NCBI RefSeq assembly: GCF_006861795.1
Contig: NZ_VDGH01000001.1
Coordinates: 190,117 to 254,116, forward strand
From: Psychrobacillus lasiicapitis
Lineage (GTDB): Bacteria; Bacillota; Bacilli; Bacillales_A; Planococcaceae
Reading direction: 5' to 3'
DNA: 64,000 bases
The position numbers and the translations under genes were made by a program. Positions 1 through 64,000 of the stretch are shown here, one piece after another. The notes under the pieces were generated by a model. The model was not told the DNA's origin. It made no database searches and worked only from the letters and a program-made list of their open reading frames with translations. Position 1 is the first letter of the stretch. Every line of letters begins with the position of its first letter.

Positions 1-28
1 TTTACGGTTAATGCCAAAGGACAATAGG

Positions 29-694
29 ATGAAAATAAATTATATCTTAGTAGAGTTAATTGTATATTTAGGGCTACCATATGTCATTTGGACACATGGG
101 AGAAGTTTTATCGGTGATTATTATGCGATGTTATTATCTACAATTCCAGCAATCGTCTACACTATTTATCGTTTTATGAAGGACCGCCAATTTAATATAG
201 TTGGGGTTTTCATTATTTCTTCTCTTTTGTTTAGCTCCCTGCTTGATTTACTTGCTGGATCTGCTATTCAGATGCTATGGAATTCTGTCTTTCTGAGCTA
301 TGGATTTACTTTAATTTATATTATTTCCATGTTGATTAAAAAACCGCTAGCCATATATCTTGCAGTAGAATTCATGCATCTGCAAGGATATCCGCGAGAT
401 AAAAGTAAAAAACTATATTTCATAAAGGAGAATGTGAAATTATTTCAGTTGGTTACTGCCATTTTTGTTATTCGTGGGCTAGTCATGAACACCATTATGC
501 TCTGGCTAATTATTAATCATGGTGCAGATGCGTTTATGCATTTAATAATCATTAGAAAAGCATTAGGTTTAGTATTTTCAGTTCTAATATTTATCGCGTT
601 TTTATTTGCTGGGAATAAAACAATGCAAGTAATGAAGGAAAGGGACAGGGACTGGATAAAAAAGGTACCAGGTTCAAAAACAATTCAGAATTAA
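29..694 (+). CDS. VC0807-like polytopic membrane protein
   Basis: A 221-residue integral membrane protein with about six hydrophobic segments: a pair in the first 65 residues, others near 70-110, and a final pair in the last 80. The sequence resembles the uncharacterised VC0807 membrane family; no biochemical role is known. I start it at the second in-frame ATG (base 29) because AAAGGA lies about 7 bases before it, while the ATG at base 11 has no visible ribosome site. Its 3' end runs into an inverted repeat shared with the convergent gene. The promoter lies outside the window. Family assignment is moderate; the membrane topology is clear from composition. Confidence 0.65.
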   Translation: MKINYILVELIVYLGLPYVIWTHGRSFIGDYYAMLLSTIPAIVYTIYRFMKDRQFNIVGVFIISSLLFSSLLDLLAGSAIQMLWNSVFLSYGFTLIYIISMLIKKPLAIYLAVEFMHLQGYPRDKSKKLYFIKENVKLFQLVTAIFVIRGLVMNTIMLWLIINHGADAFMHLIIIRKALGLVFSVLIFIAFLFAGNKTMQVMKERDRDWIKKVPGSKTIQN

Positions 695-710
695 ATGAGA
701 ACCTGGCACC
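664..710. terminator. Inverted repeat between convergent genes
   Basis: Arms GGTACCAGGTTC and GAACCTGGCACC around a 23-base loop, overlapping the last codons of the membrane protein and ending just before the stop of the UvrA-like gene. There is no long T-run, so it may be a weak terminator or one of the small GGTNCCAGGTTC-type repeats I recall from Bacillus intergenic regions. Confidence 0.45.
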
Positions 711-721
711 CAAACGAAAAT

Positions 722-3700
722 TTAACTAGTTTGCTCTAAGCATTGATAAACGGACATCATATCTCGTTTATTTAATTCACGAATACGATAGAAGATCGGA
801 ATATCTGCGACTGCTTTTGTATAGAAGTCAGCAGCAACGACGTCACTTACTTTTCCAGTGAGCCATGTTTCGACAGGGATGCCTTCGACCACTTCCTGAA
901 GTCCTTCCTCATTGATGCCGCTTGCATTACAGCTTACGCAGGGTATCGTTAATTTAAATACGCCATCATGGAGGTTTTCTTCTGTGATGGCTTTCTTCCC
1001 TTTACAAAATGGACAGGGCTGGCTTTTTTTAATTTTATTAATTTGGGTAACTAATTTTTTATATCCAAACGCTTCATACACATAGGTCAGTTTCTTGTAT
1101 TTTCCATTGGTGAAATACTGATCTATGATTGTTTCTCTTGTTTCATTGATGGTAGGAAAATCGCAGATGGTCACTTGGTTATGTTTACTGATGGATTCGA
1201 TATTGTCTTTGATTGAGTCCCAGAATGGCAAGACATTTTGTAAAACCATTTCATAGCCTGTAAAACTTGCTAGCTCTAGCTCCAGTATTTTCAAGGCGAC
1301 TTGTGTTTCCCTAGGAAGTAGAGAGACGTCTTCCGTTAATACCATATCTCCGCCAACTATGGATTTCACTTTTTCTAGTTCAGGTAAGTTCCCTACTGTT
1401 TTTATCACTTCATCAAGTGGTTGCTGAATAATCTCTCGGATATCCGTGTCACCAAATGGGAGTTTTTTATGATGGTTTAACACGGTGCCATGACAAATCG
1501 GACAGGTGATTTTTTCTTTAGAATCTTTCATTTGCTCTTTAATCATGGATTTTGAAATGACCATATACATGCCAAGGATCGTATTAAAGCCTACCCACGT
1601 TCTACGCGCCTTGCCTTTCTTGTCATAAAAAGACTTTTCAAAATACCCATACCAAAACGTATGCTTTTCATCCTCCGACATTTCATTGTAGCTTTTTGTC
1701 AGATCATGACCGAGCTCATTTTTTAATTCTTCAAATACAAATTCTAACTTAGAGTATTGATAATATTTTAATACTTCCATGACTTCCGGATATAATAATC
1801 CATCCCAGAAGGGAACATTTTTGTCCTGTATCACAAGCTCTTTATCAAATATTTCAATCACAAGACGTCCCGAGCAAGATGGGCAATGATTGTCCGTAGT
1901 AAAGAAATCAAAGCTTTTCGTATCTTTATTCGTCGGATGCAATGCTACGATATGATTGACCAGACCGCCAATTTCATAAAGAAAACTATATTGGCTATAT
2001 AAATGTCTTTCAAGGTCAATAGCAATGACAGGCGCTATTTTATTGGATTGGTATTCACTATAAATCAAACGAGCCATGGAGGATAAACTTTTTAAAATAC
2101 CACCCTTATAGATATTTTCTGCATTTTTAAAATAATCGATAGGCTGCTCTTCCAAGTAATGAATACCCGTTTGTTGCTTTAGTTTGGAAGAAATAGGTGA
2201 TGGAGTAGTGGCCTCCGCTCGATTATGATGTCCATAATAATCATCATGACTAACAACTTCTAGATGCTTCACAGGTGCAAGCTGTCTTTTACCAAAATCA
2301 ACGATAAAATCAGCGTTCTCCATCATATAATCATTATGCTCAATCATCAAGATAGAGACCGATTCATCTTGTAAAATTTCCCTGACACTATCAATGAATT
2401 GGTTTAAAATATTTTGAGATAATCCTTTTGATGGCTCGTCAAATATAAAAAGTGTATGAGGATTTCTCGAGTTAGCAAACAGCTCCGATACTAAATGTAC
2501 ACATTGAAATTCACCAGTCGATAAGGTTTGTGTTTTTCTATTTAAAGTCAAATAACCAAGGCCTAATTTGATGAGTAAGCTTAATCGTTTATAGGCGATA
2601 TCTTCACTTGGCAATTCATCAATAATATCTTCAATTGAACGCTCGAAAATATCATCCATATCCTCCTGGTATTTGGTGAGTTTCTTTTTTATATCTAGAA
2701 AAGTGGCCACGGTTGACCGACTTGTAATCGATTGGTTTCGATCTTGGCCTACCATTACTAGCTTATCTTTTGGATATCGATTCAGAAAGTCTTTGGCTAT
2801 GCACTCATTCACCAGGGTGGATTTACCGCATCCTGACTCGCCTGTAAAGGTTACCAGTCTATTTTTCGGTATTTGAATCTCCTCTATTTGAATATTACGA
2901 CAGTATAAATCATGAAATTGATAGTAATCTGTCGGTTCTTCTGTATTTCTTTTGATATGGACTGGTTTTGGACGTGGTGATTCTTCTACAATTTTGCCAC
3001 CATATTTACCGCTACCGGGACCAAAGAATAATTGCTCATCTGTTAAATCAAGCACTGTGTCAGAATGGTCAATGAGCCAAATCTGATTCTTATAGCCTAG
3101 TTGTGTGATCTCTTCTAAAATTTTTAGTAATGTTTGGTGGTCGAGACCCACGGATATTTCATCAATTATAATAACCGTATTTTCACTTGTGGCCATAAAT
3201 TCAGCCAAGTAAAGACGTGTTAATTCTCCACCTGACAATGTCCCCATAATTCGATTTAACGTTAAATATCCGATATTCATATTAATTATGTTTCGAAGAA
3301 TATTTTGCTTTCCTTCGCTTAAGTTTAAAACTTCTGCTTGTGAAAGAATGGATTCAATACTTAGGTTGTTGATATCGGAAATATTATGTAACTCATCGAA
3401 TAACTCCATCGTATATTGGAGGACTTCTTCGTTATAGCGTGTGCCTTCACATGTCGGGCATTCGACGTTTTTGGTATAACCGCGTCCTTTACATTTTGGA
3501 CACCAGCCTAATTCATTATTGAACGAGAACACTTCTGGAGAAAGATTGAATTTATTGGCAAGACATTCCCGAATTTCTGTAAAAGCACCAGTATGAGTAC
3601 CAATGGTTGAACGTGGATTGGAAGAAATAGAGGATCTTCCGAGAAATAGTACTAATGGCATTTCCTCCATCTTGATAGCGCTGAAGTTAGTTTCCATAAT

Positions 3701-3892
3701 ATTAGGAAATAAATATTGATATTCTGCTTTTGGTAATAGGGAAACGAGACGCTTTTTAGATTCTTCCCCTACGGTTTGACAAAATGTTGTTTTACCAGAG
3801 CCGGACAAACCTGCAATTCCTAACGATTTATCTGTTGGTAATTCTGCATCCAATCTATATATATTGTTCGCAATGAGTTGTTTTACTTTCAT
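722..3892 (-). CDS. UvrA-like ABC ATPase with long C-terminal extension
   Basis: A soluble twin-ATPase of the UvrA family, here 1056 residues against about 940-960 for housekeeping UvrA. Walker A motifs are GLSGSGKTTF (residues 28-36) and GESGCGKST (351-359). ABC signatures are LSGGEL and the divergent LSTGEF. A zinc module CPKC...CPTC lies at about 131-148. After about residue 600 there is an extra region of roughly 450 residues with further paired-cysteine motifs (CPSC, CPIC, CPFC, CVSC) but no Walker A. UvrA proteins recognise DNA lesions with UvrB; divergent paralogues have been linked to drug resistance, and the partner here is unknown. Start chosen at MKVKQL because GAGGGGAG lies 9 bases upstream; a 13-codon longer frame has no such site. 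Probably not the housekeeping uvrA, since no uvrB is adjacent and the signatures diverge. Confidence 0.8.
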   Translation of the reverse strand: MKVKQLIANNIYRLDAELPTDKSLGIAGLSGSGKTTFCQTVGEESKKRLVSLLPKAEYQYLFPNIMETNFSAIKMEEMPLVLFLGRSSISSNPRSTIGTHTGAFTEIRECLANKFNLSPEVFSFNNELGWCPKCKGRGYTKNVECPTCEGTRYNEEVLQYTMELFDELHNISDINNLSIESILSQAEVLNLSEGKQNILRNIINMNIGYLTLNRIMGTLSGGELTRLYLAEFMATSENTVIIIDEISVGLDHQTLLKILEEITQLGYKNQIWLIDHSDTVLDLTDEQLFFGPGSGKYGGKIVEESPRPKPVHIKRNTEEPTDYYQFHDLYCRNIQIEEIQIPKNRLVTFTGESGCGKSTLVNECIAKDFLNRYPKDKLVMVGQDRNQSITSRSTVATFLDIKKKLTKYQEDMDDIFERSIEDIIDELPSEDIAYKRLSLLIKLGLGYLTLNRKTQTLSTGEFQCVHLVSELFANSRNPHTLFIFDEPSKGLSQNILNQFIDSVREILQDESVSILMIEHNDYMMENADFIVDFGKRQLAPVKHLEVVSHDDYYGHHNRAEATTPSPISSKLKQQTGIHYLEEQPIDYFKNAENIYKGGILKSLSSMARLIYSEYQSNKIAPVIAIDLERHLYSQYSFLYEIGGLVNHIVALHPTNKDTKSFDFFTTDNHCPSCSGRLVIEIFDKELVIQDKNVPFWDGLLYPEVMEVLKYYQYSKLEFVFEELKNELGHDLTKSYNEMSEDEKHTFWYGYFEKSFYDKKGKARRTWVGFNTILGMYMVISKSMIKEQMKDSKEKITCPICHGTVLNHHKKLPFGDTDIREIIQQPLDEVIKTVGNLPELEKVKSIVGGDMVLTEDVSLLPRETQVALKILELELASFTGYEMVLQNVLPFWDSIKDNIESISKHNQVTICDFPTINETRETIIDQYFTNGKYKKLTYVYEAFGYKKLVTQINKIKKSQPCPFCKGKKAITEENLHDGVFKLTIPCVSCNASGINEEGLQEVVEGIPVETWLTGKVSDVVAADFYTKAVADIPIFYRIRELNKRDMMSVYQCLEQTS

Positions 3893-3965
3893 AGTGCTCT
3901 CCCCTCTATTTGATAAGTTTAGTGTTGCCACAATAGTAAAATTTCAATTGAAAAGCTGAGAAATA

Positions 3966-4004
3966 AGAAGAGCGCTTTTCCAATTTCAGAAATGCGCTCT
4001 TATA
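3966..4004 (-). terminator. Hairpin downstream of ArsR-SRPBCC gene
   Basis: AAGAGCGC and GCGCTCTT arms around about 17 bases; the T content after the stem on the minus strand is modest. It separates the regulator gene from the UvrA-like gene. Confidence 0.5.
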
Positions 4005-4123
4005 TACATTAATAAGGGCACAATTTTTACTGCAGAATGGAACCCTTATTTGGAAGAATGGTTTATATATATAACGATTAAGATAATCTAAATGTTGGTA
4101 TTATTAAGGATGATATAATATTG

Positions 4124-4864
4124 TTACTGTTCTGTTAACACTTTTTCGAGCTTTTCGCCCATTTGCATCCAACTATATTTAGCTCCCTCGATTGCTCCAT
4201 GACGAGCTTTTGTTTCTTCACTGAAGCCAGCTTGATCGAAATGTAGATGAGTAGTACCATCCGAATTTTTTGTTAAAGTCCATGTAACAGTAGTACTTTC
4301 ACCAGCACTTTCCCATGTATACGAAAGCAAATTTGGCTCATCTACTACTAATACTTCACTATTTACTATTCCATCCCACCATTCATTTGGCTCAGCTCGG
4401 AATTGAAATTTATGTCCAACAACAGGTTTGAAGTCATTTTTCCATATCCACTTTGCAAGTGTATCCGAATCTGTTAAGGCGTTCCACACTTGTTCAATTG
4501 AACTTGTAAATTGAAAATCTAATGATACATCTGGTTTCATGTTTTGTTCCTCCAATAATAGATTTAGTTTAACCATTCTTTCTTTCCAAAAGCCTTCATA
4601 AAAAGATACCCAATCCTGAATTTCCCTTAAGGGAGCTGCATTAAGTCGATACCTTGTTTCTCTTCCGACCTTCCGAGCAATAACTAGATTCGCGTCTTTA
4701 AGAATAGCTAAATGCTTAGAAACTGCAGTACGACCCATTTCAAAATGAGTCGTTATTTCATATAGAGGTAATTCTTCAACATTTGCTAACATTTGAAGTA
4801 TTTTTCGTCTTGTTGGATCAGCGACAGCTTCATAAACGTCCCGTGATTGACTTTTTTCGTCCAT
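4124..4864 (-). CDS. ArsR-type winged-helix regulator fused to SRPBCC (AHSA1) domain
   Basis: A 246-residue two-domain protein. Residues about 5-85 form an ArsR-like winged helix (DPTRRKILQML; recognition helix region GRTAVSKHLAILKDANLV). Residues about 105-245 form an AHSA1/SRPBCC ligand-binding fold (FTSSIEQVWNALTDSDTLAKW). Such fusions are usually autoregulated repressors that sense a hydrophobic ligand, but the ligand is unknown. The start is the ATG preceded by GGTGGGAGGG; an upstream in-frame start lacks a ribosome site. Its promoter region carries two copies of ATAGGACACC, one touching the -10. The upstream ORF, on the same strand, is an FMN reductase with its own terminator. Confidence 0.85.
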   Translation of the reverse strand: MDEKSQSRDVYEAVADPTRRKILQMLANVEELPLYEITTHFEMGRTAVSKHLAILKDANLVIARKVGRETRYRLNAAPLREIQDWVSFYEGFWKERMVKLNLLLEEQNMKPDVSLDFQFTSSIEQVWNALTDSDTLAKWIWKNDFKPVVGHKFQFRAEPNEWWDGIVNSEVLVVDEPNLLSYTWESAGESTTVTWTLTKNSDGTTHLHFDQAGFSEETKARHGAIEGAKYSWMQMGEKLEKVLTEQ

Positions 4865-4927
4865 TATCCCTCCCACCTTTTTATAATTATTACCTGTAAA
4901 GTTATAGATTAAGCACTTGATAACCGA

Positions 4928-4985
4928 ATAGGACACCTTTTGTTGTCTTAAAATCAGTATAGGACACCAAATAGTGACATGTCAA
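4928..4985 (-). promoter_or_regulatory. Promoter and candidate operator of the ArsR-SRPBCC gene
   Basis: On the minus strand TTGACA (4985-4980) and TATACT (4961-4956) are separated by 18 bases. The decamer ATAGGACACC (plus-strand reading) occurs at 4928-4937 and again at 4959-4968, the second overlapping the -10. A repeated word on a promoter is typical of an autoregulatory operator; binding is inferred. Confidence 0.6.
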
Positions 4986-5081
4986 GTTACATCATTATTC
5001 CATTGCCTTATCCTTTAATCAGGCGGAAACATCATTCAACTCGCTATGTTATATCTCTATTGCTTTTCTTAATCAATAAAA

Positions 5082-5118
5082 AAACTCCCTTAACAATAAT
5101 TATTGTAAAAGGGAGCAA
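5082..5118 (-). terminator. Terminator of FMN reductase gene
   Basis: CTCCCTT...AAGGGAG stem just after the stop codon, followed on the minus strand by a T-run (AAAAAAA at about 5080-5088 on plus). Confidence 0.8.
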
Positions 5119-5123
5119 GGTTA

Positions 5124-5666
5124 TTATACGTATTGTTTCATCCATTCTTGGAAGTTTCCTATTACTACATCTAAGAATTTGATTGTCGCTTCGTCTGTCA
5201 AATTACCTTCCGCGTCAAACTTCTCATGTGCAGCGCCAACGTATACTTCGTTCATTGGTAATAGTGGAGAATTTAAGCCACTTGCGAATAAAATATCGCG
5301 TAAGTGCATTTGTGCTTTTACTGTTCCTAAAACGCCCATAGAAGCACCCATAATAATGGATGGTTTGCCGTTCATCACTTTGTCCACACGGCTCAACCAG
5401 TCAATAGCATTCCCGAGCACACCTGGAATAGATGAATTATATTCAGGTGTTACCCAAAGGACTGCATCTGCCTCTTTTACTTTAGCTTTAAAATCAAGGA
5501 CAGCTTGTGGTGCCTCTAATTCGATATCTTGATCATACATTGGTAGATCACGTAAGCTTAATATTTCAAGCTCAAATTGATCTGCATAACGCTTTTGTAC
5601 ATGCTGTGCTAACTTTAAATTGAATGATTCTTTTCGAATACTACCAACGATTGCTACTACTTTCAC
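5124..5666 (-). CDS. NADPH-dependent FMN reductase / azoreductase
   Basis: A 180-residue flavodoxin-fold oxidoreductase. The FMN phosphate-binding loop is near the N-terminus (IVGSIRKESFNLKLA) and the family motif PEYNSSIPGVLGNAIDW is at about 95-115. These enzymes reduce FMN, quinones or azo compounds with NADPH and give two-electron detoxification in the cytosol. I start at a GTG (5666) because AGGAGG precedes it by 8 bases; the ATG ten codons upstream has no ribosome site. Monocistronic: it has its own terminator and a long upstream gap. The closest Bacillus subtilis type would be YhdA/Azr, but exact orthology cannot be judged. Confidence 0.85.
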   Translation of the reverse strand: MKVVAIVGSIRKESFNLKLAQHVQKRYADQFELEILSLRDLPMYDQDIELEAPQAVLDFKAKVKEADAVLWVTPEYNSSIPGVLGNAIDWLSRVDKVMNGKPSIIMGASMGVLGTVKAQMHLRDILFASGLNSPLLPMNEVYVGAAHEKFDAEGNLTDEATIKFLDVVIGNFQEWMKQYV

Positions 5667-5910
5667 GATTATTTCCTCCTGATGTCTATTAGACAAAAAT
5701 TTGATATAAAATAGTTGCTCTACTTCAACAAAATATAAACAACATTTTCATTTTATACTATGTCCCTTCATTTCAAAAATTATTTGCTCAATACTGAACG
5801 AAGTTGTCTCTCACGCAACTTTTGTCTATGGTCATCAGTTTGGATAGACATATTTCATTTCCCATTTAGTTATCCCCTTCGAAGTGAAACACATGCATTT
5901 TTTCATACAA

Positions 5911-5951
5911 AAAAAGATACTCATCAGCCTTTTCAGAGCTGACGAGTATTG
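5911..5951 (-). terminator. Terminator of the RNPP regulator-peptide transcript
   Basis: On the minus strand AATACTCGTCAGC and GCTGATGAGTATC pair around about 9 bases and are followed by seven T. It lies 335 bases after the peptide gene stop, so the MITE-like element at 5975-6288 would sit in the 3' untranslated region. Confidence 0.8.
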
Positions 5952-5974
5952 GCATCCTATATTAAATTAAACTT

Positions 5975-6288
5975 TATCCCGCATTAACGGGCAGTAGGAC
6001 TCCCACTTCAAGATTGATGAAAAGCAAAAAGATAAGTGGGAGATCAACTGCCCGTAAAAGCCCGATGAAATGTATCGCAGACTAAGTACGCAACATCGTG
6101 TTGCTCCTGCGTAAAGCTCGTCGCAAAATAAAAGAGTGTTTGCAACGTCTGCGTGACCTACATCGTGTAGGCCTCAACTAACAATTAGTGGGGGATGAAC
6201 GGACTAAAAACGCGACGTCCATGTCGCGACGTCCGCACTAACACGACCTGTGCGTCGAAAAACCCCCACTGATTGAAGTTTCTCTTTA
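5975..6288. repeat. MITE-like structured repeat, copy 1 (near full length)
   Basis: About 314 bp beginning TATCCCGCATTAACGGGCAG and ending TGATTGAAGTTTCTCTTTAT. Both ends are flanked by TTTAT, a possible 5-bp target duplication. Inside are several imperfect stems: GGACTCCCACTT with AAGTGGGAG nested within ACGGGCAGT/AACTGCCCGT, and a large stem whose outer arms are AGTGGGGG and CCCCCACT. Near-full copy 4 lies inverted at 38871-39182; shortened copies are at 26850 and 34200. The right end overlaps the TAA stop of the exported peptide gene. I find no open frame inside. Confidence 0.85.
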
Positions 6289-6420
6289 TAAAAAGGAAGT
6301 GTGATCGATAGATGTAGGTCTAGGAACTTCGTCTTCTGCAAGATTAATAGCGGATGTTGTAAAACTCAAGGACAAGATCAAGGCGAAAGATAACCATATA
6401 AATACGTTTTTCTTTTTCAC
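6286..6420 (-). CDS. Candidate exported signalling peptide precursor (PapR/NprX-like)
   Basis: An unannotated 44-codon frame immediately after the XRE-TPR regulator. It starts at GTG 6420, one base after the regulator's stop codon, and is preceded by GGGAGGA located in the last codons of the regulator (8-base spacing). The product has a Lys-rich start (MKKKN), a hydrophobic core at about residues 6-20 (VFIWLSFALILSLSF), a likely signal-peptidase site near TTSA, and a polar tail ending in PRPTSIDHTSFL. This is the usual design of RNPP pheromone precursors: export, trimming to a C-terminal oligopeptide, re-import by an oligopeptide permease, and binding to the TPR domain of the adjacent regulator. 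Role, mature sequence and import are inferred; the ORF, ribosome site and position are seen. Confidence 0.75.
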   Translation of the reverse strand: MKKKNVFIWLSFALILSLSFTTSAINLAEDEVPRPTSIDHTSFL

Positions 6421-6421
6421 T

Positions 6422-7729
6422 TTATAAATCCTCCCAATTCGTTATAAAATTTTGTTTGTATAGCATTTGAATAGCTTGTTGATAATATAAATTTGCTGCC
6501 TTAAACTTACTTTCTTTAAAGTAGTAATTCGCTAGTAGAATGGAATACTTTTGAACATGCCGGTCGTCATGAATTAATTTAAAATAGTCAATCCCTCTCT
6601 TTAATACTACTTCCAAGTCATCTGTTGAAGAGTAACATGCTCTATAAATGTCTAAATGACAAGAATAAGATCGATTTTCAATACTGAATTTATTCTCCAA
6701 GTTCTCGATGACTTCAAAGCCTTTCTTGCACCAACTAAGGACCTCCACATGGTTATTTTGCTTAGAATATTCCTTGATGATGGAAAGAATAGATATTAAA
6801 TATCCTTCCGCATTATCATTTTCTTCTTTACTTTTCAAACTTAGCTTATAATACTCAATTGCCTTCTCTTGATTTGCTTGGACTGCATATAATGAGCCTA
6901 TATTTTGATAGATCATCCCTTCATAATGTACAACTTTATAGTCTATCACCAGCTTTTTGGCTAGATTATAATTTTTTTCTGCTTCCTCGTATCTTCTCAT
7001 TTTTTTATGAGCAACTCCCATAACGATATAGCTATCAATAGCTCTTTCGAATAGAAGATTGTCTTTATAGTAGCCTAACGATTTTGAAGCGTGATTAATG
7101 GTGTTAAAAAATTGATTGCATCTAAAATAAATCAAGCTGAGTACATTGTGAAAATCTGCTATTTCCCATTCTTCATTGGATACATTATTTACAAACTTCA
7201 CAGAGCTCTCTAATCTGTTTAACGCTTTATAATAGTCGCCATTCAAGTAAAAATACAGACCTATATTTAAATTTCCTAAAAATCTTTGTTTCTCATCAAA
7301 ATCATTTTCTGATTTTATTATCACATCAAATATGGATTGTAAAACCTCTGTCTTTTCGTTCAATATTAACATTAATCGAAACATATACAGGTTGTAAGTA
7401 TAGAAATTTTTTAGCTGCAAAAAGTAACTATTTCCAATCGTGTACTTCTCCAGTGTTTCTCTAATCCATTTCTTATCCCTTTGCATGACTGCTCTTTTAT
7501 ATTCCTCATAAAAAGCTTCTATGAACTTCTTTTCCTCTTCGCTCGGTAATTTTTCTATCTCCAGGTTTAACCTTTTCAACAGAGAAGTGATCACTTCCTC
7601 GCTTGGAACAGTTGAATTATTCTCGATTTTACTGAGATAGGAAGTAGAACAGATCCCTTTTGCCAATACAGACTGTTTGATTTGTTGGTTTAATCTCTCT
7701 TGCTTGATGGTATAACCTATACTACTCAT
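6422..7729 (-). CDS. XRE-family HTH regulator with TPR sensor domain (RNPP-like)
   Basis: A 435-residue cytosolic regulator. The N-terminal XRE helix-turn-helix spans about residues 3-60 (GYTIKQERLNQQIKQ...STSYLSKIENN). The remainder is helical TPR-like repeats, for example AIDSYIVMGVAHKKMRRYEE and MIYQNIGSLYAVQANQEKA. The length and layout fit Rgg/PlcR/AimR-type receptors that bind a short peptide through the TPR domain. It is followed at once by a small exported-peptide gene, the standard partner arrangement. Start at ATG 7729 or the GTG at 7738; GGGTGGG lies just upstream of the ATG. Divergent from a SigO-like operon over a 0.5-kb gap. The specific subfamily is not determined. Confidence 0.85.
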   Translation of the reverse strand: MSSIGYTIKQERLNQQIKQSVLAKGICSTSYLSKIENNSTVPSEEVITSLLKRLNLEIEKLPSEEEKKFIEAFYEEYKRAVMQRDKKWIRETLEKYTIGNSYFLQLKNFYTYNLYMFRLMLILNEKTEVLQSIFDVIIKSENDFDEKQRFLGNLNIGLYFYLNGDYYKALNRLESSVKFVNNVSNEEWEIADFHNVLSLIYFRCNQFFNTINHASKSLGYYKDNLLFERAIDSYIVMGVAHKKMRRYEEAEKNYNLAKKLVIDYKVVHYEGMIYQNIGSLYAVQANQEKAIEYYKLSLKSKEENDNAEGYLISILSIIKEYSKQNNHVEVLSWCKKGFEVIENLENKFSIENRSYSCHLDIYRACYSSTDDLEVVLKRGIDYFKLIHDDRHVQKYSILLANYYFKESKFKAANLYYQQAIQMLYKQNFITNWEDL

Positions 7730-7738
7730 TTTTCCCAC

Positions 7739-8233
7739 CCCTTTGCACTTAGTACATATATTAGTTCTTTATGAAAAGTAAGAAACCTTTAACAATCGCT
7801 CGACCTATTACGACAATAAGCATAGAAAAGGGTTCCGTGCGGTGATCAACAAGTTTAATATATAGATATGTCTGCCATCCAAAAAATATTATATATTATT
7901 AAAATTTCCTTCTTTTACGAAACTAGACGAATTTCAATAAAAATAAATATAAGTAATAAATGATATTTCCCAACTTATTTTTGTTCTAAAAACGGGTATT
8001 TTTTAGTAATATTTAGGAAAGAACAATTACTTTTTACTAAATATTACTTCATCTTCATTATACCACATAGAGCATAAAGTCCTGATGCAATTATTAAAAT
8101 TTTCAGATAAAGGTTGTTAAAAACAAAATGTAATCCCCTTTATAGGACAAGACATATCTTCCCCGGGATACAACACATTATTTTTCACACGCCAAATCAG
8201 AACGAAGATTCTTATTTGTGAAGGAGTGACAAA
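7739..8233. promoter_or_regulatory. Divergent intergenic region with 12-bp inverted repeat
   Basis: About 495 bp of AT-rich DNA between the RNPP regulator (minus) and the SigO-like gene (plus). A perfect inverted repeat AGTAATATTTAG (8005-8016) / CTAAATATTACT (8037-8048) lies in it. It could be an operator for the regulator or, less likely, a hairpin. A PlcR-type palindrome is not present; only a half-like TATGAAAA occurs near 7765-7775. No other gene is seen. Confidence 0.5.
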
Positions 8234-8746
8234 ATGGGTTCCGAAAAAAAGAAAATAATACAAGAATTTCTAAAATGTCCTTATAACAAAACGTTATTTG
8301 AAGAGTTCCAATCTACTAACTCAGAAGAAGCAAAACAAAAAATTGACTTGAAATTTAAAAAGTATTATCAAAATTACAGAATTCTATCCTATCTTATTAA
8401 AGTTTTGCATTATGAGAGTAAGCATTTTGATCATAAGATACGAACTTATAAGCATAGATACCAATTAATCGTTACAAATGATTTAGAAACACCAATTTTT
8501 TTCGAGAAATCATATTCTGATTCAATTGATTGTTCGAAAGACATTGAGGATCATATATCTAACGAAAAATTATTTACTTGTTTTAAAACACTAACAGCTA
8601 GACAAAAAGAAATACTGTCACTTGTTTATGTAAGGCAAATGACAGATAAGGAGATTGCTCAATATTTAGGGATTACTCAACAAGCTGTCTCTAAGACTAG
8701 GAAAAATGTTTTAAAAAAAATTAGAAAGGGGATTACTCATGATTGA
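8234..8746 (+). CDS. SigO-like RNA polymerase sigma factor
   Basis: A 170-residue protein whose C-terminal third is a clear sigma-70 region 4: FKTLTARQKEILSLVYVRQ followed by an HTH in TDKEIAQYLGITQQAVSKTR (about residues 115-165). The N-terminal part is Lys-rich and lacks a strong region 2 signature. The downstream partners YvrJ and an RsoA-like small protein suggest a split sigma factor like Bacillus subtilis SigO-RsoA, where SigO supplies region 4 and RsoA supplies a region 2-like surface. Ribosome site AAGGAG 7 bases before the ATG. Its stop overlaps the yvrJ start. The SigO relationship is inferred from context and domain content; UviA/TcdR-like sigma factors are an alternative. Confidence 0.7.
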   Translation: MGSEKKKIIQEFLKCPYNKTLFEEFQSTNSEEAKQKIDLKFKKYYQNYRILSYLIKVLHYESKHFDHKIRTYKHRYQLIVTNDLETPIFFEKSYSDSIDCSKDIEDHISNEKLFTCFKTLTARQKEILSLVYVRQMTDKEIAQYLGITQQAVSKTRKNVLKKIRKGITHD

Positions 8747-8912
8747 TGCAGGGAACATTGTACCTTTAATCGGCAACTTTGGCTTTCCAATTGTAGTATC
8801 TATTTATTTGTTACACCGTTTTGAAAATAAAATAGAATCGCTTGAAAATGCCATCCACAGCATTGAGAATGTAGTTAATAGTAGTATGGATAAAAGAAAA
8901 GGAGGTGAATAA
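8739..8912 (+). CDS. yvrJ: YvrJ family small membrane protein
   Basis: A 57-residue frame overlapping the sigma factor's last codons by 8 bases, with AAAGGGG upstream. Residues about 8-26 form one transmembrane segment (VPLIGNFGFPIVVSIYLL), followed by a charged helix (RFENKIESLENAIHSIENV). The motif NxGFPIVVxxYLLxRFE is characteristic of the YvrJ family, which in Bacillus subtilis sits beside sigO-rsoA. Function is unknown. The next gene's ATG follows its stop directly, so sigma factor, YvrJ and the 74-residue protein form one operon. Confidence 0.8.
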   Translation: MIDAGNIVPLIGNFGFPIVVSIYLLHRFENKIESLENAIHSIENVVNSSMDKRKGGE

Positions 8913-9137
8913 ATGGACGAAACGGACATTCTCGCAATTTTAAAACAGCTAGAGCCCAAAATGCAAAGTGTTTTATTTCAAACAAGCAATGATTACAGAG
9001 AAGACTTAGAACAAGATTTAAAAGAACGTATGATTAAAATTATAAAAAATAATATCAATCTTGAAGTCCCAGGTTTTTTTGACTTCATAGGAGAAGAACA
9101 GATGCAAGACTATTCCGGAATGCTAACGAGGTGCTGA
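8913..9137 (+). CDS. RsoA-like small protein, candidate sigma co-factor
   Basis: A 74-residue protein starting right after the YvrJ stop, with AAAGGAGGTG 6 bases upstream. The central helix DYREDLEQDLKERMIKIIKN resembles the start of sigma region 2 and the helix found in RsoA, the 79-residue partner of Bacillus subtilis SigO. If so, it would bind the beta-prime coiled coil of RNA polymerase and act with the SigO-like protein. This is an inference from length, motif and operon; no homology search was possible. Confidence 0.5.
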   Translation: MDETDILAILKQLEPKMQSVLFQTSNDYREDLEQDLKERMIKIIKNNINLEVPGFFDFIGEEQMQDYSGMLTRC

Positions 9138-9221
9138 AAAAATTTTAGATTTAATATTTATTAATCTGACTAGGTTACTCACACGAAAATTTGTCCTTAG
9201 TGCTACCCCCATTCGTATATG

Positions 9222-9272
9222 AACTGCACCACAGTTGTTAGTATTAACTAACATATGTAGGTGCAGTTTTTA
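9222..9272 (+). terminator. Terminator of the SigO-like operon
   Basis: AACTGCACC and GGTGCAGTT arms around about 33 bases (with an inner GTTAGT/ACTAAC stem), followed by five T. Confidence 0.75.
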
Positions 9273-9402
9273 ACATTTATTACTGAAATTCTAAATCTGT
9301 AGAATCCGATGAACGATTCTATCTTTTTTTCTCAACGTCCAGTGTTAAGCTGGTAAGCTTGTTTCAGTAATTCTACGGCATAAGCCCTATCTGTTATATA
9401 TT

Positions 9403-10059
9403 TCAAAAACCATTTTGAATAGTAAATTCATTAATCATTTGTTTAAAGTGTTTGATCTCTTTCATTATTTGATTGGGTTGCGTAATAAATTCAGCGGTTT
9501 GATAATCTTCTAACCAGTGTACTCCGATTGTCAAAACACCCGCGGAGATTCCAGCTGCTATATCTGCCTCGCTATCTCCAACAAATATCGCATCCTCTTT
9601 TTGTAGTTCTAGGAGAGTTAATGCCTTTAAAATTCCTTCAGGATGTGGTTTTGGATCTATCACGTCATCACCTGTAATGATAACATCAAACAAATTGTCC
9701 ATTTGAAGCGCTTTTAAGGAAATTTCTAAGCTTCTTCTTGCTTTGCCAGTGACAATACCAAGCTTAAATCCGTTTTCTTTCAAAAATCTCAATAAATCAT
9801 CCATCTCACTATTAAACTTCACTAGATGTGCATGCTTTTCTAAATACTTTTCATAATACAGTTCAATGGCTTGCTCTTTATGGAGATGAATTAAGTTCTC
9901 TTTGATAATGCCAGTTTCTGAGGGGCCAAACATCGCTCGTATTTCTTCTGGCGAGAGATCTCTATTATCAAATTCCTTAAATACGCTTTGAAAGGAGTAA
10001 TAGCAAATAGGTAAAGTATTAGCTAGAGTGCCGTCAAAATCAAAAATGATTGCTTTCAT
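9403..10059 (-). CDS. HAD-superfamily phosphatase, phosphoglycolate phosphatase-like
   Basis: A 218-residue HAD hydrolase. Motif I DFDGTLAN (about residues 6-13) carries both catalytic Asp; motif II is VTGKARRS; the motif III Lys is in DPKPHPEG; motif IV is GDSEADI. A helical cap lies between motifs I and II (class C1). Such enzymes dephosphorylate small phospho-sugars or pyrophosphate (Gph/PpaX); the substrate cannot be told. Start at ATG 10059, preceded by GGAGGT; the longer frame is unlikely. Stands alone. Confidence 0.85.
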   Translation of the reverse strand: MKAIIFDFDGTLANTLPICYYSFQSVFKEFDNRDLSPEEIRAMFGPSETGIIKENLIHLHKEQAIELYYEKYLEKHAHLVKFNSEMDDLLRFLKENGFKLGIVTGKARRSLEISLKALQMDNLFDVIITGDDVIDPKPHPEGILKALTLLELQKEDAIFVGDSEADIAAGISAGVLTIGVHWLEDYQTAEFITQPNQIMKEIKHFKQMINEFTIQNGF

Positions 10060-10184
10060 TATCCTACCTCCGAAAATAGTTTCTACTCGCTTAAATTTTA
10101 CCAAATATTCTTAATTTATTATACTATATTTAGATAATTAGCCAGGTTGCCAATTCATCACGTAAAAGATTATACTAATTTCGT

Positions 10185-10739
10185 TTAACTAGGATAATGG
10201 ATGATCACAGTACATTTCACTACACTATCTCCATTATTCCGATAAAAATGAGTTCTATCTGCTTGGAAGGTAATGGCATCCTCCCTATTCACTACGTAAT
10301 TCTCCCCGTCAATTTCAATCTCTAATGTTCCTTCATTCACAAATATATACTCTTTCACACCCAGGTTATGTGCTTCTGATTTATGTTCACATGCTGATGC
10401 AAGTGAAATTGCAAAGACCTCAAATTGTTTATCTGCATTAAAAGGAACTAGTGGATACACTTGATATTGACCATTACTTTCTTTAACTGGTTTTAGTTCA
10501 TTTTTTTTTATGATAGAAACAGTTGCATTCTCTTCACTTATGAGTGAGGAGAATGATAATCGTAATCCATTTGCTATTTTCCAAAGTGTAGTGACCGTTG
10601 GATTGGATTCCCCTCTTTCAATTTGTCCTAACATCGTTTTACTTACTCCAGTTAATTCCGAAGTTTTATCTAAACTTATATTTCTTTCTTTTCTAACCCG
10701 ATTAAGATTTTTTCCAATATTTTGATTGATATGATCCAT
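10185..10739 (-). CDS. XRE-cupin transcriptional regulator
   Basis: A 184-residue regulator with an N-terminal XRE HTH at about residues 8-63 (SLDKTSELTGVSKTMLGQIERGESNPTVTTLW) and a C-terminal cupin of about 75 residues (EYIFVNEGTLEIEIDGENY) that would bind a small ligand or metal. GGAGGG precedes the ATG. It diverges from a cysteine synthase-like gene over 119 bp holding three CGTTAT repeats, so it probably controls that gene and itself. Related regulators control amino-acid uptake or metabolism; the effector is unknown. Confidence 0.85.
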   Translation of the reverse strand: MDHINQNIGKNLNRVRKERNISLDKTSELTGVSKTMLGQIERGESNPTVTTLWKIANGLRLSFSSLISEENATVSIIKKNELKPVKESNGQYQVYPLVPFNADKQFEVFAISLASACEHKSEAHNLGVKEYIFVNEGTLEIEIDGENYVVNREDAITFQADRTHFYRNNGDSVVKCTVIIHYPS

Positions 10740-10753
10740 TTTTAGCCCTCCGA

Positions 10754-10805
10754 ATATACGTTATATTGCACAAATGGACGTTATAGTTTAATATGGTCGT
10801 TATGA
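10754..10805. promoter_or_regulatory. Three CGTTAT direct repeats in the divergent promoter
   Basis: CGTTAT starts at 10759, 10779 and 10798, spacing 20 and 19 bp, so on one face of the helix. They lie between the cupin regulator and the cysteine synthase-like gene and are candidate operator half-sites. Function inferred. Confidence 0.5.
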
Positions 10806-10858
10806 AGTACAAATGTGCTTTATAATGATTATTTTACAAGAAAAGAGGAAAATTATCC

Positions 10859-11818
10859 ATGATAAACAATTTAATGTTCTCAGGTGTTCATCAAGTGATC
10901 GGTAACACTCCAATGGTTCACTTATCAAGAATTACAGAAGGTTTAGAAGGGAATATTTTTGCAAAGCTAGAATATTTGAATCCAGGATTCAGCAAAAAAG
11001 ATCGGATAGGATTACAAATAATCGAAGAGGCAGAAAAAGCGGGGATACTTGAACCTGGTCAAACGGTTGTAGAACTAACTAGTGGCAATACTGGAACGGG
11101 ACTTGCGATTGTATGCGGAGTGAAGGGTTATAAATTTGTAGCTGTAATGTCTAAAGGAAATTCTTTAGAACGAGCACGAATGATGAGCGCGCTCGGGGCA
11201 GAAGTAGTTCTAGTTGACCAAGCACCTGGATCATCAGTAGGTCAAGTGTCTGGCGAAGATTTGGCAAAGGTGGAAGAAGTAGCACAACAAATTACGAAAG
11301 AGAGAAATGCTTTTCGGGCGGATCAGTTTAATCATGTTGGCAATATCCACGCTCACGAATATTTCACCGGTGAAGAAATGTGGAAGCAATCAAACGGAGA
11401 AATAGACGTTTTCCTTGATTTTGCTGGTTCTGGTGGAACTTTTACAGGATGCGCAAAAGCATTAAAAAAACACAATCCTACTATTCGTTGCTATTTAGTG
11501 GAACCAGACACCGCTCCCTATTATTCCAATAAAAAACCAACCAATCCGAATCACAAAATACAAGGCGGAGGATATTCAATGGAACTTCCACTATTAGATA
11601 AAAACTTAGTGACAGATTACATTCATATTACGAATGACGAAGCTACTAAAGTTGCAAGGGAACTAGCAAAAAAAGAAGGAATATTTGCTGGCTTCTCTTC
11701 AGGAGCGAATGTTGCTGCAGCATTGGAGTTATTGAAAGGTCGAGAAAAGGGAGCTAATATTGTTTTAACGATAAATGACTCCGGTCTCAAATATTTAAGT
11801 ACAGATCTCTATGAGTAA
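10859..11818 (+). CDS. PLP-dependent cysteine synthase-family protein
   Basis: A 319-residue fold-type II PLP enzyme. The PLP lysine is in NPGFSKKDRIG (about residues 41-51; usual NPGGSVKDR), and the substrate loop TSGNTGTGLAI lies at about 79-89. The PLP phosphate loop normally reads GTGGT; here it is GSGGT (DFAGSGGTFTG). It could make cysteine from O-acetylserine, or use another amino acid such as cystathionine or a diamino acid, because the loop residues deviate. Ribosome site AGAGGA upstream. Adjacent to and probably regulated by the divergent XRE-cupin protein. Not followed by other sulfur genes. Confidence 0.8.
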   Translation: MINNLMFSGVHQVIGNTPMVHLSRITEGLEGNIFAKLEYLNPGFSKKDRIGLQIIEEAEKAGILEPGQTVVELTSGNTGTGLAIVCGVKGYKFVAVMSKGNSLERARMMSALGAEVVLVDQAPGSSVGQVSGEDLAKVEEVAQQITKERNAFRADQFNHVGNIHAHEYFTGEEMWKQSNGEIDVFLDFAGSGGTFTGCAKALKKHNPTIRCYLVEPDTAPYYSNKKPTNPNHKIQGGGYSMELPLLDKNLVTDYIHITNDEATKVARELAKKEGIFAGFSSGANVAAALELLKGREKGANIVLTINDSGLKYLSTDLYE

Positions 11819-12034
11819 AAAAAGTAATATAGCTCTTCTAGTTGTACAGGATAATGGAGATTCTAATAAAGTCTCTATAAAGGAAGGCTCTTGTTTCAAT
11901 TGTTAAATTATCATTATCCAGCTATAAATAACTTGCCAATTGTGTATGCGAATATTTTCATTACAAAGGTAACCGTTGTTCCATCTCTTACATACGCTAG
12001 AATGATACATGTTAGAAGAGGAGGATTATTTTCA

Positions 12035-12268
12035 TTGGTTAACCCTATGCAGATGCAAAGAATTACTATTGAACAAGCAATGCAAGTTGCAAGACGACAA
12101 GTTCCAGGGCAAGTTATCCATGTGGATCTAGATATGGAAAACGGGCTATTAGTGTATGAGGTATTTATTTCGACCGCTGAAGGCAGAGTATATCAAGTGG
12201 ACGTCAATGCAAAAACAGGGGTAATAGTAGATATTGACCAGGAAAGTAGCGCGTTTTTTAATAAATGA
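12035..12268 (+). CDS. PepSY-domain small protein
   Basis: A 77-residue protein that is almost entirely one PepSY domain (ITIEQAMQVARRQVPGQVIHVDLD...YEVFISTAEGRVYQVDVNAKTGVIVDID). PepSY units bind or inhibit peptidases or act as folding pieces. The open frame extends far upstream, but AGAGGAGGA lies 10 bases before a TTG at 12035, which I take as the start; without that start the extension has no signal peptide. No membrane segment in this version, so it would be cytosolic. The 200 bases before it hold nothing I recognise. Confidence 0.65.
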   Translation: MVNPMQMQRITIEQAMQVARRQVPGQVIHVDLDMENGLLVYEVFISTAEGRVYQVDVNAKTGVIVDIDQESSAFFNK

Positions 12269-12271
12269 TTT

Positions 12272-12322
12272 TTATAAAAAATAATCCATTAGTTATTTTC
12301 TCCTAATGGATTATTTTTTTCA
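12272..12322. terminator. Bidirectional terminator
   Basis: AAAATAATCCATTAG / CTAATGGATTATTTT arms flanked by A- and T-runs, between convergent PepSY and racemase genes; it overlaps the racemase stop codon. Confidence 0.85.
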
Positions 12323-12972
12323 TTATGTAATAGATTAACAATAGTAGAGCTCAATGTATCCAAGGGATTAATAATTGTTTTCAAAATCTCGCCTTCAAGC
12401 TGCTTGGAGGCGTTCACCATAGATAATTGGGCAACGGAGATTTCTTTTTTTCCATCATCAATAATTTTACGTATGTAGCTAGAGATCATTTGGTTGTACA
12501 CTTCATTTAGCCCCTGCATCAATAATTCAAAGATTCCTTCAATCACCATAACCTCTATATTTAAGCTTTTTTGCTTTGTCTCCGCATAATCTTTCAGTCG
12601 TTGCATCGTACCCTCTACTGTAGCCGGATTAGTAAAAAGGATTACTTGACGTTTTTCTATTTGACAAATTGCTTCGAAATAAGGTTCGTCTATTTTGATA
12701 ATAGGAATGGAGCAAGAAAGATCCTCTTCGTTTAATAACGCAATATAATTTGTACAAGTAATAAGGATAGCATCGACGTTACAACTTGCTATCCATTCAA
12801 TTTGTTCTTTTACTTTCTTCCTGGCCTTCAATTGGGAAAAGTTATGATCGTTTGTCACTCTATTCATAAGCCCAGGATCCACAAAATGCATTAATTCTAT
12901 ATTAAAATGTGCTAAAGCACTTTCTATATAATCAATATTCGAATGATGCGCGTGCAAGCATGCCAATTTCAT
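12289..12972 (-). CDS. Aspartate/glutamate racemase-family protein
   Basis: A 227-residue protein of the Asp/Glu/hydantoin racemase fold. The first catalytic cysteine is present in ITCTNYIAL (Cys73). The region where the second cysteine would be expected reads QLSMVNAS, with no Cys. A two-base racemase mechanism needs both, so it may be a one-sided isomerase, decarboxylase-like enzyme or non-catalytic. GAGGGAAAG precedes the ATG. Stands alone with terminators on both sides. Confidence 0.7.
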   Translation of the reverse strand: MKLACLHAHHSNIDYIESALAHFNIELMHFVDPGLMNRVTNDHNFSQLKARKKVKEQIEWIASCNVDAILITCTNYIALLNEEDLSCSIPIIKIDEPYFEAICQIEKRQVILFTNPATVEGTMQRLKDYAETKQKSLNIEVMVIEGIFELLMQGLNEVYNQMISSYIRKIIDDGKKEISVAQLSMVNASKQLEGEILKTIINPLDTLSSTIVNLLHNEKNNPLGENN

Positions 12973-13010
12973 GTTATCTTTCCCTCTTTCTTTCTACTAT
13001 CTATACAATT

Positions 13011-13054
13011 TTTAAAGAGCTTGGTTCCAGTTCTGCTAGAACCAAGCTCTTTTC
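13011..13054 (-). terminator. Hairpin after the DUF4652-like gene
   Basis: AAAGAGCTTGGTT / AACCAAGCTCTTT arms, a 13-bp stem directly after the stop codon. Confidence 0.7.
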
Positions 13055-13664
13055 ATTTTTTCAATTTAGGAAGAGGAAGTCTTTTTTCCTCGATATGACT
13101 TTCGCTTTCCTCATAGTTATCACTGTCATAGACATGTTTCTTATAATTGAAAGTACCATTTTTATTTACTTTCACAGATATTATTTCTTCGTTTTCCTTT
13201 AAATTTTCAATAATTGAAGTAAGCTTGTTATCTTTTATATTTAGTTCAAATAGTTTCCCACCGGTCGTTAGCGTCCCGTATGCGTAACCTATAATAACAA
13301 ACAAACGATTTTTATCAATCCATTCAATATATTTAGGTGTATATTGACTTAAATCATTATCCTTTAACTGATAAATAGTCTTTTCCTTTATTTTTAAGTT
13401 TTCTATGACTAGGACTGCTTCGCCTTCCTCAGATGCAAATTCTCCTTTACCATCAATAGTGGCTTGTTGTAAGCCATCTGAAGATTTTTTCCATCCCGAA
13501 TGGAAGCTGGCTTCATAATTTTTTTCTACCTTTGCGTCAAATTGTGTTGGGATATTTTCTATACCTTTACCTAAAACAGTAGGCGTAAAAAAAATACTAA
13601 AAGAAAGAAAACCAATAAAAGCAATAATCGTTATATTTCTTATTTTTTGCTTTAGCCCGTTCAT
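13053..13664 (-). CDS. Secreted or membrane-anchored protein, DUF4652-like
   Basis: A 203-residue protein with a positively charged N-terminus and a hydrophobic segment (ITIIAFIGFLSFSIFF, about residues 11-27), so exported or anchored. The middle (YIEWIDKNRLFVIIGYAYGTLTTGGKLFELN) resembles DUF4652 proteins of Bacillus. No catalytic motif is visible. Start at ATG 13664 with GGGGGT 8 bases upstream; a TTG one codon earlier is also open. Function unknown. Confidence 0.55.
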   Translation of the reverse strand: MNGLKQKIRNITIIAFIGFLSFSIFFTPTVLGKGIENIPTQFDAKVEKNYEASFHSGWKKSSDGLQQATIDGKGEFASEEGEAVLVIENLKIKEKTIYQLKDNDLSQYTPKYIEWIDKNRLFVIIGYAYGTLTTGGKLFELNIKDNKLTSIIENLKENEEIISVKVNKNGTFNYKKHVYDSDNYEESESHIEEKRLPLPKLKK

Positions 13665-13728
13665 CAATAAGTACCCCCGACTTGTTTGACTTCGTTTGCG
13701 CCTTTTTCAAAGTTTATACAGTTTAAGT

Positions 13729-14319
13729 TTATATTGTATAGCCAGTGATTGATAGACTCCGTTCATCTGTGTTCATTCTACTAACTTGCTCAAGACATTC
13801 TTTGTTAAAAGTAAGTTTATATATGTCTGGCATTGCAAGCTGCTCCCAAAAACGAACGTCATATTGCTGATCAAAATAGTTCATTATTAATACTTGTATG
13901 TTACCGTGTGTTCCGATAACAATATTTTGACCCTCAAACCTATCTAAAACTTGGAAAGTTGCCTCTACTCCACGCTTTTGAGCAACATAATTAGACTCTC
14001 CCCCTTCTAATGCAAAATCAAAATCTTTCCACACTTGAGAAATGGCTTTATCAAAGTCTGCTACGGGATGTTCGGAAAGCAAACGTTCACGGAAACCATC
14101 GTTCAATTCTATTTCTTTTCCAATATATTCAGCGATTCCTTCTACGGTTTGAATGGCTCTTTTATAAGGACTGGAAATGACATGATCAATAGGCAACTCT
14201 TTCAAGAGATTTGTAGCTAGCTTAGCATCTTCCATTCCACGCTCTGACAACGGCCTATTGAGCTCATCAGAAGAGTAAGTGGAATGTGCATGGCGAACGA
14301 AATATAAGTTTATTTTCAT
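13729..14319 (-). CDS. Histidine phosphatase (phosphoglycerate mutase-like)
   Basis: A 196-residue branch-1 histidine phosphatase. The catalytic motif is RHAHSTY (residues 9-15), the second histidine is in IGTHGN near 137, and an Arg lies in SSPYKRAIQT. Such enzymes act on small phosphate esters; the substrate is not evident. The ATG is preceded by only a weak site (GGAGCC). Isolated between unrelated genes. Confidence 0.8.
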   Translation of the reverse strand: MKINLYFVRHAHSTYSSDELNRPLSERGMEDAKLATNLLKELPIDHVISSPYKRAIQTVEGIAEYIGKEIELNDGFRERLLSEHPVADFDKAISQVWKDFDFALEGGESNYVAQKRGVEATFQVLDRFEGQNIVIGTHGNIQVLIMNYFDQQYDVRFWEQLAMPDIYKLTFNKECLEQVSRMNTDERSLSITGYTI

Positions 14320-14560
14320 AATCTATTGGCTCCTATTTTTTATTCTCTTTCATAGTTATTCTTTTACTTCTCGATATATACCTTTTTCTTCTATGCTAAT
14401 TTCTTGTTATCCTTATGAATATTCGTCATTAATGATATATTATCCTTCTATTTATCCCAGACCAATTCCTTCACTTTTGGGAATTATATAATGTCAATTC
14501 CTATCACTTTAGTTCGTATTACTGGTAAGATAATAGAGAATATTCTAACAAGGAGTTGTC

Positions 14561-15502
14561 ATGACGATTATGGTAGCTAAAGTAGAGATTGGTAAGACGG
14601 GTCTATTCGTAAATCCAGTAGGGCTTGGTACAAATGCAGTGGGAGGGCATAATCTTTTTCCTAATTTAAACGATGAAACTGGAAAAGAAATCGTTCGCGT
14701 TGCAATTAATAATGGAATCGAATTTTTGGATACAGCTTTCATCTATGGTAAAGGGAGATCAGAAGAGTTAATTGGAGAAGTATTAAAAGAAAGCAAGAAC
14801 CGTCACGACATTGTCATAGCTTCAAAAGGCGGGCATAAACTGGAAAATGAACAAGTCTTAATAGATAACTCTCCTAAGTTCTTGAGAGAAACAGTCGAAA
14901 ATAGCTTGCGTAGCCTGCAAACAGATTATATTGATTTATTTTATATACATTACCCAGATGAAAACACGCCAAAAGCAGAAGCTATTGGGGCGCTTCACCG
15001 TTTAAAAGAAGAAGGAAAAATACGTGCCATTGGTGTATCGAACTTTACTTTGGAGCAATTAAAAGAAGGTAACCAAGACGGGTATATCGATGTCCTGCAA
15101 TCGGGTTACAATCTTTTAAAACGTGATGCAGAAAATGAATTTCTGCCGTATACAAGAGAGCATACTATTTCTTTTATCCCTTATTTTCCACTAGCTTCTG
15201 GTTTACTAACAGGGAAGTTTGATAAAAATAGCACATTTGAAGATGGTCGTTCTAAAAACCCACAATTTCAAGGCGAAGCATTTGTTCGTAACTTAGAAAA
15301 AGTAGAACAATTGCGCCAAATAGCTAAAGATAAAGATGTCGAGGTTTCAAATGTGGTGCTCGCTTGGTATCTAGCACAAAGTGGTATAGATGTAATCATA
15401 CCTGGAGCGAAAAAACCGGAGCAAGTTTTAGCTAATATCCAAACATTAGAAGTGCAGCTAACACCTACTGAGGTTGCGGAAATTGATCGTGTTTTTAAAT
15501 AA
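14561..15502 (+). CDS. Aldo/keto reductase
   Basis: A 313-residue NADPH-dependent TIM-barrel reductase of carbonyl compounds. The tetrad is visible: Asp57 (FLDTA), Tyr62 (IYGKG), Lys89 (IASKGG), His130 (YIHYPD). The cofactor end has IPGAKKPEQV near 280. Similar to the YqkF/YdbC-type general reductases. The ATG has AAGGAG 6 bases upstream. Probably a single-gene unit, closed by a hairpin shared with the convergent metA. Confidence 0.88.
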   Translation: MTIMVAKVEIGKTGLFVNPVGLGTNAVGGHNLFPNLNDETGKEIVRVAINNGIEFLDTAFIYGKGRSEELIGEVLKESKNRHDIVIASKGGHKLENEQVLIDNSPKFLRETVENSLRSLQTDYIDLFYIHYPDENTPKAEAIGALHRLKEEGKIRAIGVSNFTLEQLKEGNQDGYIDVLQSGYNLLKRDAENEFLPYTREHTISFIPYFPLASGLLTGKFDKNSTFEDGRSKNPQFQGEAFVRNLEKVEQLRQIAKDKDVEVSNVVLAWYLAQSGIDVIIPGAKKPEQVLANIQTLEVQLTPTEVAEIDRVFK

Positions 15503-15503
15503 A

Positions 15504-15535
15504 CAAAACACAGAGCAAACGCTCTGTGTTTTTTA
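15504..15535. terminator. Bidirectional terminator between aldo/keto reductase and metA
   Basis: AACACAGAGC / GCTCTGTGTT stem with an AAAC loop and a T-run. Confidence 0.85.
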
Positions 15536-16441
15536 TTCCCATTCAAAAGGTGTTGCTTGGTATACGTAATAATTCAACCAGTTCGAAAATAGTAAATGTG
15601 TATGAGAACGCCATGTATTTAATGGCTCGTTTGCCGGGTCGTCATTAGGGAAATAATTAGCAGGAATATCCATATCAATACCTTTAGATAGATCGCGGTT
15701 ATATTCATCCGCCAAAGTGGTCGCATCATATTCTAAATGACCGGTAACCATAATTTGTTTGGCATCATTCGAAATAACAAGAAATACACCAGATTCGTCA
15801 GAGATAGACAGCAAATTTAGTTCCGGATGTTTTTTTATGTCATCATATGAAACAGATGTAAAACGAGATACTGGTGCGTTAAAAACATCATTGAATCCCC
15901 GTACTAAGTCAACTGTTAAATCGGATAAACGATGGGCAAACACTCCAAAACATTTCTTGGATAATTCGTATTTTTCGATTCCATAGTGATGGTATAAAGC
16001 GGCTTGGGCCCCCCAGCAAATATTTAATACAGATGTCACATTCGTTTTTGTCCAATCCATTATTTGGACCATCTCTTCCCAGTAATTGACGTCTTCAAAT
16101 GCTAAATGCTCAATGGGTGCACCTGTTATAATCATCCCATCGTATTTGCGATGTTTGATATCTTCAAACGTTGTATAAAACGTATTTAAATGGGTTTTGC
16201 TAACATTTTTCGATTCATGTGTTGCCATATGCATAAACTCTATATTCACCTGTAAAGGCGTGTTCCCTAATAATCTTAAAAGCTGCAATTCTGTTCTTTC
16301 TTTCTCGGGCATTAAATTTAATATAATAATATTTAATGGACGAATATCCTGGGCTACAGCACGCTCCTCATCCATTACAAATATTTTCTCTTTTTTTAAT
16401 AATTCTGTTGCTGGCAACTGTTTTGGTACATTAATCGGCAT
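15533..16441 (-). CDS. metA: Homoserine O-acetyltransferase (MetA)
   Basis: A 302-residue enzyme that activates homoserine for methionine synthesis. When started at MPINVP, the nucleophile is Cys142 (NICWGAQ), with His235 and Glu237 in TGHLEYD, matching the canonical numbering and supporting this start over the ATG four codons upstream (which has no spaced ribosome site). Residue 111 is Glu (GAPIEHL). In characterised Bacillus MetA, Glu111 is the residue that gives acetyl-CoA specificity, whereas Escherichia coli has Gly and uses succinyl-CoA, so the product is probably O-acetylhomoserine. Controlled by the SAM-I riboswitch upstream. Confidence 0.92.
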
Positions 16442-16467
16442 TTTCTTCCTCATCCTTTCTATGCAAC

Positions 16468-16631
16468 ATAAAAAACCTCTTTTCTTATGGATAAGAAAAG
16501 AGGGTATATTAATAGCTCTCAGTTCTTATCTCTCAAGATCAAAAATCTTGTAGGAGTTAGCACCTTTCTGACAATGTCAGAGGTTGCTGAAGCTTCACAG
16601 GGCCATATCCCTCTGCTTCTCTTGATAAGAA
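16468..16631 (-). promoter_or_regulatory. SAM-I (S-box) riboswitch with terminator, controlling metA
   Basis: Minus-strand S-box features in order: P1 CTTATCAAGAGA, the conserved AGAGGGATATGGCCC, GATGAAGCTTC-like core GTGAAGCTTCAGCAACC, AAGGTGCTAACTCC, and the closing P1 strand AGAGATAAG. Then comes an intrinsic terminator CCTCTTTTCTTAT / ATAAGAAAAGAGG with a T-run just before metA. SAM binding stabilises the aptamer and allows termination, shutting metA off when methionine is plentiful. Confidence 0.93.
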
Positions 16632-16894
16632 TATTTAATTTGGTGGTTTATGTAATCTAGTAAATACTACCATGAGCTAAATATTTATGCAACATTTGAA
16701 ATTAATAATAAAAAGTTCTTTCTAAATAGATATTCTACTAGTAAGGTCTTTATTCATGTGTTTTTTTTCAATTCAGTTGTGATAGGGTTTTCCTGTTTTT
16801 TGTACAACATTAGGTATCCTTACACACTTAAAGTTGTATTTCAAACCCTTTCCAATAGTACATCCTCTATTCAAAAGGGTTTGCTAATTTTTTT

Positions 16895-18901
16895 TTAGAC
16901 TTTAAAGCGATTTACCGCTTCTGTTAATTTCTCACTTAATTCTGTAAGCGTTTCTGAAGATTCTGCTACAGATTGAATCGCGCGAAGTTGTTCATCAGAC
17001 GATGCACTTACTTCTTCACAAGCAGCTGCCGTTTGCTGAGAAGTTGCTGCCATCATTTGAATCGTTTCCACTACTTGTTCCTTATACTTGGAAACCTGTT
17101 CAATTTCCTCTGATACTTCATCAATGGAAGTCTGCATATTCGCCATTAAAGCTGAGATTTCTTCAAAAGTAACTTGTGTATCTTTTACAACCGTGCCCTG
17201 TACGCGGAACGTTTCTCTTGTTTCGTTCATCTGCTTGCTAACTAAAAGAGATTCTTGCTGTAGTTCAGTTATTGTCTTTTTCACTTCATCAGTAGCTCTT
17301 GCAGATTGCTCCGCCAATTTTCTTACTTCCTCTGCAACAACCGCAAAGCCTTTTCCATGTTCGCCTGCTCTGGCTGCTTCGATACTTGCATTTAATGCAA
17401 GTAAATTTGTTTGCGCAGAAATTTCCATAATCGTTTCCATAACGCCTCCGATTGCTTTTACTTTGCTTTCTAAAGTGCCAACAACGTCGGACATAGATTT
17501 TAAATTGGATTCCCAATTATGAAAGGATGATTTCAATTCACACATTTGACTTTGACCGTTAGTGTTCATCTCGTTTGCTTTCGTTGCAATGTCTGTCATA
17601 GCAATTGATTTTGCATTGATTAAGTTTATTTGTTCGCTTAAGTGTGCAGAGCTATTTGTTACTTCTTCTGCATCTTCAGCAGATTTTGAGGCACCCTCTG
17701 CAATTTCAGTTACCGCTATCGCAACTTGTTCTGCAGATGCGTTTGTTTCTTCGGCTACCGCACTTAAACTCTCTGAGTTAGCTTGCACATTTGTCGCAGA
17801 ATGTTTTACCACTTCGATAATATTATGCATACTTTCAGTCATTTTATTGAAGTTATTGGCTAATTGACCTATTTCATCTTTCGAATTGACTGTTGCGTGG
17901 GCGGTTAAATCTCCAGCAGCAACTGAATCCATTAATTTTTTTAGTTCATCGATTGGTTTAACGATACGAGAAATCGTTATGAAAAGTACAATACATAATA
18001 CAAACAACAGAATAAAGGAAATAACAATAATAATATTACGGATGTCTGAAGCTGTTTTTTGTATATTTTTTTCATCATATACGACACCTAGCTTCCAATC
18101 AAGGCCAGGAATCGTTGAGTAAACAGTGATATAAGATACCCCTTCTGCTTTGTCATGGACAATTCCATTTTCGTTGCCACTTGTAAGCATTTCAGTTACA
18201 TATGCATAGTTCGTGAGGTCTTCTCCAAACATCGTTGGATGTACAATTGCTGTACCATCATTTTCAACAATTACAGGGTAACCATTAAAGCTTAATTCGT
18301 TCGATGACACCGTATCTGTGAGCTGAGCTAACAAAATATCCATCCCAACTACTCCAATGACTTTACCATTTGCAAGAACAGCTTTTGAACCAGTTATTGC
18401 ATACTCACCAGTTGCGGAATCGACATATGGTTTTGACCAATGGACACGGTTAGTTTCCGTAAATGCTGATTTGTACCAATCCCTTGAAGTAGGATCAAAA
18501 TCCGAACCAAGATCTACTTCAGGAAAAATTTCTAATTGCTTATTAGGCAATGCGTAATATACAGACGAAGTTGCATCAAACAAAGATGAAAACTCTTTAA
18601 ATTTAACATCTATTTCTGTCTTTAATTGGGAAGCTATAGCTTGATCAGGAGTGGATGTTTTATCCCCGTAATCGATAGCCTCTCGTGTGGAGGATAGTTG
18701 CATAAGTCCTTTTTCATATGCACTTAAGTAATTAGAAATAGATAATGACATTTCAGAAACTAACACCTGACTTTGTTCTATTAAGCTCTCTTCTGTCTTT
18801 TTATTGACAGTATATGTACTCATCAGATTTAAAATTATTAGGCCAACAGCTATAAGCGCTGCTACAGTGCCAATTATTTTCCATTTTATTGACTTTTTCA
18901 T
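16895..18901 (-). CDS. Methyl-accepting chemotaxis protein with dCache sensor
   Basis: A 668-residue transmembrane chemoreceptor. TM1 at about residues 8-26, an extracytoplasmic dCache_1-like sensor (about 35-280; includes RDWYKSAF and [10 protein letters not shown]), TM2 at about 285-305, HAMP at 305-358, then the signalling domain with the hairpin tip [27 protein letters not shown]. It senses an external small ligand, typical for amino or organic acids, and passes the signal to CheA. Start at MKKSIK with AGAGAAGA upstream. It is monocistronic; a stem with CAAACCC / GGGTTTG arms lies at 16843-16885. A second chemoreceptor is at 53.9 kb. Confidence 0.9.
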
Positions 18902-19107
18902 ATAACATCTTCTCTCTTCTATTAGTGTAGTAAAATCAAACATACTATCTAACTATCCAACCGGCAATAGACTTTATACCTACTAAAGGATAATAATTTT
19001 GTAGAACAGTATTGTATTGTTAGATTTATTTGATTAATACCACAAGTAATTAACAGAGATTCTCTAATTTTTTGTGAATACCTTCTTCTACTTCTTTTCA
19101 ACTATAA

Positions 19108-19137
19108 AATGCGGGGATAGAAGCTCTTCCCCGCAGA
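19108..19137 (-). terminator. Terminator of the ABC-F gene
   Basis: TGCGGGG / CCCCGCA stem followed by ATTTTAT on the minus strand. Confidence 0.75.
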
Positions 19138-19161
19138 ATGTTGCGAATTCTATTGACTGAC

Positions 19162-21033
19162 TTAATCTTCTATTTCTTTCATCCATTGCTCCATTAATTC
19201 CTCTAGAAGCTGAGTCCGTTCCATTCTAGTGGCCAGCAATTGCTCATACTGGTCCCAGTCACTTTCCGTCTCAATTTGCATTGTAATTGATTTGATCTCC
19301 ACTTCTAATGCAGCAATTGTCTCTTCAATTGGATATTCTTTTTTTATCGTTGTTTGCTTGGGCTTGGATGCTTCCTTTAATTCCACTTGGTCTATATTGG
19401 GTTGCTTGCGTTGTAATTCTTCCCATTTAGCACGTGCCCATTCATATGGACCTTCAAAGGTTGATAATTGGCCTTGGTCTAACCATGCGGTTCTAGGAAA
19501 TAGCTTATTTAAAAAGTATCGATCATGTGAAACAGCTAGTATCGTCCCTTGGAAATCTTCTAAAGCGTCTTCTAAAACTTCTCTGGAATCGATATCTAGA
19601 TGATTCGTCGGTTCATCTAGCATTAACAAATTGATATCTTGATGCATTAGCTGTGCAAGGCGAAGACGCATTCGTTCTCCACCACTTAAATCACCTATTC
19701 GTTTAAATACATCTGGCCCATAAAACATAAACTTCGCAAGTATATGACGTGCATCTCCTTCAAAGACATTTACTTCACTCCGAAAGACATCAATGAGACG
19801 TGCTTTAGGATCTGTTATATGGAAATGCTGCGACAAATAGCCTACTCGAACGTTACTGCCAAGACGCGCAACCCCTTTATCTATTGTTATTTCTCCGCGT
19901 AGTATGTTTAAGATGGTCGATTTTCCAGTGCCGTTACGTCCAACAATTGCTAATCTGTCTTTCCAGTACACATGGAGGTTAGCAAGATGAAGTAATACTT
20001 TTTCATCAAATGATTTGCACACCTCTTCCATTACCACTACTTCTTTTCCGCTCCGAGGGGCAGCTTCAAAAGTCAAATCCATCTTTTTGGGATCGATAAG
20101 TGGTTTTCTAACCTTCTCCATCCGCTCTAAAGCTCTTTCCATATTTCGAGCTTGACGATGTAAACCAGGATTTGGAGGAACTGCTTCATTCGCCCATTGT
20201 CTTAATCGTTTAATAGCCTCTCTCATTTTCTTTATCTTTTTTTGCTGTTCTTCATATGCTTGAAACTCACGTGTGAGTCGTTCTTCTTTTTCAATACTAA
20301 AGGCAGAGTAGTTTCCATGATAGAGCGTTAGTTCTCCTTCTTCTAAATCAGCCACTTTGGTTACAACCTGATCCAAAAAATATCGATCATGCGAAACAAT
20401 GACAACAGTACCCGCATAATTGACCAAATATTCCTCTAACCACTCTACTGCAAATAAATCTAAATGATTGGTAGGTTCATCTAGTAACAACAGATCCGGT
20501 TTGGTTAACAAAAGCTTGCCTAGCATAATTTTTGTTTGCTCTCCGCCGCTTAAACTGGAAAAAGGTTGTGAAACAAAATGGGATAACTGTAGCCCTTGAA
20601 TCACTTTATCAAGCTCTGATTCCATCAAATATCCACCACTGTTCGTAAACTCTTCTTGCACATCCCCGTAAGTTTGTAGCAATTTTTCCATATCTTCTGG
20701 ATTTGAAGTAGACAACTTATCCTCAAGATCTTTCATCTTCTTTTGCAACTCGTTTAAATACTGGAACGCACTATTTAGCACATCATAACCCGTAATTTCA
20801 TCAGAAAATGTAGGAATTTGGGCCAAATAACCAATCTGTGTTCCTTTTTTATAATGAATACTGCCTTTGTCCGCAGCTTCTTTTCGGGCAATCAACTTGA
20901 ATAAGGTTGTCTTTCCTGCTCCGTTTCGTCCAACAATTCCAAGTCTGTCTCCAGTCTTTATAGAAAGAGACAGATTTTCAAAAATTATATTTCCTCCAAG
21001 CATTTTGCTTATTTCTTGTATTGTACATATCAT
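19162..21033 (-). CDS. ABC-F family ribosome-associated ATPase
   Basis: A 623-residue soluble tandem ATPase without membrane segments. Walker A motifs GRNGAGKTTLF (35-43) and GRNGTGKSTIL (about 365-373), signatures LSGGEQ and LSGGERMRLRLA, Walker B LLLLDEPTNHLD and LLMLDEPTNHLD. A charged interdomain linker at about 255-312 includes LRQWANEAVPPN and ends ERALERM. The C-terminus is a long charged coil. ABC-F proteins enter the E site of the ribosome; some rescue stalled ribosomes and some displace antibiotics. Start at MICTIQE with AAAAGGAAG upstream. Preceded by a leader ORF and intrinsic terminator, an arrangement typical of antibiotic-inducible ABC-F genes such as vmlR. Whether it confers resistance is not decidable here. 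Confidence 0.88.
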   Translation of the reverse strand: MICTIQEISKMLGGNIIFENLSLSIKTGDRLGIVGRNGAGKTTLFKLIARKEAADKGSIHYKKGTQIGYLAQIPTFSDEITGYDVLNSAFQYLNELQKKMKDLEDKLSTSNPEDMEKLLQTYGDVQEEFTNSGGYLMESELDKVIQGLQLSHFVSQPFSSLSGGEQTKIMLGKLLLTKPDLLLLDEPTNHLDLFAVEWLEEYLVNYAGTVVIVSHDRYFLDQVVTKVADLEEGELTLYHGNYSAFSIEKEERLTREFQAYEEQQKKIKKMREAIKRLRQWANEAVPPNPGLHRQARNMERALERMEKVRKPLIDPKKMDLTFEAAPRSGKEVVVMEEVCKSFDEKVLLHLANLHVYWKDRLAIVGRNGTGKSTILNILRGEITIDKGVARLGSNVRVGYLSQHFHITDPKARLIDVFRSEVNVFEGDARHILAKFMFYGPDVFKRIGDLSGGERMRLRLAQLMHQDINLLMLDEPTNHLDIDSREVLEDALEDFQGTILAVSHDRYFLNKLFPRTAWLDQGQLSTFEGPYEWARAKWEELQRKQPNIDQVELKEASKPKQTTIKKEYPIEETIAALEVEIKSITMQIETESDWDQYEQLLATRMERTQLLEELMEQWMKEIED

Positions 21034-21090
21034 TTTATTCGCTTCCTTTTCCATTAGATTAAATCCAGCTGGAAGCATCTTTTCTCCACG

Positions 21091-21119
21091 AAAAAAAGAC
21101 TGCTAAAAAGCAGTCTTTT
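21091..21119 (-). terminator. Attenuator terminator between leader ORF and ABC-F gene
   Basis: Perfect AAAAGACTGC / GCAGTCTTTT stem followed on the minus strand by seven T. It lies after the leader ORF stop and about 60 bases before the ABC-F start, so transcripts starting upstream must read through it. Confidence 0.88.
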
Positions 21120-21152
21120 CCAAACATAAATGGTTCAGAAAGAATGACTTTA

Positions 21153-21284
21153 TCAGCTGTGAAATTCATTCAATTTGCTAAAAATGGGCAGACTTATCCC
21201 GTTGTCAGCAATTTCATGAGTAATCGCACAAGATGTGGATAAAAATTCCAATATAAATCTATGTGCATTCACAGCGTTTTTCAT
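21153..21284 (-). CDS. 43-residue leader peptide upstream of ABC-F gene
   Basis: A short ORF with a near-ideal ribosome site (GGAGGTGAAGG, about 6 bases before the ATG). The peptide starts MKNAVNAHRF, contains STSCAITHEI in the middle, and ends KLNEFHS. It has no signal peptide. Its position, 34 bases before the attenuator stem and about 120 before the ABC-F start, fits a regulatory leader peptide: ribosome stalling within it would change folding of the downstream RNA and prevent termination. I do not recognise the sequence; the regulatory role is inferred. Confidence 0.72.
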   Translation of the reverse strand: MKNAVNAHRFILEFLSTSCAITHEIADNGISLPIFSKLNEFHS

Positions 21285-21351
21285 TCTTCCTTCACCTCCG
21301 TTCCATATAGTTAAATTTATATTATCATCATTATTCTAATAATTCAATGGG

Positions 21352-21579
21352 TTATTCTTTAGGTTTTTCAAAAGTCGGATCATTCATATCATCCCCAGTG
21401 TCTGGGATACCGAGATCATTTTCCTCATTGACCTCTTCATTTCCTGTGTTTGGAAGATTTTGCCCTTGGCTGTCCATCTGTGTTTCAGGATTTGCAGGAT
21501 CATTTGAATCACGATTGGAACCACAAGCTGATAGCATAATCAATGAAACAAGCAAAACGGTTGAAATTATTTTATTCAT
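21352..21579 (-). CDS. Small lipoprotein
   Basis: A 75-residue protein with a type II signal (IISTVLLVSLIMLSACGS; lipobox LSAC, Cys19) and a short acidic, Pro-rich mature part (ending FEKPKE) with no known domain. It would be anchored on the outer face of the membrane. AGGAGG precedes the ATG. Function unknown. Confidence 0.75.
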   Translation of the reverse strand: MNKIISTVLLVSLIMLSACGSNRDSNDPANPETQMDSQGQNLPNTGNEEVNEENDLGIPDTGDDMNDPTFEKPKE

Positions 21580-21706
21580 TTATTTTCCTCCTACTTTTTC
21601 ATTAGATTGCACTAAATTAACAGCTTTATACAGAAAAATACTATCGATACAAACGAAAAATAATAGCTGACGCACATATCATATATTTTATAATTCCCTT
21701 TAAAAC

Positions 21707-21738
21707 AAGAAAAACCCCAGTACAATTACTGGAGTTTC
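21707..21738 (-). terminator. Terminator after the Spo0M-like gene
   Basis: ACTCCAGT / ACTGGGGT stem followed by five T on the minus strand. Confidence 0.75.
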
Positions 21739-21746
21739 CATTTTTC

Positions 21747-22142
21747 TTATTCTTCTATGTCAAAGTAAATTTCATCTTCATCACTGAATTCTTTGCCATT
21801 TTCAAATAAAACAGTCGTTCGTAAAATTAATTTAGATACTTCCTCTACTCCATCAGGTATCCATCTTTCATCCGGCATAATTTCAAATGGGATCATTTGC
21901 ATTTCTTTGGAAGCAACCGAACCAACTAGTTCAATTGAATGTTTGGAGATGATTTCGGAAACAAGCTCGTTTCTTACTTTAAAAACCTCTAGTTTAATAT
22001 TCTCTATCGATTCATCATCATGTACACCTTCAATATAAATGGTACCGGAAAGGTTGATACCGTGTTCAATATACGGATGGTCTACCACCGTATCAATTTT
22101 TATTGATTGTACTTTTATAGATGATTCAAACTTCTTTGCCAT
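21747..22142 (-). CDS. Spo0M-like / arrestin-fold protein
   Basis: A 131-residue cytosolic protein with beta-strand pattern. The opening (VQSIKIDTVVDHPYIEHGINLSG, then TIYIEGVHDDESIENIKLEV) resembles the N-terminal half of Spo0M, a sporulation-control protein of about 258 residues, including the strand-loop IDTV and the G-x-I-x-I-x-G pattern. It is half the usual length, so either a single-domain relative or a diverged family. Starts 6 bases after the stop of the AI-2E transporter gene, with AAGGTGG 10 bases upstream, so co-transcribed with it. Confidence 0.5.
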   Translation of the reverse strand: MAKKFESSIKVQSIKIDTVVDHPYIEHGINLSGTIYIEGVHDDESIENIKLEVFKVRNELVSEIISKHSIELVGSVASKEMQMIPFEIMPDERWIPDGVEEVSKLILRTTVLFENGKEFSDEDEIYFDIEE

Positions 22143-22147
22143 TACTC

Positions 22148-23353
22148 TCAATCCACCTTGTTATTTGTATGCTCATATTGATTTTCTAAATTCGGTTCAT
22201 ATCTATTATATCGCTTTTTGAATAAAGTATAAAAATGAGCAACAATCACTTTTAATATTGCATACCCTGGAATTCCTAGAATAACACCTGGAACTCCAAA
22301 TAACGCTCCAGAAGTAATTAATACGAAAATAATAGTGATTGGATGCACATGAAGGGATTTACCCATAATTTGTGGGGAGATGAATTTTCCTTCCACTAAC
22401 TGAACAACCGTCCACACGATAGCAAGCTTCACTAACATAAGCGGATCCGATGATACAAGCGCTATGATAACGGCCGGCGTAATTGCAATGACTGGACCTA
22501 AATAAGGTACGACGCTCGTAACCATTGCAATTACTCCAAGAAGCAATGCATATTCCATGCCAATAATTGTGAAACCAATAAATATCATAAATCCAATACA
22601 GATGGACACTAGAATTTGGCCTTGTATATAGGCACTGATCTGGTTATCAATACTTCTGAAGACAGAGTGAAAATCCTCACGCATACGAGGAGGAAAAACT
22701 CTTATGACAAACTTAGGTAGTTCTTCTCCATCTTTTAATAAATAAAATAGAATAAATGGAACTAAAATAATCGATAAAACAAAGCTTGTTACCGCTCCTA
22801 ATACAGATGTGATTCCCGTTGCGATACTAGAAATTGCATTTTGAAACAATTCTCCCACTTCTGCAGGTACGTTCTTCAACACTTGCATCGCTTCTTTTTC
22901 AATTTCTAGGTAATAGTCCGCAACAAAAGAAGTTCTTAAAAAGCTGTCTAAAGAGTTCAGGAGTTGTATCAAGTAAACCGGTAATTCCTCAACCAACCTA
23001 GTAGACTGCGACTTTAAAAATGGGACAACTAAAAATACAAGTAGGGTGATTAGTCCAATTAATGCTAGGAAAATAATTAATATTCCCCATACTCTAGGGA
23101 TTTTCACCTTCTCAATTAGTCTCAGAATGGGTCGCAATAAATAATATGCAATGACAGCTAGAATTACTGGTAAAACTACATTTCCTAGAAATATAGTTAA
23201 TGGACTAAAGATGAATGATACTTCCCCGTATACCATAATGATTAGTCCGATTAATAATATTAGGATAAATGTAAAGAACGTATTACGTCCTCCTAAAAAT
23301 TTTATGTACCTTGTGGAAAAAAAAGAAGGTTTTTCAGGCTCCACTTTTATCAA
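22148..23353 (-). CDS. AI-2E / PerM family membrane transporter
   Basis: A 401-residue protein with about eight hydrophobic helices in the arrangement of the AI-2E transporter superfamily: two near residues 25-75, one at 85-110, and a cluster from 200 to 370 containing PFILFYLLKDG and YLGPVIAITPAVIIAL. Members have been proposed to export autoinducer-2 or act as Na+/H+ antiporters; the substrate here is not known. Starts with TTG 23353, preceded by GGAAAGGG. Upstream gene is the LCP ligase, downstream the Spo0M-like protein. Confidence 0.85.
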   Translation of the reverse strand: MIKVEPEKPSFFSTRYIKFLGGRNTFFTFILILLIGLIIMVYGEVSFIFSPLTIFLGNVVLPVILAVIAYYLLRPILRLIEKVKIPRVWGILIIFLALIGLITLLVFLVVPFLKSQSTRLVEELPVYLIQLLNSLDSFLRTSFVADYYLEIEKEAMQVLKNVPAEVGELFQNAISSIATGITSVLGAVTSFVLSIILVPFILFYLLKDGEELPKFVIRVFPPRMREDFHSVFRSIDNQISAYIQGQILVSICIGFMIFIGFTIIGMEYALLLGVIAMVTSVVPYLGPVIAITPAVIIALVSSDPLMLVKLAIVWTVVQLVEGKFISPQIMGKSLHVHPITIIFVLITSGALFGVPGVILGIPGYAILKVIVAHFYTLFKKRYNRYEPNLENQYEHTNNKVD

Positions 23354-23417
23354 ACACCCTTTCCTATATAGTATATTTTACGGACGAAAGAAAAGATTGG
23401 CAAATGTTTAAGCATTA

Positions 23418-24359
23418 TTATTTTTCCAAAAAGTCCTCTATTGCTTGTTTATTTTTTTCTGTGTTGATTTCCAGAACAGATCCAGCATGCTTATAGTTAG
23501 AAAAAGTGTAAGTTCCTTCTACTGGTATCGTTAGTTTTTCTATTTCAAGTTTTCCACTAATGAGCGCATCTATAATCCGTTTTGCTTTATCCGTTCTAGA
23601 ATAATCTGTTTCGATATATCCTTCAGCAGCCCCTAAAAATTTCGGTGTATTAGATAGGTTTCCAATTGACAGTAGTTCATCCTTTAATGCTTCCATCACT
23701 TTTTGTTGCCTTTCAACTCGCCCAAAATCGCCATTTTCATCTGCACGGAACCTTGCATAACCTAGCAGTTCTTTACCCGATAAGTTTTGCTGCCCTTGAG
23801 TAAGTGAAACCCCAATTTTCTCCGACATATCCTTTTCCACATCCACTGGAATTCCATTCGGAGCAAGTATATCTACAAGTGATTCAAAGCTACTAAAATC
23901 GATTAACGCATAATGATGAATCGGAAGACCAAACATTTGTTGAATCGTGCCTTTTAATAACTGAACCCCATCTAGATAATACGCTGTATTTAATTTATAC
24001 GATTGATAGCCGGGTATATCTGCATATATATCGCGCATAAACGAAACAATCTTCACGTCGTTATCTTGTTTATCCCAAGAAACAAGCATCATCGTATCCG
24101 AGCGTGCCTGTTTTTGTCCTCTTGAATCTACCCCAAGCACTAAGATATTTTCCCGTTCCCCTGCTTGCAGTTTATCCCCTTCAAAATCGATCGTTAAATC
24201 CACTTCTTTATTCGCTAATTTGTATCCACTGGAATATTGGGTAACCGCGTATAATCCACTTATCAGTATCACTAACACAAGAAATAACGTAAAGACTCGT
24301 CCTACCCGCAGTCTTCTTTTTCGTTTACGTCCTGTTCGTAATTGTCGTTCTTCTTCCAT
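23418..24359 (-). CDS. LytR-CpsA-Psr family cell-wall ligase
   Basis: A 313-residue membrane-anchored protein. A short Arg-rich cytosolic start and one transmembrane helix (about 18-40) precede the LCP domain (about 70-220) with the family signatures VLGVDSR, DTMMLVS and [21 protein letters not shown], which holds the Arg residues that bind polyprenyl pyrophosphate. These enzymes transfer teichoic acid or other polymers from lipid carriers to peptidoglycan. AAAGGAG before the ATG. Divergent from msrA. Confidence 0.92.
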
Positions 24360-24420
24360 GATGAAATCGCTCCTTTATATTCTTATAATAACGTATTTTC
24401 TTCTTTTAAGTTTCGGAATT

Positions 24421-24449
24421 TTGTACATTTTAGCATCTCATGGTAAAAT
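24421..24449 (+). promoter_or_regulatory. Sigma-A-type promoter of msrA
   Basis: TTGTAC (24421) and TAAAAT (24444) with a 17-bp spacer; transcription would begin about 20-25 bases before the msrA start. Confidence 0.6.
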
Positions 24450-24477
24450 ACATGATGCTATTAGGGGAGGAATGACA

Positions 24478-24996
24478 ATGATGGAAAAAGCAACTTTTGC
24501 AGGCGGCTGTTTTTGGTGCATGGTAAAACCGTTCGATTCATGGGATGGCATACATAAAGTAACATCTGGTTATATGGGTGGTCATATAGATAACCCGACA
24601 TATGAGGACGTAAAAAAAGGAACATCCGGGCATTTAGAAGTGGTCGAAATTCAATATGACCCTTCCATTTTTCCGTACAAGGAGCTACTTCAAATCTTTT
24701 GGCAACAGATTGACCCAACCGATGCAGGCGGACAGTTCCAAGATCGTGGAGAAAGTTATAAGTCGGCAATATTTGTCCATACAGAAGAACAACGAAAGCT
24801 TGCGGAACAATCAAAAGAGCAACTAGCTGCAAGCGGAAAATTTTCTAAACCAATTGTTACAGAAATCAGAGATGCAAAAACATTTTTTGAAGCAGAAGAT
24901 TACCACCAAGATTTTTATAAAAAAAGTCCCGATCATTATAAAGAAGACAGAGTACAATCGGGTCGAGACGAATTTATAGACAAACACTGGAAATAA
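24478..24996 (+). CDS. msrA: Peptide methionine sulfoxide reductase A (first copy)
   Basis: A 172-residue MsrA. The nucleophile is in GGCFWCM near the N-terminus; the family motif HYEAV is replaced by HLEVV, and [13 protein letters not shown] and YHQDF follow. It reduces methionine-S-sulfoxide in proteins with thioredoxin. The GGGGAGG element before it suits the ATG at 24478 (or the next codon). A second, distinct msrA with msrB is at 57.8 kb, so the organism has two. Confidence 0.9.
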
Positions 24997-25041
24997 GCAT
25001 TTTAAAACAATTATTTAAAATACCAAGTCAGCATTAATTCG

Positions 25042-25050
25042 TGGTATAAT
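25042..25050 (+). promoter_or_regulatory. Extended -10 promoter of the second ABC-F gene
   Basis: TGGTATAAT, a consensus extended -10, 32 bases before the ATG; no clear -35. Confidence 0.6.
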
Positions 25051-25081
25051 AAGAGCATTGTGAACTTTAGGAGGTACTAGC

Positions 25082-26686
25082 ATGATTGCAGTAAGTAATG
25101 TAAGTCTTCGTTTTGGTGATCGTAAACTATTTGAAGACGTAAATATAAAGTTTACACCGGGTAACTGTTACGGTTTAATCGGTGCAAATGGAGCAGGTAA
25201 ATCAACATTCATTAAAATTCTATCTGGAGAGATTGAAGCCCAGGAAGGCAACGTAATCATGAACCCAAATGAGCGTTTAGCTATACTAAAACAGAATCAC
25301 TTCGAATACGAAGAGTACACAGTTTTAGAAACCGTTATTATGGGACATAAACGTTTATACGAAGTAATGAATGAAAAAAATGCTATCTATATGAAAGAAG
25401 ATTTCTCTGATGAGGATGGCATGCGTGCAGCAGAACTAGAAGGTGAATTTGCAGACTTAAATGGTTGGGAAGCAGAATCAGAAGCAGCAATCCTTTTACA
25501 AGGTCTTGGTATTCCTGATAGTATGCATCAAAAGAAAATGTCTGAGTTAACAGGTTCAGAAAAAGTAAAAGTCTTATTATCACAAGCGTTATTTGGTAAA
25601 CCAGATGTACTTTTACTCGATGAGCCTACCAACCATTTGGACATTAAAGCGATTCAATGGTTAGAAGATTTCTTGATTAACTTTGAAAATACAGTAATTG
25701 TCGTATCCCATGACCGTCACTTCTTGAACAAAGTATGTACGCATATTGCGGATTTAGACTTCAGCAAAATTCAAGTATATGTTGGGAACTATGACTTCTG
25801 GTATGAATCGAGTCAACTTGCATTGAAGCTGGCATCTGATCAAAACAGTAAAAAAGAAGAGAAAATTAAAGAGCTTCAAGCCTTTATCGCAAGATTTAGT
25901 GCGAATGCCTCTAAATCTAAACAAGCAACTTCTCGTAAGAAAATGTTAGACAAAATTGAGTTAGATGATATCAAACCATCTTCTCGTAAATATCCTTACG
26001 TAAATTTCTCTATGAAACGTGAAATTGGGAATGATGTTTTACAAGTTCAAGATTTAAGTTACACATTTGAAGGAGAAAAACTATTCTCTAAAATGAACTT
26101 CACTTTAAACAAAGAAGATAAAATTATTCTTCTTGGAGGTGAGTTAGCAAAATCAGCATTGCTTCGCGTTCTTGCAGAGGAAGAAGAACCACAAGAAGGC
26201 TCTATTCGTTGGGGCGTGACAACAAGTCGTGCATACTTCCCACTAGATAATGCAAAGTATTTTGAAGGAAGCGAAACCTCTCTAGTAGACTGGTTACGTC
26301 AATATTCTCCTGATGATGAAAGTGAAACATTCTTACGCGGATTCTTAGGTCGTATGTTATTCTCTGGAGAGGAAGTAAAGAAAAAACCTTCCGTCCTATC
26401 TGGAGGAGAAAAAGTTCGCTGTATGCTTTCTAAAATGATGCTTTCCGAGTCAAATGTACTTTTACTCGATGAGCCTACCAACCATTTAGACTTAGAATCT
26501 ATCCAAGCACTAAATAATGGTTTGATCGCATTTAAAGGCGCAATGATTTTCACATCGCATGACCATCAGTTCATTCAAACGATTGCAAATCGTGTCATTG
26601 AAATCCGTGAAGACGGATCTATTCTAGATAAACAATTAACATATGATGAATTCCTAGAATGGAAAGAAGCACAAAAAATTTCATAA
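25082..26686 (+). CDS. ykpA: ABC-F family ATPase, YkpA/YbiT type
   Basis: A 534-residue tandem ATPase. First Walker A GANGAGKSTFI (about 36-44). In the second cassette the P-loop is degenerate (LGGELAKSALL instead of GxxGxGKST), which is normal for the YbiT/YkpA subfamily. Both Walker B motifs end LLLLDEPTNHLD, the second at about 459. Signature SELTGSEKVKV in the first half, LSGGEKVRC in the second. These proteins act at the ribosomal E site in translation or stress recovery. AGGAGGT sits 9 bases before the ATG. No leader ORF, unlike the ABC-F at 21 kb. Confidence 0.88.
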   Translation: MIAVSNVSLRFGDRKLFEDVNIKFTPGNCYGLIGANGAGKSTFIKILSGEIEAQEGNVIMNPNERLAILKQNHFEYEEYTVLETVIMGHKRLYEVMNEKNAIYMKEDFSDEDGMRAAELEGEFADLNGWEAESEAAILLQGLGIPDSMHQKKMSELTGSEKVKVLLSQALFGKPDVLLLDEPTNHLDIKAIQWLEDFLINFENTVIVVSHDRHFLNKVCTHIADLDFSKIQVYVGNYDFWYESSQLALKLASDQNSKKEEKIKELQAFIARFSANASKSKQATSRKKMLDKIELDDIKPSSRKYPYVNFSMKREIGNDVLQVQDLSYTFEGEKLFSKMNFTLNKEDKIILLGGELAKSALLRVLAEEEEPQEGSIRWGVTTSRAYFPLDNAKYFEGSETSLVDWLRQYSPDDESETFLRGFLGRMLFSGEEVKKKPSVLSGGEKVRCMLSKMMLSESNVLLLDEPTNHLDLESIQALNNGLIAFKGAMIFTSHDHQFIQTIANRVIEIREDGSILDKQLTYDEFLEWKEAQKIS

Positions 26687-26696
26687 TCAATCAAAA

Positions 26697-26743
26697 CAGG
26701 GTATTCTACTTCGATTATTTCGATGTAGAATACCCTGCTTTTC
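26697..26743 (+). terminator. Terminator of ykpA
   Basis: CAGGGTATTCTAC / GTAGAATACCCTG stem followed by CTTTTC. Confidence 0.85.
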
Positions 26744-26849
26744 TATATGAGCTTGTTATAAATTGCAGATAGAAAAGTAAGTATCATATAGACTATTTCT
26801 ATACTACTCTAGAAATTGAAGCCTCTATCCTCAACTCTCTTTGACTTTC

Positions 26850-27032
26850 CATCCGCATTAACAGGCAGTAGAACTCCCACTTTTAGATTTAAGAACAGCG
26901 AAAAGATAAGTGAGAGATCAACTACCCGTATAAGCCCGATTAAATGATCGAAGACTACGTACGCAACCGTGTTGCAACGTCTGCACTAGCACTTATTGTG
27001 CGTCGTAAACCTCAACTGATTGAAGTATCACT
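26850..27032. repeat. MITE-like repeat, copy 2 (internally deleted)
   Basis: About 183 bp. Left end ATCCGCATTAACAGGCAGTA and the first stem (CTCCCACTTTT / AGTGAGAG) match copy 1; then the middle is deleted and the right end (TGCGTCGTAAACCTCAACTG, then ATTGAAGTATCACTTTAT) resumes. The right end overlaps the TAA stop of the DUF1232 gene. This is most of the 346-bp gap; the rest is the ykpA terminator. Confidence 0.75.
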
Positions 27033-27515
27033 TTATTTAGACTTCTTAATAAATTTACCTAATATTGATTTGGATGGTAGTTTACCTGCTACTGTATCAC
27101 TTGTTTCAGAGATTTTCTTTAGTGCATTTAATAATTTTTCATCGCCGACCCAATGCTCTTCAATGACATCAGAAGAAAATTTATTTAATAACATATTTAC
27201 CACATATGTAGCCACAATAATATCATCGATAAATCCTCCTGGTCCAACTAACCCTTCAGGCAAGACATCTAGCGGAGTAATAAAATATAAAATACCACTA
27301 CCAATAAGTGCTTTATATTTTGCATCAATTCGACTATCTAACATCGATTTTATGAGCAAATGAAATAAGTCTGGAGCAAACAATAAATACGGTGCAAACT
27401 TAGACGTTTTCCCTGATTTAGATTGAGCAAAATCTGTAATTTTTGAACGCAACTTCATATAGAAATCTTGCTGCTCCTCATAAGGAGGTAACTCATTTTT
27501 TAACTCAGTATTCAT
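27033..27515 (-). CDS. YkvA / DUF1232 membrane-associated protein
   Basis: A 160-residue protein with a DUF1232 core at about residues 65-105 (KYKALIGSGILYFITPLDVLPEG), the family's P-L-D-x-L-P signature, with a short hydrophobic stretch. Function unknown; some members affect stress or sporulation. Start at ATG 27515 with GAGGAGA upstream; the extra 21 codons upstream have no ribosome site. The stop codon lies on the end of a MITE-like repeat. Confidence 0.75.
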   Translation of the reverse strand: MNTELKNELPPYEEQQDFYMKLRSKITDFAQSKSGKTSKFAPYLLFAPDLFHLLIKSMLDSRIDAKYKALIGSGILYFITPLDVLPEGLVGPGGFIDDIIVATYVVNMLLNKFSSDVIEEHWVGDEKLLNALKKISETSDTVAGKLPSKSILGKFIKKSK

Positions 27516-27619
27516 TCTTATCTCTCCTCTCTTATTTTCACTATACCAAAAAAACGACAAAATGAAACAAATAACCACTTAAACCGTCTAATCATAAACA
27601 ATATAAGGAGGTAACTAAA

Positions 27620-28258
27620 ATGATCAAGCACTTATTTTTTCTTATCCCTACTCTTTTTCTTATTGCTTGCGGAGCTGAAAAACCTGAAGATACGGAAACA
27701 ACTTCAAAAACGCCTTCAGAAGAAGCAGTCCCTCCTTCTGAATCTTCACTAAGCTTATCTCACTTTTTTATGCCTGATAATTCCGTTGCTCATTTTAAAG
27801 GAGAAGGAAATGAATATGCGTCCTATACTTTGACAACCCTATATCCATTTGAAAATTTCGTTACTACTTATGAGGATAATGGCGGCACAGTCATGCAGAG
27901 GATTTATCATATAACAGATGATAAAATAAGTCTTATAGCTGAAAATGGCGAAGCATATGAACCTACGACGCATAGCCTGGCAGAACTCCAAGCGAAGCAA
28001 GAAATCGAAGTATATCTAGCTTCTCCACTTGAAGTTGGAGCAACATTTAACGGTTGGAAAATTACTTCCGTTTCAGAGACACTAGAAACAGATTCCCAAA
28101 CGTTTGATCACGTTATCGTTATAGAAAAAACAAATGAGGATAGTTCTATCACGCGAAAATATTTCGCCAAAAACTTCGGAGAAATAAAACGAGAATTTAT
28201 TATGCAAGAAGGAGATGAACAATTCATCGTCAGTTCTGTCTTCGAAAGCATGGAGTGA
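27620..28258 (+). CDS. Lipoprotein of unknown function
   Basis: A 212-residue protein with a lipoprotein signal (HLFFLIPTLFLIACGAE, Cys17) and an acidic linker (about 20-45). The mature part (HFFMPDNSVAHFKGEGNEY..., ITDDKISLIAENGEAYEP, AKNFGEIKREFIM) is beta-rich and similar to lipoproteins widely found in Bacillaceae but unassigned to a function. AAGGAGGT 8 bases upstream. Closed by a hairpin shared with the cold-shock gene. Confidence 0.7.
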   Translation: MIKHLFFLIPTLFLIACGAEKPEDTETTSKTPSEEAVPPSESSLSLSHFFMPDNSVAHFKGEGNEYASYTLTTLYPFENFVTTYEDNGGTVMQRIYHITDDKISLIAENGEAYEPTTHSLAELQAKQEIEVYLASPLEVGATFNGWKITSVSETLETDSQTFDHVIVIEKTNEDSSITRKYFAKNFGEIKREFIMQEGDEQFIVSSVFESME

Positions 28259-28302
28259 ATTCGGTTGAGTGGATGAATTACACTAAGAAGTGAAAGAACT
28301 CC

Positions 28303-28341
28303 TAAAAAAAGAAGCTTCTCCACAATGGAGAGCTTCTTTTT
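28303..28341. terminator. Bidirectional terminator
   Basis: AAAAAGAAGCTTCTCC / GGAGAGCTTCTTTTT stem between the convergent lipoprotein and cold-shock genes. Confidence 0.85.
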
Positions 28342-28349
28342 AACTATTC

Positions 28350-28550
28350 TTATAGTTTAGTTACGTTTGCAGCTTGTGGTCCGCGGTTGCCTTCTACTAC
28401 TTCAAATTCTACTTTTTGTCCTTCTTCAAGTGATTTGAATCCTTCACCTTGAATAGCAGAGAAGTGTACGAATACATCGTTTTCTCCTTCTACTTCGATA
28501 AATCCAAATCCTTTTTCCGCGTTAAACCATTTTACTGTACCTTGTTTCAT
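28350..28550 (-). CDS. CspA-family cold-shock protein
   Basis: A 66-residue OB-fold RNA chaperone. RNP1 KGFGFIE (residues 13-19) and RNP2 VFVHFSAI (about 26-33) are intact, length is standard. It melts RNA secondary structure and aids translation in the cold. The 5' leader is about 130-140 nt. Confidence 0.95.
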
Positions 28551-28717
28551 GTTATTACCTCCAAAAAAATATTAATCAATATGTGAAAAACAAAAATTCA
28601 CATATTCCATGAAGTACCGACATCACATCGATCACTACATAGGATATGTGAATTACAAATACTGTTTCTCACTTTAAATTGTTAACTAAAGTATAACAGT
28701 TGGATAAATATAGTCAA
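28551..28717 (-). promoter_or_regulatory. csp promoter and long 5' leader
   Basis: TTGACT (28717-28712) and TATACT (28695-28690), 16-bp spacer. Transcription from here would leave about a 130-nt leader with several short inverted repeats (TTCACATAT / ATATGTGAA arms near 28580-28650), as usual for cold-induced csp mRNAs. The temperature response is inferred. Confidence 0.65.
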
Positions 28718-28743
28718 CAAGTTTTTTTATAATTCTAAATCGT

Positions 28744-29022
28744 TTACTTTAAACTATTCCAAATGACTCCATGATAGATTTGCAAATCATCCTCACAGGA
28801 TTCACAATAACATTGCTCTTTTATTGACCAAAAAGCCCAATATTTATCACCTTTTACTTGTTCTTTCGGAAACTTCGCTCGAAATTCATCCAGCATCTTA
28901 TTCAAATATTGCAATGCCTCTTCTTCTTGCTCGAAGGTCATTTTTTTTACAATATGCTGTTCCCAACCTTCAAATGCCCACCAAGGTTCGTAATCTGCTT
29001 TCATATAAATAACTTCAAACAT
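28744..29022 (-). CDS. DUF1033 family protein
   Basis: A 92-residue soluble protein with the DUF1033 start (MFEVIYMKADYEPWWAFEGW) and a Cys cluster (CYCESCEDDLQIYHG). Members are found in lactic acid bacteria and Bacillus; function unknown. Start at ATG 29022 with TAGAGG upstream; the six extra codons in the longer frame are unlikely. Upstream of a divergent acylphosphatase gene. Confidence 0.8.
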   Translation of the reverse strand: MFEVIYMKADYEPWWAFEGWEQHIVKKMTFEQEEEALQYLNKMLDEFRAKFPKEQVKGDKYWAFWSIKEQCYCESCEDDLQIYHGVIWNSLK

Positions 29023-29179
29023 ACTTATCGCCTCTAACATTTATTGTTAACTCATATTGTACTGCTTCGACAAAAAAAGTCTACTCAAATGACTTATTAA
29101 GTCAAAGAATTGAAAATATGCGCAATATCAGTTAAGTTATAGTTAATATATTTTTTCTAATGATAAAGGAGAAGATGAG

Positions 29180-29461
29180 TTGAAAAAGCGAGCGCATATT
29201 CATATGCATGGCGATGTAGATGGAGTTGGCTTTCGATTTCTAGTAAAACAAAAAGCACAATCCCTTAGTTTAAAAGGTTATTGTATACAAAATGAACAAC
29301 AAGATATCATCATCGATATAGAAGGCGATGTAAATCGTTTAGATGAATTTATAGCGTATATTCAAAAAGGTGTATCCCCTTTATCTAAAGATAATGCTTT
29401 TGAAATTGAGCTATTTGATCTTCTTAAGGGGTACACAAAAATGGAATCAGATATCGTCTAA
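29180..29461 (+). CDS. Acylphosphatase-like protein
   Basis: A 93-residue single-domain protein. The phosphate loop GVGFR (residues 15-19) with catalytic Arg is present; the Asn expected in GxxxN is in GYCIQN. The first loop is DVDGVGFR, differing from the usual VQGVGFR. It hydrolyses acyl phosphates such as carbamoyl phosphate. TTG start with AAAGGAG upstream. Confidence 0.8.
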   Translation: MKKRAHIHMHGDVDGVGFRFLVKQKAQSLSLKGYCIQNEQQDIIIDIEGDVNRLDEFIAYIQKGVSPLSKDNAFEIELFDLLKGYTKMESDIV

Positions 29462-29533
29462 ACCTATAGGAAAATGAAACCTTCTTCCTTTTCATTCGTA
29501 TATTATATTGTAGATAAAAGGAGGTAGCCTATA

Positions 29534-30208
29534 ATGACCGAAGTAATGAATACTGTCATTCGTCATTTTATCAATATACCCATCATGTTCGTATCCTGGT
29601 TTGTATTCTTTATTACTTTCGATATTGGATACTTTATCAGCTCAGCTCTTGCGCTCGGAGTGTACTTCGTATCGAATTTTACTATTAAAAAGCTACAACA
29701 TCGCAGAATTATGAAGAAACATCAGCTTACTCATTCTGAGTATTTTCATATACAACAACAACTCAAAGAGGCAAAAGCAAAAATCCGTACGCTGAATAGT
29801 CATTATTTAAAAGTACGATCCTTTAGTTCATTTAAACAATTATTTGATATGAATAGATTAGCAAAACGGATTATTGCTTTAGTAAAAGAAAATCCACGTA
29901 AGTTTTATCAAGTAGAAAAATTTTTCTACGCACATTTAGATTCAGCTGTAGAACTAACGTCGAAATATACACTATTAGTATCACAGCCGACGAAAAACCA
30001 AGATCTAAAAATTGCTTTAGCGGATACTCGTGAAACATTGGAATCGATGAATTCCATTATGGAGGACGATCTAAAAGATGTACTAGCTTCCGACATTGAA
30101 CACCTTAAAATGGAACTAGATTTTGCTAAACTATCCGTACGTAAAAAAGAACAACCTTTATATTTAGAAGGAGAATCAGAAAATGAGCGAACAACGAGCA
30201 AATACTAG
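29534..30208 (+). CDS. xpaC: XpaC-like membrane protein
   Basis: A 224-residue protein with two N-terminal transmembrane helices (about 10-60) and a cytosolic helical domain with SSFKQLFDMNRLAKRIIALV typical of XpaC/5-bromo-4-chloroindolyl phosphate hydrolysis proteins. The name reflects an early clone phenotype, and biochemical function is uncertain. Ends overlapping the telA start by 26 bases, so the two are translationally coupled, the usual pairing in Bacillus. Confidence 0.85.
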   Translation: MTEVMNTVIRHFINIPIMFVSWFVFFITFDIGYFISSALALGVYFVSNFTIKKLQHRRIMKKHQLTHSEYFHIQQQLKEAKAKIRTLNSHYLKVRSFSSFKQLFDMNRLAKRIIALVKENPRKFYQVEKFFYAHLDSAVELTSKYTLLVSQPTKNQDLKIALADTRETLESMNSIMEDDLKDVLASDIEHLKMELDFAKLSVRKKEQPLYLEGESENERTTSKY

Positions 30209-31376
30209 TGATGATTTATTAATGGATGAATTATTAGCAAGCCCATTTGAGTTAAATACAGCAAAACCACAAGCCGTAGCTACAGCGGATGAGCCAACAG
30301 CAGCACCTACAAAACTAATTGATCGGCTGTCTGAAGTGGAACAACAGAAAGCAAAGCAACTAGCAAACCAAATCCCTGCAGGTAATTACGAAGCAATTCT
30401 AACATATGGTGCGAATGCACAAACGGAACTTTCTCGATTCTCTCATCAAATGTTAGATCATGTACAGAAAAAAGATATTGGTCCTATTGGTGATATTTTA
30501 GGTGACCTGATGAACAAGCTTTCAGACATTAATCCGGAAGATTTAACGACACAAAAAAAATCAGGAATCAAACGATTATTTAACCGAGTAAACCGTTCTG
30601 TTCAAGAAATGATGACCAAATACCAAAAACTAAGCACTCAAATTGATCGAATCGGCATTCAACTGGAACATTCAAAACGTGGGCTTGTAGAAGACGTGCA
30701 TATGTTAGATAAATTATACGATCAAAACAAAACGTATTTCCAAGCATTAAATGTGTATATTGCTGCTGCGGAAGTAAAAAAAGAAGAGATTGTGAATGTC
30801 ACAATTCCTGAGTTGCGACGCAAAGCAGAAGAATCGAATGACCAGATGGCTTATCAAGAAGTCAATGATATGGCACAATTTGTCGACCGTCTAGAAAAAC
30901 GCATGTACGATTTACAATTATCTCGCCAAATTACGATTCAAAGCGCACCGCAAATACGTATGATTCAACAAACAAATCAAACATTAGCAGAAAAAATTCA
31001 ATCTTCCATCATGACATCTATCCCACTTTGGAAAAACCAAATTGCGATTGCATTAACATTAAATCGTCAGCAAAAAGCAGTGGAAGCACAAAAACAAGTA
31101 ACAAAAACAACTAATGATTTACTACTGAAAAATTCAGAAATGCTAAAAGTGAATAGCATCGAAACGGCAAAAGAAAATGAACGTGGGATTGTGGAAATTG
31201 AGACATTAAAGAAAACGCAAGAAAACCTACTGCAAACAATCGAAGAAACAATGCGTATTCAAGCAGATGGTCGAGTTAAACGAAAAGCGGCTGAAATTGA
31301 AATCGGGCGCATGGAAGAGGAATTAAAACAACGACTTCTATTAATTGCAGACCAATCCAAAAACCGACCTTCTTAA
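30183..31376 (+). CDS. telA: TelA-like toxic anion resistance protein
   Basis: A 397-residue cytosolic helical protein of the TelA/YceH family (QIPAGNYEAILTYGANAQTELSRFSHQML; central NVYIAAAEVKKEEI; SIPLWKNQIAIALTLNRQQKA). Family members have been linked to tellurite, lantibiotic and cell envelope stress tolerance. AAGGAG lies 8 bases before the ATG, inside xpaC. It ends at a terminator hairpin. Confidence 0.88.
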   Translation: MSEQRANTSDDLLMDELLASPFELNTAKPQAVATADEPTAAPTKLIDRLSEVEQQKAKQLANQIPAGNYEAILTYGANAQTELSRFSHQMLDHVQKKDIGPIGDILGDLMNKLSDINPEDLTTQKKSGIKRLFNRVNRSVQEMMTKYQKLSTQIDRIGIQLEHSKRGLVEDVHMLDKLYDQNKTYFQALNVYIAAAEVKKEEIVNVTIPELRRKAEESNDQMAYQEVNDMAQFVDRLEKRMYDLQLSRQITIQSAPQIRMIQQTNQTLAEKIQSSIMTSIPLWKNQIAIALTLNRQQKAVEAQKQVTKTTNDLLLKNSEMLKVNSIETAKENERGIVEIETLKKTQENLLQTIEETMRIQADGRVKRKAAEIEIGRMEEELKQRLLLIADQSKNRPS

Positions 31377-31394
31377 CGAAGGACGGTTTTTTAA
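31358..31394. terminator. Bidirectional terminator telA / yojO
   Basis: AAAACCGACCTTC / GAAGGACGGTTTT stem plus T-run, overlapping the telA stop. Confidence 0.85.
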
Positions 31395-33274
31395 GTATTT
31401 TTCACAACATGATGAAGCATTTTACGAAGTAACCTTAAAGTCTCATCCGAAAACTTTTCTAACGATGCGGCGGCAGCTGTTTTCTTTCCGAATATTAGTA
31501 GGAACAAATCTAACTGCTCTTCTGTTGCTTCCCTATCATTTAAAAATAAATGAAGAACCGATATATGTTTGCGCTCAAGCTCTACTACAGCCTCTGCAGT
31601 ATCCATAATCCCATTTTGTGCATAGCCAAATGCAGAGGGTTCACCGTCTGAAAAGACGAGCAAAAATTTATGTGCTTCTACCCGACTCTCTAATCTTTTT
31701 CCCATCCATCTGATGGCAAAACCATCTCGGTTGTCTTCATGTGCCTCTATAGAGAGTATATTTAAACCACTATCCTTCACTCCATCTTCGAGCTTATGAA
31801 TCCATTCAAATGTATTTGGTTGCTTTGAATCCGAAGCTTCAAATGCATCCTCGTAATGCAATACAATCTCATGCGAAATTTTTAATTGTCTAAGCACATC
31901 ATGGAATAATAGAACTGCTTTCTTTGTTTCATCCAGTTTGTCCTGCATGGATGCAGATCCGTCAACTAGCAAGCCAAAAACTGCATTTAACTGAGTACTT
32001 GGTGCATTCTTTTTATAAAAAGGCTTAGGTCTTTCTTCTGTCCAAAGTGTAGTTAGATTAGATGATAGTCTTCCTTTTGACAGATTCAACCGTTTGTCTA
32101 CCTTTTTTTGTTCCATTCGTTTTTTCATTTCTTGCACGAAAGCTCTCACAAACGGCGCTTGCTCTTGTCGATAAGCTTGAAGCAACAGTTTGTTTTCGAC
32201 CGTGGTAGTCCCATCTATTCGTTTTTCTTCATATTCCACATGCAGATGTTCTTTTCCAAACGTTTTTCCTGCTTGTTTCTTGTCACTTGATTTTTCTTCT
32301 TTATATTCCGTAACTACATTTTCTCTGCTGTCGCCAGATGACCTACCTTGTCCGATTTGAGTAATCTCATGTCCCTCTCGCCCTTCTTGTGAAGCGATAT
32401 TTTGATCCGCTACCCCATCTCTTCCATGCTCGAGTTCATATTGCAGATGTACTCCATCTTCTTGTTCATTTTCACGATGCCAAGATCGGAAAATCTCTTC
32501 TATCGTTTCTTTAATACCTTCTTCTCCTACAAGAGTGTCTTTCGTACCTTGATGATAATGAAAATCAACGCTAGGTAGATTGGACGCAGAAAGAATAGCA
32601 TAATATTCGTGTAAAGAATCTTCATTTATATACTTTTGCAGCAAGTAGTACAACTGGTAGACGAGATCAAGAGAGTCCTGTGTATTAACGCTTTCATAAG
32701 CTTTCTGAATGATAGTATTTGCTAACTGAAAGTTTTCTGGACCTTTAACGTGCATAGTCCCTTCATGCAAACCAATATAAACATAGCTAATAAATGCATC
32801 AGCGAAAAATCCCTTCTGACTATTTACGAGTAATTGTTGTTTATGAAATGCTAAATAGGTTTGTATTCTGGAACGGAAGATTTTAACCGTACCTACTCTT
32901 TCTTTCTGAATCATCTCCATTAACCGAAACTCTTCTAAGCAAAATAAGAGCTGGTCTAATAGCTTAGAAAGATGATTTGGTTTTTCCTTCAAAAACTCCA
33001 TCCAAGCTGGAACGTTGAAATGCTTCCAAAACCCTCCTGCTAATAAATAAATATCGGATAATCTTCCCGCATGCATAATTGTATCTTCACGGTGCCTCCA
33101 AAATACACTGAGCGAAATTGTTTGGTCAGCAGGTTGAAATTCAATAAGCTTTCGTTCATTGACAAGGATATTCGTGTTTTTAGACAATGCTTTAGCTATA
33201 TTTTCATAGTGCATTAGTTTTCGAGCATCGATTGTTTCATTATTAAATTGGATAAAACGATTTACAGAAGTCAT
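31391..33274 (-). CDS. yojO: VWA-domain protein, YojO/NorD-like
   Basis: A 627-residue protein with a helical N-terminal half, an acidic and charged middle (about 270-380) and a C-terminal von Willebrand A domain (about 430-627) whose MIDAS is DGSASM with later DGEPSAF. These proteins pair with a MoxR-type AAA+ ATPase and act as metal-dependent chaperones or insertases. The partner yojN is directly upstream (9-bp gap). The substrate here is unknown; proximity to the 2-oxoglutarate dehydrogenase genes is conserved in Bacillus subtilis. Confidence 0.85.
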   Translation of the reverse strand: MTSVNRFIQFNNETIDARKLMHYENIAKALSKNTNILVNERKLIEFQPADQTISLSVFWRHREDTIMHAGRLSDIYLLAGGFWKHFNVPAWMEFLKEKPNHLSKLLDQLLFCLEEFRLMEMIQKERVGTVKIFRSRIQTYLAFHKQQLLVNSQKGFFADAFISYVYIGLHEGTMHVKGPENFQLANTIIQKAYESVNTQDSLDLVYQLYYLLQKYINEDSLHEYYAILSASNLPSVDFHYHQGTKDTLVGEEGIKETIEEIFRSWHRENEQEDGVHLQYELEHGRDGVADQNIASQEGREGHEITQIGQGRSSGDSRENVVTEYKEEKSSDKKQAGKTFGKEHLHVEYEEKRIDGTTTVENKLLLQAYRQEQAPFVRAFVQEMKKRMEQKKVDKRLNLSKGRLSSNLTTLWTEERPKPFYKKNAPSTQLNAVFGLLVDGSASMQDKLDETKKAVLLFHDVLRQLKISHEIVLHYEDAFEASDSKQPNTFEWIHKLEDGVKDSGLNILSIEAHEDNRDGFAIRWMGKRLESRVEAHKFLLVFSDGEPSAFGYAQNGIMDTAEAVVELERKHISVLHLFLNDREATEEQLDLFLLIFGKKTAAAASLEKFSDETLRLLRKMLHHVVKNT

Positions 33275-33283
33275 TTATATCCC

Positions 33284-34147
33284 TCACTTTATCCAGGAAG
33301 AAGCTAATTCCAATACAAGATTCTTCTCTTGCTCATCCTCTAATTTCTCCGCTATTGCATATGTGATCGCCCTCATTGGTTCCATATATTGTGCAAGTTC
33401 CGTTGCATCGAGCAAGCTACGAATAGAAGCGGCTTCTTCTGAAAGTAGTCCTTGTTTTACTTGTTCCATTAAATCCTCTGCTAAATTTAACATAACAGTT
33501 ATTAACTGCTTAGGTGCTGTTGGAAAAGTTTCGTTCCAAAGATTTGAAAGTAGTTCTCCTGAAATATATGGGACAGAAAAGGATACAAAACGATTTTTTA
33601 GCGCTTCATTCATCGGCGTTGTCCCTATATACCCTTCATTAATCGCAGCAATGACTGAAAAGTCTGGATGTGCTTGAATCACTTCTCCAGTGAAAGGATT
33701 TGTAAGCATTCTTCTATAATCCAATACGCTATGTAAAATTGGTAGTGTCTCCGCTTTTGCCATATTAATCTCATCTATATATAAAATATGTCCTTTTTTC
33801 ATCGCTTCAATGACAGGACCTTCCACAAACTCAATAACATTTGTTCCATCTTTTAATACAATTGTTTTAAATCCTAGTAGTGCCTCGGCATCTAAGTCAA
33901 CCGAGCAATTAATGCTTTGGACTGGTTGATGGAAATAGTGAGATACTGTTTCGGCGAGTTTTGTTTTTCCAGCTCCGGTAGGTCCCTTTAACAGGACAGG
34001 CTTTTTCAATGAAATAGCAATGAGTACGTCATTGAATAGATCATTATTCGGCGATAAATATCCACCTTTCCCTATCAGCTGACTATCTTCTTGACTATGT
34101 ATTCTATTTAAACGAATTTGTTGTTCGTTCATTATTAACTCTGTCAT
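33284..34147 (-). CDS. yojN: MoxR-type AAA+ ATPase
   Basis: A 287-residue AAA+ protein. Walker A GPTGAGKTKLAE (about 57-68), Walker B LYIDEINMA near 122, sensor I near AAINEGYIGTTPMNEAL. Expected to form a hexamer that remodels the VWA protein encoded next. GGAGACC before the ATG. The 3' end is 9 bases from yojO; the upstream gene is a 65-residue protein behind its own terminator. Confidence 0.88.
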   Translation of the reverse strand: MTELIMNEQQIRLNRIHSQEDSQLIGKGGYLSPNNDLFNDVLIAISLKKPVLLKGPTGAGKTKLAETVSHYFHQPVQSINCSVDLDAEALLGFKTIVLKDGTNVIEFVEGPVIEAMKKGHILYIDEINMAKAETLPILHSVLDYRRMLTNPFTGEVIQAHPDFSVIAAINEGYIGTTPMNEALKNRFVSFSVPYISGELLSNLWNETFPTAPKQLITVMLNLAEDLMEQVKQGLLSEEAASIRSLLDATELAQYMEPMRAITYAIAEKLEDEQEKNLVLELASSWIK

Positions 34148-34166
34148 AGTATTTTGGTCTCCTTAT

Positions 34167-34200
34167 GAAAAAAATCCGATGAATGTTCATCGGATTTTTT
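34167..34200 (-). terminator. Terminator of the DUF6501-like gene
   Basis: AAAATCCGATGAA / TTCATCGGATTTT stem with flanking A- and T-runs, directly beside the MITE remnant. Confidence 0.85.
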
Positions 34201-34252
34201 ATCCCGCATTAACTGCCCAATCAGTGTGAAATTCCTACACTGATTTCACTTT
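34200..34252. repeat. MITE-like repeat, copy 3 (end-to-end remnant)
   Basis: Only about 53 bp remain: TATCCCGCATTAACTGCCC at the left, then CACTGATTTCACTTTAT at the right, flanked by TTTAT on both sides. The right end covers the TAA stop of the DUF6501-like gene. An example of a deletion derivative keeping both ends. Confidence 0.7.
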
Positions 34253-34448
34253 ATTGAAAATATTCTTTGTAAAAACCGCCGACTTTTCCAGTGTTGTCGA
34301 CAACAAATAGAAACTCTTCTGTTTCATTTTTCACTTCATATGTTTTTCCAACGGTTAGTACATTGCTTACTAAGAATTTTTTTGCATCGGTCGAAACACA
34401 TGTCACTGTTTTGATCGTTGGCTTTGTAGTCCAGCTTGTATGTATCAT
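34251..34448 (-). CDS. DUF6501-like small protein
   Basis: A 65-residue soluble protein (MIHTSWTTKPTIKTVTCV..., ending GKVGGFYKEYFQ) with a beta-strand pattern resembling a small SH3-like or OB-like fold. It matches my memory of DUF6501 proteins next to odhB in Bacillus; function unknown. GGAAGTGG precedes the ATG. Confidence 0.6.
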   Translation of the reverse strand: MIHTSWTTKPTIKTVTCVSTDAKKFLVSNVLTVGKTYEVKNETEEFLFVVDNTGKVGGFYKEYFQ

Positions 34449-34512
34449 AAATCCACTTCCTTTTCTTTAAGTATACGATTGAAATGCCTATATTTCAATA
34501 AATGAACCAAAG

Positions 34513-34549
34513 AAAAATGCAGACTCCATATATATGAATCTGCATTTTC
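34513..34549 (-). terminator. Terminator of odhAB operon
   Basis: AAAATGCAGA / TCTGCATTTT stem beside the odhB stop; T content after the stem is moderate (TTTTTC). Confidence 0.75.
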
Positions 34550-34555
34550 TATTTA

Positions 34556-35779
34556 TTAAGAATTTAACATTAAATCTTCTGGGTTTTCAAGAAGCTCTTT
34601 TACCATTTTTAAGAATCCAACTGAGTCTTTTCCATCGATTACACGGTGATCATAAGATAATGCTACATACATCATTGGACGAATTTGAACTTCATTACCA
34701 ACAGCTATTGGACGCTTTTGAATTGTGTGCATTCCTAGAATCCCAACCTGTGTACCGTTAAGAATCGGTGTAGAAAGTAGTGAACCGAATACGCCACCGT
34801 TTGTAATTGTAAATGATCCGCCAGCCATATCAGAAAGCGCTAATTTGTTATCACGAGCTTTTTTAGCAAGTTCTCCAATATTTCCTTCGATTTCAGCAAA
34901 GTTTTTACGATCAGCATCACGAACGATCGGCACTACTAAACCGCCTTCTGTTGATACAGCGATTCCGATATCGTAGAAATTGTTTTTCACAATATCTGTT
35001 CCATCAATTTGTGAATTTACATAAGGATATTTCTTAAGTGCAGCAACTACAGCTTTTGTAAAGAATGACATAAATCCAAGGCGCACATCGTTTTGCTCAA
35101 AGAATTGGTCTTTTTTGCGTGAACGTAATGCCATAACATTTGTCATATCGATTTCATTGAAAGTTGTAAGCATTGCTGTGTTTTGTTTCACTTCTAGTAA
35201 ACGAGAAGCGATTGTTTGACGACGACGAGACATTTTCTCGCGAGTTGTACGGCCATCGTCTTCTTTTGGTGCAGTAGTGGCTTGCACTGACGCTGCTTTA
35301 GGTGCTGGTGCAGAACCATGTGCTGCAACGTCTTGAACACGAACGCGTCCCATTGGATCAACTGGTGAAATTTCACTTAAGTTAATACCTTTCTCACGAG
35401 CTAGTTTACGAGCTGCCGGGCTTGCGATTGTGCGATCCTGCTCAGAAGAAGTTTCTTCTACTACAGGAGCTGTTGTCGCTTGAGGTGCTGCTGGTGTAGC
35501 CTCTGCTTCTGGAGCTTTTGGTGCAGGTGCTGCTGCTGCTCCTGAACCTGCTCCAACTACAGCAATTACTTGACCTACTTGAACTGTATCACCTTCAGCA
35601 GCAAGTAACTCACTAACAACTCCAGCTTCCTCCGAAATTACTTCTACATTAACTTTATCTGTTTCAAGCTCAACGATGAACTCACCTTTTTCTACAGTAT
35701 CACCCGGTTGTTTTAACCATTGTGCAATAGTACCTTCTGTAATCGATTCTGCTAATTCTGGAACAATAATTTCTGCCAC
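34556..35779 (-). CDS. odhB: Dihydrolipoyl succinyltransferase (E2 of 2-oxoglutarate dehydrogenase)
   Basis: A 407-residue E2 subunit. Lipoyl domain at the N-terminus with the lipoylated Lys in ELETDKVNV (about residue 42), an Ala/Pro-rich linker (about 78-115), the E3-binding motif [13 protein letters not shown] (about 125) and the catalytic domain ending DHRVIDGKD with the catalytic His. It transfers the succinyl group to CoA in the TCA cycle. Starts with GTG 35779 after GGAGGAAATT. Lies 33 bases after odhA. Confidence 0.95.
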
Positions 35780-35812
35780 TTGAATTTCCTCCTCTGAATA
35801 TCCTAGCTTCTC

Positions 35813-38614
35813 TTATAAACTTTTTAATGCTTCATCAATGATTCTTGCTTGTTCTAACTTGTACGTATCTCCGTCACCTTCAGCTGGACTGGAACGATGT
35901 ACACGACCTACATATGTGATCTCTTTGCCATCAGCAATTTCCAGTAAATATGGAAGAGCGAAATTCCATGAACCCATGTTTTCAGGCTCTTCTTGTGCCC
36001 AAGCAAGCTGTTTCACATTTGGATAGCGTTCGACAATTGCTTGGATCTTTTCTTTAGGGAATGGGTAAAGCTGTTCTACACGTACAATGTGTAAATGATC
36101 GTATCCTTCTCCATCTTTAACTTTATCTGCTAAATCGATTGCCAATTTACCACTTGCAAAGATGATTTTCTCCACCGTATTAGCGTCTTTACCAAGACCT
36201 GGTTGTTCCAATACTGTTTCAAATTGACCAGTAGTTAGTTCGACAACATCTGCCCCAACTAATGGATGACGTAACAGCGACTTTGGAGACACAATGATTA
36301 AAGGACGAATAGCATCCTCTTTTAACATTTTAGCTTGTCTGCGTAAAATATGGAAATAGTTTGCCGCACTTGAAAGATTGGCTACCGTCCAGTTATTTTC
36401 AGCAGCTAGCTGTAAATAACGTTCTGGACGTGCGCTTGAATGCTCTGCCCCTTGACCTTCAGCAGCATGAGGTAATAACATAACAAGGCCTGACTTTAAT
36501 CCCCATTTAGATCTTGCAGCACTTATAAAGTTATCGAACATAACTTGCGCCATATTTGCGAAATCTCCATATTGAGCTTCCCAAATAGATAAGGAGTTTG
36601 GATCCTCTAAATTATATCCGAATTCATAACCTAGAATAGCAGCTTCTGTTAATGGACTGTTATGAACAACAAAAGAAGCTTTTGCATCGCTAATGGCATG
36701 AATTGGCGTTAATTCTGCACCTGTTTTTTCATCGTGTAGCACTAGGTGTCTATGTGAGAAAGTACCACGCTGAGCATCTTGACCAGTTAAACGAATGGAG
36801 TTTCCATCTTGCAAAATCGTAGCAAAGGCAAGTGTCTCTGCATGACCCCAATCAATTTTCCCTTTTCCTTTAAATGGTTCTTCACGACGTTTTAAAATTT
36901 TTGCTAGTTTTTTAAATGCTGTAAATTCAGCTGGCCAAGTAAGAAGCTCTTCATTTATTTTTGCAAGCTTGCTTTCTTCTACACCTGTTTGTAGTTCCGG
37001 CATACCATTTAATACTACTTCTGGAATGACAATATCATGGGCAGTAGTTGGTGGAAGCTCTTTTACCCGGTCATAAGCCGCTTGCATTCCACTGAAAATC
37101 GATTCATCTAAAGTTTTCACATCAGCTGTTTCGATTAACTTTTCTTCTACTAGTTGTTGTCCATAAAGTTCGCGAACTGTTGGATGCTTATGAACTTTAT
37201 GATACATAGTTGGGTTCGTTACAAGTGGTTCATCCATTTCGTTATGTCCATAACGACGGTAACCTAATAGATCAATCACAATGTCTTTTCCAAACTTTTG
37301 ACGATACTCATGCGCAATTTTCGCCACAGCAAGAACTGCCTCTGGATCATCTGCATTTACATGTATTACAGGTACTTCATATCCTTTTGCTGGATCCGAA
37401 GAATAATGTGTAGAACGTGAATCATAATGTTCTGTAGTAAATCCAATCATATTATTTGCAATAATGTGAATAGATCCTCCTGTTTGGAATCCACGTATAC
37501 GGCTATAGTTTAATACTTCTGTTACAACACCTTGACCTGGAAAAGCTGCATCCCCGTGCACTAATATAGCGAATGCTGCATTTTTATCTTGCACTGGATA
37601 TCCTGCTTCGTCTGTTTTTTCTTGCGCTGCACGAGTTTGGCCCGTAACAACCGGACTAACAACCTCTAAGTGAGATGGATTATATGCTAATTTTAATGTT
37701 AAACCAGACGGCGAACGATATGCAGCACCCTTGTGGTACTTCACATCCCCATACCAACCTTCAGACATCTCTAGTGATCCATCCTTCGGTAAAAATGATT
37801 CGCTTGGAACATGGGCAAATTCCGCGAACATCATCTCATATGGTTTTTGCAACACATGTGTTAATACATTTAATCTACCTCGGTGCGCCATACCGATATT
37901 TACTTGTTTTGTATTTGTTTTGTTTGATTGGCGTACTAATTCATCCATTAGTACAACTAAAGTATCTAATCCTTCAATGGAAAAACGTTTCGCACCGACA
38001 AAAGTGCGATGGATAAATTTTTCAAAACCTTCTATTTGCGTCAAACGTTTTAGTAATGCTTTTTTGTCATCTGCTGAAAGATTTTCTAATACAGCACCTT
38101 TTTCAATCTTTTCTTGCAACCATAATTTTTCTTCTCTGTTTACGATATGTGCAATTTCAAAAGCAATTTTATTTGTGTAGGCTGCTTTTAAATGTTCAAT
38201 TGCTTGTAAACCATTTGTAATACTATTTGGAGCATTCGTTATTAAAAATGAAACGGGAACTTCACGTAAATCTTGATCCGTTAAACCATATGTTTTCGGA
38301 TCAATTTTCGGATCTTCTTTTGGACCATCATTTAATGGATAGATATCCGCTGTTAAATGTCCATTTGCTCTAATAGCATCGGCAAGTTCTATAGCACGAA
38401 TAATTTTTTCAAAATTATTTGGCTCTACTGCAGATGTGTCAACATTAGTAATGGAAGTAGTTGGTGCGATTTTAGGTGCACCATACTGTTGAAATAAGCT
38501 AACTAGTTCGCTATCCACTTCGTCTGGAGACTGTAAAAATAAATCATACTGCTCCATCACATAACCAAGGTTAGGACCAGAAAAAGCTGACCAAGGTGTT
38601 TGATTGTTCGACAT
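35813..38614 (-). CDS. odhA: 2-oxoglutarate dehydrogenase E1 component
   Basis: A 933-residue thiamine-diphosphate-dependent decarboxylase, of normal length for Bacillus. Signatures include GMAHRGRLNVL near 250, HGDAAFPGQGVV near 340 (ThDP-binding GDA), RYGHNEMDEP, and QDAQRGTFSHRH in the C-terminal half. It decarboxylates 2-oxoglutarate and transfers succinyl to OdhB; E3 is probably elsewhere. AGGTTTTTC stretch with GGAGG precedes the ATG. A 574-bp gap upstream holds the MITE-like copy 4 and no gene. Confidence 0.95.
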   Translation of the reverse strand: MSNNQTPWSAFSGPNLGYVMEQYDLFLQSPDEVDSELVSLFQQYGAPKIAPTTSITNVDTSAVEPNNFEKIIRAIELADAIRANGHLTADIYPLNDGPKEDPKIDPKTYGLTDQDLREVPVSFLITNAPNSITNGLQAIEHLKAAYTNKIAFEIAHIVNREEKLWLQEKIEKGAVLENLSADDKKALLKRLTQIEGFEKFIHRTFVGAKRFSIEGLDTLVVLMDELVRQSNKTNTKQVNIGMAHRGRLNVLTHVLQKPYEMMFAEFAHVPSESFLPKDGSLEMSEGWYGDVKYHKGAAYRSPSGLTLKLAYNPSHLEVVSPVVTGQTRAAQEKTDEAGYPVQDKNAAFAILVHGDAAFPGQGVVTEVLNYSRIRGFQTGGSIHIIANNMIGFTTEHYDSRSTHYSSDPAKGYEVPVIHVNADDPEAVLAVAKIAHEYRQKFGKDIVIDLLGYRRYGHNEMDEPLVTNPTMYHKVHKHPTVRELYGQQLVEEKLIETADVKTLDESIFSGMQAAYDRVKELPPTTAHDIVIPEVVLNGMPELQTGVEESKLAKINEELLTWPAEFTAFKKLAKILKRREEPFKGKGKIDWGHAETLAFATILQDGNSIRLTGQDAQRGTFSHRHLVLHDEKTGAELTPIHAISDAKASFVVHNSPLTEAAILGYEFGYNLEDPNSLSIWEAQYGDFANMAQVMFDNFISAARSKWGLKSGLVMLLPHAAEGQGAEHSSARPERYLQLAAENNWTVANLSSAANYFHILRRQAKMLKEDAIRPLIIVSPKSLLRHPLVGADVVELTTGQFETVLEQPGLGKDANTVEKIIFASGKLAIDLADKVKDGEGYDHLHIVRVEQLYPFPKEKIQAIVERYPNVKQLAWAQEEPENMGSWNFALPYLLEIADGKEITYVGRVHRSSPAEGDGDTYKLEQARIIDEALKSL

Positions 38615-38870
38615 TTAGAAAAACCTCCAACATTTTGTGCCTTTAGGCATTGATGAAAAAAAACATAAATTAATTAAGTAGAATAAATTGGAATGTAAAA
38701 ATTTTGTGAACTACACAAAATGTACACATTTATATTTTACCACTCTTTCAAAAGGACTGAAAGTATAGTTTGAAAGAACAATTTTTCCATATCCATCTTA
38801 CTACTCTAGAAAAAAAATACAATGCTTTTTTTCAAATTATATAAGAATTAAAATAATATTTGAATTAGAG

Positions 38871-39182
38871 ATAAAGTGAAACTTCAATCATTGGAGGTTT
38901 TCCGACGCACAGGATGTGCTAGTGGGGACGTTGCGACATGGACGTCGCGCTCTTAGTCCCCGTCATCCCCCACGATTGCTAGTTGGGCCCACACGATGTG
39001 GGTCACACAGACGTTGCAAACGCTCTTTTATTTTGCGACGAGCTTTGCGCAGGAGCAACAGTATGTTGCGTACTTAGTCTGGGATCATTTCATCGGGATT
39101 TTACGGGCAGTTGATCTCCTATTTACCTTTTCGCTTCCTTAAATGTTGAAGTGGGAGTCTTACTGCCAGTTAATGCAGGATA
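38871..39182. repeat. MITE-like repeat, copy 4 (inverted, near full length)
   Basis: About 312 bp, an inverted version of copy 1: the plus strand begins ATAAAGTGAAACTTCAATCA and ends CTGCCAGTTAATGCAGGATA. The inner stems are preserved, for example GTGGGAG and GGGGACG/CGTCCCC-type arms. Its left end is 7 bases after the stop of the histidine kinase. It occupies most of the 574-bp gap between that gene and odhA. Confidence 0.85.
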
Positions 39183-39188
39183 ATTGGA

Positions 39189-40565
39189 TTATTCCTCTTT
39201 TGGCATATTAGAGAAAATAATGTTAAATTTTGTACCTTCATTTACTTTGCTTTCCACATCAACCTTCCCGTTATATTCGGTTACTAACCGTTTTACGATA
39301 CTTAGCCCTAAACCAGAGCCTCCTTTTGTTTTTGTTCTCGCTTCATCGACAACAAAAAAACGATCAAATATTTTAGGAAGTATATCAATTGGAATACCGA
39401 TCCCATTATCTATAATGGATAACAACGTTTGCGTGTCATCCGATGCCACTGTCACAATAATTTCTGGCTGATTTATATTATATTTAATGGCATTGTCGAT
39501 TAGATTGCCTATGATCTGTTCTAAAACAGTAGCAGGGATCGTAAGGGCTTCCGTTTTATCTCCTATAAATTTTATCGTTACAGCTGGTGCTATAATCCGA
39601 TACTTCTGCTCCAACTCATATACGATTGTAGAGATAGTTGTTTTTGCTCGATCATTGGATTGCTCTCTTTTCGCAAGCTTAAGCATTTCTTCAATTAGTA
39701 ATTTCATCTTTTGCACTTCAGTTAAGGAAATTTGCAATGAATCATCTAACACCTCTCTGTCTTCTTTCCCCCAACGGTTTAATAAAGACAAATGCCCCTC
39801 TACAACTTGAATAGGTGTACGTAGCTCATGCGACACATTATGAATAAATTCATCTTGCCTCGTGATCGTTTCTGAAACTTCATTCATCAGTTGCTTATAA
39901 ATCGTTAATAGTTCACCAATCTCATCATTTGTCGCGTATTGAAAATGAACTTCTTTTGAAAATTTTAATCGTTTCGCTTCTTGCATCTCATCGCGAAGTT
40001 CTTTTAAAGGTCTTAATAAAATCGATGACAAGGAATAACCGATTAATGCGGAAAGTATAAGTGCAATAATGGTGAAAATCACCATTGCTATCAGTATATA
40101 GCGCATTAATTGCGAAAAATTTTCTAGACTATGAGAAATCTCTACATAGCCTTTAAACAAGCCAAAATCAATTTCTGCCCCCTTATAAAGCAGCAGTTGT
40201 CCATTTAACTTTTCTTTTTGAAAGTCAGCAGTTAATGTCTGTGAAAAGCTTGGAAAAGGGCTTGCATCATTTATACGCAACACTTCTATTCCGTCTGCAT
40301 TTAATATACGAACGGACTGTTTTTGGTTAACGAGTTGATTGAGCAATGTTTTATTTCGCTGGATGTCTTGGATGGAAATTATGGGTCCTTTAGACTCAAA
40401 AAAGTGTACTACTTCCTGCAATGTGTTTTGTGCAAGCTTCTCTTCTGAAAGGAGTAACCAATTATAAAGAGAGAAAAATAGTATAACGCACATCATGAAG
40501 AAACTTAAAAAAATCGAAAGACCAGAAGCATATGTCCATTTTTTTTGTAACGTCCAGTGCTTCAT
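39189..40565 (-). CDS. Sensor histidine kinase, ArlS-like
   Basis: A 458-residue membrane kinase. TM1 at about 12-35, an extracytoplasmic sensor of about 120 residues, TM2 at about 155-178, HAMP to about 232, then the H-box [20 protein letters not shown] (phosphorylated His near 243), N-box [11 protein letters not shown]1 DNGIGIP and G2 [13 protein letters not shown]. Sequence style and partner suggest ArlS. Its start overlaps the response regulator stop by 4 bases, so the two are coupled. Stimulus unknown. Confidence 0.9.
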
Positions 40566-41245
40566 GTGCGCATCACATATCCAACCCCTCGGACCGTTTC
40601 AATAAGAGAGGCGATCTCTTCGGGCAATTTTCTTCTCAAATGTCGTATATACACATCAACGACATTCGTTTCAACTTCTGTTTCATAGCCCCAAACTTTT
40701 TCTAATATAATGTCTCGAGTTAATACGATATTATTATTCTCCATAAAATAGACAAGTAAATCATACTCCGTCTTCGTCAGCAAGATTTCTTTATCTCGGT
40801 AGAATACTTGATGTGCTTTTTGATCAATTGTTAAATGATTAATCGTCAAGTCAACGATCGCTGCTTGCGGCCTTTCCACTCTTCTTAAAATGGCGCGTAT
40901 CCTAGCTAATAATTCTTCGATCGCAAAGGGCTTCACAACATAATCATCAGCCCCGGCTTCTAAACCTGATACCCGGTCAATTATGGCATCTCTTGCTGTT
41001 ATTAATATGATAGGTGTTTCTTTTTTCTTCCGAATCCTTCGACAAATTTCTAAGCCATTTAAATTAGGAAGCATGACATCTATTAGCATCAAGTCATAAT
41101 CATTAGCTAAAGCTAGCTCTGCCCCTTCTCTACCATCATGAGAAACTGTAACAAGAAAATTTTCATGTTTTAGTTCTAGTTCTACAAATTTAGCGATATT
41201 TATCTCGTCTTCTATAAGTAAAATATGCCGCTTCAATTTAGACAA
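40562..41245 (-). CDS. OmpR-family response regulator, ArlR-like
   Basis: A 227-residue two-domain regulator. Receiver domain with the phosphoacceptor Asp in [10 protein letters not shown] (about residue 56), conserved Lys in VVKPF, then an OmpR/PhoB winged helix ([42 protein letters not shown]). Starts the two-gene operon with the kinase. Upstream the cyclase gene ends 24 bases away, so it may also belong to this transcript. Confidence 0.9.
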
Positions 41246-41269
41246 ATCCTTTCAAAAATGCCGTTCATG

Positions 41270-42931
41270 CTATGGATGAACGGCATTAGAATATACAAAA
41301 TTATTTTTACCAAGTTTTTTTGCCTCATACAATGCCAGGTCTGCATTTATTAAAAGCTCATTTACAGTAGAGCCGTCATGCGGAAAAATGGAAACACCAA
41401 TTGAGATAGTTGGTGAAAATTGAATGGTGTCGATCGTCCACCCCTTTTTGAATGTATATTGTATAGATTGTATGGTTGTTTCAAGCATATCACTTTTCCC
41501 ATTTATATAATCATTTATTTGATCTACTACAATGACAAATTCATCTCCACCAAAGCGGTAGATTTTATACTGTTCTAGAACACTTTGCTTTAACTTTTCT
41601 GCAAAATGGTTTAAAAAACGATCCCCCATATCATGCCCAAACTGATCGTTAACCTCTTTAAAATTGTCACCGTCTATAAAAAGTATTGCTATATTTGTAT
41701 TAGATGCTAATTGAATAGCTTCGGGTATTTTTTCATAGAACATACGTCTATTTGGTAAACCTGTCAAACTATCGTGGAATGCCAAAAATTTCAGTTGTTC
41801 CTCTAACGCACGTTTTTCCGTGATCTCTCTAGATACAAAAACATACCACTTTTGCTCTTCATCATAAACTGTACTTTGTACGGTTGTAATAGTTGTATCA
41901 GTCCATATGGTAGATCCATCTTTTGTTTTTATCAGAAGCTCCGTCCGTATTTTGTTATTATTGTTCTGCATCAGATTCGTTTTCAAATTTTCTATTAGAT
42001 TAGAAGATTCCTTTGCGATTATATTCAAATAATAAGTTCCAAGCAATTCTTCCTTTTCATAATTTAAAATAGTTTCATGACTTGGTGATGAATAAAGCAA
42101 ATACCCATCTTCATCTGTAATAGCAATTAGATCATTGGAATGCTCTGTTATCAATTTAAAAGATCGTTCAATATTACGTAGTTCCGTCATCATTTGTTTC
42201 TTTTCCGTGTTGTCAAATTGAATCGTTAAATATTTCTCGATAATTCCGTTTTCATTGGTGATAGGTATAATTGTGGCATCTACCCAATAGAAGGAACCAT
42301 ATTTTGTTCGATTACGAATTTGACCTCTCCAAATCTCTCCTTTTTGGATGGTTTCCCAAATCTGCTCAAAATAACTATCTTCATGATAGTTTGAATTTAT
42401 CATCCAAAATGATTTTCCAATTAGCTCTTCTTTTGTAAACTTAGAGGTTGTCTCAAATAATTCATTTACCATTTCAATGATCCCTTTTTCATTCGTCATT
42501 GCGACAAGGGCTGCATCATTTACTCCTTTACGATAACTCTCTAATATATAAGTAGACTCTTGCAATTCTTTTGTTTTAATCACTTCTTTTGTTGTTGCTA
42601 GAATATATACATTGTTTCCATCAAAAATAGGAATTGCCGAAGTTTCGTTTACAAATGTTGCACCTTTTATACAGTGGTGATCTTGATAAGATACAGATTG
42701 TTTAAGCATACACGCTCGGTTGTAATGGTAGAGAATCGTTTTACAGTGAAAGTCATCAAAACATTGCTCTAACAGTCTGCCGTGTGGGTTTTCATTAAAG
42801 ATTTCCTCTGCTTTTTTATTGATATATTCATAAACAAAAGTATTTCTTTCTTTACGCATGAAAAACACATATTCGTCTACTAAATCATATAATAAATGGA
42901 ATTGTTTTTGCGTAAGTATTGGGTAAGACAT
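41270..42931 (-). CDS. PAS-PAS diguanylate cyclase
   Basis: A 553-residue cytosolic protein. Two or three PAS-like sensor modules (about 15-130, 140-245 and 260-380; PAC segment RNRTKYGSFYWVDATI) precede a GGDEF domain (about 395-553) with intact YRFGGDEFVIVV and SIGVSIFPHDGST. It would make cyclic di-GMP, affecting motility or attachment. No I-site RxxD is clear. Start taken at the second in-frame Met; a TTG start at 42943 is possible, and AGGAG is placed awkwardly for both. No EAL domain, so a synthase only. Confidence 0.88.
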   Translation of the reverse strand: MSYPILTQKQFHLLYDLVDEYVFFMRKERNTFVYEYINKKAEEIFNENPHGRLLEQCFDDFHCKTILYHYNRACMLKQSVSYQDHHCIKGATFVNETSAIPIFDGNNVYILATTKEVIKTKELQESTYILESYRKGVNDAALVAMTNEKGIIEMVNELFETTSKFTKEELIGKSFWMINSNYHEDSYFEQIWETIQKGEIWRGQIRNRTKYGSFYWVDATIIPITNENGIIEKYLTIQFDNTEKKQMMTELRNIERSFKLITEHSNDLIAITDEDGYLLYSSPSHETILNYEKEELLGTYYLNIIAKESSNLIENLKTNLMQNNNNKIRTELLIKTKDGSTIWTDTTITTVQSTVYDEEQKWYVFVSREITEKRALEEQLKFLAFHDSLTGLPNRRMFYEKIPEAIQLASNTNIAILFIDGDNFKEVNDQFGHDMGDRFLNHFAEKLKQSVLEQYKIYRFGGDEFVIVVDQINDYINGKSDMLETTIQSIQYTFKKGWTIDTIQFSPTISIGVSIFPHDGSTVNELLINADLALYEAKKLGKNNFVYSNAVHP

Positions 42932-43111
42932 TTTCTTAAACAAACTCCTATCACTTTCTGTACTTTATATCCTATAATCATATGTATTTAGTGTTCAACA
43001 TACAAGTATTTTAGTTTATATTCTTTACGAACATTTAATAAAATTGACACGATTTAACACTATGCAAAATCGCAAAAACAAAGTATATTATTAATGCAAA
43101 TAATTTTATAA

Positions 43112-43196
43112 GGCAAAGTTCGCTTTGCCGAGGGAAGGCAAATGGTGCGCCACCAGTTTTGAGCTGGTCCTAGTAGGTTCGATTCCTACCCCGAAA
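43112..43196 (+). ncRNA. tRNA-like element with UUCG hairpin in place of the acceptor strand
   Basis: Five-prime hairpin GGCAAAG-TTCG-CTTTGCC (43112-43129). Then tRNA-like modules: D-arm GGC...GCC (43137-43151, loop with GG), anticodon arm ACCAG-TTTTGAG-CTGGT (43152-43168, UUG in the anticodon position), four-base variable loop, and T-arm GTAGG-TTCGATT-CCTAC (43173-43189). The acceptor stem is reduced to GGG/CCC, and no CCA follows; instead comes GAAATTTTTT. It cannot be an ordinary tRNA. It precedes the GNAT gene on the same strand. Whether it is a relic, a pseudo-tRNA or a regulatory RNA is open. Confidence 0.6.
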
Positions 43197-43279
43197 TTTT
43201 TTATGCAATTCGAAATGAAAAATTTCAGGGACCTAGGATGACTATGCTCATTTATTGGTTTCTTTAGGGGGCGCTTTTT

Positions 43280-43825
43280 TTGATAAAAAAACGAGATTTG
43301 CATGAATGTACTTCTCTATATGAACTTATGTCAGATCCTACTGTATTGCCTTATGTACGTCATAAAGCATATTCTGCGGATGAATATTGGTTTTTAACGA
43401 AGCAATTGATGGAAGAAGAGGAAGCTGGAACGGTAATCACTCGTACGATTGTAAGTGATTACGGTCAACCAATTGGCACGATTAATTTGTTTGATATTGA
43501 AGATGGAGCTGGATTTTTGGGTACATGGATTGGCACTCAATTCCAAGGGCTTGGCTACAATAAGAAAGCAAAAGAACAATTTTTAGAGGAATTATTCTTC
43601 GAGCTAGACATTCATACAGTATTTTTACGTATTCGTAAAACGAATCCGAAGAGCATTCGCGCTGCGGAAAAACTTCCATATACGATTAAAGCAAACGAAT
43701 CACATCCTTCTATTTATGCAGAGATTAACAAAAAACAGGAAGTTTATGATTTGTACTATATTCCAAAAGACTTGTTCCACTTAGTGATGATGCAACAAAA
43801 CAACGAAGAAGAACAAGCGATGTAA
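43280..43825 (+). CDS. GNAT-family N-acetyltransferase
   Basis: A 181-residue acetyltransferase. The acetyl-CoA loop is degenerate (GTQFQGLGYNKKAK, where Q/RxxGxG/A is usual) in the position following the strand FLGTWIG; the flanking strands and C-terminal helix VFLRIRKTNPKSIRAAEKL fit GNAT. Substrate unknown. TTG start with AGGGGG upstream. A tRNA-like element lies about 85 bases upstream; a terminator follows. Confidence 0.8.
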   Translation: MIKKRDLHECTSLYELMSDPTVLPYVRHKAYSADEYWFLTKQLMEEEEAGTVITRTIVSDYGQPIGTINLFDIEDGAGFLGTWIGTQFQGLGYNKKAKEQFLEELFFELDIHTVFLRIRKTNPKSIRAAEKLPYTIKANESHPSIYAEINKKQEVYDLYYIPKDLFHLVMMQQNNEEEQAM

Positions 43826-43872
43826 TGTATAACTTTTGCCAGATAGTTTATGATTTAAGATAAATAAATATG

Positions 43873-43908
43873 TAAGCAGCATCTCTCTTTTGGAGATGCT
43901 GCTTTTAT
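43873..43908 (+). terminator. Terminator of GNAT gene
   Basis: AGCAGCATCTC / GAGATGCTGCT stem followed by TTTTAT. Confidence 0.85.
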
Positions 43909-44010
43909 ATGAGTTTTTTACTTATCAAATCATGAAAGTTCGATTATATATTAATTCTACTTTAGCAATTGAATAGCGTAGATATCATGGTTTTGCTTTT
44001 TTTAAATAAA

Positions 44011-44052
44011 AAATGAACTCCGAAAAAGTTGCCTAGGTCGGAGTTCATTAAA
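44011..44052 (-). terminator. Terminator of YfhE-like gene
   Basis: ATGAACTCCGA / TCGGAGTTCAT stem just after the stop codon region, with A-run on plus giving a T-run on minus. Confidence 0.75.
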
Positions 44053-44056
44053 ATGT

Positions 44057-44200
44057 TTATTTTTTATGATGACTTTGATTTTTCTTGGTTGTCGCTTTAT
44101 CCGCACGATTGAATTCTTTTTGGTAGATAACTTCTTGCATAGAGCTCAACCCATTATTTTTCATGGTGAACTGTTCATGTGGTTCTTTACGATTCTTCAT
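44057..44200 (-). CDS. YfhE-like small protein
   Basis: A 47-residue hydrophilic protein (MKNRKEPHEQF, then NGLSSMQEVIYQKEFNRADK and a His/Lys tail). The LSSMQEV-Y-xEFxxAD pattern resembles YfhE of Bacillus, linked to sporulation or heat stress in name only. Start at ATG 44200 with AAAGGAG upstream; the longer frame starting at 44290 lacks a site. Function unknown. Confidence 0.6.
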   Translation of the reverse strand: MKNRKEPHEQFTMKNNGLSSMQEVIYQKEFNRADKATTKKNQSHHKK

Positions 44201-44309
44201 TCGGAACACTCCTTTCGTTTTAATCCTTATCAGTTTTTCCTTTGTTTCCATGGATATTCGATTTTTAAAAATTTTTAAAAAAGATTTCATGTATTTTTAG
44301 TATGCCGCA

Positions 44310-45039
44310 CATAATAGGGAAACCGTGCGGTAGTGAAATGAAATAAAGTGTCCACTATGATTTTCGCTGCAGGACGGACGCTTTCCGTGGGGTGAGCGAT
44401 GAGCCTTCACTGCCGCGCCTGCGCGCGTACGTTGTGAAGTCTCATTTTGCTCACTTGATTCCACTGGAGTCGCCGCCTGAAGCGAAAATCAAAGGAAGTT
44501 GCTAACTACGTACTAACAATAAATGGTTGAACGAGACAATATTCACTGCGGACGCAACAAAACACACCTCGAACACGACAAACTAGTCTAGAAGATGTAG
44601 CCTGGCGAGTTCGACAAGCTTTAAGATACTTAATATGTCGGAATTATAGTTGTCTTACAGCAAGTAAACTTGGTGTTTTGAGAATTAGTTGCTTTCTACG
44701 GCAATTTGATTGCTCTCGTGCTGATTTAGTTGCTTTCATAGTAGAACTGGTTGCTCCCAGTAATCGGTTGGTTGCCCTAAGCCATTTATTGGATAAATGT
44801 AATGAAAAAACTGGTTAAAATTTTTTTTTAATGGGATGGTATTAATAATTGGGTATTTTCTATTGATTTTCGCTGTAGGCGTCGACTCCTGCCGGATGAG
44901 GGAGCAAAATGAGCCATCCCAACGTACGCCAAAGCGGCGGGGATGGCTCATCGCTCACCCGGCGGAAAGCGTACGACTGCAGTGAAAATCATAGCGGACA
45001 TTAACAGAGTCATTTAATTTACCGCACAGTTTCCCTATA
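44310..45039. repeat. Composite repeat block A (tags, two GC-rich palindromes, 21-bp array)
   Basis: No gene in about 930 bp. The block is bracketed by inverted copies of ATAGGGAAACYGTGCGGTA (44312 plus, 45021 minus). Inside are GC-rich palindromic elements at 44359-44490 and 44864-44990, each opening GATTTTCGCTGYAGG and closing with its complement, and a TTGCT array at 44681-44790. GC-rich GCGGAAAGCGTCC-type elements are common between genes in Bacillaceae; their function is unknown. Confidence 0.7.
44681..44790 (+). repeat. 21-bp-periodic TTGCT array 1
   Basis: TTGCT/TTGCC at 44690, 44711, 44731, 44752 and 44773, spaced 21, 20, 21 and 21 bp. Intervening bases are not conserved except a frequent TTNG before the word. 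Further arrays: 62813 and 57131 (inverted); a single related unit lies at 47636. Confidence 0.65.
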
Positions 45040-45082
45040 CTGATCGACAACCATGGAGCTTGTAATTTTCTTAGCCATAAAA

Positions 45083-45124
45083 AAAGCAGAAGAAGAAAAT
45101 ATCCTCATTTCCTTCTCCTGCTCC
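45083..45124 (-). terminator. Terminator of murG
   Basis: AGCAGAAGAAG / CTTCTCCTGCT arms (imperfect) with A-run on plus. Confidence 0.6.
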
Positions 45125-45127
45125 ATT

Positions 45128-46204
45128 TTATTTTTTATACGTAAGTAATAACTCTGTAAATTGATCTGGTGTTTTGGAAGAATCTGCCGTAAATTGTTTA
45201 TCGATTATTTCCTCTTTATATTTTACTAAATCGGAAAGTGTATCCATAAAACTCTTCGTTGTTAAGTGCTCTTCTTCTAGCTTTAATGCATATCCTTTAT
45301 TTTCAAAAAAGTTAGCATTCAAAACTTGATCTCCTCTACTCGCATGAATCGATAAAGGGATTAACAACATCGGTTTTTTTAGCTCCAGAAATTCAAATAT
45401 AGAATTTGATCCTGCACGACTTATGACATAATCCGAAATCTTCAATAAGTGAGGTAATTCATCGGTTACATATTCAAATGCGATATAATTAGGCTTACCT
45501 GTTAATGTTGCATCCAAGTTTCCTTTACCACAAAGATGAATAATTTGAAACTTGCTTGTTAAAGCCTCTATATTGTCTTTAATCACTTCATTAATCTTAG
45601 CGGAGCCCTGACTTCCTCCCATTATGATTAATGTATTTTTCTCTGCTTGAAAGCCAGTTAGTCTTTCGGCAACCTCTTCATTGCCAAAAAATAAATCTGG
45701 ACGAATGATAGCTCCAATTGAAGATGCTTTTTCTTTTGGCAAATAGTTTAAAGTTTCTTCAAAAACTGTAAAAATATGTTCTGCAAAGGAAGATGCAATC
45801 TTATTTGCAAGTCCTGGTGTTAAATCGGATTCATGAATGACTACTGGAATATTTGCAAGCTTTGCGGCGATAGCAACTGGAACAGATACAAATCCACCTT
45901 TTGAGAAAACAATTGACGGCTTTACTTTTCTTAGTATACTCAATGCTTGTAAAGTACCGTATAATACTTTAAATGGATCGGAAAAGTTTTTTACTGAGAA
46001 ATATCTTCGTAGTTTACCATTTGAAATCGAATGATAAGGTAAAGTTGGAAAATTTTCTTGAATAATTGTTTTTTCGATACCATCATATGAGCCTATATAA
46101 TGGATTTTATATCCTTTTTTTATTAACTCGGGGATAATTGCTTCATTTAACGAAACATGGCCAGCAGTTCCCCCACCCGTTAATACGATTGTGTTATTAT
46201 TCAT
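45128..46204 (-). CDS. murG: Undecaprenyl-PP-MurNAc-pentapeptide GlcNAc transferase (MurG)
   Basis: A 358-residue GT-B glycosyltransferase of lipid II synthesis. Gly-rich loop TGGGTAGHVSLNEAI (residues 9-23), GGFVSVP around 108, and the C-terminal nucleotide-sugar region GGSQGSAKINEVI and ISRAGSNSIFE. Acts on the inner face of the membrane. It stands outside any division cluster, and Bacillus species with two copies have a similar separate one, so this may be a second murG. ATG follows AGGAGA. Confidence 0.85.
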   Translation of the reverse strand: MNNNTIVLTGGGTAGHVSLNEAIIPELIKKGYKIHYIGSYDGIEKTIIQENFPTLPYHSISNGKLRRYFSVKNFSDPFKVLYGTLQALSILRKVKPSIVFSKGGFVSVPVAIAAKLANIPVVIHESDLTPGLANKIASSFAEHIFTVFEETLNYLPKEKASSIGAIIRPDLFFGNEEVAERLTGFQAEKNTLIIMGGSQGSAKINEVIKDNIEALTSKFQIIHLCGKGNLDATLTGKPNYIAFEYVTDELPHLLKISDYVISRAGSNSIFEFLELKKPMLLIPLSIHASRGDQVLNANFFENKGYALKLEEEHLTTKSFMDTLSDLVKYKEEIIDKQFTADSSKTPDQFTELLLTYKK

Positions 46205-46249
46205 TCATAATCTCCTAACTATTTTAAAACTTAAAGGATGTATGCCAAA

Positions 46250-47605
46250 ATGTATGAAACGAAATCACTACCCGAAAAAAGTAAATACATGATTAAAATT
46301 GTAGTACCTATTTTAATCACACAAGTCGCACTTTATTTAATGACCTTTTTTGATATTTTAATGACAAGTAAATATAGTATTGATCATCTAGCAGGTGTTT
46401 CTATTGGATCCTCCATTTGGGTTCCTGTCTATACCGGGTTAACTGGTATATTAATAGGAATTACGCCCATTGTAGCACAATTTATCGGTGCAAAAAAGAT
46501 AGAAGATGTACGAACCTTTGTACAACAAGGTTTTTATATTGCTATATTTCTAGCATTTATCGTTTTTCTTGGGATATTATTTTTGATCGATCCTGTATTG
46601 AATTTAATACCCCTTGAAGATAGTGTACGCTTAGTCGCGAAGAAATATTTATATATGATGTGTATTGGTCTTATTCCCTTATTTTTATATAGTGTCCTTC
46701 GTTCCTTTATCGATGCATTAGGGAAGACGAGAGTTTCCATGTTTATCACCTTATTATCTGCACCGATTAACATCGGTCTAAACTATGTTTTTATTTATGG
46801 CAAGTTTGGCTTCCCTGCACTCGGGGGAGTTGGTGCAGGTCTTGGTTCCGCGGTAACTTATTGGCTTGTCCTTATAATTGCAATCATCATTGTTTATAAA
46901 AATAAACCTTTCGCCGAGTTAATGATCTTTAAATTTTGGCGTAAACCATCGTTTGCAAAAATGGGCACACTAACTAAAATTGGTGTACCTATTGGTTTGG
47001 CGCTATTCGCGGAAACTACTATCTTCTCAGCTGTAACCATTCTGATGAGTAAGTATTCGACCGAGGTCATTTCTGCGCATCAAATAGCCATGAATTTTAC
47101 TTCCCTACTTTATATGATTCCCCTTAGTATAGCTATGGGAGCAACAATCTTAGTAGGCCATGAAGTAGGAGCAAAACGATACAAAGATGCGAAAACCTAT
47201 AGTTGGTTAAGTGTAGGTACAGCGGTATTTTTCAGTTTTATCTCATCTTCTATTCTATTAATATTCCGAGAACCGATCGCAGCTCTATATACCGATGATC
47301 AATATGTAATCTCATTAACCGTCCAATTTTTCTTGTTTGCAGCGCTTTTCCAATTATCAGATGCGATTCAAGCACCCGTACAAGGTGCACTGCGTGGATA
47401 TAAAGATGTAACGGTCACGTTTATCATGGCCATTATCTCTTACTGGATTATCGGACTGCCTACCGGATATTATTTAGCGACTTATACCTCCTTTGAACGT
47501 TTTGGCTACTGGATCGGATTGATAGTAGGACTTACCGTTGGAGCCATTACCCTTGTTTCAAGACTTATTTACTTACAAAGAAGAGTAGCAAAAAACGACG
47601 CTTAA
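46250..47605 (+). CDS. MATE-family multidrug efflux transporter
   Basis: A protein of about 451 residues with 12 predicted helices, the MATE fold of two six-helix halves (motifs GVSIGSSIWVPVYTGL, AQFIGAKK, GVGAGLGSAVTYW, VGHEVGAKRY). It exports cationic compounds using a Na+ or H+ gradient. Open frame begins at 46238; I use the ATG at 46250 because AAAGGA sits directly before the earlier ATG, so either is possible. A terminator overlaps the stop. Confidence 0.88.
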   Translation: MYETKSLPEKSKYMIKIVVPILITQVALYLMTFFDILMTSKYSIDHLAGVSIGSSIWVPVYTGLTGILIGITPIVAQFIGAKKIEDVRTFVQQGFYIAIFLAFIVFLGILFLIDPVLNLIPLEDSVRLVAKKYLYMMCIGLIPLFLYSVLRSFIDALGKTRVSMFITLLSAPINIGLNYVFIYGKFGFPALGGVGAGLGSAVTYWLVLIIAIIIVYKNKPFAELMIFKFWRKPSFAKMGTLTKIGVPIGLALFAETTIFSAVTILMSKYSTEVISAHQIAMNFTSLLYMIPLSIAMGATILVGHEVGAKRYKDAKTYSWLSVGTAVFFSFISSSILLIFREPIAALYTDDQYVISLTVQFFLFAALFQLSDAIQAPVQGALRGYKDVTVTFIMAIISYWIIGLPTGYYLATYTSFERFGYWIGLIVGLTVGAITLVSRLIYLQRRVAKNDA

Positions 47606-47619
47606 ATGCGTCGTTTTAA
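47592..47619 (+). terminator. Terminator of MATE gene
   Basis: AAAACGACGC / GCGTCGTTTT stem spanning the stop codon. Confidence 0.8.
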
Positions 47620-47748
47620 ATTTATTATTTTCCGATGATCGGTTGGTTACTCTTAGTTATTTATTGGGTTTAGACAGTAAAAAAAATTGTTTATAATTTT
47701 GTTTTAAAAGTCCATTAATCTAGCGTTTTACGATTTCCTAGAGCATTA

Positions 47749-47784
47749 AAAAACTACCAAGTTATAATAGCTTGGTAGTTTTGT
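47749..47784 (-). terminator. Terminator of CAP gene 1
   Basis: AAACTACCAAG / CTTGGTAGTTT stem. CAP gene 2 has a similar stem, AAACCTACCAAGT / ACTTAGTAGGTTT, at 48891-48927, part of the duplication. Confidence 0.8.
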
Positions 47785-47787
47785 TAT

Positions 47788-48594
47788 TTATTTTCCGATG
47801 AATTGTTGTGTCCAGTAGTATCCACTATCCGATAAGCCTACTCCGATATGTGTGTACGAAGGATTTAAAATATTCGCTTTGTGACCTGGTGATGCCATCC
47901 ATGATTTCACAACTTCTGCTGCACTACGTTGACCTCTTGCGATATTTTCTCCTGCAGATTTATACGTAACACCAAAAGATTTCATTTGTTCAAATGGAGA
48001 GCCATATGTTGGACTCGTATGAGAAAAATAGTTTTTGTTTTTCATATCTTGTGATTTAGCTTGAGCTGATTGTGCTAGCTTTGTATCAATTTGTAATGCT
48101 TTTAACCCCGCTTTAGCGCGTTCTTGATTGGTTAAGTCTACTACTTGTTGAATTGCAGCTGGTACTTGCACTGAAGCATTGTTTTCTTTAGCTGGTTCTT
48201 TAACTACTGGTGGTGTTGTTGGTGTTGCTGGTTTTTCTGCTACCGGTGGTTTTACAGGTGTTACTGGTTTCTTAACTGTTGGTGCTTTTTCAGTAACAAC
48301 TGGCTTCTTCACAACTGGTTTTTTAACTACTGTTGCTTTCTTGATAACAGTTGGTTGCTTAGCTCCATTTATCACTTTAATATTAAGCGATTTTAATTCT
48401 TTATTTATAATATTCTGAATTTCGACGTTATTTAAATTGTAATTATACTGAGACTGCCATTGATACGTAACGTATGTATTTGCCTCTGAAGTAGATTGTG
48501 AATTTCCAGTTGTCATTGCTGCTTCTGCATTATTAGTTGATAGTAACAATCCCCCTGCAAGTAATCCAACGATAATTGAATGCTTTTTCTTCAT
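47788..48594 (-). CDS. Secreted CAP-domain protein, paralogue 1
   Basis: A 268-residue protein: signal peptide (KKHSIIVGLLAGGLLLSTNNAEA), a conserved TYQWQS-Y-NLNN segment, a Lys/Val/Pro-rich linker (about 90-140), and a C-terminal CAP/SCP domain (about 150-268) of the YkwD type with ELTNQERAKAGLKAL-like start, HTSPTYGSPFEQMKSFG, HxGVGL and GYYWTQQF. Secreted; function of bacterial CAP domains is unsettled. Start at the ATG 8 bases after AAGGAGG; a Met two codons earlier is too close. Confidence 0.88.
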   Translation of the reverse strand: MKKKHSIIVGLLAGGLLLSTNNAEAAMTTGNSQSTSEANTYVTYQWQSQYNYNLNNVEIQNIINKELKSLNIKVINGAKQPTVIKKATVVKKPVVKKPVVTEKAPTVKKPVTPVKPPVAEKPATPTTPPVVKEPAKENNASVQVPAAIQQVVDLTNQERAKAGLKALQIDTKLAQSAQAKSQDMKNKNYFSHTSPTYGSPFEQMKSFGVTYKSAGENIARGQRSAAEVVKSWMASPGHKANILNPSYTHIGVGLSDSGYYWTQQFIGK

Positions 48595-48752
48595 TTCCAT
48601 TTCCTCCTTCTTTTGTGCCTCTTTATTTTAAACATAAAATTAGTAGAAAAATTAGGATAAAATATTCCAGTAAAACCAATTTAAAAGGAAATGCTCATAT
48701 ATATAATGATTTTAGTTAGTTAATTGGATAACATAACCACAATACTCAAATA

Positions 48753-48835
48753 TTACGATTTATCCTCTGTTGACAGATTTATATAACTCCCTATTATCGT
48801 TTCCTCTAACTAGTCTGATAGACGGCTTAATGATC
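48753..48835 (-). pseudogene. 3' remnant of the 49998-50267 gene
   Basis: The last codons read YINLSTEDKS and stop, against YINLSTEDRT in the intact gene, in the same frame; upstream the similarity fades. Flanked by duplicated promoter sequence (GTTGACAGATTTATAT, TTGGATAACNTAACCACAATACT), so it is a by-product of CAP gene duplication. The 335-bp gap between CAP genes otherwise holds only promoter-like AT-rich DNA. Confidence 0.7.
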
Positions 48836-48890
48836 ATTTAGCAATAAATTTGTTAGAAGAAATTATCGACAAACAGTAGATTTAAAATCA

Positions 48891-48927
48891 TAAAAAAACC
48901 TACCAAGTTATCTACTTAGTAGGTTTT
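48891..48927 (-). terminator. Terminator of CAP gene 2
   Basis: AAACCTACCAAGT / ACTTAGTAGGTTT stem immediately after CAP gene 2. Confidence 0.75.
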
Positions 48928-48935
48928 CGAATAAA

Positions 48936-49838
48936 TTATTTTCCGATGAATTGTTGAGTCCAGTAGTAACCACTATCTGATAATCCTACTCCGATATGTG
49001 TATAAGATGGATTCATAATATTTGCTTTATGACCTGGTGATTCCATCCATGCTTTTACAACTTCGGCTGCACTGCGTTGACCCATCGCAATATTTTCTGC
49101 TGCTGAATTATACATAATACCAAAAGATTTCATTTGATCAAATGGTGAACCGTATGTTGGACTAGTATGAGAAAAATAGTTTTTATCTTTCATATCTTGT
49201 GATTTTGCTTGAGCTGATTGTGTAAGCTTTGTATCAATTTGCAATGCTTTCAACCCAGCTTTTGCACGTTCTTGATTGGTTAAATCTACTACTTGTTGAA
49301 TTACAGAAGATACTTGTCCAGCTTCCGTATTTTCTTTTACTGGTTCTTTCACTTCTGGTGTTGTTACAGGTGTAGTTGGAGTTACTGGAGTAGCTGGTTT
49401 TTCTGCTACTGGTGTTGTTTCTTTTTCAACAGGCTTTTCAACCACAGGTGCTTTCTCTTTTTCTGCTGGTTTTTCAACTACTGGCGTTTTTTCTTTTTCA
49501 GCGGGTTTTTCAACTACTGGCGCTTTTTCTTTTGCGACTGTTTTTTTATCCTCTTGGACTGTTTTAGTGTTGAGTGATTTCTGAGCCTCTAGTAGTTCCT
49601 TCTTAATAGCCGGCTCTAGATTGTTTAGTTGCTCATTGACCAGATTTTGAATATCTAAGTTATTTAAATTGTAATTATACATAACGTTAATCGGAGACTG
49701 CCATTGATACGTAATGGATGTATTTGCCTCGGAAGTAGTTTTTGAATTTCCAGTTATCATTGCTGCATCAGCTGTATTCGTTGAAAGTAATAAGCCGCCT
49801 GCAAGCAATCCAACCATGATAGAATGTTTTTTATTCAA
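48936..49838 (-). CDS. Secreted CAP-domain protein, paralogue 2
   Basis: A 300-residue close paralogue of the previous gene (signal peptide NKKHSIMVGLLAGGLL; CAP domain about 180-300). It differs in the linker, which has about six repeats of a Glu-Lys unit (EKEKTPVVEKPA, then EKEKAPVVEKPV). The aligned start is a TTG (49838), 8 bases after AAGGAGG, where the paralogue has ATG. Tandem head-to-tail duplicates. Confidence 0.85.
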   Translation of the reverse strand: MNKKHSIMVGLLAGGLLLSTNTADAAMITGNSKTTSEANTSITYQWQSPINVMYNYNLNNLDIQNLVNEQLNNLEPAIKKELLEAQKSLNTKTVQEDKKTVAKEKAPVVEKPAEKEKTPVVEKPAEKEKAPVVEKPVEKETTPVAEKPATPVTPTTPVTTPEVKEPVKENTEAGQVSSVIQQVVDLTNQERAKAGLKALQIDTKLTQSAQAKSQDMKDKNYFSHTSPTYGSPFDQMKSFGIMYNSAAENIAMGQRSAAEVVKAWMESPGHKANIMNPSYTHIGVGLSDSGYYWTQQFIGK

Positions 49839-49997
49839 TTTCATTTCCTCCTTCTTTTGTGCTCCCCTATTGTAAACACAAAATTAGTAGAAAAAATGGA
49901 ATAAAATATTCCAGTAAGACCATTTTTAAAGAAAATGTTATTAGAAACGACTGTTTTAAATGCGTAAATTGGATAACTTAACCACAATACTTAAATA

Positions 49998-50267
49998 TTA
50001 CGTTCTATCTTCTGTTGACAGATTTATATATTCTTCTTTATAGACATCCTCTAACAAGTTCTTCTCTTCCTCTGACAACGTGCTTATGCGTATTCTGTCC
50101 AAAGCATGCTTCAACTTTTTTTCTGGTGATAGCCTTGCTCTTGGATGTGTAAATTCATCTAACAGTTCCGCTTTTATCACTTCACGTATTTGTTCTTCGG
50201 ATTGAATTTCAGTAGTAAATTTACGATCCTTATATAAGGTACGGAATGCTTCAATCATTTGGTACAT
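49998..50267 (-). CDS. Unrecognised 89-residue protein
   Basis: A charged, mostly helical cytosolic protein (AFRTLYKDRKFTTEIQS, LLDEFTHPRARLSPEKKL, LSEEEKNLLEDVYKEEY). No known domain recognised. It starts 17 bases inside the 3' end of the COG0523 GTPase gene, so they are translationally coupled. A degenerate copy of its last codons lies downstream between the CAP genes. Confidence 0.65.
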   Translation of the reverse strand: MYQMIEAFRTLYKDRKFTTEIQSEEQIREVIKAELLDEFTHPRARLSPEKKLKHALDRIRISTLSEEEKNLLEDVYKEEYINLSTEDRT

Positions 50268-51156
50268 CCCCGATTATCTCTAATTTGTCCACTTGATCTC
50301 CTATAATTACGATTTCAGGGGACATTTTCATATATTCCGGAAGCCACTGTACCATACCATAAGCATATTGGAATAGAAATGGATTTTTATGTCCCTTTAA
50401 TGGAACATATCCTTTCATCCGATAAATAGTATCTGGAAGCTTTCGAACCCAATCTTCAAACGCTTCTTGATCTACTGGTTCTTCAAATTTATGCAAGCGA
50501 GAAGAAAGAGAGAGTTGTTTTCCAATCGCGGCTTCTTGAACCTCTTTTTCATGTAAGGTTGCTTCCATGTTTTTTAACAGCTTTATAGGAATTTTACTAT
50601 TGGAAGTTTGTATGATAGGTGCTTCATCATTTAACGCTTGTATTTGCATCGTAACGTTTAAAATTTCTGCGTCGGTAAGTAAATCTATTTTGTTTGCTAC
50701 TATTAAATGTGCGTGTTTTATTTGCTCGAAAAAGAGCATTCTTGTTTGCGGGGTCATTTTGTCTCGGTCTAACCATCTTTTGCAGTCTGCAACCGTAATA
50801 ATCCCTTTCATGTTAAGTCTACTTGCAAACAAAGGGGAAAGAACTGCATCCATCGCTTCAACAGGATGTGCAGCACCGGTTGTTTCAATTAATAACACAT
50901 CAAACTCTTCACCTTCTAGAAGCATTTGGAGCTGTGCTTCCATCTTCTCAGAGCCTGTACAGCAAATACATCCCTCTAACATTTCTTTTAGTGGAATCCC
51001 ATCATCAACAGCTCTGCTGTCAAAAGCAAGCTTTCCTAGTTCGTTCATGATGACAGCAGGTTTTAGACCTTCTGTTTTAAATTGCTCGATTAAGTGAGAT
51101 AGAAGGGAAGTTTTCCCGCTTCCTAGAAAACCACTTAATAAATATACATCTTTCAT
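50251..51156 (-). CDS. COG0523 (CobW/YjiA-like) GTPase metallochaperone
   Basis: A 301-residue GTPase. Walker A GFLGSGKTSL (about 8-17), the metal-binding CxCC motif in EGCICCTGSEK (about 68-78), Walker B LLIETTGAAHP, and NKID near 160. COG0523 proteins insert or deliver zinc, cobalt or iron. Start at MKDVYLL with AAAGGAG upstream; 13 extra codons in the longer frame are unlikely. No zinc uptake regulator site is obvious. Confidence 0.88.
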   Translation of the reverse strand: MKDVYLLSGFLGSGKTSLLSHLIEQFKTEGLKPAVIMNELGKLAFDSRAVDDGIPLKEMLEGCICCTGSEKMEAQLQMLLEGEEFDVLLIETTGAAHPVEAMDAVLSPLFASRLNMKGIITVADCKRWLDRDKMTPQTRMLFFEQIKHAHLIVANKIDLLTDAEILNVTMQIQALNDEAPIIQTSNSKIPIKLLKNMEATLHEKEVQEAAIGKQLSLSSRLHKFEEPVDQEAFEDWVRKLPDTIYRMKGYVPLKGHKNPFLFQYAYGMVQWLPEYMKMSPEIVIIGDQVDKLEIIGDVPND

Positions 51157-51180
51157 CTTTTTTGCTCCTTTATACGTGTT

Positions 51181-51212
51181 GAAAAAGCTGGCCAAAATGG
51201 CCAGCTTTTTTT
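51181..51212 (-). terminator. Terminator of the processing peptidase gene
   Basis: AAAGCTGGCC / GGCCAGCTTT stem followed by T-run, by the ctp stop codon. Confidence 0.85.
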
Positions 51213-52692
51213 ACTTGTTTAATAGCTCTGTAACTACTTCTTTTGCTTTTAGCAATTGTGGATCGTCCTTGACGATTTTTTCACGAATTTTATCCATTAA
51301 AACATAAGTTGAATCGCCAACCAGTTTACCAGTGACTTCAAGTTTGTTGTCTGCTTGAAACTTTTTCACTGCTGCTGTCATTTCGGCATCAAAATTACCA
51401 TCTATTTTTCCTACTTTATAGCCAATAGCTTGAAGCATTTCTTTCGCGTTTTGAACAGCTTCGGAAGACTGGTCTTCTTCTAGTGTAGTAGACGGATCGA
51501 TAGGCGATAACATGGCATAGCTTGGATATTGCACCTCATAATCTGGCACAATTCCTTTATCATGAATCCAATTACCTTTAGGAGTCAACCATTTTGCAGT
51601 AGTAATTTTAATATTCGATCCATCTGGTAAATCATTTACAGTTTGAACTGTACCTTTACCAAATGAGGTTAAGCCTACTAAAGGAACATTCGCTGATTCA
51701 CTAAGTGCACCTGCTAAAATTTCCGATGCTGAAGCACTTCCCTCATCGATAATAACACTTACTGGAACGTCTACTCGCATGCCCGGAGTGGCTGGCGTAA
51801 CCATCTTATCTCCTTTGTCCTCAATTTGAAGAATTGGTTTCCCATCTTCCACAAACAGGTTGGAAATATCGATTGCAGTGTCTAGACGCCCACCTGGGTT
51901 TTGTCTAACGTCTAGTACTAACGCTTTCATACCTTCTTTTTTCATTTCATCAATGGCAGTAAGCAGCTCATCATACGTATTGGTAGAAAAGCTTGAAATA
52001 ATAATATGTGCAACTTGATCATCTATCATTTCTGCGTAAACTGTCTCAATAGGAATTTCATCCCGCACAATTTTGACATCCATCGTGGCATTTTCCCCAC
52101 GTTTAATGGATAGTGTTACTTCTGTTCCTTTATTCCCTCGAATTAATAAAACAGCTTCAGAGGCACTATATCCTTGAATATCTTTCCCATCTACTGCCAT
52201 AATCTTATCATTCGGTAAAACACCTGCTTTTTCAGCAGGAGAATTTTTAATCGGAGAAACTACCGTAATAATCCCATCACGCTCTTGTATTTCAGCTCCA
52301 ATTCCTTGAAAGCTAGAAGAAATACTTTCATTAAACTGGGAAGCTTCATTTTCATTCATATAATCGGAATAAGGATCCTCTAGAGCATCAATCATTCCGT
52401 TTATTGCACCGTTAATAATTGCTTCTTCATCTATATCCTTATAGTATTCTGCTTCTAGTTTGTCATAAGCCATATATAACTTAGAGAACTCCGAGCGTTC
52501 TGAAGGTGGTATTATACGATCCACCACTTGTTCTTTCCCCCAAGTCAAGTAAAGCATGGTAAGTGCAACTGTTACGATAACTAGGGATAAAATGGTTAAC
52601 AGAAAAACAAATGGTTTCATCTTAATGTAGCTCGATGGTTTTGGTTCTTCTATACGTTTTGGTTCTTCGTTGTTTTGCTGTTGTTCATCCAA
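51211..52692 (-). CDS. C-terminal processing peptidase (S41)
   Basis: A 493-residue membrane-anchored peptidase: one N-terminal TM (about 25-47), PDZ (about 120-200), S41 catalytic core with Ser in DEGSASASEIL and Lys in SFGKGTVQ, and a C-terminal peptidoglycan-binding domain (about 410-470, AMLQAIGYKVGKIDGNF). Typical of CtpA/CtpB. I use TTG 52692 because AAGGGTG lies 6 bases before it; the ATG at 52710 has no ribosome site, so the longer version is possible. Confidence 0.88.
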   Translation of the reverse strand: MDEQQQNNEEPKRIEEPKPSSYIKMKPFVFLLTILSLVIVTVALTMLYLTWGKEQVVDRIIPPSERSEFSKLYMAYDKLEAEYYKDIDEEAIINGAINGMIDALEDPYSDYMNENEASQFNESISSSFQGIGAEIQERDGIITVVSPIKNSPAEKAGVLPNDKIMAVDGKDIQGYSASEAVLLIRGNKGTEVTLSIKRGENATMDVKIVRDEIPIETVYAEMIDDQVAHIIISSFSTNTYDELLTAIDEMKKEGMKALVLDVRQNPGGRLDTAIDISNLFVEDGKPILQIEDKGDKMVTPATPGMRVDVPVSVIIDEGSASASEILAGALSESANVPLVGLTSFGKGTVQTVNDLPDGSNIKITTAKWLTPKGNWIHDKGIVPDYEVQYPSYAMLSPIDPSTTLEEDQSSEAVQNAKEMLQAIGYKVGKIDGNFDAEMTAAVKKFQADNKLEVTGKLVGDSTYVLMDKIREKIVKDDPQLLKAKEVVTELLNK

Positions 52693-52730
52693 ATTTTTCA
52701 CCCTTTTCATAAAAAACTGATTATCTTTTT

Positions 52731-52760
52731 AAAAAAAGACTGCCATGATTGACAGTCTAT
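52731..52760 (-). terminator. Terminator of deoD
   Basis: AGACTG / CAGTCT stem with a 10-base loop followed by seven T on the minus strand. Confidence 0.8.
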
Positions 52761-52774
52761 TCTCACTTTTTCTA

Positions 52775-53479
52775 TTAATCCTGGATTGCTGCCTCTAATG
52801 CCACAAGGATCATGTCGTTGAATGTTGTTTGACGCTCTTCAGAAGAAGTTGCTTCACCAGTAATAATATGATCGCTAACCGTTAAAACAGAAAGGGCTTT
52901 GCGTCCAAATTTAGCTGCTAATGTATAAAGAGCTGCGCTTTCCATCTCTACTGCAAGAACTCCATAGTCCGCCCATTTTTCATTTTGTGCGTTTTCGTTA
53001 TAAAATAGGTCCGCAGTAAATACATTACCAACTTTTAAGTTTAACCCTGCTTCTTTACCAGCATTATATGCTTTATATAACAAATCAAAGTCTGCAGTTG
53101 GAGCGTAGCTTACGTCATTTAACAATACTTTGTTCAAAGTAGAATCTGTTGAAGCACTTTGCGCAAGAATTACATCACGTACTTTCACGTCTTTTTGAAT
53201 TGCACCACATGTGCCTACACGGATTAGTTTTTGGACATCATAGTCATTCATCAACTCATGAACATAAATAGAAATAGAAGGAACTCCCATTCCAGTACCT
53301 TGAACTGAAATTCGTTTTCCTTTATATGTACCAGTATATCCAAACATATTACGAACCTCGTTATACTGAACTACATCCTCAAAAAATGTTTCCGCGATAT
53401 ATTTCGCACGAAGCGGATCTCCTGGTAGTAAAATTGTATCCGCAATCTCACCTTTTTTTGCACTAATATGAATACTCAT
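52775..53479 (-). CDS. deoD: Purine nucleoside phosphorylase (DeoD type)
   Basis: A 234-residue phosphorylase for purine salvage. Hexameric PNP signatures: [13 protein letters not shown] (20-32), [16 protein letters not shown] (about 63-78), [19 protein letters not shown] with base-contacting Glu/Met/Glu, and SDHI near the end carrying the catalytic Asp. It splits (deoxy)inosine or adenosine with phosphate. Confidence 0.95.
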
Positions 53480-53551
53480 TTAAATAACCTCATTTCTATA
53501 TATGCATCGGCTTAATAATACCGTTTTTTTAGCAGAATTGCAACGAACAAG

Positions 53552-53773
53552 CTACTTGTTTCCTTCTATATAATACTCCCAAAGCTCATCGAACATGCTT
53601 GCCGTTAGATCTGGGTGAGCTAATTCTTCAATGTACTCTGATAGAGCTTGAAAAGATGTTTCTGCTTTTGGAAAATCATGTTGCTGGAACATACTTTCTG
53701 CGAAACGAGATTTTTTATCCTCCTTATGACCCCCACGATATTTTAATGCAAATAAATAAAAAGACTTGTTCAA
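53552..53773 (-). CDS. yozE: YozE / UPF0346 protein
   Basis: A 73-residue protein with the YozE fold sequence (SFYLFALKYRGG, SRFAESMFQQHDFPK, ALSEYIEELA, ASMFDELWEYY). Function unknown; conserved in Bacillus and Staphylococcus. TTG start 53773 preceded by GGAGG. Confidence 0.85.
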   Translation of the reverse strand: MNKSFYLFALKYRGGHKEDKKSRFAESMFQQHDFPKAETSFQALSEYIEELAHPDLTASMFDELWEYYIEGNK

Positions 53774-53894
53774 ATAAATCTTCCTCCTTTAGCCCTAAGG
53801 ACATAGAATATTCATAAAAATGTAGATAATATATCATAAAACAAGTAAACTAAAAAGTATGACTATGTAACACATCAAGAAGGGGTTGGTTTCA

Positions 53895-55754
53895 TTGGCA
53901 AATGGTGTTAAACAAAAGAAAGTATCGATACAATGGCTTAAACTAAAAAGAAGGAAAAAGAACGATCAAATAACAAACAAAGATAATGCTTTGTCCCTCT
54001 TTAGGAAAGGTAAAAGGAATACTAAAAGACCTACCACAAAAACTAATTCAAATATCTTTCAGTCCATCCGTGGACGGGTCTTATTAATATTTTCAGTATT
54101 AATCATTATTTTAGTTTCCATGTTAGTTTTAACTTCTACTAAAATGTCTTCCTCACAAAAAGCGTTTGAAGTTTTTACAAATGTAGATATGAAAGAACAA
54201 ATGATGGTCAATAAAATCGCAACAGAAATAGCACAGCTTGCAAATGCAGAGCAAAGTTATGTCATCACAGGTAAAACAAATTATAAGACAACTTACAGAC
54301 AAAATAAAGATGCGATTGTTACACACTTAAAAGAATTGCATCAAACCTACAAAAACCGACCGGAGGAACTGCAAAAAATACAATCTATCGACCAATTTTT
54401 CATGACTTATCTACAATATTCGGAAAGAGTAATTGAACTAAGAGATTCACAAGGTATGGAAGCAGCGCAAAAAATTATTAACGCCGGTAATGGTAAAACG
54501 GCTATGAGTTATGTAGATGTACATATTGCCGCGATGAACGAATTACTAGCTAAAAATAATGCGGAACAAATCGCTCTATTAAAGAAAGAAAATAATAACG
54601 CACTTTATTTATTTATTGCTTTAACTGTGTTTTCCGTTCTTCTAACCTTATCATTTGGAATTTATCTTTTCTATTCAATTAAAAGAAGCACATACTCAAT
54701 TAATCGTTCCATATTAGAAATAGCACAAGCTGGTGGAGATTTAACGAGACGGGTGAAGATTCGTACGAAAGATGAATTTTCAGAAATTGCAGAAAGCACC
54801 AATACTTTAATTGGTTCCATTGCAGATTTAGTCAAACGAGTTAGTATGCTGACAGAGAACGTGTCCGCAAGTGGACAAGAGTTAATGGCTTCATCTGATG
54901 AAACAGCTGTAACGATTCAATCTATCGCGGACACGACAAATGAAATTGCTAGAGGTAGTGAACACACGATGCGCAGTATGACTGTTGCTATTCAAAAAAT
55001 GAATTCTTTAGAGGAAGCAACAAGATACTTGAACAGTGATGCCCAATCCGTAAAAGAAGCGACAGATCAAATGATTGAAGCTGCACAAAAAGGTAGCAAA
55101 TCTGTTCAGCACTCTTCTCAAGTAATGATGAATATTGAAGAAACAATGGCCAATACCTCTCAAACAGTAGAGGCGCTTGGGACTAAATCGTACGAAATTA
55201 CGTCCATCATTAAAACAATCACTGCAATTGCCGAACAAACAAATCTACTCGCATTAAATGCCGCGATCGAGGCTGCTCGAGCAGGAGAACATGGTAGAGG
55301 ATTTGCCGTAGTAGCAGATGAAGTACGAAAACTAGCAGAACAATCTCGAAACGCTGCGAAAGAAGTTACTGGAATTGTCACATCTATTCAAAACGAAGTG
55401 ATATCGATTGTTAAGCAAAATCATGAAGGAGTAGAGAATGTCATTAAAGGCGTGGAAGTGGCAAATGAAACAAACGCTTCTTTAGAACAAATTATGAAAC
55501 AGACAAATGATACGATTGCGATTATCGATAAAATGGTGAACCAAATTGGAGACACGCTTAACTTTAGCCAGGAGGTTGCAGCCTCTTTTGTAGAGGTTAC
55601 ACAAATTGCTGAAAATACAGCATCTAATACAGAAACTTCGGCTGCAGCAGCAGAACAAGGCTCCGCTGCAATGGAAGAAATCAATGCATCTGCTATTGAA
55701 CTTTCGCATCAAGCTGATGAGTTAAGAAAAGTTGTTAATGAGTTTAAGTTATAA
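53895..55754 (+). CDS. Methyl-accepting chemotaxis protein with helical sensor
   Basis: A 619-residue receptor. Basic N-terminal tail (Lys/Arg-rich, about 1-55), TM1 at about 60-80, an extracellular helical bundle sensor (about 85-235; CHASE3-like, with [15 protein letters not shown]), TM2 near 240-260, HAMP, then the coiled signalling domain with the tip [25 protein letters not shown]. Long basic tail is unusual for this family. Start at TTG 53895 with AAGAAGGGG upstream rather than three codons earlier. Confidence 0.88.
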
Positions 55755-55810
55755 GTAAAAGAGATACTCCCTTGAGTTCTTCTTTCTCTCGGAAAGTATC
55801 AAGAATATAT

Positions 55811-55849
55811 GAAAGAGCCTTCTAACATTAAAGAAGGCTCTTGTTTTTA
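55811..55849. terminator. Terminator
   Basis: AAGAGCCTTC / GAAGGCTCTT stem followed by GTTTTTAT; serves the chemoreceptor on plus and lies beside the stop of the minus-strand ATPase. Confidence 0.8.
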
Positions 55850-56406
55850 TTGTTAATTAATCGACTATTAGCAATATGTATAATTTGTTGGATTATCAAC
55901 TGCACTTCATTTTCATGGTTGATCGTTAACAAATGATCTGCTTCCCCTTCCATTGGGGCCATGACATCCTCACTTTGCTGCCGACGGAGGACTTCCTCAA
56001 AGGTTAACGCAGTTCTTAATACCGATGTGCCACGCTGGCTATTTTTAACTCGTTCTTTAAGTATTTCATTAGAGATATTAAAATTTACGATAATGCTAGT
56101 AAACTTTTTGGCATGAAAGTGTTCAAGTAATTGCAGTCTACCTTTTTGATTGCGATTGGAATTACTCAAAATGAGATGACAACCGGTCTCGTTAATCGCA
56201 TAATCAACAATAGTTTGCGTAATAGAATGTTTGATCTCGTTAGGTCCATTTTCAGGTAATAATTTTTCATAATAAGTGTGAAGAAATTCAGCGTGATTAT
56301 CTTGATCGATTACCAGTGAGTTCATCAGCTCATTTTCTAATGCCTTAGCAAATGTAGTTTTACCACTATGTGTTTTGCCTACTGTTAATATAACTAACCT
56401 ATTCAT
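55828..56406 (-). CDS. P-loop kinase-like ATPase
   Basis: A 192-residue protein with Walker A GKTHSGKTTFAK (10-21) and a lid-like segment LKERVKNSQRG; resembles AAA/zeta-toxin or polynucleotide-kinase folds that phosphorylate small molecules. Substrate unknown. GAGGGGAG precedes the ATG. No partner antitoxin, so probably not a toxin. Confidence 0.7.
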   Translation of the reverse strand: MNRLVILTVGKTHSGKTTFAKALENELMNSLVIDQDNHAEFLHTYYEKLLPENGPNEIKHSITQTIVDYAINETGCHLILSNSNRNQKGRLQLLEHFHAKKFTSIIVNFNISNEILKERVKNSQRGTSVLRTALTFEEVLRRQQSEDVMAPMEGEADHLLTINHENEVQLIIQQIIHIANSRLINNKNKSLL

Positions 56407-56518
56407 CTATGCAACTCCCCTCTTTCAATAATTCTTTTTGATTTTCCTAGCACAAAAGCGCTAAAGCTCCTGCCTCCGATCCAATTTAGCCCATGGGAAA
56501 GACAAATGGTATAACTCA

Positions 56519-57089
56519 CATAATAGGGAAACTGCGTTGTAAAGAGATACGGCAAAGGTAATTGATTTCCGCTCCAAGCGGACGCTTACCGCGGGGTCTC
56601 ACCTGTCCCGCTGTTCCCGCAGGTGTCGCCGCCTTGCGCTTCAATCAATAGAACTTGCTGACTAATCATAATTAAATGCAAAAAAGCTATTTAATTTATT
56701 TACAACTGTCCAGCAGTTTTTTACTTAGAATCATTTTATGTACAGTATAAATTATAGGAAAGGTTGCTATAAACCATTCAAGCAATGGCAGTTCCCAATA
56801 ATGGATAACAATCGCTAGATAGTATATCTTATTCCACTAATCAAAGGTTTTCACCCATAGAAAATGCAGCATAGTACTAAATTTAGTGTCTTATTATGGA
56901 GTAAATAGTAAACTATATTGGATTGTAGCGAAGGGGTGGCGACTCCGGCGGGAACAGTACGAGCTGAAAGCCCCGCAGGAGCGAAAGCTCCGAGGAGATG
57001 GAAGCCGTGCCCGCGGAAAGCGTCCACCCTGTAGCGGAAATCCAAGCGTCCACTTCATTCAACTCACTACCAAGCAGTTTCCATATAAT
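56519..57089. repeat. Composite repeat block B (tags and two GC-rich palindromes)
   Basis: No gene over the 1000-bp gap. Plus-strand tag ATAATAGGGAAACTGCG at 56520 and its inverted relative AAGCAGTTTCCATATAAT at 57072. Inside are GC-rich elements at 56561-56649 (starting GATTTCCGCTCCAAGCGGAC) and 56920-57043 (ending GCGGAAAGCGTCC... GTAGCGGAAATCC). Same design as block A. Confidence 0.65.
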
Positions 57090-57130
57090 ATGAAGTATTT
57101 CGCAACACTATCATTCAATTAATGATCAAA

Positions 57131-57200
57131 GACAATAATCACTCATTAAAAGCAACTAATTCTATTCGTAAAGCAATTAAATGAGCATAAGAGCAAGCAT
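57131..57200 (-). repeat. 21-bp-periodic TTGCT array 3 (inverted)
   Basis: AGCAA/GACAA at 57131, 57151, 57172 and 57192, spacing about 20-21 bp. Lies just outside block B. The sequence from here to msrB has no other feature. Confidence 0.5.
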
Positions 57201-57406
57201 TTCTTAAAATAACAAATTTACTTCAAGTGAGAGGCTGATAACTATCAATCACGATAAAATTAAAACATGCCACTCCTTATGCTACTTGGGAAAAAGTTAT
57301 CCACATGTCTAAGTCTTCTATAGTTTCCAAACCAACAAAAAAGTACAAAAAAGCAATGCTCTTTTGTACTTTCTTAGCAAATATTTGAGAAATACCTCAT
57401 GTTTCT

Positions 57407-57817
57407 TTAAAATAACTTCAAGTATTCTTCATAACCTTCTTCAACTAATTTGTCTTTAGGAACGAAACGCATCGAAGCAGAGTTTATACAGTAACGAAGT
57501 CCGGTCTCTTCTTTTGGTCCATCTGGGAAAACATGTCCTAAATGAGAATTGGCTGTTTTACTTCTTACCTCTACTCGTCTCATTCCGTGACTGTCATCGA
57601 ACTTTTCGACTACTTCCTGCTCTTCAATCGGTCTAGTAAAGCTTGGCCAACCGCAGCCTGCATCGTATTTATCTTTTGAATGGAATAATGGTTTACCTGA
57701 TACAATATCTACATAGATTCCTTCTTCAAAATGCTTGTCATACTCATTTTGAAATGGAGGCTCTGTTCCATTTTGTTGTGTTACGTAATATTGCATATCT
57801 GTTAGTTTTTCTTTCAT
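57407..57817 (-). CDS. msrB: Peptide methionine-R-sulfoxide reductase B
   Basis: A 136-residue MsrB. Motifs GCGWPSF near 75, HSHGMRR-like [20 protein letters not shown] and the nucleophile in [11 protein letters not shown] (near the C-terminus). The zinc CxxC pairs are absent, as in a subset of Gram-positive MsrB. Overlaps msrA by 4 bases, so co-translated; together they repair both sulfoxide epimers. Confidence 0.95.
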
Positions 57818-58338
57818 TTGAATACCTCCCGCATTTTCTCTACAAACGCTGCTCTTCCAGAACCGACAAAGTATCGATTATAGTGTGCTGGATTTTTCTT
57901 ATAATAGTCTTGATGGTAGTCTTCTGCTGCATAAAATGTGGAAGCTGGCAATATTTTCGTGGCAATTGGCACTGTGAATTTACCGGATGCATTTAGTGCA
58001 GCCTTCGTGTTTTCCGCTTTTTCTCGTTGTTCCTCTGAGTGATAGAAAACTGCTGTTTGATAGGAAGAACCGCGATCAAAAAATTGACCGTTGTCGTCTG
58101 TCGGATCGATATTCATCCAAAAGATTTCTAATAACTGATCATAAGAAAACTTTTCTGGATCGAATGTAATTTGAACTGCTTCATAATGTCCTGTTGCATT
58201 CGAGCACACTTGTTCATAGGTTGGATTCTCCACGTGACCGCCTGTATAGCCTGATTCCACTTTTTCTATGCCCTCATAAGAGTCAAAGGGCTTGACCATA
58301 CACCAAAAACAGCCTCCTGCAAAAGTAGCTTTTTCCAT
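57814..58338 (-). CDS. msrA: Peptide methionine sulfoxide reductase A (second copy)
   Basis: A 174-residue MsrA with GGCFWCM near the N-terminus, [19 protein letters not shown] and YHQDYY. It differs from the copy at 24.5 kb, so the two are separate paralogues. Paired with msrB; AGGTG precedes the ATG. Cytosolic repair enzyme. Confidence 0.95.
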
Positions 58339-58349
58339 TGTTTAGCACC

Positions 58350-58922
58350 TCATTTCGATGGTATGACTATTTCTAATGTTATTATATCTTCCTCTAAATT
58401 CAACTCTTTTGCTCGCACGTGAACACCAGAGGACATCGGAATATTCGCTAGCTGAATATGTACTTCCTTTTCTGTAGGCATGACTACAATCCATTCGGGC
58501 AGGTCAATTGAATCGCGCATCAATTTTAACACAGCTTCTGGCTGCAGTTTCGCTTGACCTACTTCAAGGGAAGTTTGCTCTAATCTAATATTCCCCCCCT
58601 CTTCCACGTGCGGCTCAAAATACATTTTAATAGGAAAATTGAGTGAGAAGATGGTTAACTCAGAAGATAACACTATTTGATCATCGACCGTTAGTTGTAT
58701 AGGTAGTGGCTTGCCTTTCATAGCTTTTTTTAAATAAGTATTAGCGATTCCTTCAAAATCTTCTTTTGTTGCATGAACCGTTAAAACATTTCCCCCTGGG
58801 GCAGCTTTTGGCTCTTCTATTGGCATTGTTTCCGCTGGAGATGTTACCCAATATAGAAAAGTTCCTATACTTCCTAAAATAACAAGCAGCAACAAAAAGA
58901 ATGCGATCTTCCATTTATTCAT
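58350..58922 (-). CDS. ypmS: YpmS-like membrane protein
   Basis: A 190-residue protein with one N-terminal TM (about 5-27) and a beta-rich outer domain (QLTVDDQIVLSSELTIFS, IKMYFEP). Order ypmR-ypmS-msrA-msrB matches Bacillus. Function unknown. Preceded by ypmR with a 12-bp gap, so co-transcribed. Confidence 0.8.
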   Translation of the reverse strand: MNKWKIAFFLLLLVILGSIGTFLYWVTSPAETMPIEEPKAAPGGNVLTVHATKEDFEGIANTYLKKAMKGKPLPIQLTVDDQIVLSSELTIFSLNFPIKMYFEPHVEEGGNIRLEQTSLEVGQAKLQPEAVLKLMRDSIDLPEWIVVMPTEKEVHIQLANIPMSSGVHVRAKELNLEEDIITLEIVIPSK

Positions 58923-58934
58923 TTAAACAACTCC

Positions 58935-59741
58935 TCAAAACAACATTTCCCTATTTCGCTCATCAATTAAACCACATTCTCCTAAAGAATTGACTAAAGC
59001 TTCTTCAATGAGTTCATATCCTCTACTATTGGGATGAAAAAAGTCCGTATGATACACTAAATTAGCATTCGTCACAAAAAGTTGATCGATTGGTACAAAA
59101 CAAGCATTTACATCACTCTCGGCCATCGATTCAATGCTATTATTCCAATCTGCTAATATCTCATCCAACTCACTTTTTTCATCCGTTACAGCAGTAATAG
59201 GATTGTAAAGACCAAGAAGAATAATTGGGGCGCTACTATTAATCTCTCGAATTTCCTCTAATATTTGATCGTAATTTTTTTCAAACTTCACAAGTTCTTT
59301 ATCAAAAGCTTCTACACGAAGATTAAATAAATCCTTCTTCACTACTTTCATCATATCATTACCACCGATAGTTAGCGTAATAATATTCGCTTTTCGAAGC
59401 TGATGATCGATTTCTCCGGCTTTTAGCATTTTTAATAATTGATCACTACGACGTCCTCTTTTCGCAGTATTGGTTAAAACAACCTCTTCTATTCCTTTAT
59501 ACTGTGAAATTTCTTTTTGCAGTCGACCAATATAGCCTGCTCCTTGTAATTCGTCTCCCACGCCTTGCGTAAGTGAATCACCTAGTCCTACTAGCTCAAT
59601 CGTTCTGGGAAAAAAAGAAAAAGGAATCACATATTCCTCAAACAGCACCACTTCCCTTTCGGAGAAGCTTACTTCCTTTAACTCACTTGATGTACAAGCA
59701 GCTAGCATAAGTATACATAAAAAACTAACAAGATATTTCAT
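58935..59741 (-). CDS. ypmR: SGNH/GDSL lipoprotein esterase (YpmR-like)
   Basis: A 268-residue exported lipoprotein (lipobox LAACTS, Cys16) with an SGNH hydrolase domain: block I GLGDSLTQG (Ser near 53), block III GGNDMM, block V FHPNSRGY with the catalytic His. Likely acts as an esterase outside the membrane. First of the ypmR-ypmS-msrA-msrB run. Confidence 0.88.
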   Translation of the reverse strand: MKYLVSFLCILMLAACTSSELKEVSFSEREVVLFEEYVIPFSFFPRTIELVGLGDSLTQGVGDELQGAGYIGRLQKEISQYKGIEEVVLTNTAKRGRRSDQLLKMLKAGEIDHQLRKANIITLTIGGNDMMKVVKKDLFNLRVEAFDKELVKFEKNYDQILEEIREINSSAPIILLGLYNPITAVTDEKSELDEILADWNNSIESMAESDVNACFVPIDQLFVTNANLVYHTDFFHPNSRGYELIEEALVNSLGECGLIDERNREMLF

Positions 59742-59798
59742 TCTAAACCCCTTTATTTATGATTAAAGGCAGGGAATCTTCTTTTCCCTGCCTGATCA

Positions 59799-60638
59799 CT
59801 ATTCTGTCATATACATAAATCCAATAGCACCAGGACCTGTATGTGTACTAATTACAGGTGAGGTAAAAGACATTTGAATCTGCTTAAAACCAGATTCCTC
59901 AATTAGGTTCTTTAATGGAATAGCCATCGAAAATCCATTTGCATGGGAGATGCCTACCGCCTTTACAATTTTCCCTTTTGTGTCTTTTACAAATTCATTA
60001 AACAAATAATTGACCACTTGTTTATGGCTCCGTACTTTCGCTACAGGTGTATATTCACCGTCTGTTAAACTCGCAATCGGTTTAATGGAAAGTAAAGATC
60101 CTAGCATTGCTTTTCCTTTCCCGATGCGACCACCTTTAACCAAATTTTCTAACGTATCAACCACAACAAATAATTTTGTTTTGACACGAGCTTCTTCCAA
60201 TTTTTTTATAATATCTTCAACTGAATGATCATCTGCCGCCATCTTAGCTGCTTCCTCCACTTGAAAACCTAATGCAAACGAAATAAATTGGGAATCCATT
60301 ACCGTAACATCAGATGCAGTCATTTCAGCTGCGGCTTGGGCAGACTTCACCGTTCCGCTCATAGCTCCAGTCATATGAATGGAAATAATTCGATCTCCAT
60401 TGGCACCCAGCTCATCATATAGCTCTTTAAAAACACCCACTGGAGGCTGGGATGATTTAGGTAATTCATTGGAAGTAGCCATTTTTTCTAAAAACTCTTC
60501 TGGATGAATCGTAACACCATCTATATATGAGTCTCCGTCTATATGAATGGAAAGTGGCACAATGTGAATATTATATTGTTTGATCAGCTCGTTTGTTAAG
60601 TCAGCTGTTGAATCTGTTACGATATGTACTTTAGGCAC
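59799..60638 (-). CDS. DegV-family fatty-acid-binding protein
   Basis: A 279-residue protein of the DegV/FakB family: N-terminal TDSTADLTNEL, a helix-bundle around HMTGAMSGTVKSA, and the C-terminal pocket ending HTGPGAIGFMYM. Such proteins present fatty acids to the FakA kinase for phospholipid synthesis. GGAAGAG-like site before the ATG. Not tightly packed with its neighbours. Confidence 0.88.
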   Translation of the reverse strand: MPKVHIVTDSTADLTNELIKQYNIHIVPLSIHIDGDSYIDGVTIHPEEFLEKMATSNELPKSSQPPVGVFKELYDELGANGDRIISIHMTGAMSGTVKSAQAAAEMTASDVTVMDSQFISFALGFQVEEAAKMAADDHSVEDIIKKLEEARVKTKLFVVVDTLENLVKGGRIGKGKAMLGSLLSIKPIASLTDGEYTPVAKVRSHKQVVNYLFNEFVKDTKGKIVKAVGISHANGFSMAIPLKNLIEESGFKQIQMSFTSPVISTHTGPGAIGFMYMTE

Positions 60639-60735
60639 GCTATCTCTTCCTTCCTCTATACGTATTATTATAAGAAGAAGTACTGGCCCTTGTAAACTTA
60701 TTTAGTAGCGATATACTTCACTATATGAATAAAAG

Positions 60736-60778
60736 AAGGATATTTGAACAATTTGATGGAAATTGTTCAAATATCCCA
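60736..60778 (-). terminator. Terminator of thyA-dfrA
   Basis: GGATATTTGAACAATTT / AAATTGTTCAAATATCC, a 17-bp stem after dfrA; weak T-run. Confidence 0.65.
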
Positions 60779-60786
60779 ACGATTAA

Positions 60787-61275
60787 TTATTGGTTTTCCT
60801 TTTTTTCATACACCAAATACACATAATGAATCCCTTCGGCTGTTTCCATTTTTTCCGATGTGTCAACTAGGACCCACTCCTCACCATACGGCGGGAAAAA
60901 TGTGTCCCCTTCAAATGATTGCTCTATAAACGTCACATATAAGCGATCCGCTTTTGGCAAAATTGCTCGGAAAATTTGTTCCCCACCAATAATCATCACT
61001 TCTTCATGATAGGATTTTGCTAATTCTACGGCATCTGGCAAATTAGTTACTACTTCTGCTCCTTCCGCTTTGTAGGAAGGGTTTCTCGTAATAATTATAT
61101 TTTTTCGTCCTGGTAAAACGCGACCAATCGATTCGAACGTTTTTCTTCCCATGACGATTGCTTTACCCATCGTTTTTTCTTTAAAATAAGCAAGATCTCC
61201 CGGAATATGCCAAGGCATTTCATTATTAAAACCAATTACTCGATTAGGATCATGCGCTACGATTAATGAAATCAT
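60787..61275 (-). CDS. dfrA: Dihydrofolate reductase
   Basis: A 162-residue chromosomal DHFR (ISLIVAHDPNRVIGFNNEMPWHIPGD; catalytic Asp/Glu region near 27; NADPH motif GRKTFESIG). It regenerates tetrahydrofolate after thymidylate synthesis. Start at MISLIVAH with AAAGGGGAG upstream; frame starting 7 codons earlier lacks a site. Downstream of thyA by 26 bases. Confidence 0.95.
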   Translation of the reverse strand: MISLIVAHDPNRVIGFNNEMPWHIPGDLAYFKEKTMGKAIVMGRKTFESIGRVLPGRKNIIITRNPSYKAEGAEVVTNLPDAVELAKSYHEEVMIIGGEQIFRAILPKADRLYVTFIEQSFEGDTFFPPYGEEWVLVDTSEKMETAEGIHYVYLVYEKKENQ

Positions 61276-61301
61276 CTTAATCTCCCCTTTGTTCATTCAA
61301 G

Positions 61302-62246
61302 TTAAACTGCTATTGGTGCTTTTATACGTGGATGCGGGTCGTACCCTTCAATTTTAATATCTTCTATTTCATAATCATAAATCGACTCTTTCTCATCCGA
61401 TAAAGAAAGTCGCGGTAACGATCTCGGTGTTCTTGCTAACTGAGTTTCCACTTGCTCCATATGATTCGCATATAAATGGGCATCTCCAAGTGTATGTACA
61501 AATTCTCCTACTTCTAAACCACATTCTTTAGCGATAAGGTGCGTTAGTAGAGCATAAGAAGCAATATTAAAAGGAACACCTAAAAAAACATCCGCACTTC
61601 GTTGATACAATTGGCATGACAATTTTCCATTCGCTACATAAAACTGCATAAACGCATGACACGGAGGTAAAGCCATCTCCTCTACTTCTGCTGGGTTCCA
61701 AGCAGTGATAATATGTCTTCTTGAATCCGGATTTACTTTGATCTGTTCAATTACTGTTTGCAATTGATCGATCGTTTCTCCATTTTTAGCTGGCCATGAT
61801 CTCCATTGTCTGCCATAGACTGGCCCTAGATCGCCAAACTTCTCCGCAAATTGTTCATCTTCTACTATTTTAGTACAAAATATCTTCATTTGCTCGTCCA
61901 CAATAGCTTTAAAATCTGGATCCTTTGCCGCACGCACCCCAAAATTCGTCATATCCGGCCCCGTGTAGCTATCACTTTCCACCCATTTCTCAAACGCCCA
62001 TTCATCCCAAATATGATTATTTGCTTCAATCAAGGTTTTTACGTTCGTATCCCCTTTTATAAACCATAATAATTCACTAACAACTAAGCGAAAAGCAGTC
62101 TTTTTCGTCGTAAGTAGCGGAAATCCTGCGGCTAGATCAAATCGCATTTGATAACCGAAGACGCTCTTTGTACCAGTTCCAGTTCGATCTCCTTTTTCAG
62201 TACCGTTTTCCATGATGTGTTTACATAACGTTAAGTATTGTTCCAT
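61302..62246 (-). CDS. thyA: Thymidylate synthase, ThyA with insertion
   Basis: A 314-residue classical ThyA. Catalytic Cys in [12 protein letters not shown], dUMP phosphate Arg in [20 protein letters not shown]. It carries the ~50-residue insertion after residue 85 seen in Lactobacillus casei-type enzymes ([20 protein letters not shown]). The ATG is preceded by GAGGTAC. Together with dfrA it makes dTMP. Confidence 0.95.
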
Positions 62247-62342
62247 TTATGTACCTCATTTTCTTTTATATACTTCCCTTTAGTATAACAAAAAATGCTC
62301 TTGAAAAAAGAGCGTTTCGTTCTTTCTGCTCCTCCAAAAACA

Positions 62343-62372
62343 AAAAGAACGCCTAGTGGACGTTCCTTTGTT
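62343..62372 (-). terminator. Terminator of the 62.4-kb gene
   Basis: AGGAACGTCC / GGCGTTCTTTTT arms on the minus strand, just after the stop codon. A second small stem (GCTCTTGAAAAAAGAGC) lies at 62296. Confidence 0.65.
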
Positions 62373-62378
62373 AATATC

Positions 62379-62618
62379 TTATTTGTTTTTAAGATAGTCC
62401 ATACCTTGCTCTGTAATTGCTAAAACTAGGTTATTTGACCCTTGTCCGCTATCTTTGGCATATTCCTTTTCGATAAGGTATTCAATGGCTTGTTTACTAT
62501 TTGGATCAGTATTTACCATTGTTTTAGGTATGGTATAACTTCCCCCATTATTAGCAAAATGATAATCATATAGGCTTTGTAACAAAATATCAGAAAGTTT
62601 ATTTATTTCTGCGTTCAC
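62379..62618 (-). CDS. Unrecognised small winged-helix-like protein
   Basis: A 79-residue protein. Pattern of helices followed by SNNLVLAITEQGMDYLKNK resembles the wing of a small winged-helix domain; no known family recognised. GTG start 62618 with GAGGAGGGG 6 bases upstream. Single-gene unit. Confidence 0.6.
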   Translation of the reverse strand: MNAEINKLSDILLQSLYDYHFANNGGSYTIPKTMVNTDPNSKQAIEYLIEKEYAKDSGQGSNNLVLAITEQGMDYLKNK

Positions 62619-62812
62619 GAATAACCCCTCCTCTAAAAACAATATACAACACCTGAAGAAATAATTCTCTATTTTCGCTTACTACCTATATTATTCCAAA
62701 GTTATCGATGTTAGTACTTTATTATTTCTACCTAATTATGATTAATCTAGTCTAACCATTTATTTGAGTAGAGCTTTGGGTTTGGCTTACTCTAAGTAAG
62801 CTTTTATTTTAA

Positions 62813-62895
62813 GAATTGGTTGCTTTTATGCTAATTTTAGTTGCTCTTCATATAGATTGGATTGCTTTCAATGACGAGTTGGTTGCCCTTTTCCA
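62813..62895 (+). repeat. 21-bp-periodic TTGCT array 2
   Basis: TTGCT at 62820, 62841 and 62862 and TTGCC at 62883, exactly 21 bp apart. The start AGAATTGGTTGCT and the end GTTGCCC plus CCATTT also match array 1 (AGAATTAGTTGCT; GTTGCCC...CCATTT). The rest of the 393-bp gap shows nothing else. Confidence 0.65.
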
Positions 62896-62996
62896 TTTTC
62901 TAGAGGCATTGATGCAAAAATATCGTTCCTTACACTACTTGAAAAAAATATTTACCTATTTAAATTTAAATCTTATATAGTTAGTTTCCTAACCAA

Positions 62997-63027
62997 TAAA
63001 AAACACTCATTTATAAAATGAGCGTGG
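62997..63027 (-). terminator. Terminator of ypjP
   Basis: GCTCATTT / AAATGAGTG-type stem with six T on the minus strand. Confidence 0.7.
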
Positions 63028-63035
63028 GTGGTATT

Positions 63036-63620
63036 TCAGGATAACCATTTAGGTGGAGTATTTTTCGACCAGAAAATCTCGCCTAATGCATAATGTTTCG
63101 AATAATTATCTTCCGCTAGGTGATAATGAAAGTTGAAGTAATATCCGTCCTGCGGTTTTTTGTCGGTTCTTACGTGGAAACGGATGAAATCTTTTCTGGT
63201 TTCTTCATTGTAAATATGAAAGATTTTTTCATGGTATTCTCCTGAAGGCTGTTCAGTAATAGATAGCTTTGCAGCTTTTTCGCCTTCTACTTTTGCGATA
63301 GTTGTATCTATTACTTCTTGCATTCTTGGGAAAATGACATCGTCAAATTCATCTTGTATAACTGGTCCAATTCGATTGCCAAACTTTATGTATGCCTGTT
63401 CTCTAGCTGCTAATGAAATCGTTTCACTTAAATTTGGTGAATCAAGGGAATCAATAAACGATACTTGATCAAATTCACTCGTATTCGCATCTGAAGCAAT
63501 AGATTTCGTTGGATTTTTGTTGTCTAACAGTTGCTCCCATATAAGATGGTTAGGAGATATAAGACCAAATGTTAAGAAAGCGACGGTAATAATAATCGTC
63601 TTTTGTAACCACTTTTTCAT
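63036..63620 (-). CDS. ypjP: YpjP-like membrane-anchored protein
   Basis: A 194-residue protein with one N-terminal hydrophobic segment (IIITVAFLTFGLIS), then a soluble domain containing HLIWEQLLD, REQAYIKFGNRIGPVIQDEF and HYALGEIFWSKNTPP. It lies upstream of thyA-dfrA as in Bacillus subtilis. Function unknown. Confidence 0.75.
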   Translation of the reverse strand: MKKWLQKTIIITVAFLTFGLISPNHLIWEQLLDNKNPTKSIASDANTSEFDQVSFIDSLDSPNLSETISLAAREQAYIKFGNRIGPVIQDEFDDVIFPRMQEVIDTTIAKVEGEKAAKLSITEQPSGEYHEKIFHIYNEETRKDFIRFHVRTDKKPQDGYYFNFHYHLAEDNYSKHYALGEIFWSKNTPPKWLS

Positions 63621-63771
63621 CAGTTATCACCTTCAATTTTGACCAAATTTCTAAAGCATATTTGTATTAATAACGATTTTAAGAACAAAAGGTTTCTTCT
63701 TCTATGTATTCATTGTACAATAAAATATGTAGACATACAGTAGCTTTTTTAAAGTAAGGAGGAAAGTCACT

Positions 63772-63849
63772 ATGAATGCAGATTTAATTATTGGTATCGG
63801 ATTTTTATTTTTATTAGGATATTTAACTTCTCTTAACTTTACGGACTAA
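63772..63849 (+). CDS. 25-residue single-span membrane peptide
   Basis: A complete small gene below usual annotation limits: AAGGAGGA 9 bases before ATG, 25 codons (MNADLIIGIGFLFLLGYLTS and a short tail NFTD), then an intrinsic terminator at once. The core is one transmembrane helix. It could be a subunit-stabilising peptide of a membrane complex or a toxin-like peptide. Function unknown. Confidence 0.6.
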   Translation: MNADLIIGIGFLFLLGYLTSLNFTD

Positions 63850-63881
63850 AAAAAGCTGTCATAACTGACAGCTTTTTTATA
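63847..63881. terminator. Bidirectional terminator
   Basis: AAAGCTGTCA / TGACAGCTTT stem with A- and T-runs between the small membrane peptide gene and the minus-strand gene entering the window. Confidence 0.88.
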
Positions 63882-64000
63882 TATCGATTATGCCATAATG
63901 AAACTTAGAAGTTAATCTCGTTAACTGTTCGAACTGATATTTTTCAAATAATGGAGAACGAAAATGAGCTTTTAGAACTACTCGTCTCTTCGCAACACGT
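63877..64000 (-). CDS. 3' end of an unidentified gene (partial)
   Basis: An open frame enters from beyond the window, covers 40 codons (RVAKRRVVLKAHF..., ...QLTRLTSKFHYGIIDI) and stops at 63877 in the terminator's flank. The product cannot be identified from the tail. Its frame is uninterrupted and the terminator sits right after it, so it is probably real. Confidence 0.45.
   Translation of the reverse strand, partial: RVAKRRVVLKAHFRSPLFEKYQFEQLTRLTSKFHYGIIDI

Follow-up and report, generated by a model that had tools for sequence, protein, structure and literature searches.

An NprR-like receptor gene and a conserved propeptide gene in Psychrobacillus: a probable quorum-sensing pair facing a SigO/RsoA-like operon

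Two adjacent genes on the minus strand of a 64,000-nucleotide stretch of Psychrobacillus lasiicapitis DNA, the whole of which we call the window, very probably form a peptide quorum-sensing pair of the RRNPP type and, by their sequences, are most like NprR-NprX. The small propeptide frame behind the regulator is beyond chance and shows purifying selection, and in its sequence, predicted fold and invariant asparagine the regulator matches RRNPP receptors. Pair conservation, purifying selection and these receptor features uphold the original prediction of a peptide communication system, except for its C-terminal ligand, which the sequences do not support. More generally, the pair belongs to a broad collection of peptide pairs from beyond the well-studied Bacillus groups, coherent and open to testing, with 82 loci that pass our rule; a conserved internal core predicts the letters of the pheromone; and the SigO-RsoA/YvrJ-like module faces a quorum-sensing receptor in an arrangement that persists across a genus.

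The gene pair and its conservation

The regulator (6422..7729, minus strand) is an NprR-like receptor of the RRNPP kind, composed of an XRE-type HTH and a TPR part. Its frame reads from an ATG over 435 codons; an alternative GTG at 7738 would give 438. RRNPP receptors comprise 250-500 residues, bind peptide through their TPRs and mostly carry an HTH at the N-terminus, and the regulator agrees with this description in its length, in Pfam matches above the respective cut-offs (HTH_3, 2.1e-8; TPR_12, 2.3e-11) and in its modelled fold. The folds closest to the predicted model are RapI and NprR; the NprR/Rap-like part would span residues 62-435, and the predicted arrangement of an HTH and nine TPRs is that of NprR. 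Residue N276, invariant in 30/30 regulators, appears to be the counterpart of RapF Asn227, the strictly conserved asparagine that anchors the peptide backbone, an assignment made through a Rap3T alignment (YNLG/QNIG) and by analogy to RapF Tyr226-Asn227 rather than through an alignment to RapF. The motif N-[LIVM]-[GA] is present around this region in 108 of the 110 regulators. Over 18 orthologs the regulator has a pN/pS of 0.27. Its nearest named record, from Psychrobacillus sp. NEAU-3TGS, is 97% identical, and its own genome holds no second regulator match at E 0.001.

A single base (6421) separates the stop codon of the regulator from the GTG of the exported-type propeptide (6286..6420, minus strand), just as the original prediction had it when it placed the start 2 bases after the stop. 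The 44 codons read MKKKNVFIWLSFALILSLSFTTSAINLAEDEVPRPTSIDHTSFL and include the conserved core E-D-E-V-P-R-P-T-S-I; in RRNPP systems the gene beside the receptor encodes an exported propeptide of 10-100 residues, a range into which this one falls. The predicted Shine-Dalgarno sequence GGGAGGA (6429..6435, minus strand) lies 8 bases before the GTG, within the last codons of the regulator (Trp-Glu-Asp-Leu, WEDL), and is found in 19/19 clade-A loci. A Lys-rich start, a 15-residue hydrophobic core (VFIWLSFALILSLSF) and a polar tail are likewise present as described; the signal-peptidase-like TTSA is not kept as such, relatives having TTNTSNIAEEE, TSTFAEEE and similar letters in its place. Export is judged from the composition of the propeptide alone, and searches of Pfam and of the PDB with the propeptide gave no match.

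How widely is this arrangement conserved? The regulator was found in 18 of 19 genomes of the genus, the own one included, with G004 lacking it; of 14 weaker matches (E 5e-19 to 2e-5), one was analysed. Clade A, as defined here, holds 18 orthologs including the window (the others being 60-97% identical to it) and a 48% copy, L019, and clade B holds 11 analysed loci of 12 at 27-29% identity, G018:C1 having been left out. Support in the tree is 1.0 for clade B and weak (0.38) for clade A, and we therefore make no claim from the deep tree order. A small frame of the same build stands directly behind the regulator in 19/19 clade-A loci, and our rule for a small exported frame is passed by 10 of the 11 clade-B loci, the exception being L023. 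At this locus (in G001) the clade-B regulator frame is open and the propeptide frame behind it is interrupted by a stop. Lack of a conserved small ORF, frameshifts and scrambling had been named beforehand as evidence against the pair; on these points the 19 clade-A loci speak in its favour, and one clade-B locus in 11 (L023) is broken. Because the orthologs share ancestry, counts of 18/18 do not amount to 18 independent observations.

Across the taxonomic family, 78 of 261 genomes, from 11 of 19 genera with the own genus included, have a match to the regulator at E 1e-40 or below; five places outside the clade-A/B set were left out (G203:C1:2803496, G145:C2, G086, G179:C10:1826864 and G074). 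The peptide rule is passed by 53 of the 80 further loci outside clades A and B. In all, 82 of 110 regulator loci pass, compared with 2 of the 290 ends of other long frames in the fetched stretches, a contrast that is descriptive and not a blind test, since the rule was drawn up after the peptides had been inspected. One control match, the exported-type small frame MKKKVLMLCLILSLAVFAPSMNHAYASDYSTHGLGGTDVGPPHTRG at L191 (G177; minus strand, near 9069), immediately follows a second regulator homolog, a more distant one.

The rule finds no peptide at 28 loci, and 20 of these fall into two runs of adjacent tree leaves, of 7 and 13 members. The run of seven (L082, L084, L097, L107, L110, L114, L117) consists of tandem copies beside a peptide-bearing copy; two of them, L082 and L097, are short stretches, and the corresponding wider loci L057 and L054 are also without a peptide frame there. 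The other run comprises L092, L100, L103, L118, L123, L127, L132-L135, L138, L139 and L141. Receptors without a peptide of their own are termed eavesdroppers in surveys (PMC9765709), and we consider both runs candidate eavesdropper receptors.

A mobile-element or phage origin of the pair was considered and set aside: viral contigs held no close relative, close relatives being all that this search can reach, and phages gave partial matches only. Plasmid matches have at most 31.3% identity among the best 20 of 27. Distant phage kin do exist, since the TPR part is matched at 7.2e-27 by a PHROG family of unknown function. Directly behind the propeptide gene, and reaching its stop codon, is a repeat of about 313 bases (window 5973-6289), within which a Bacillaceae-1 RNA (RF01690; 6066-6171, 52 bits) is the sole Rfam match. 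In the own genome, 26 of the 68 matches listed, counting the repeat's own, extend over 305 or more of the 331 query bases. The near-identical locus L002 has the same propeptide end and, behind it, what seems to be a member of this repeat family in another placement. Further along the minus strand, a UvrA-like protein of 1069 residues (722-3931) scores 266 bits against a UvrA family cut-off of 1147; its weak match to UvrA_DNA-bind falls a little short of the cut-off for that domain.

The propeptide core and the likely pheromone

Selection on the propeptide is uneven. Across 18 orthologs, the propeptide as a whole has a pN/pS of 0.51, its signal part 0.56 and its tail 0.50, and the value falls to 0.30 in the ten columns of the likely pheromone core EDEVPRPTSI (codons 29-38; 6307..6336, minus strand). 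Read in the +1 or the +2 frame, this DNA is open in 0/18 orthologs. Among the orthologs the constrained core takes the form E-E-x-P-R-P-T-S-(I), with P-R-x-T invariant in 18/18, and the residues after it differ in both sequence and length, the propeptides ending in DHTSFL, YYTSFL, EYSSFI, GNSFI, SGNTN and others. In the paralog L021 (G008, minus strand), which stands directly behind a clade-B regulator, the propeptide contains five tandem units of QDKP[D/E]ITS[I/T]N.

The original prediction had sought the active ligand in a C-terminal 5-8-mer. We reject this proposal because of the variable end, just downstream of the invariant P-R-x-T, and of the internally repeated core in L021. With a constrained core, an invariant P-R-x-T, a variable end and the repeats of L021, a P-[RK]-[PIV]-T-S-(I) peptide from inside the propeptide is the most likely mature signal in Psychrobacillus. 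Several relatives from another genus have PRITSI or PKITSI. A strict P-x-[PIVLM]-T-x pattern fits just 46 of 82 tails; an acidic or Asn residue at most four positions before a proline is present in all 82 rule-passing tails (shuffled tails: mean 58, maximum 69 of 82). Internal pheromones and C-terminal extensions are known from Rap systems (PMC11343458). NprX is SKPDIVG (PMC5641580), which has KPDI in common with the clade-B repeat of L021, where the window has PRPTSI instead.

The divergent operon and what the receptor may control

Facing the pair on the plus strand is a row of three genes. They encode a SigO-like protein of 170 residues with a C-terminal sigma-70 region 4 (8234..8746; Sigma70_r4, 1.7e-11), a holin-like small protein of the YvrJ family with 57 residues (8739..8912; Pfam YvrJ, 2.8e-18; holin phrog_4898, 3.6e-7) and an RsoA-like protein of 74 residues that resembles a sigma region 2 half (8913..9137; RsoA NF041489, 9.6e-8). 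For the last of these, the RsoA match reaches 32 bits against a cut-off of 100, and a hypothetical family, NF010682, fits better, with 48.6 bits against a cut-off of 86. A YvrJ gene is divergent from the regulator in 18/18 orthologous loci (the window and L144-L160) and is flanked by SigO-like and RsoA-like genes in 11/18, while the gene content on the opposite flank of the pair differs between species. All three genes are absent from 21 other stretches of 6.7-13.4 kb, namely L161 and 20 loci of other genera.

The intergenic region contains several candidate control elements. Upstream of the regulator is AAGG-N18-GAA[C/T]T (7763..7789, minus strand), a putative sigma-H-like promoter; this pattern, composed after the alignment had been viewed, occurs in 18/18 orthologs and 0/11 clade-B loci. 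A palindrome, TTCTAAAAA-N7-TTTTTAGTA (7984..8008, on neither strand in particular), is a candidate operator. Its exact form CTAAA-N11-TTTAG recurs in 11 of 18 intergenic regions (A1, 5/8; A2, 5/7; A3, 1/3, with the A3 copy placed elsewhere), and the adjoining block TTTCCCAA is kept in the 15 A1 and A2 loci. Before the divergent operon, an alignment of the eight A1 intergenic regions reveals a promoter-like block, GGTTGTTA ... CCCCTTTATAGGACAAGA (8111..8155, plus strand), to which GTTGTAAA ... CCCTTTATA in three A3 loci is related. Across the own genome the operator pattern is in no excess over its reversed control (8+3 vs 7+7; 5+9 vs 13+15), and the single further exact match falls within a gene (L173). 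A sigma-70 promoter scan was uninformative, with 18 sites against 18.3 expected. As a possible Spo0A box, TGTCGA or AGTCGA precedes the regulator in 14/18 orthologs; it is absent in the window and is therefore not claimed.

How might such a pair operate? We envision a scenario whereby both genes would be co-transcribed at the end of growth from the sigma-H-like promoter, and whereby the propeptide would be exported by Sec and trimmed to a pheromone of 6-8 residues with P-R-P-T-S-(I) inside. The pheromone would return through an oligopeptide permease; the 14 SBP_bac_5 matches in the own genome indicate that candidate importers exist, and nothing more. Binding in the TPR groove might then alter the oligomer state of the receptor and its DNA binding in 7730-8233, perhaps at the palindrome, and the receptor could thereby switch the divergent SigO-like - YvrJ - RsoA-like operon and perhaps the pair's own transcription. 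That the receptor binds DNA in 7730-8233 and switches the divergent operon directly is a reading of the sequence to which we would give a little less than even chances, and the strongest results against this target are that the own genome shows no second operator and that the palindrome is imperfectly conserved.

These same results lend weight to the possibility that the pair signals and acts on a target elsewhere, the divergent operon having been retained by chance or through a shared promoter region. With a palindrome that is exact in only 11/18 loci, no second convincing operator in the own genome and none of the YvrJ, SigO-like and RsoA-like genes at the 20 other-genus pair loci (fetched stretches), this is a serious contender, if one that we would not quite bet on; it has to account for a YvrJ gene that stays divergent in 18/18 loci beside a reshuffled other flank, even though the SigO-like and RsoA-like genes are present in only 11/18. 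Alternatively, the main role of the receptor may be Rap-like, or that of a bifunctional NprR-like protein: its peptide-free form would bind Spo0F and delay sporulation, with DNA binding secondary or lost. RapH contacts Spo0F through Q47, F58, E137 and Y175 (PMC4970707), and by our own reading of the alignment F58, E137 and Y175 would correspond to F117, E189 (invariant in 30/30) and F227 of the regulator, the last being a conservative replacement. Together with the RapI and NprR folds and a Spo0A match over its cut-off, this keeps the idea alive; nevertheless Q47 cannot be placed, the clade-B proteins have no equivalent of F58, and the HTH is kept, holding in residues 1-54 20 of the 49 invariant columns of the regulator, all of which makes a mainly Rap-like role rather unlikely.

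Conceivably, the small frame might also encode a secreted peptide with another job, bacteriocin-like or in immunity, that merely shares the operon of the regulator, for the peptide is of an exported type and the facing operon encodes a holin-like YvrJ. However, the tails carry a conserved core and are short and acidic, without an extended stretch that would be folded or helical; this layout recurs, with varied tails, behind homologous regulators of other genera, and tandem core repeats suit a pheromone precursor. We regard such a job as highly improbable. The quorum-sensing pair remains our preferred reading. Its most extended form is one that we put forward tentatively and hold to be on the doubtful side: a pair of the NprR kind would directly control a SigO-like/RsoA-like two-subunit sigma factor together with a holin-like YvrJ, making up a density-set alternative-sigma switch; members of the taxonomic family would share, in varied forms, an internal P-[RK]-x-T-S pheromone code; and several clades of peptide-less receptors may eavesdrop.

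Relation to known systems

The kind of system described here is well known. NprR-type receptors have been reported in 21 genera (PMC9765709), and 21 novel candidate RRNPP subfamilies have been put forward (PMC10075063). The pair deserves the word "new" that the original prediction gave it as a further RRNPP member and not as a kind, many such pairs being found in these surveys (PMC10075063, PMC9765709). No paper on a Psychrobacillus RRNPP pair was among the matches listed in a literature search, and the words Psychrobacillus and Planococcaceae are absent from the main texts of PMC10075063, PMC9765709 and PMC12700828, from which we do not conclude that the pair is missing from print.

Among the individual systems, Rap-Phr (RapI, Rap3T, Rap105) differs in that Rap proteins are without an HTH (PMC9765709), whereas the window protein has one. 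For Priestia koreensis FS-1, two plasmid NprR-NprX systems have been named (PMC10075063), of which the plasmid pair compared here is presumably one. Its regulator is 28% identical over 425 alignment positions and is directly followed by an exported-type peptide ending in EEEFPEPTVAQVLI; the pair is plasmid-borne and has neighbours other than those in the window. PlcR is likewise an HTH-TPR regulator, with PapR encoded behind it, and the window regulator has a profile match to PlcR of 2.6e-9. The PlcR subfamily is marked by a five-TPR clan (PMC12700828) and a chain of 293 residues, in contrast to the 435 residues and the NprR/Rap-like fold found here.

The pair is most like NprR-NprX, with only 19% identity between NprR and the window receptor in the superposed TPR part. 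A published rule names a cluster after a reference receptor at 30% identity or more over 80% mutual coverage (PMC10075063); the rule applies to the best match of a cluster, and the values here, 19% to NprR in the superposed TPR part and 28% to the P. koreensis protein, lie beside it without settling the name. The NprR subfamily is also marked by SKPDIVG-like pheromones, and the window core is PRPTSI. We file the pair as an RRNPP member that is NprR-like in build; since its pheromone is a different one and its identity values do not settle the name, we refrain from assigning it to the NprR subfamily. Compared with NprR-NprX, the window has a PRPTSI core followed by a variable tail, and its candidate target would be the divergent SigO-like/YvrJ/RsoA-like operon. 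That operon in turn resembles the split sigma factor SigO-RsoA in what look like separate sigma-4 and sigma-2 proteins together with YvrJ; it differs in that the SigO-like, YvrJ and RsoA-like genes, the last with its sub-cut-off RsoA match, stand in one row facing a quorum-sensing pair.
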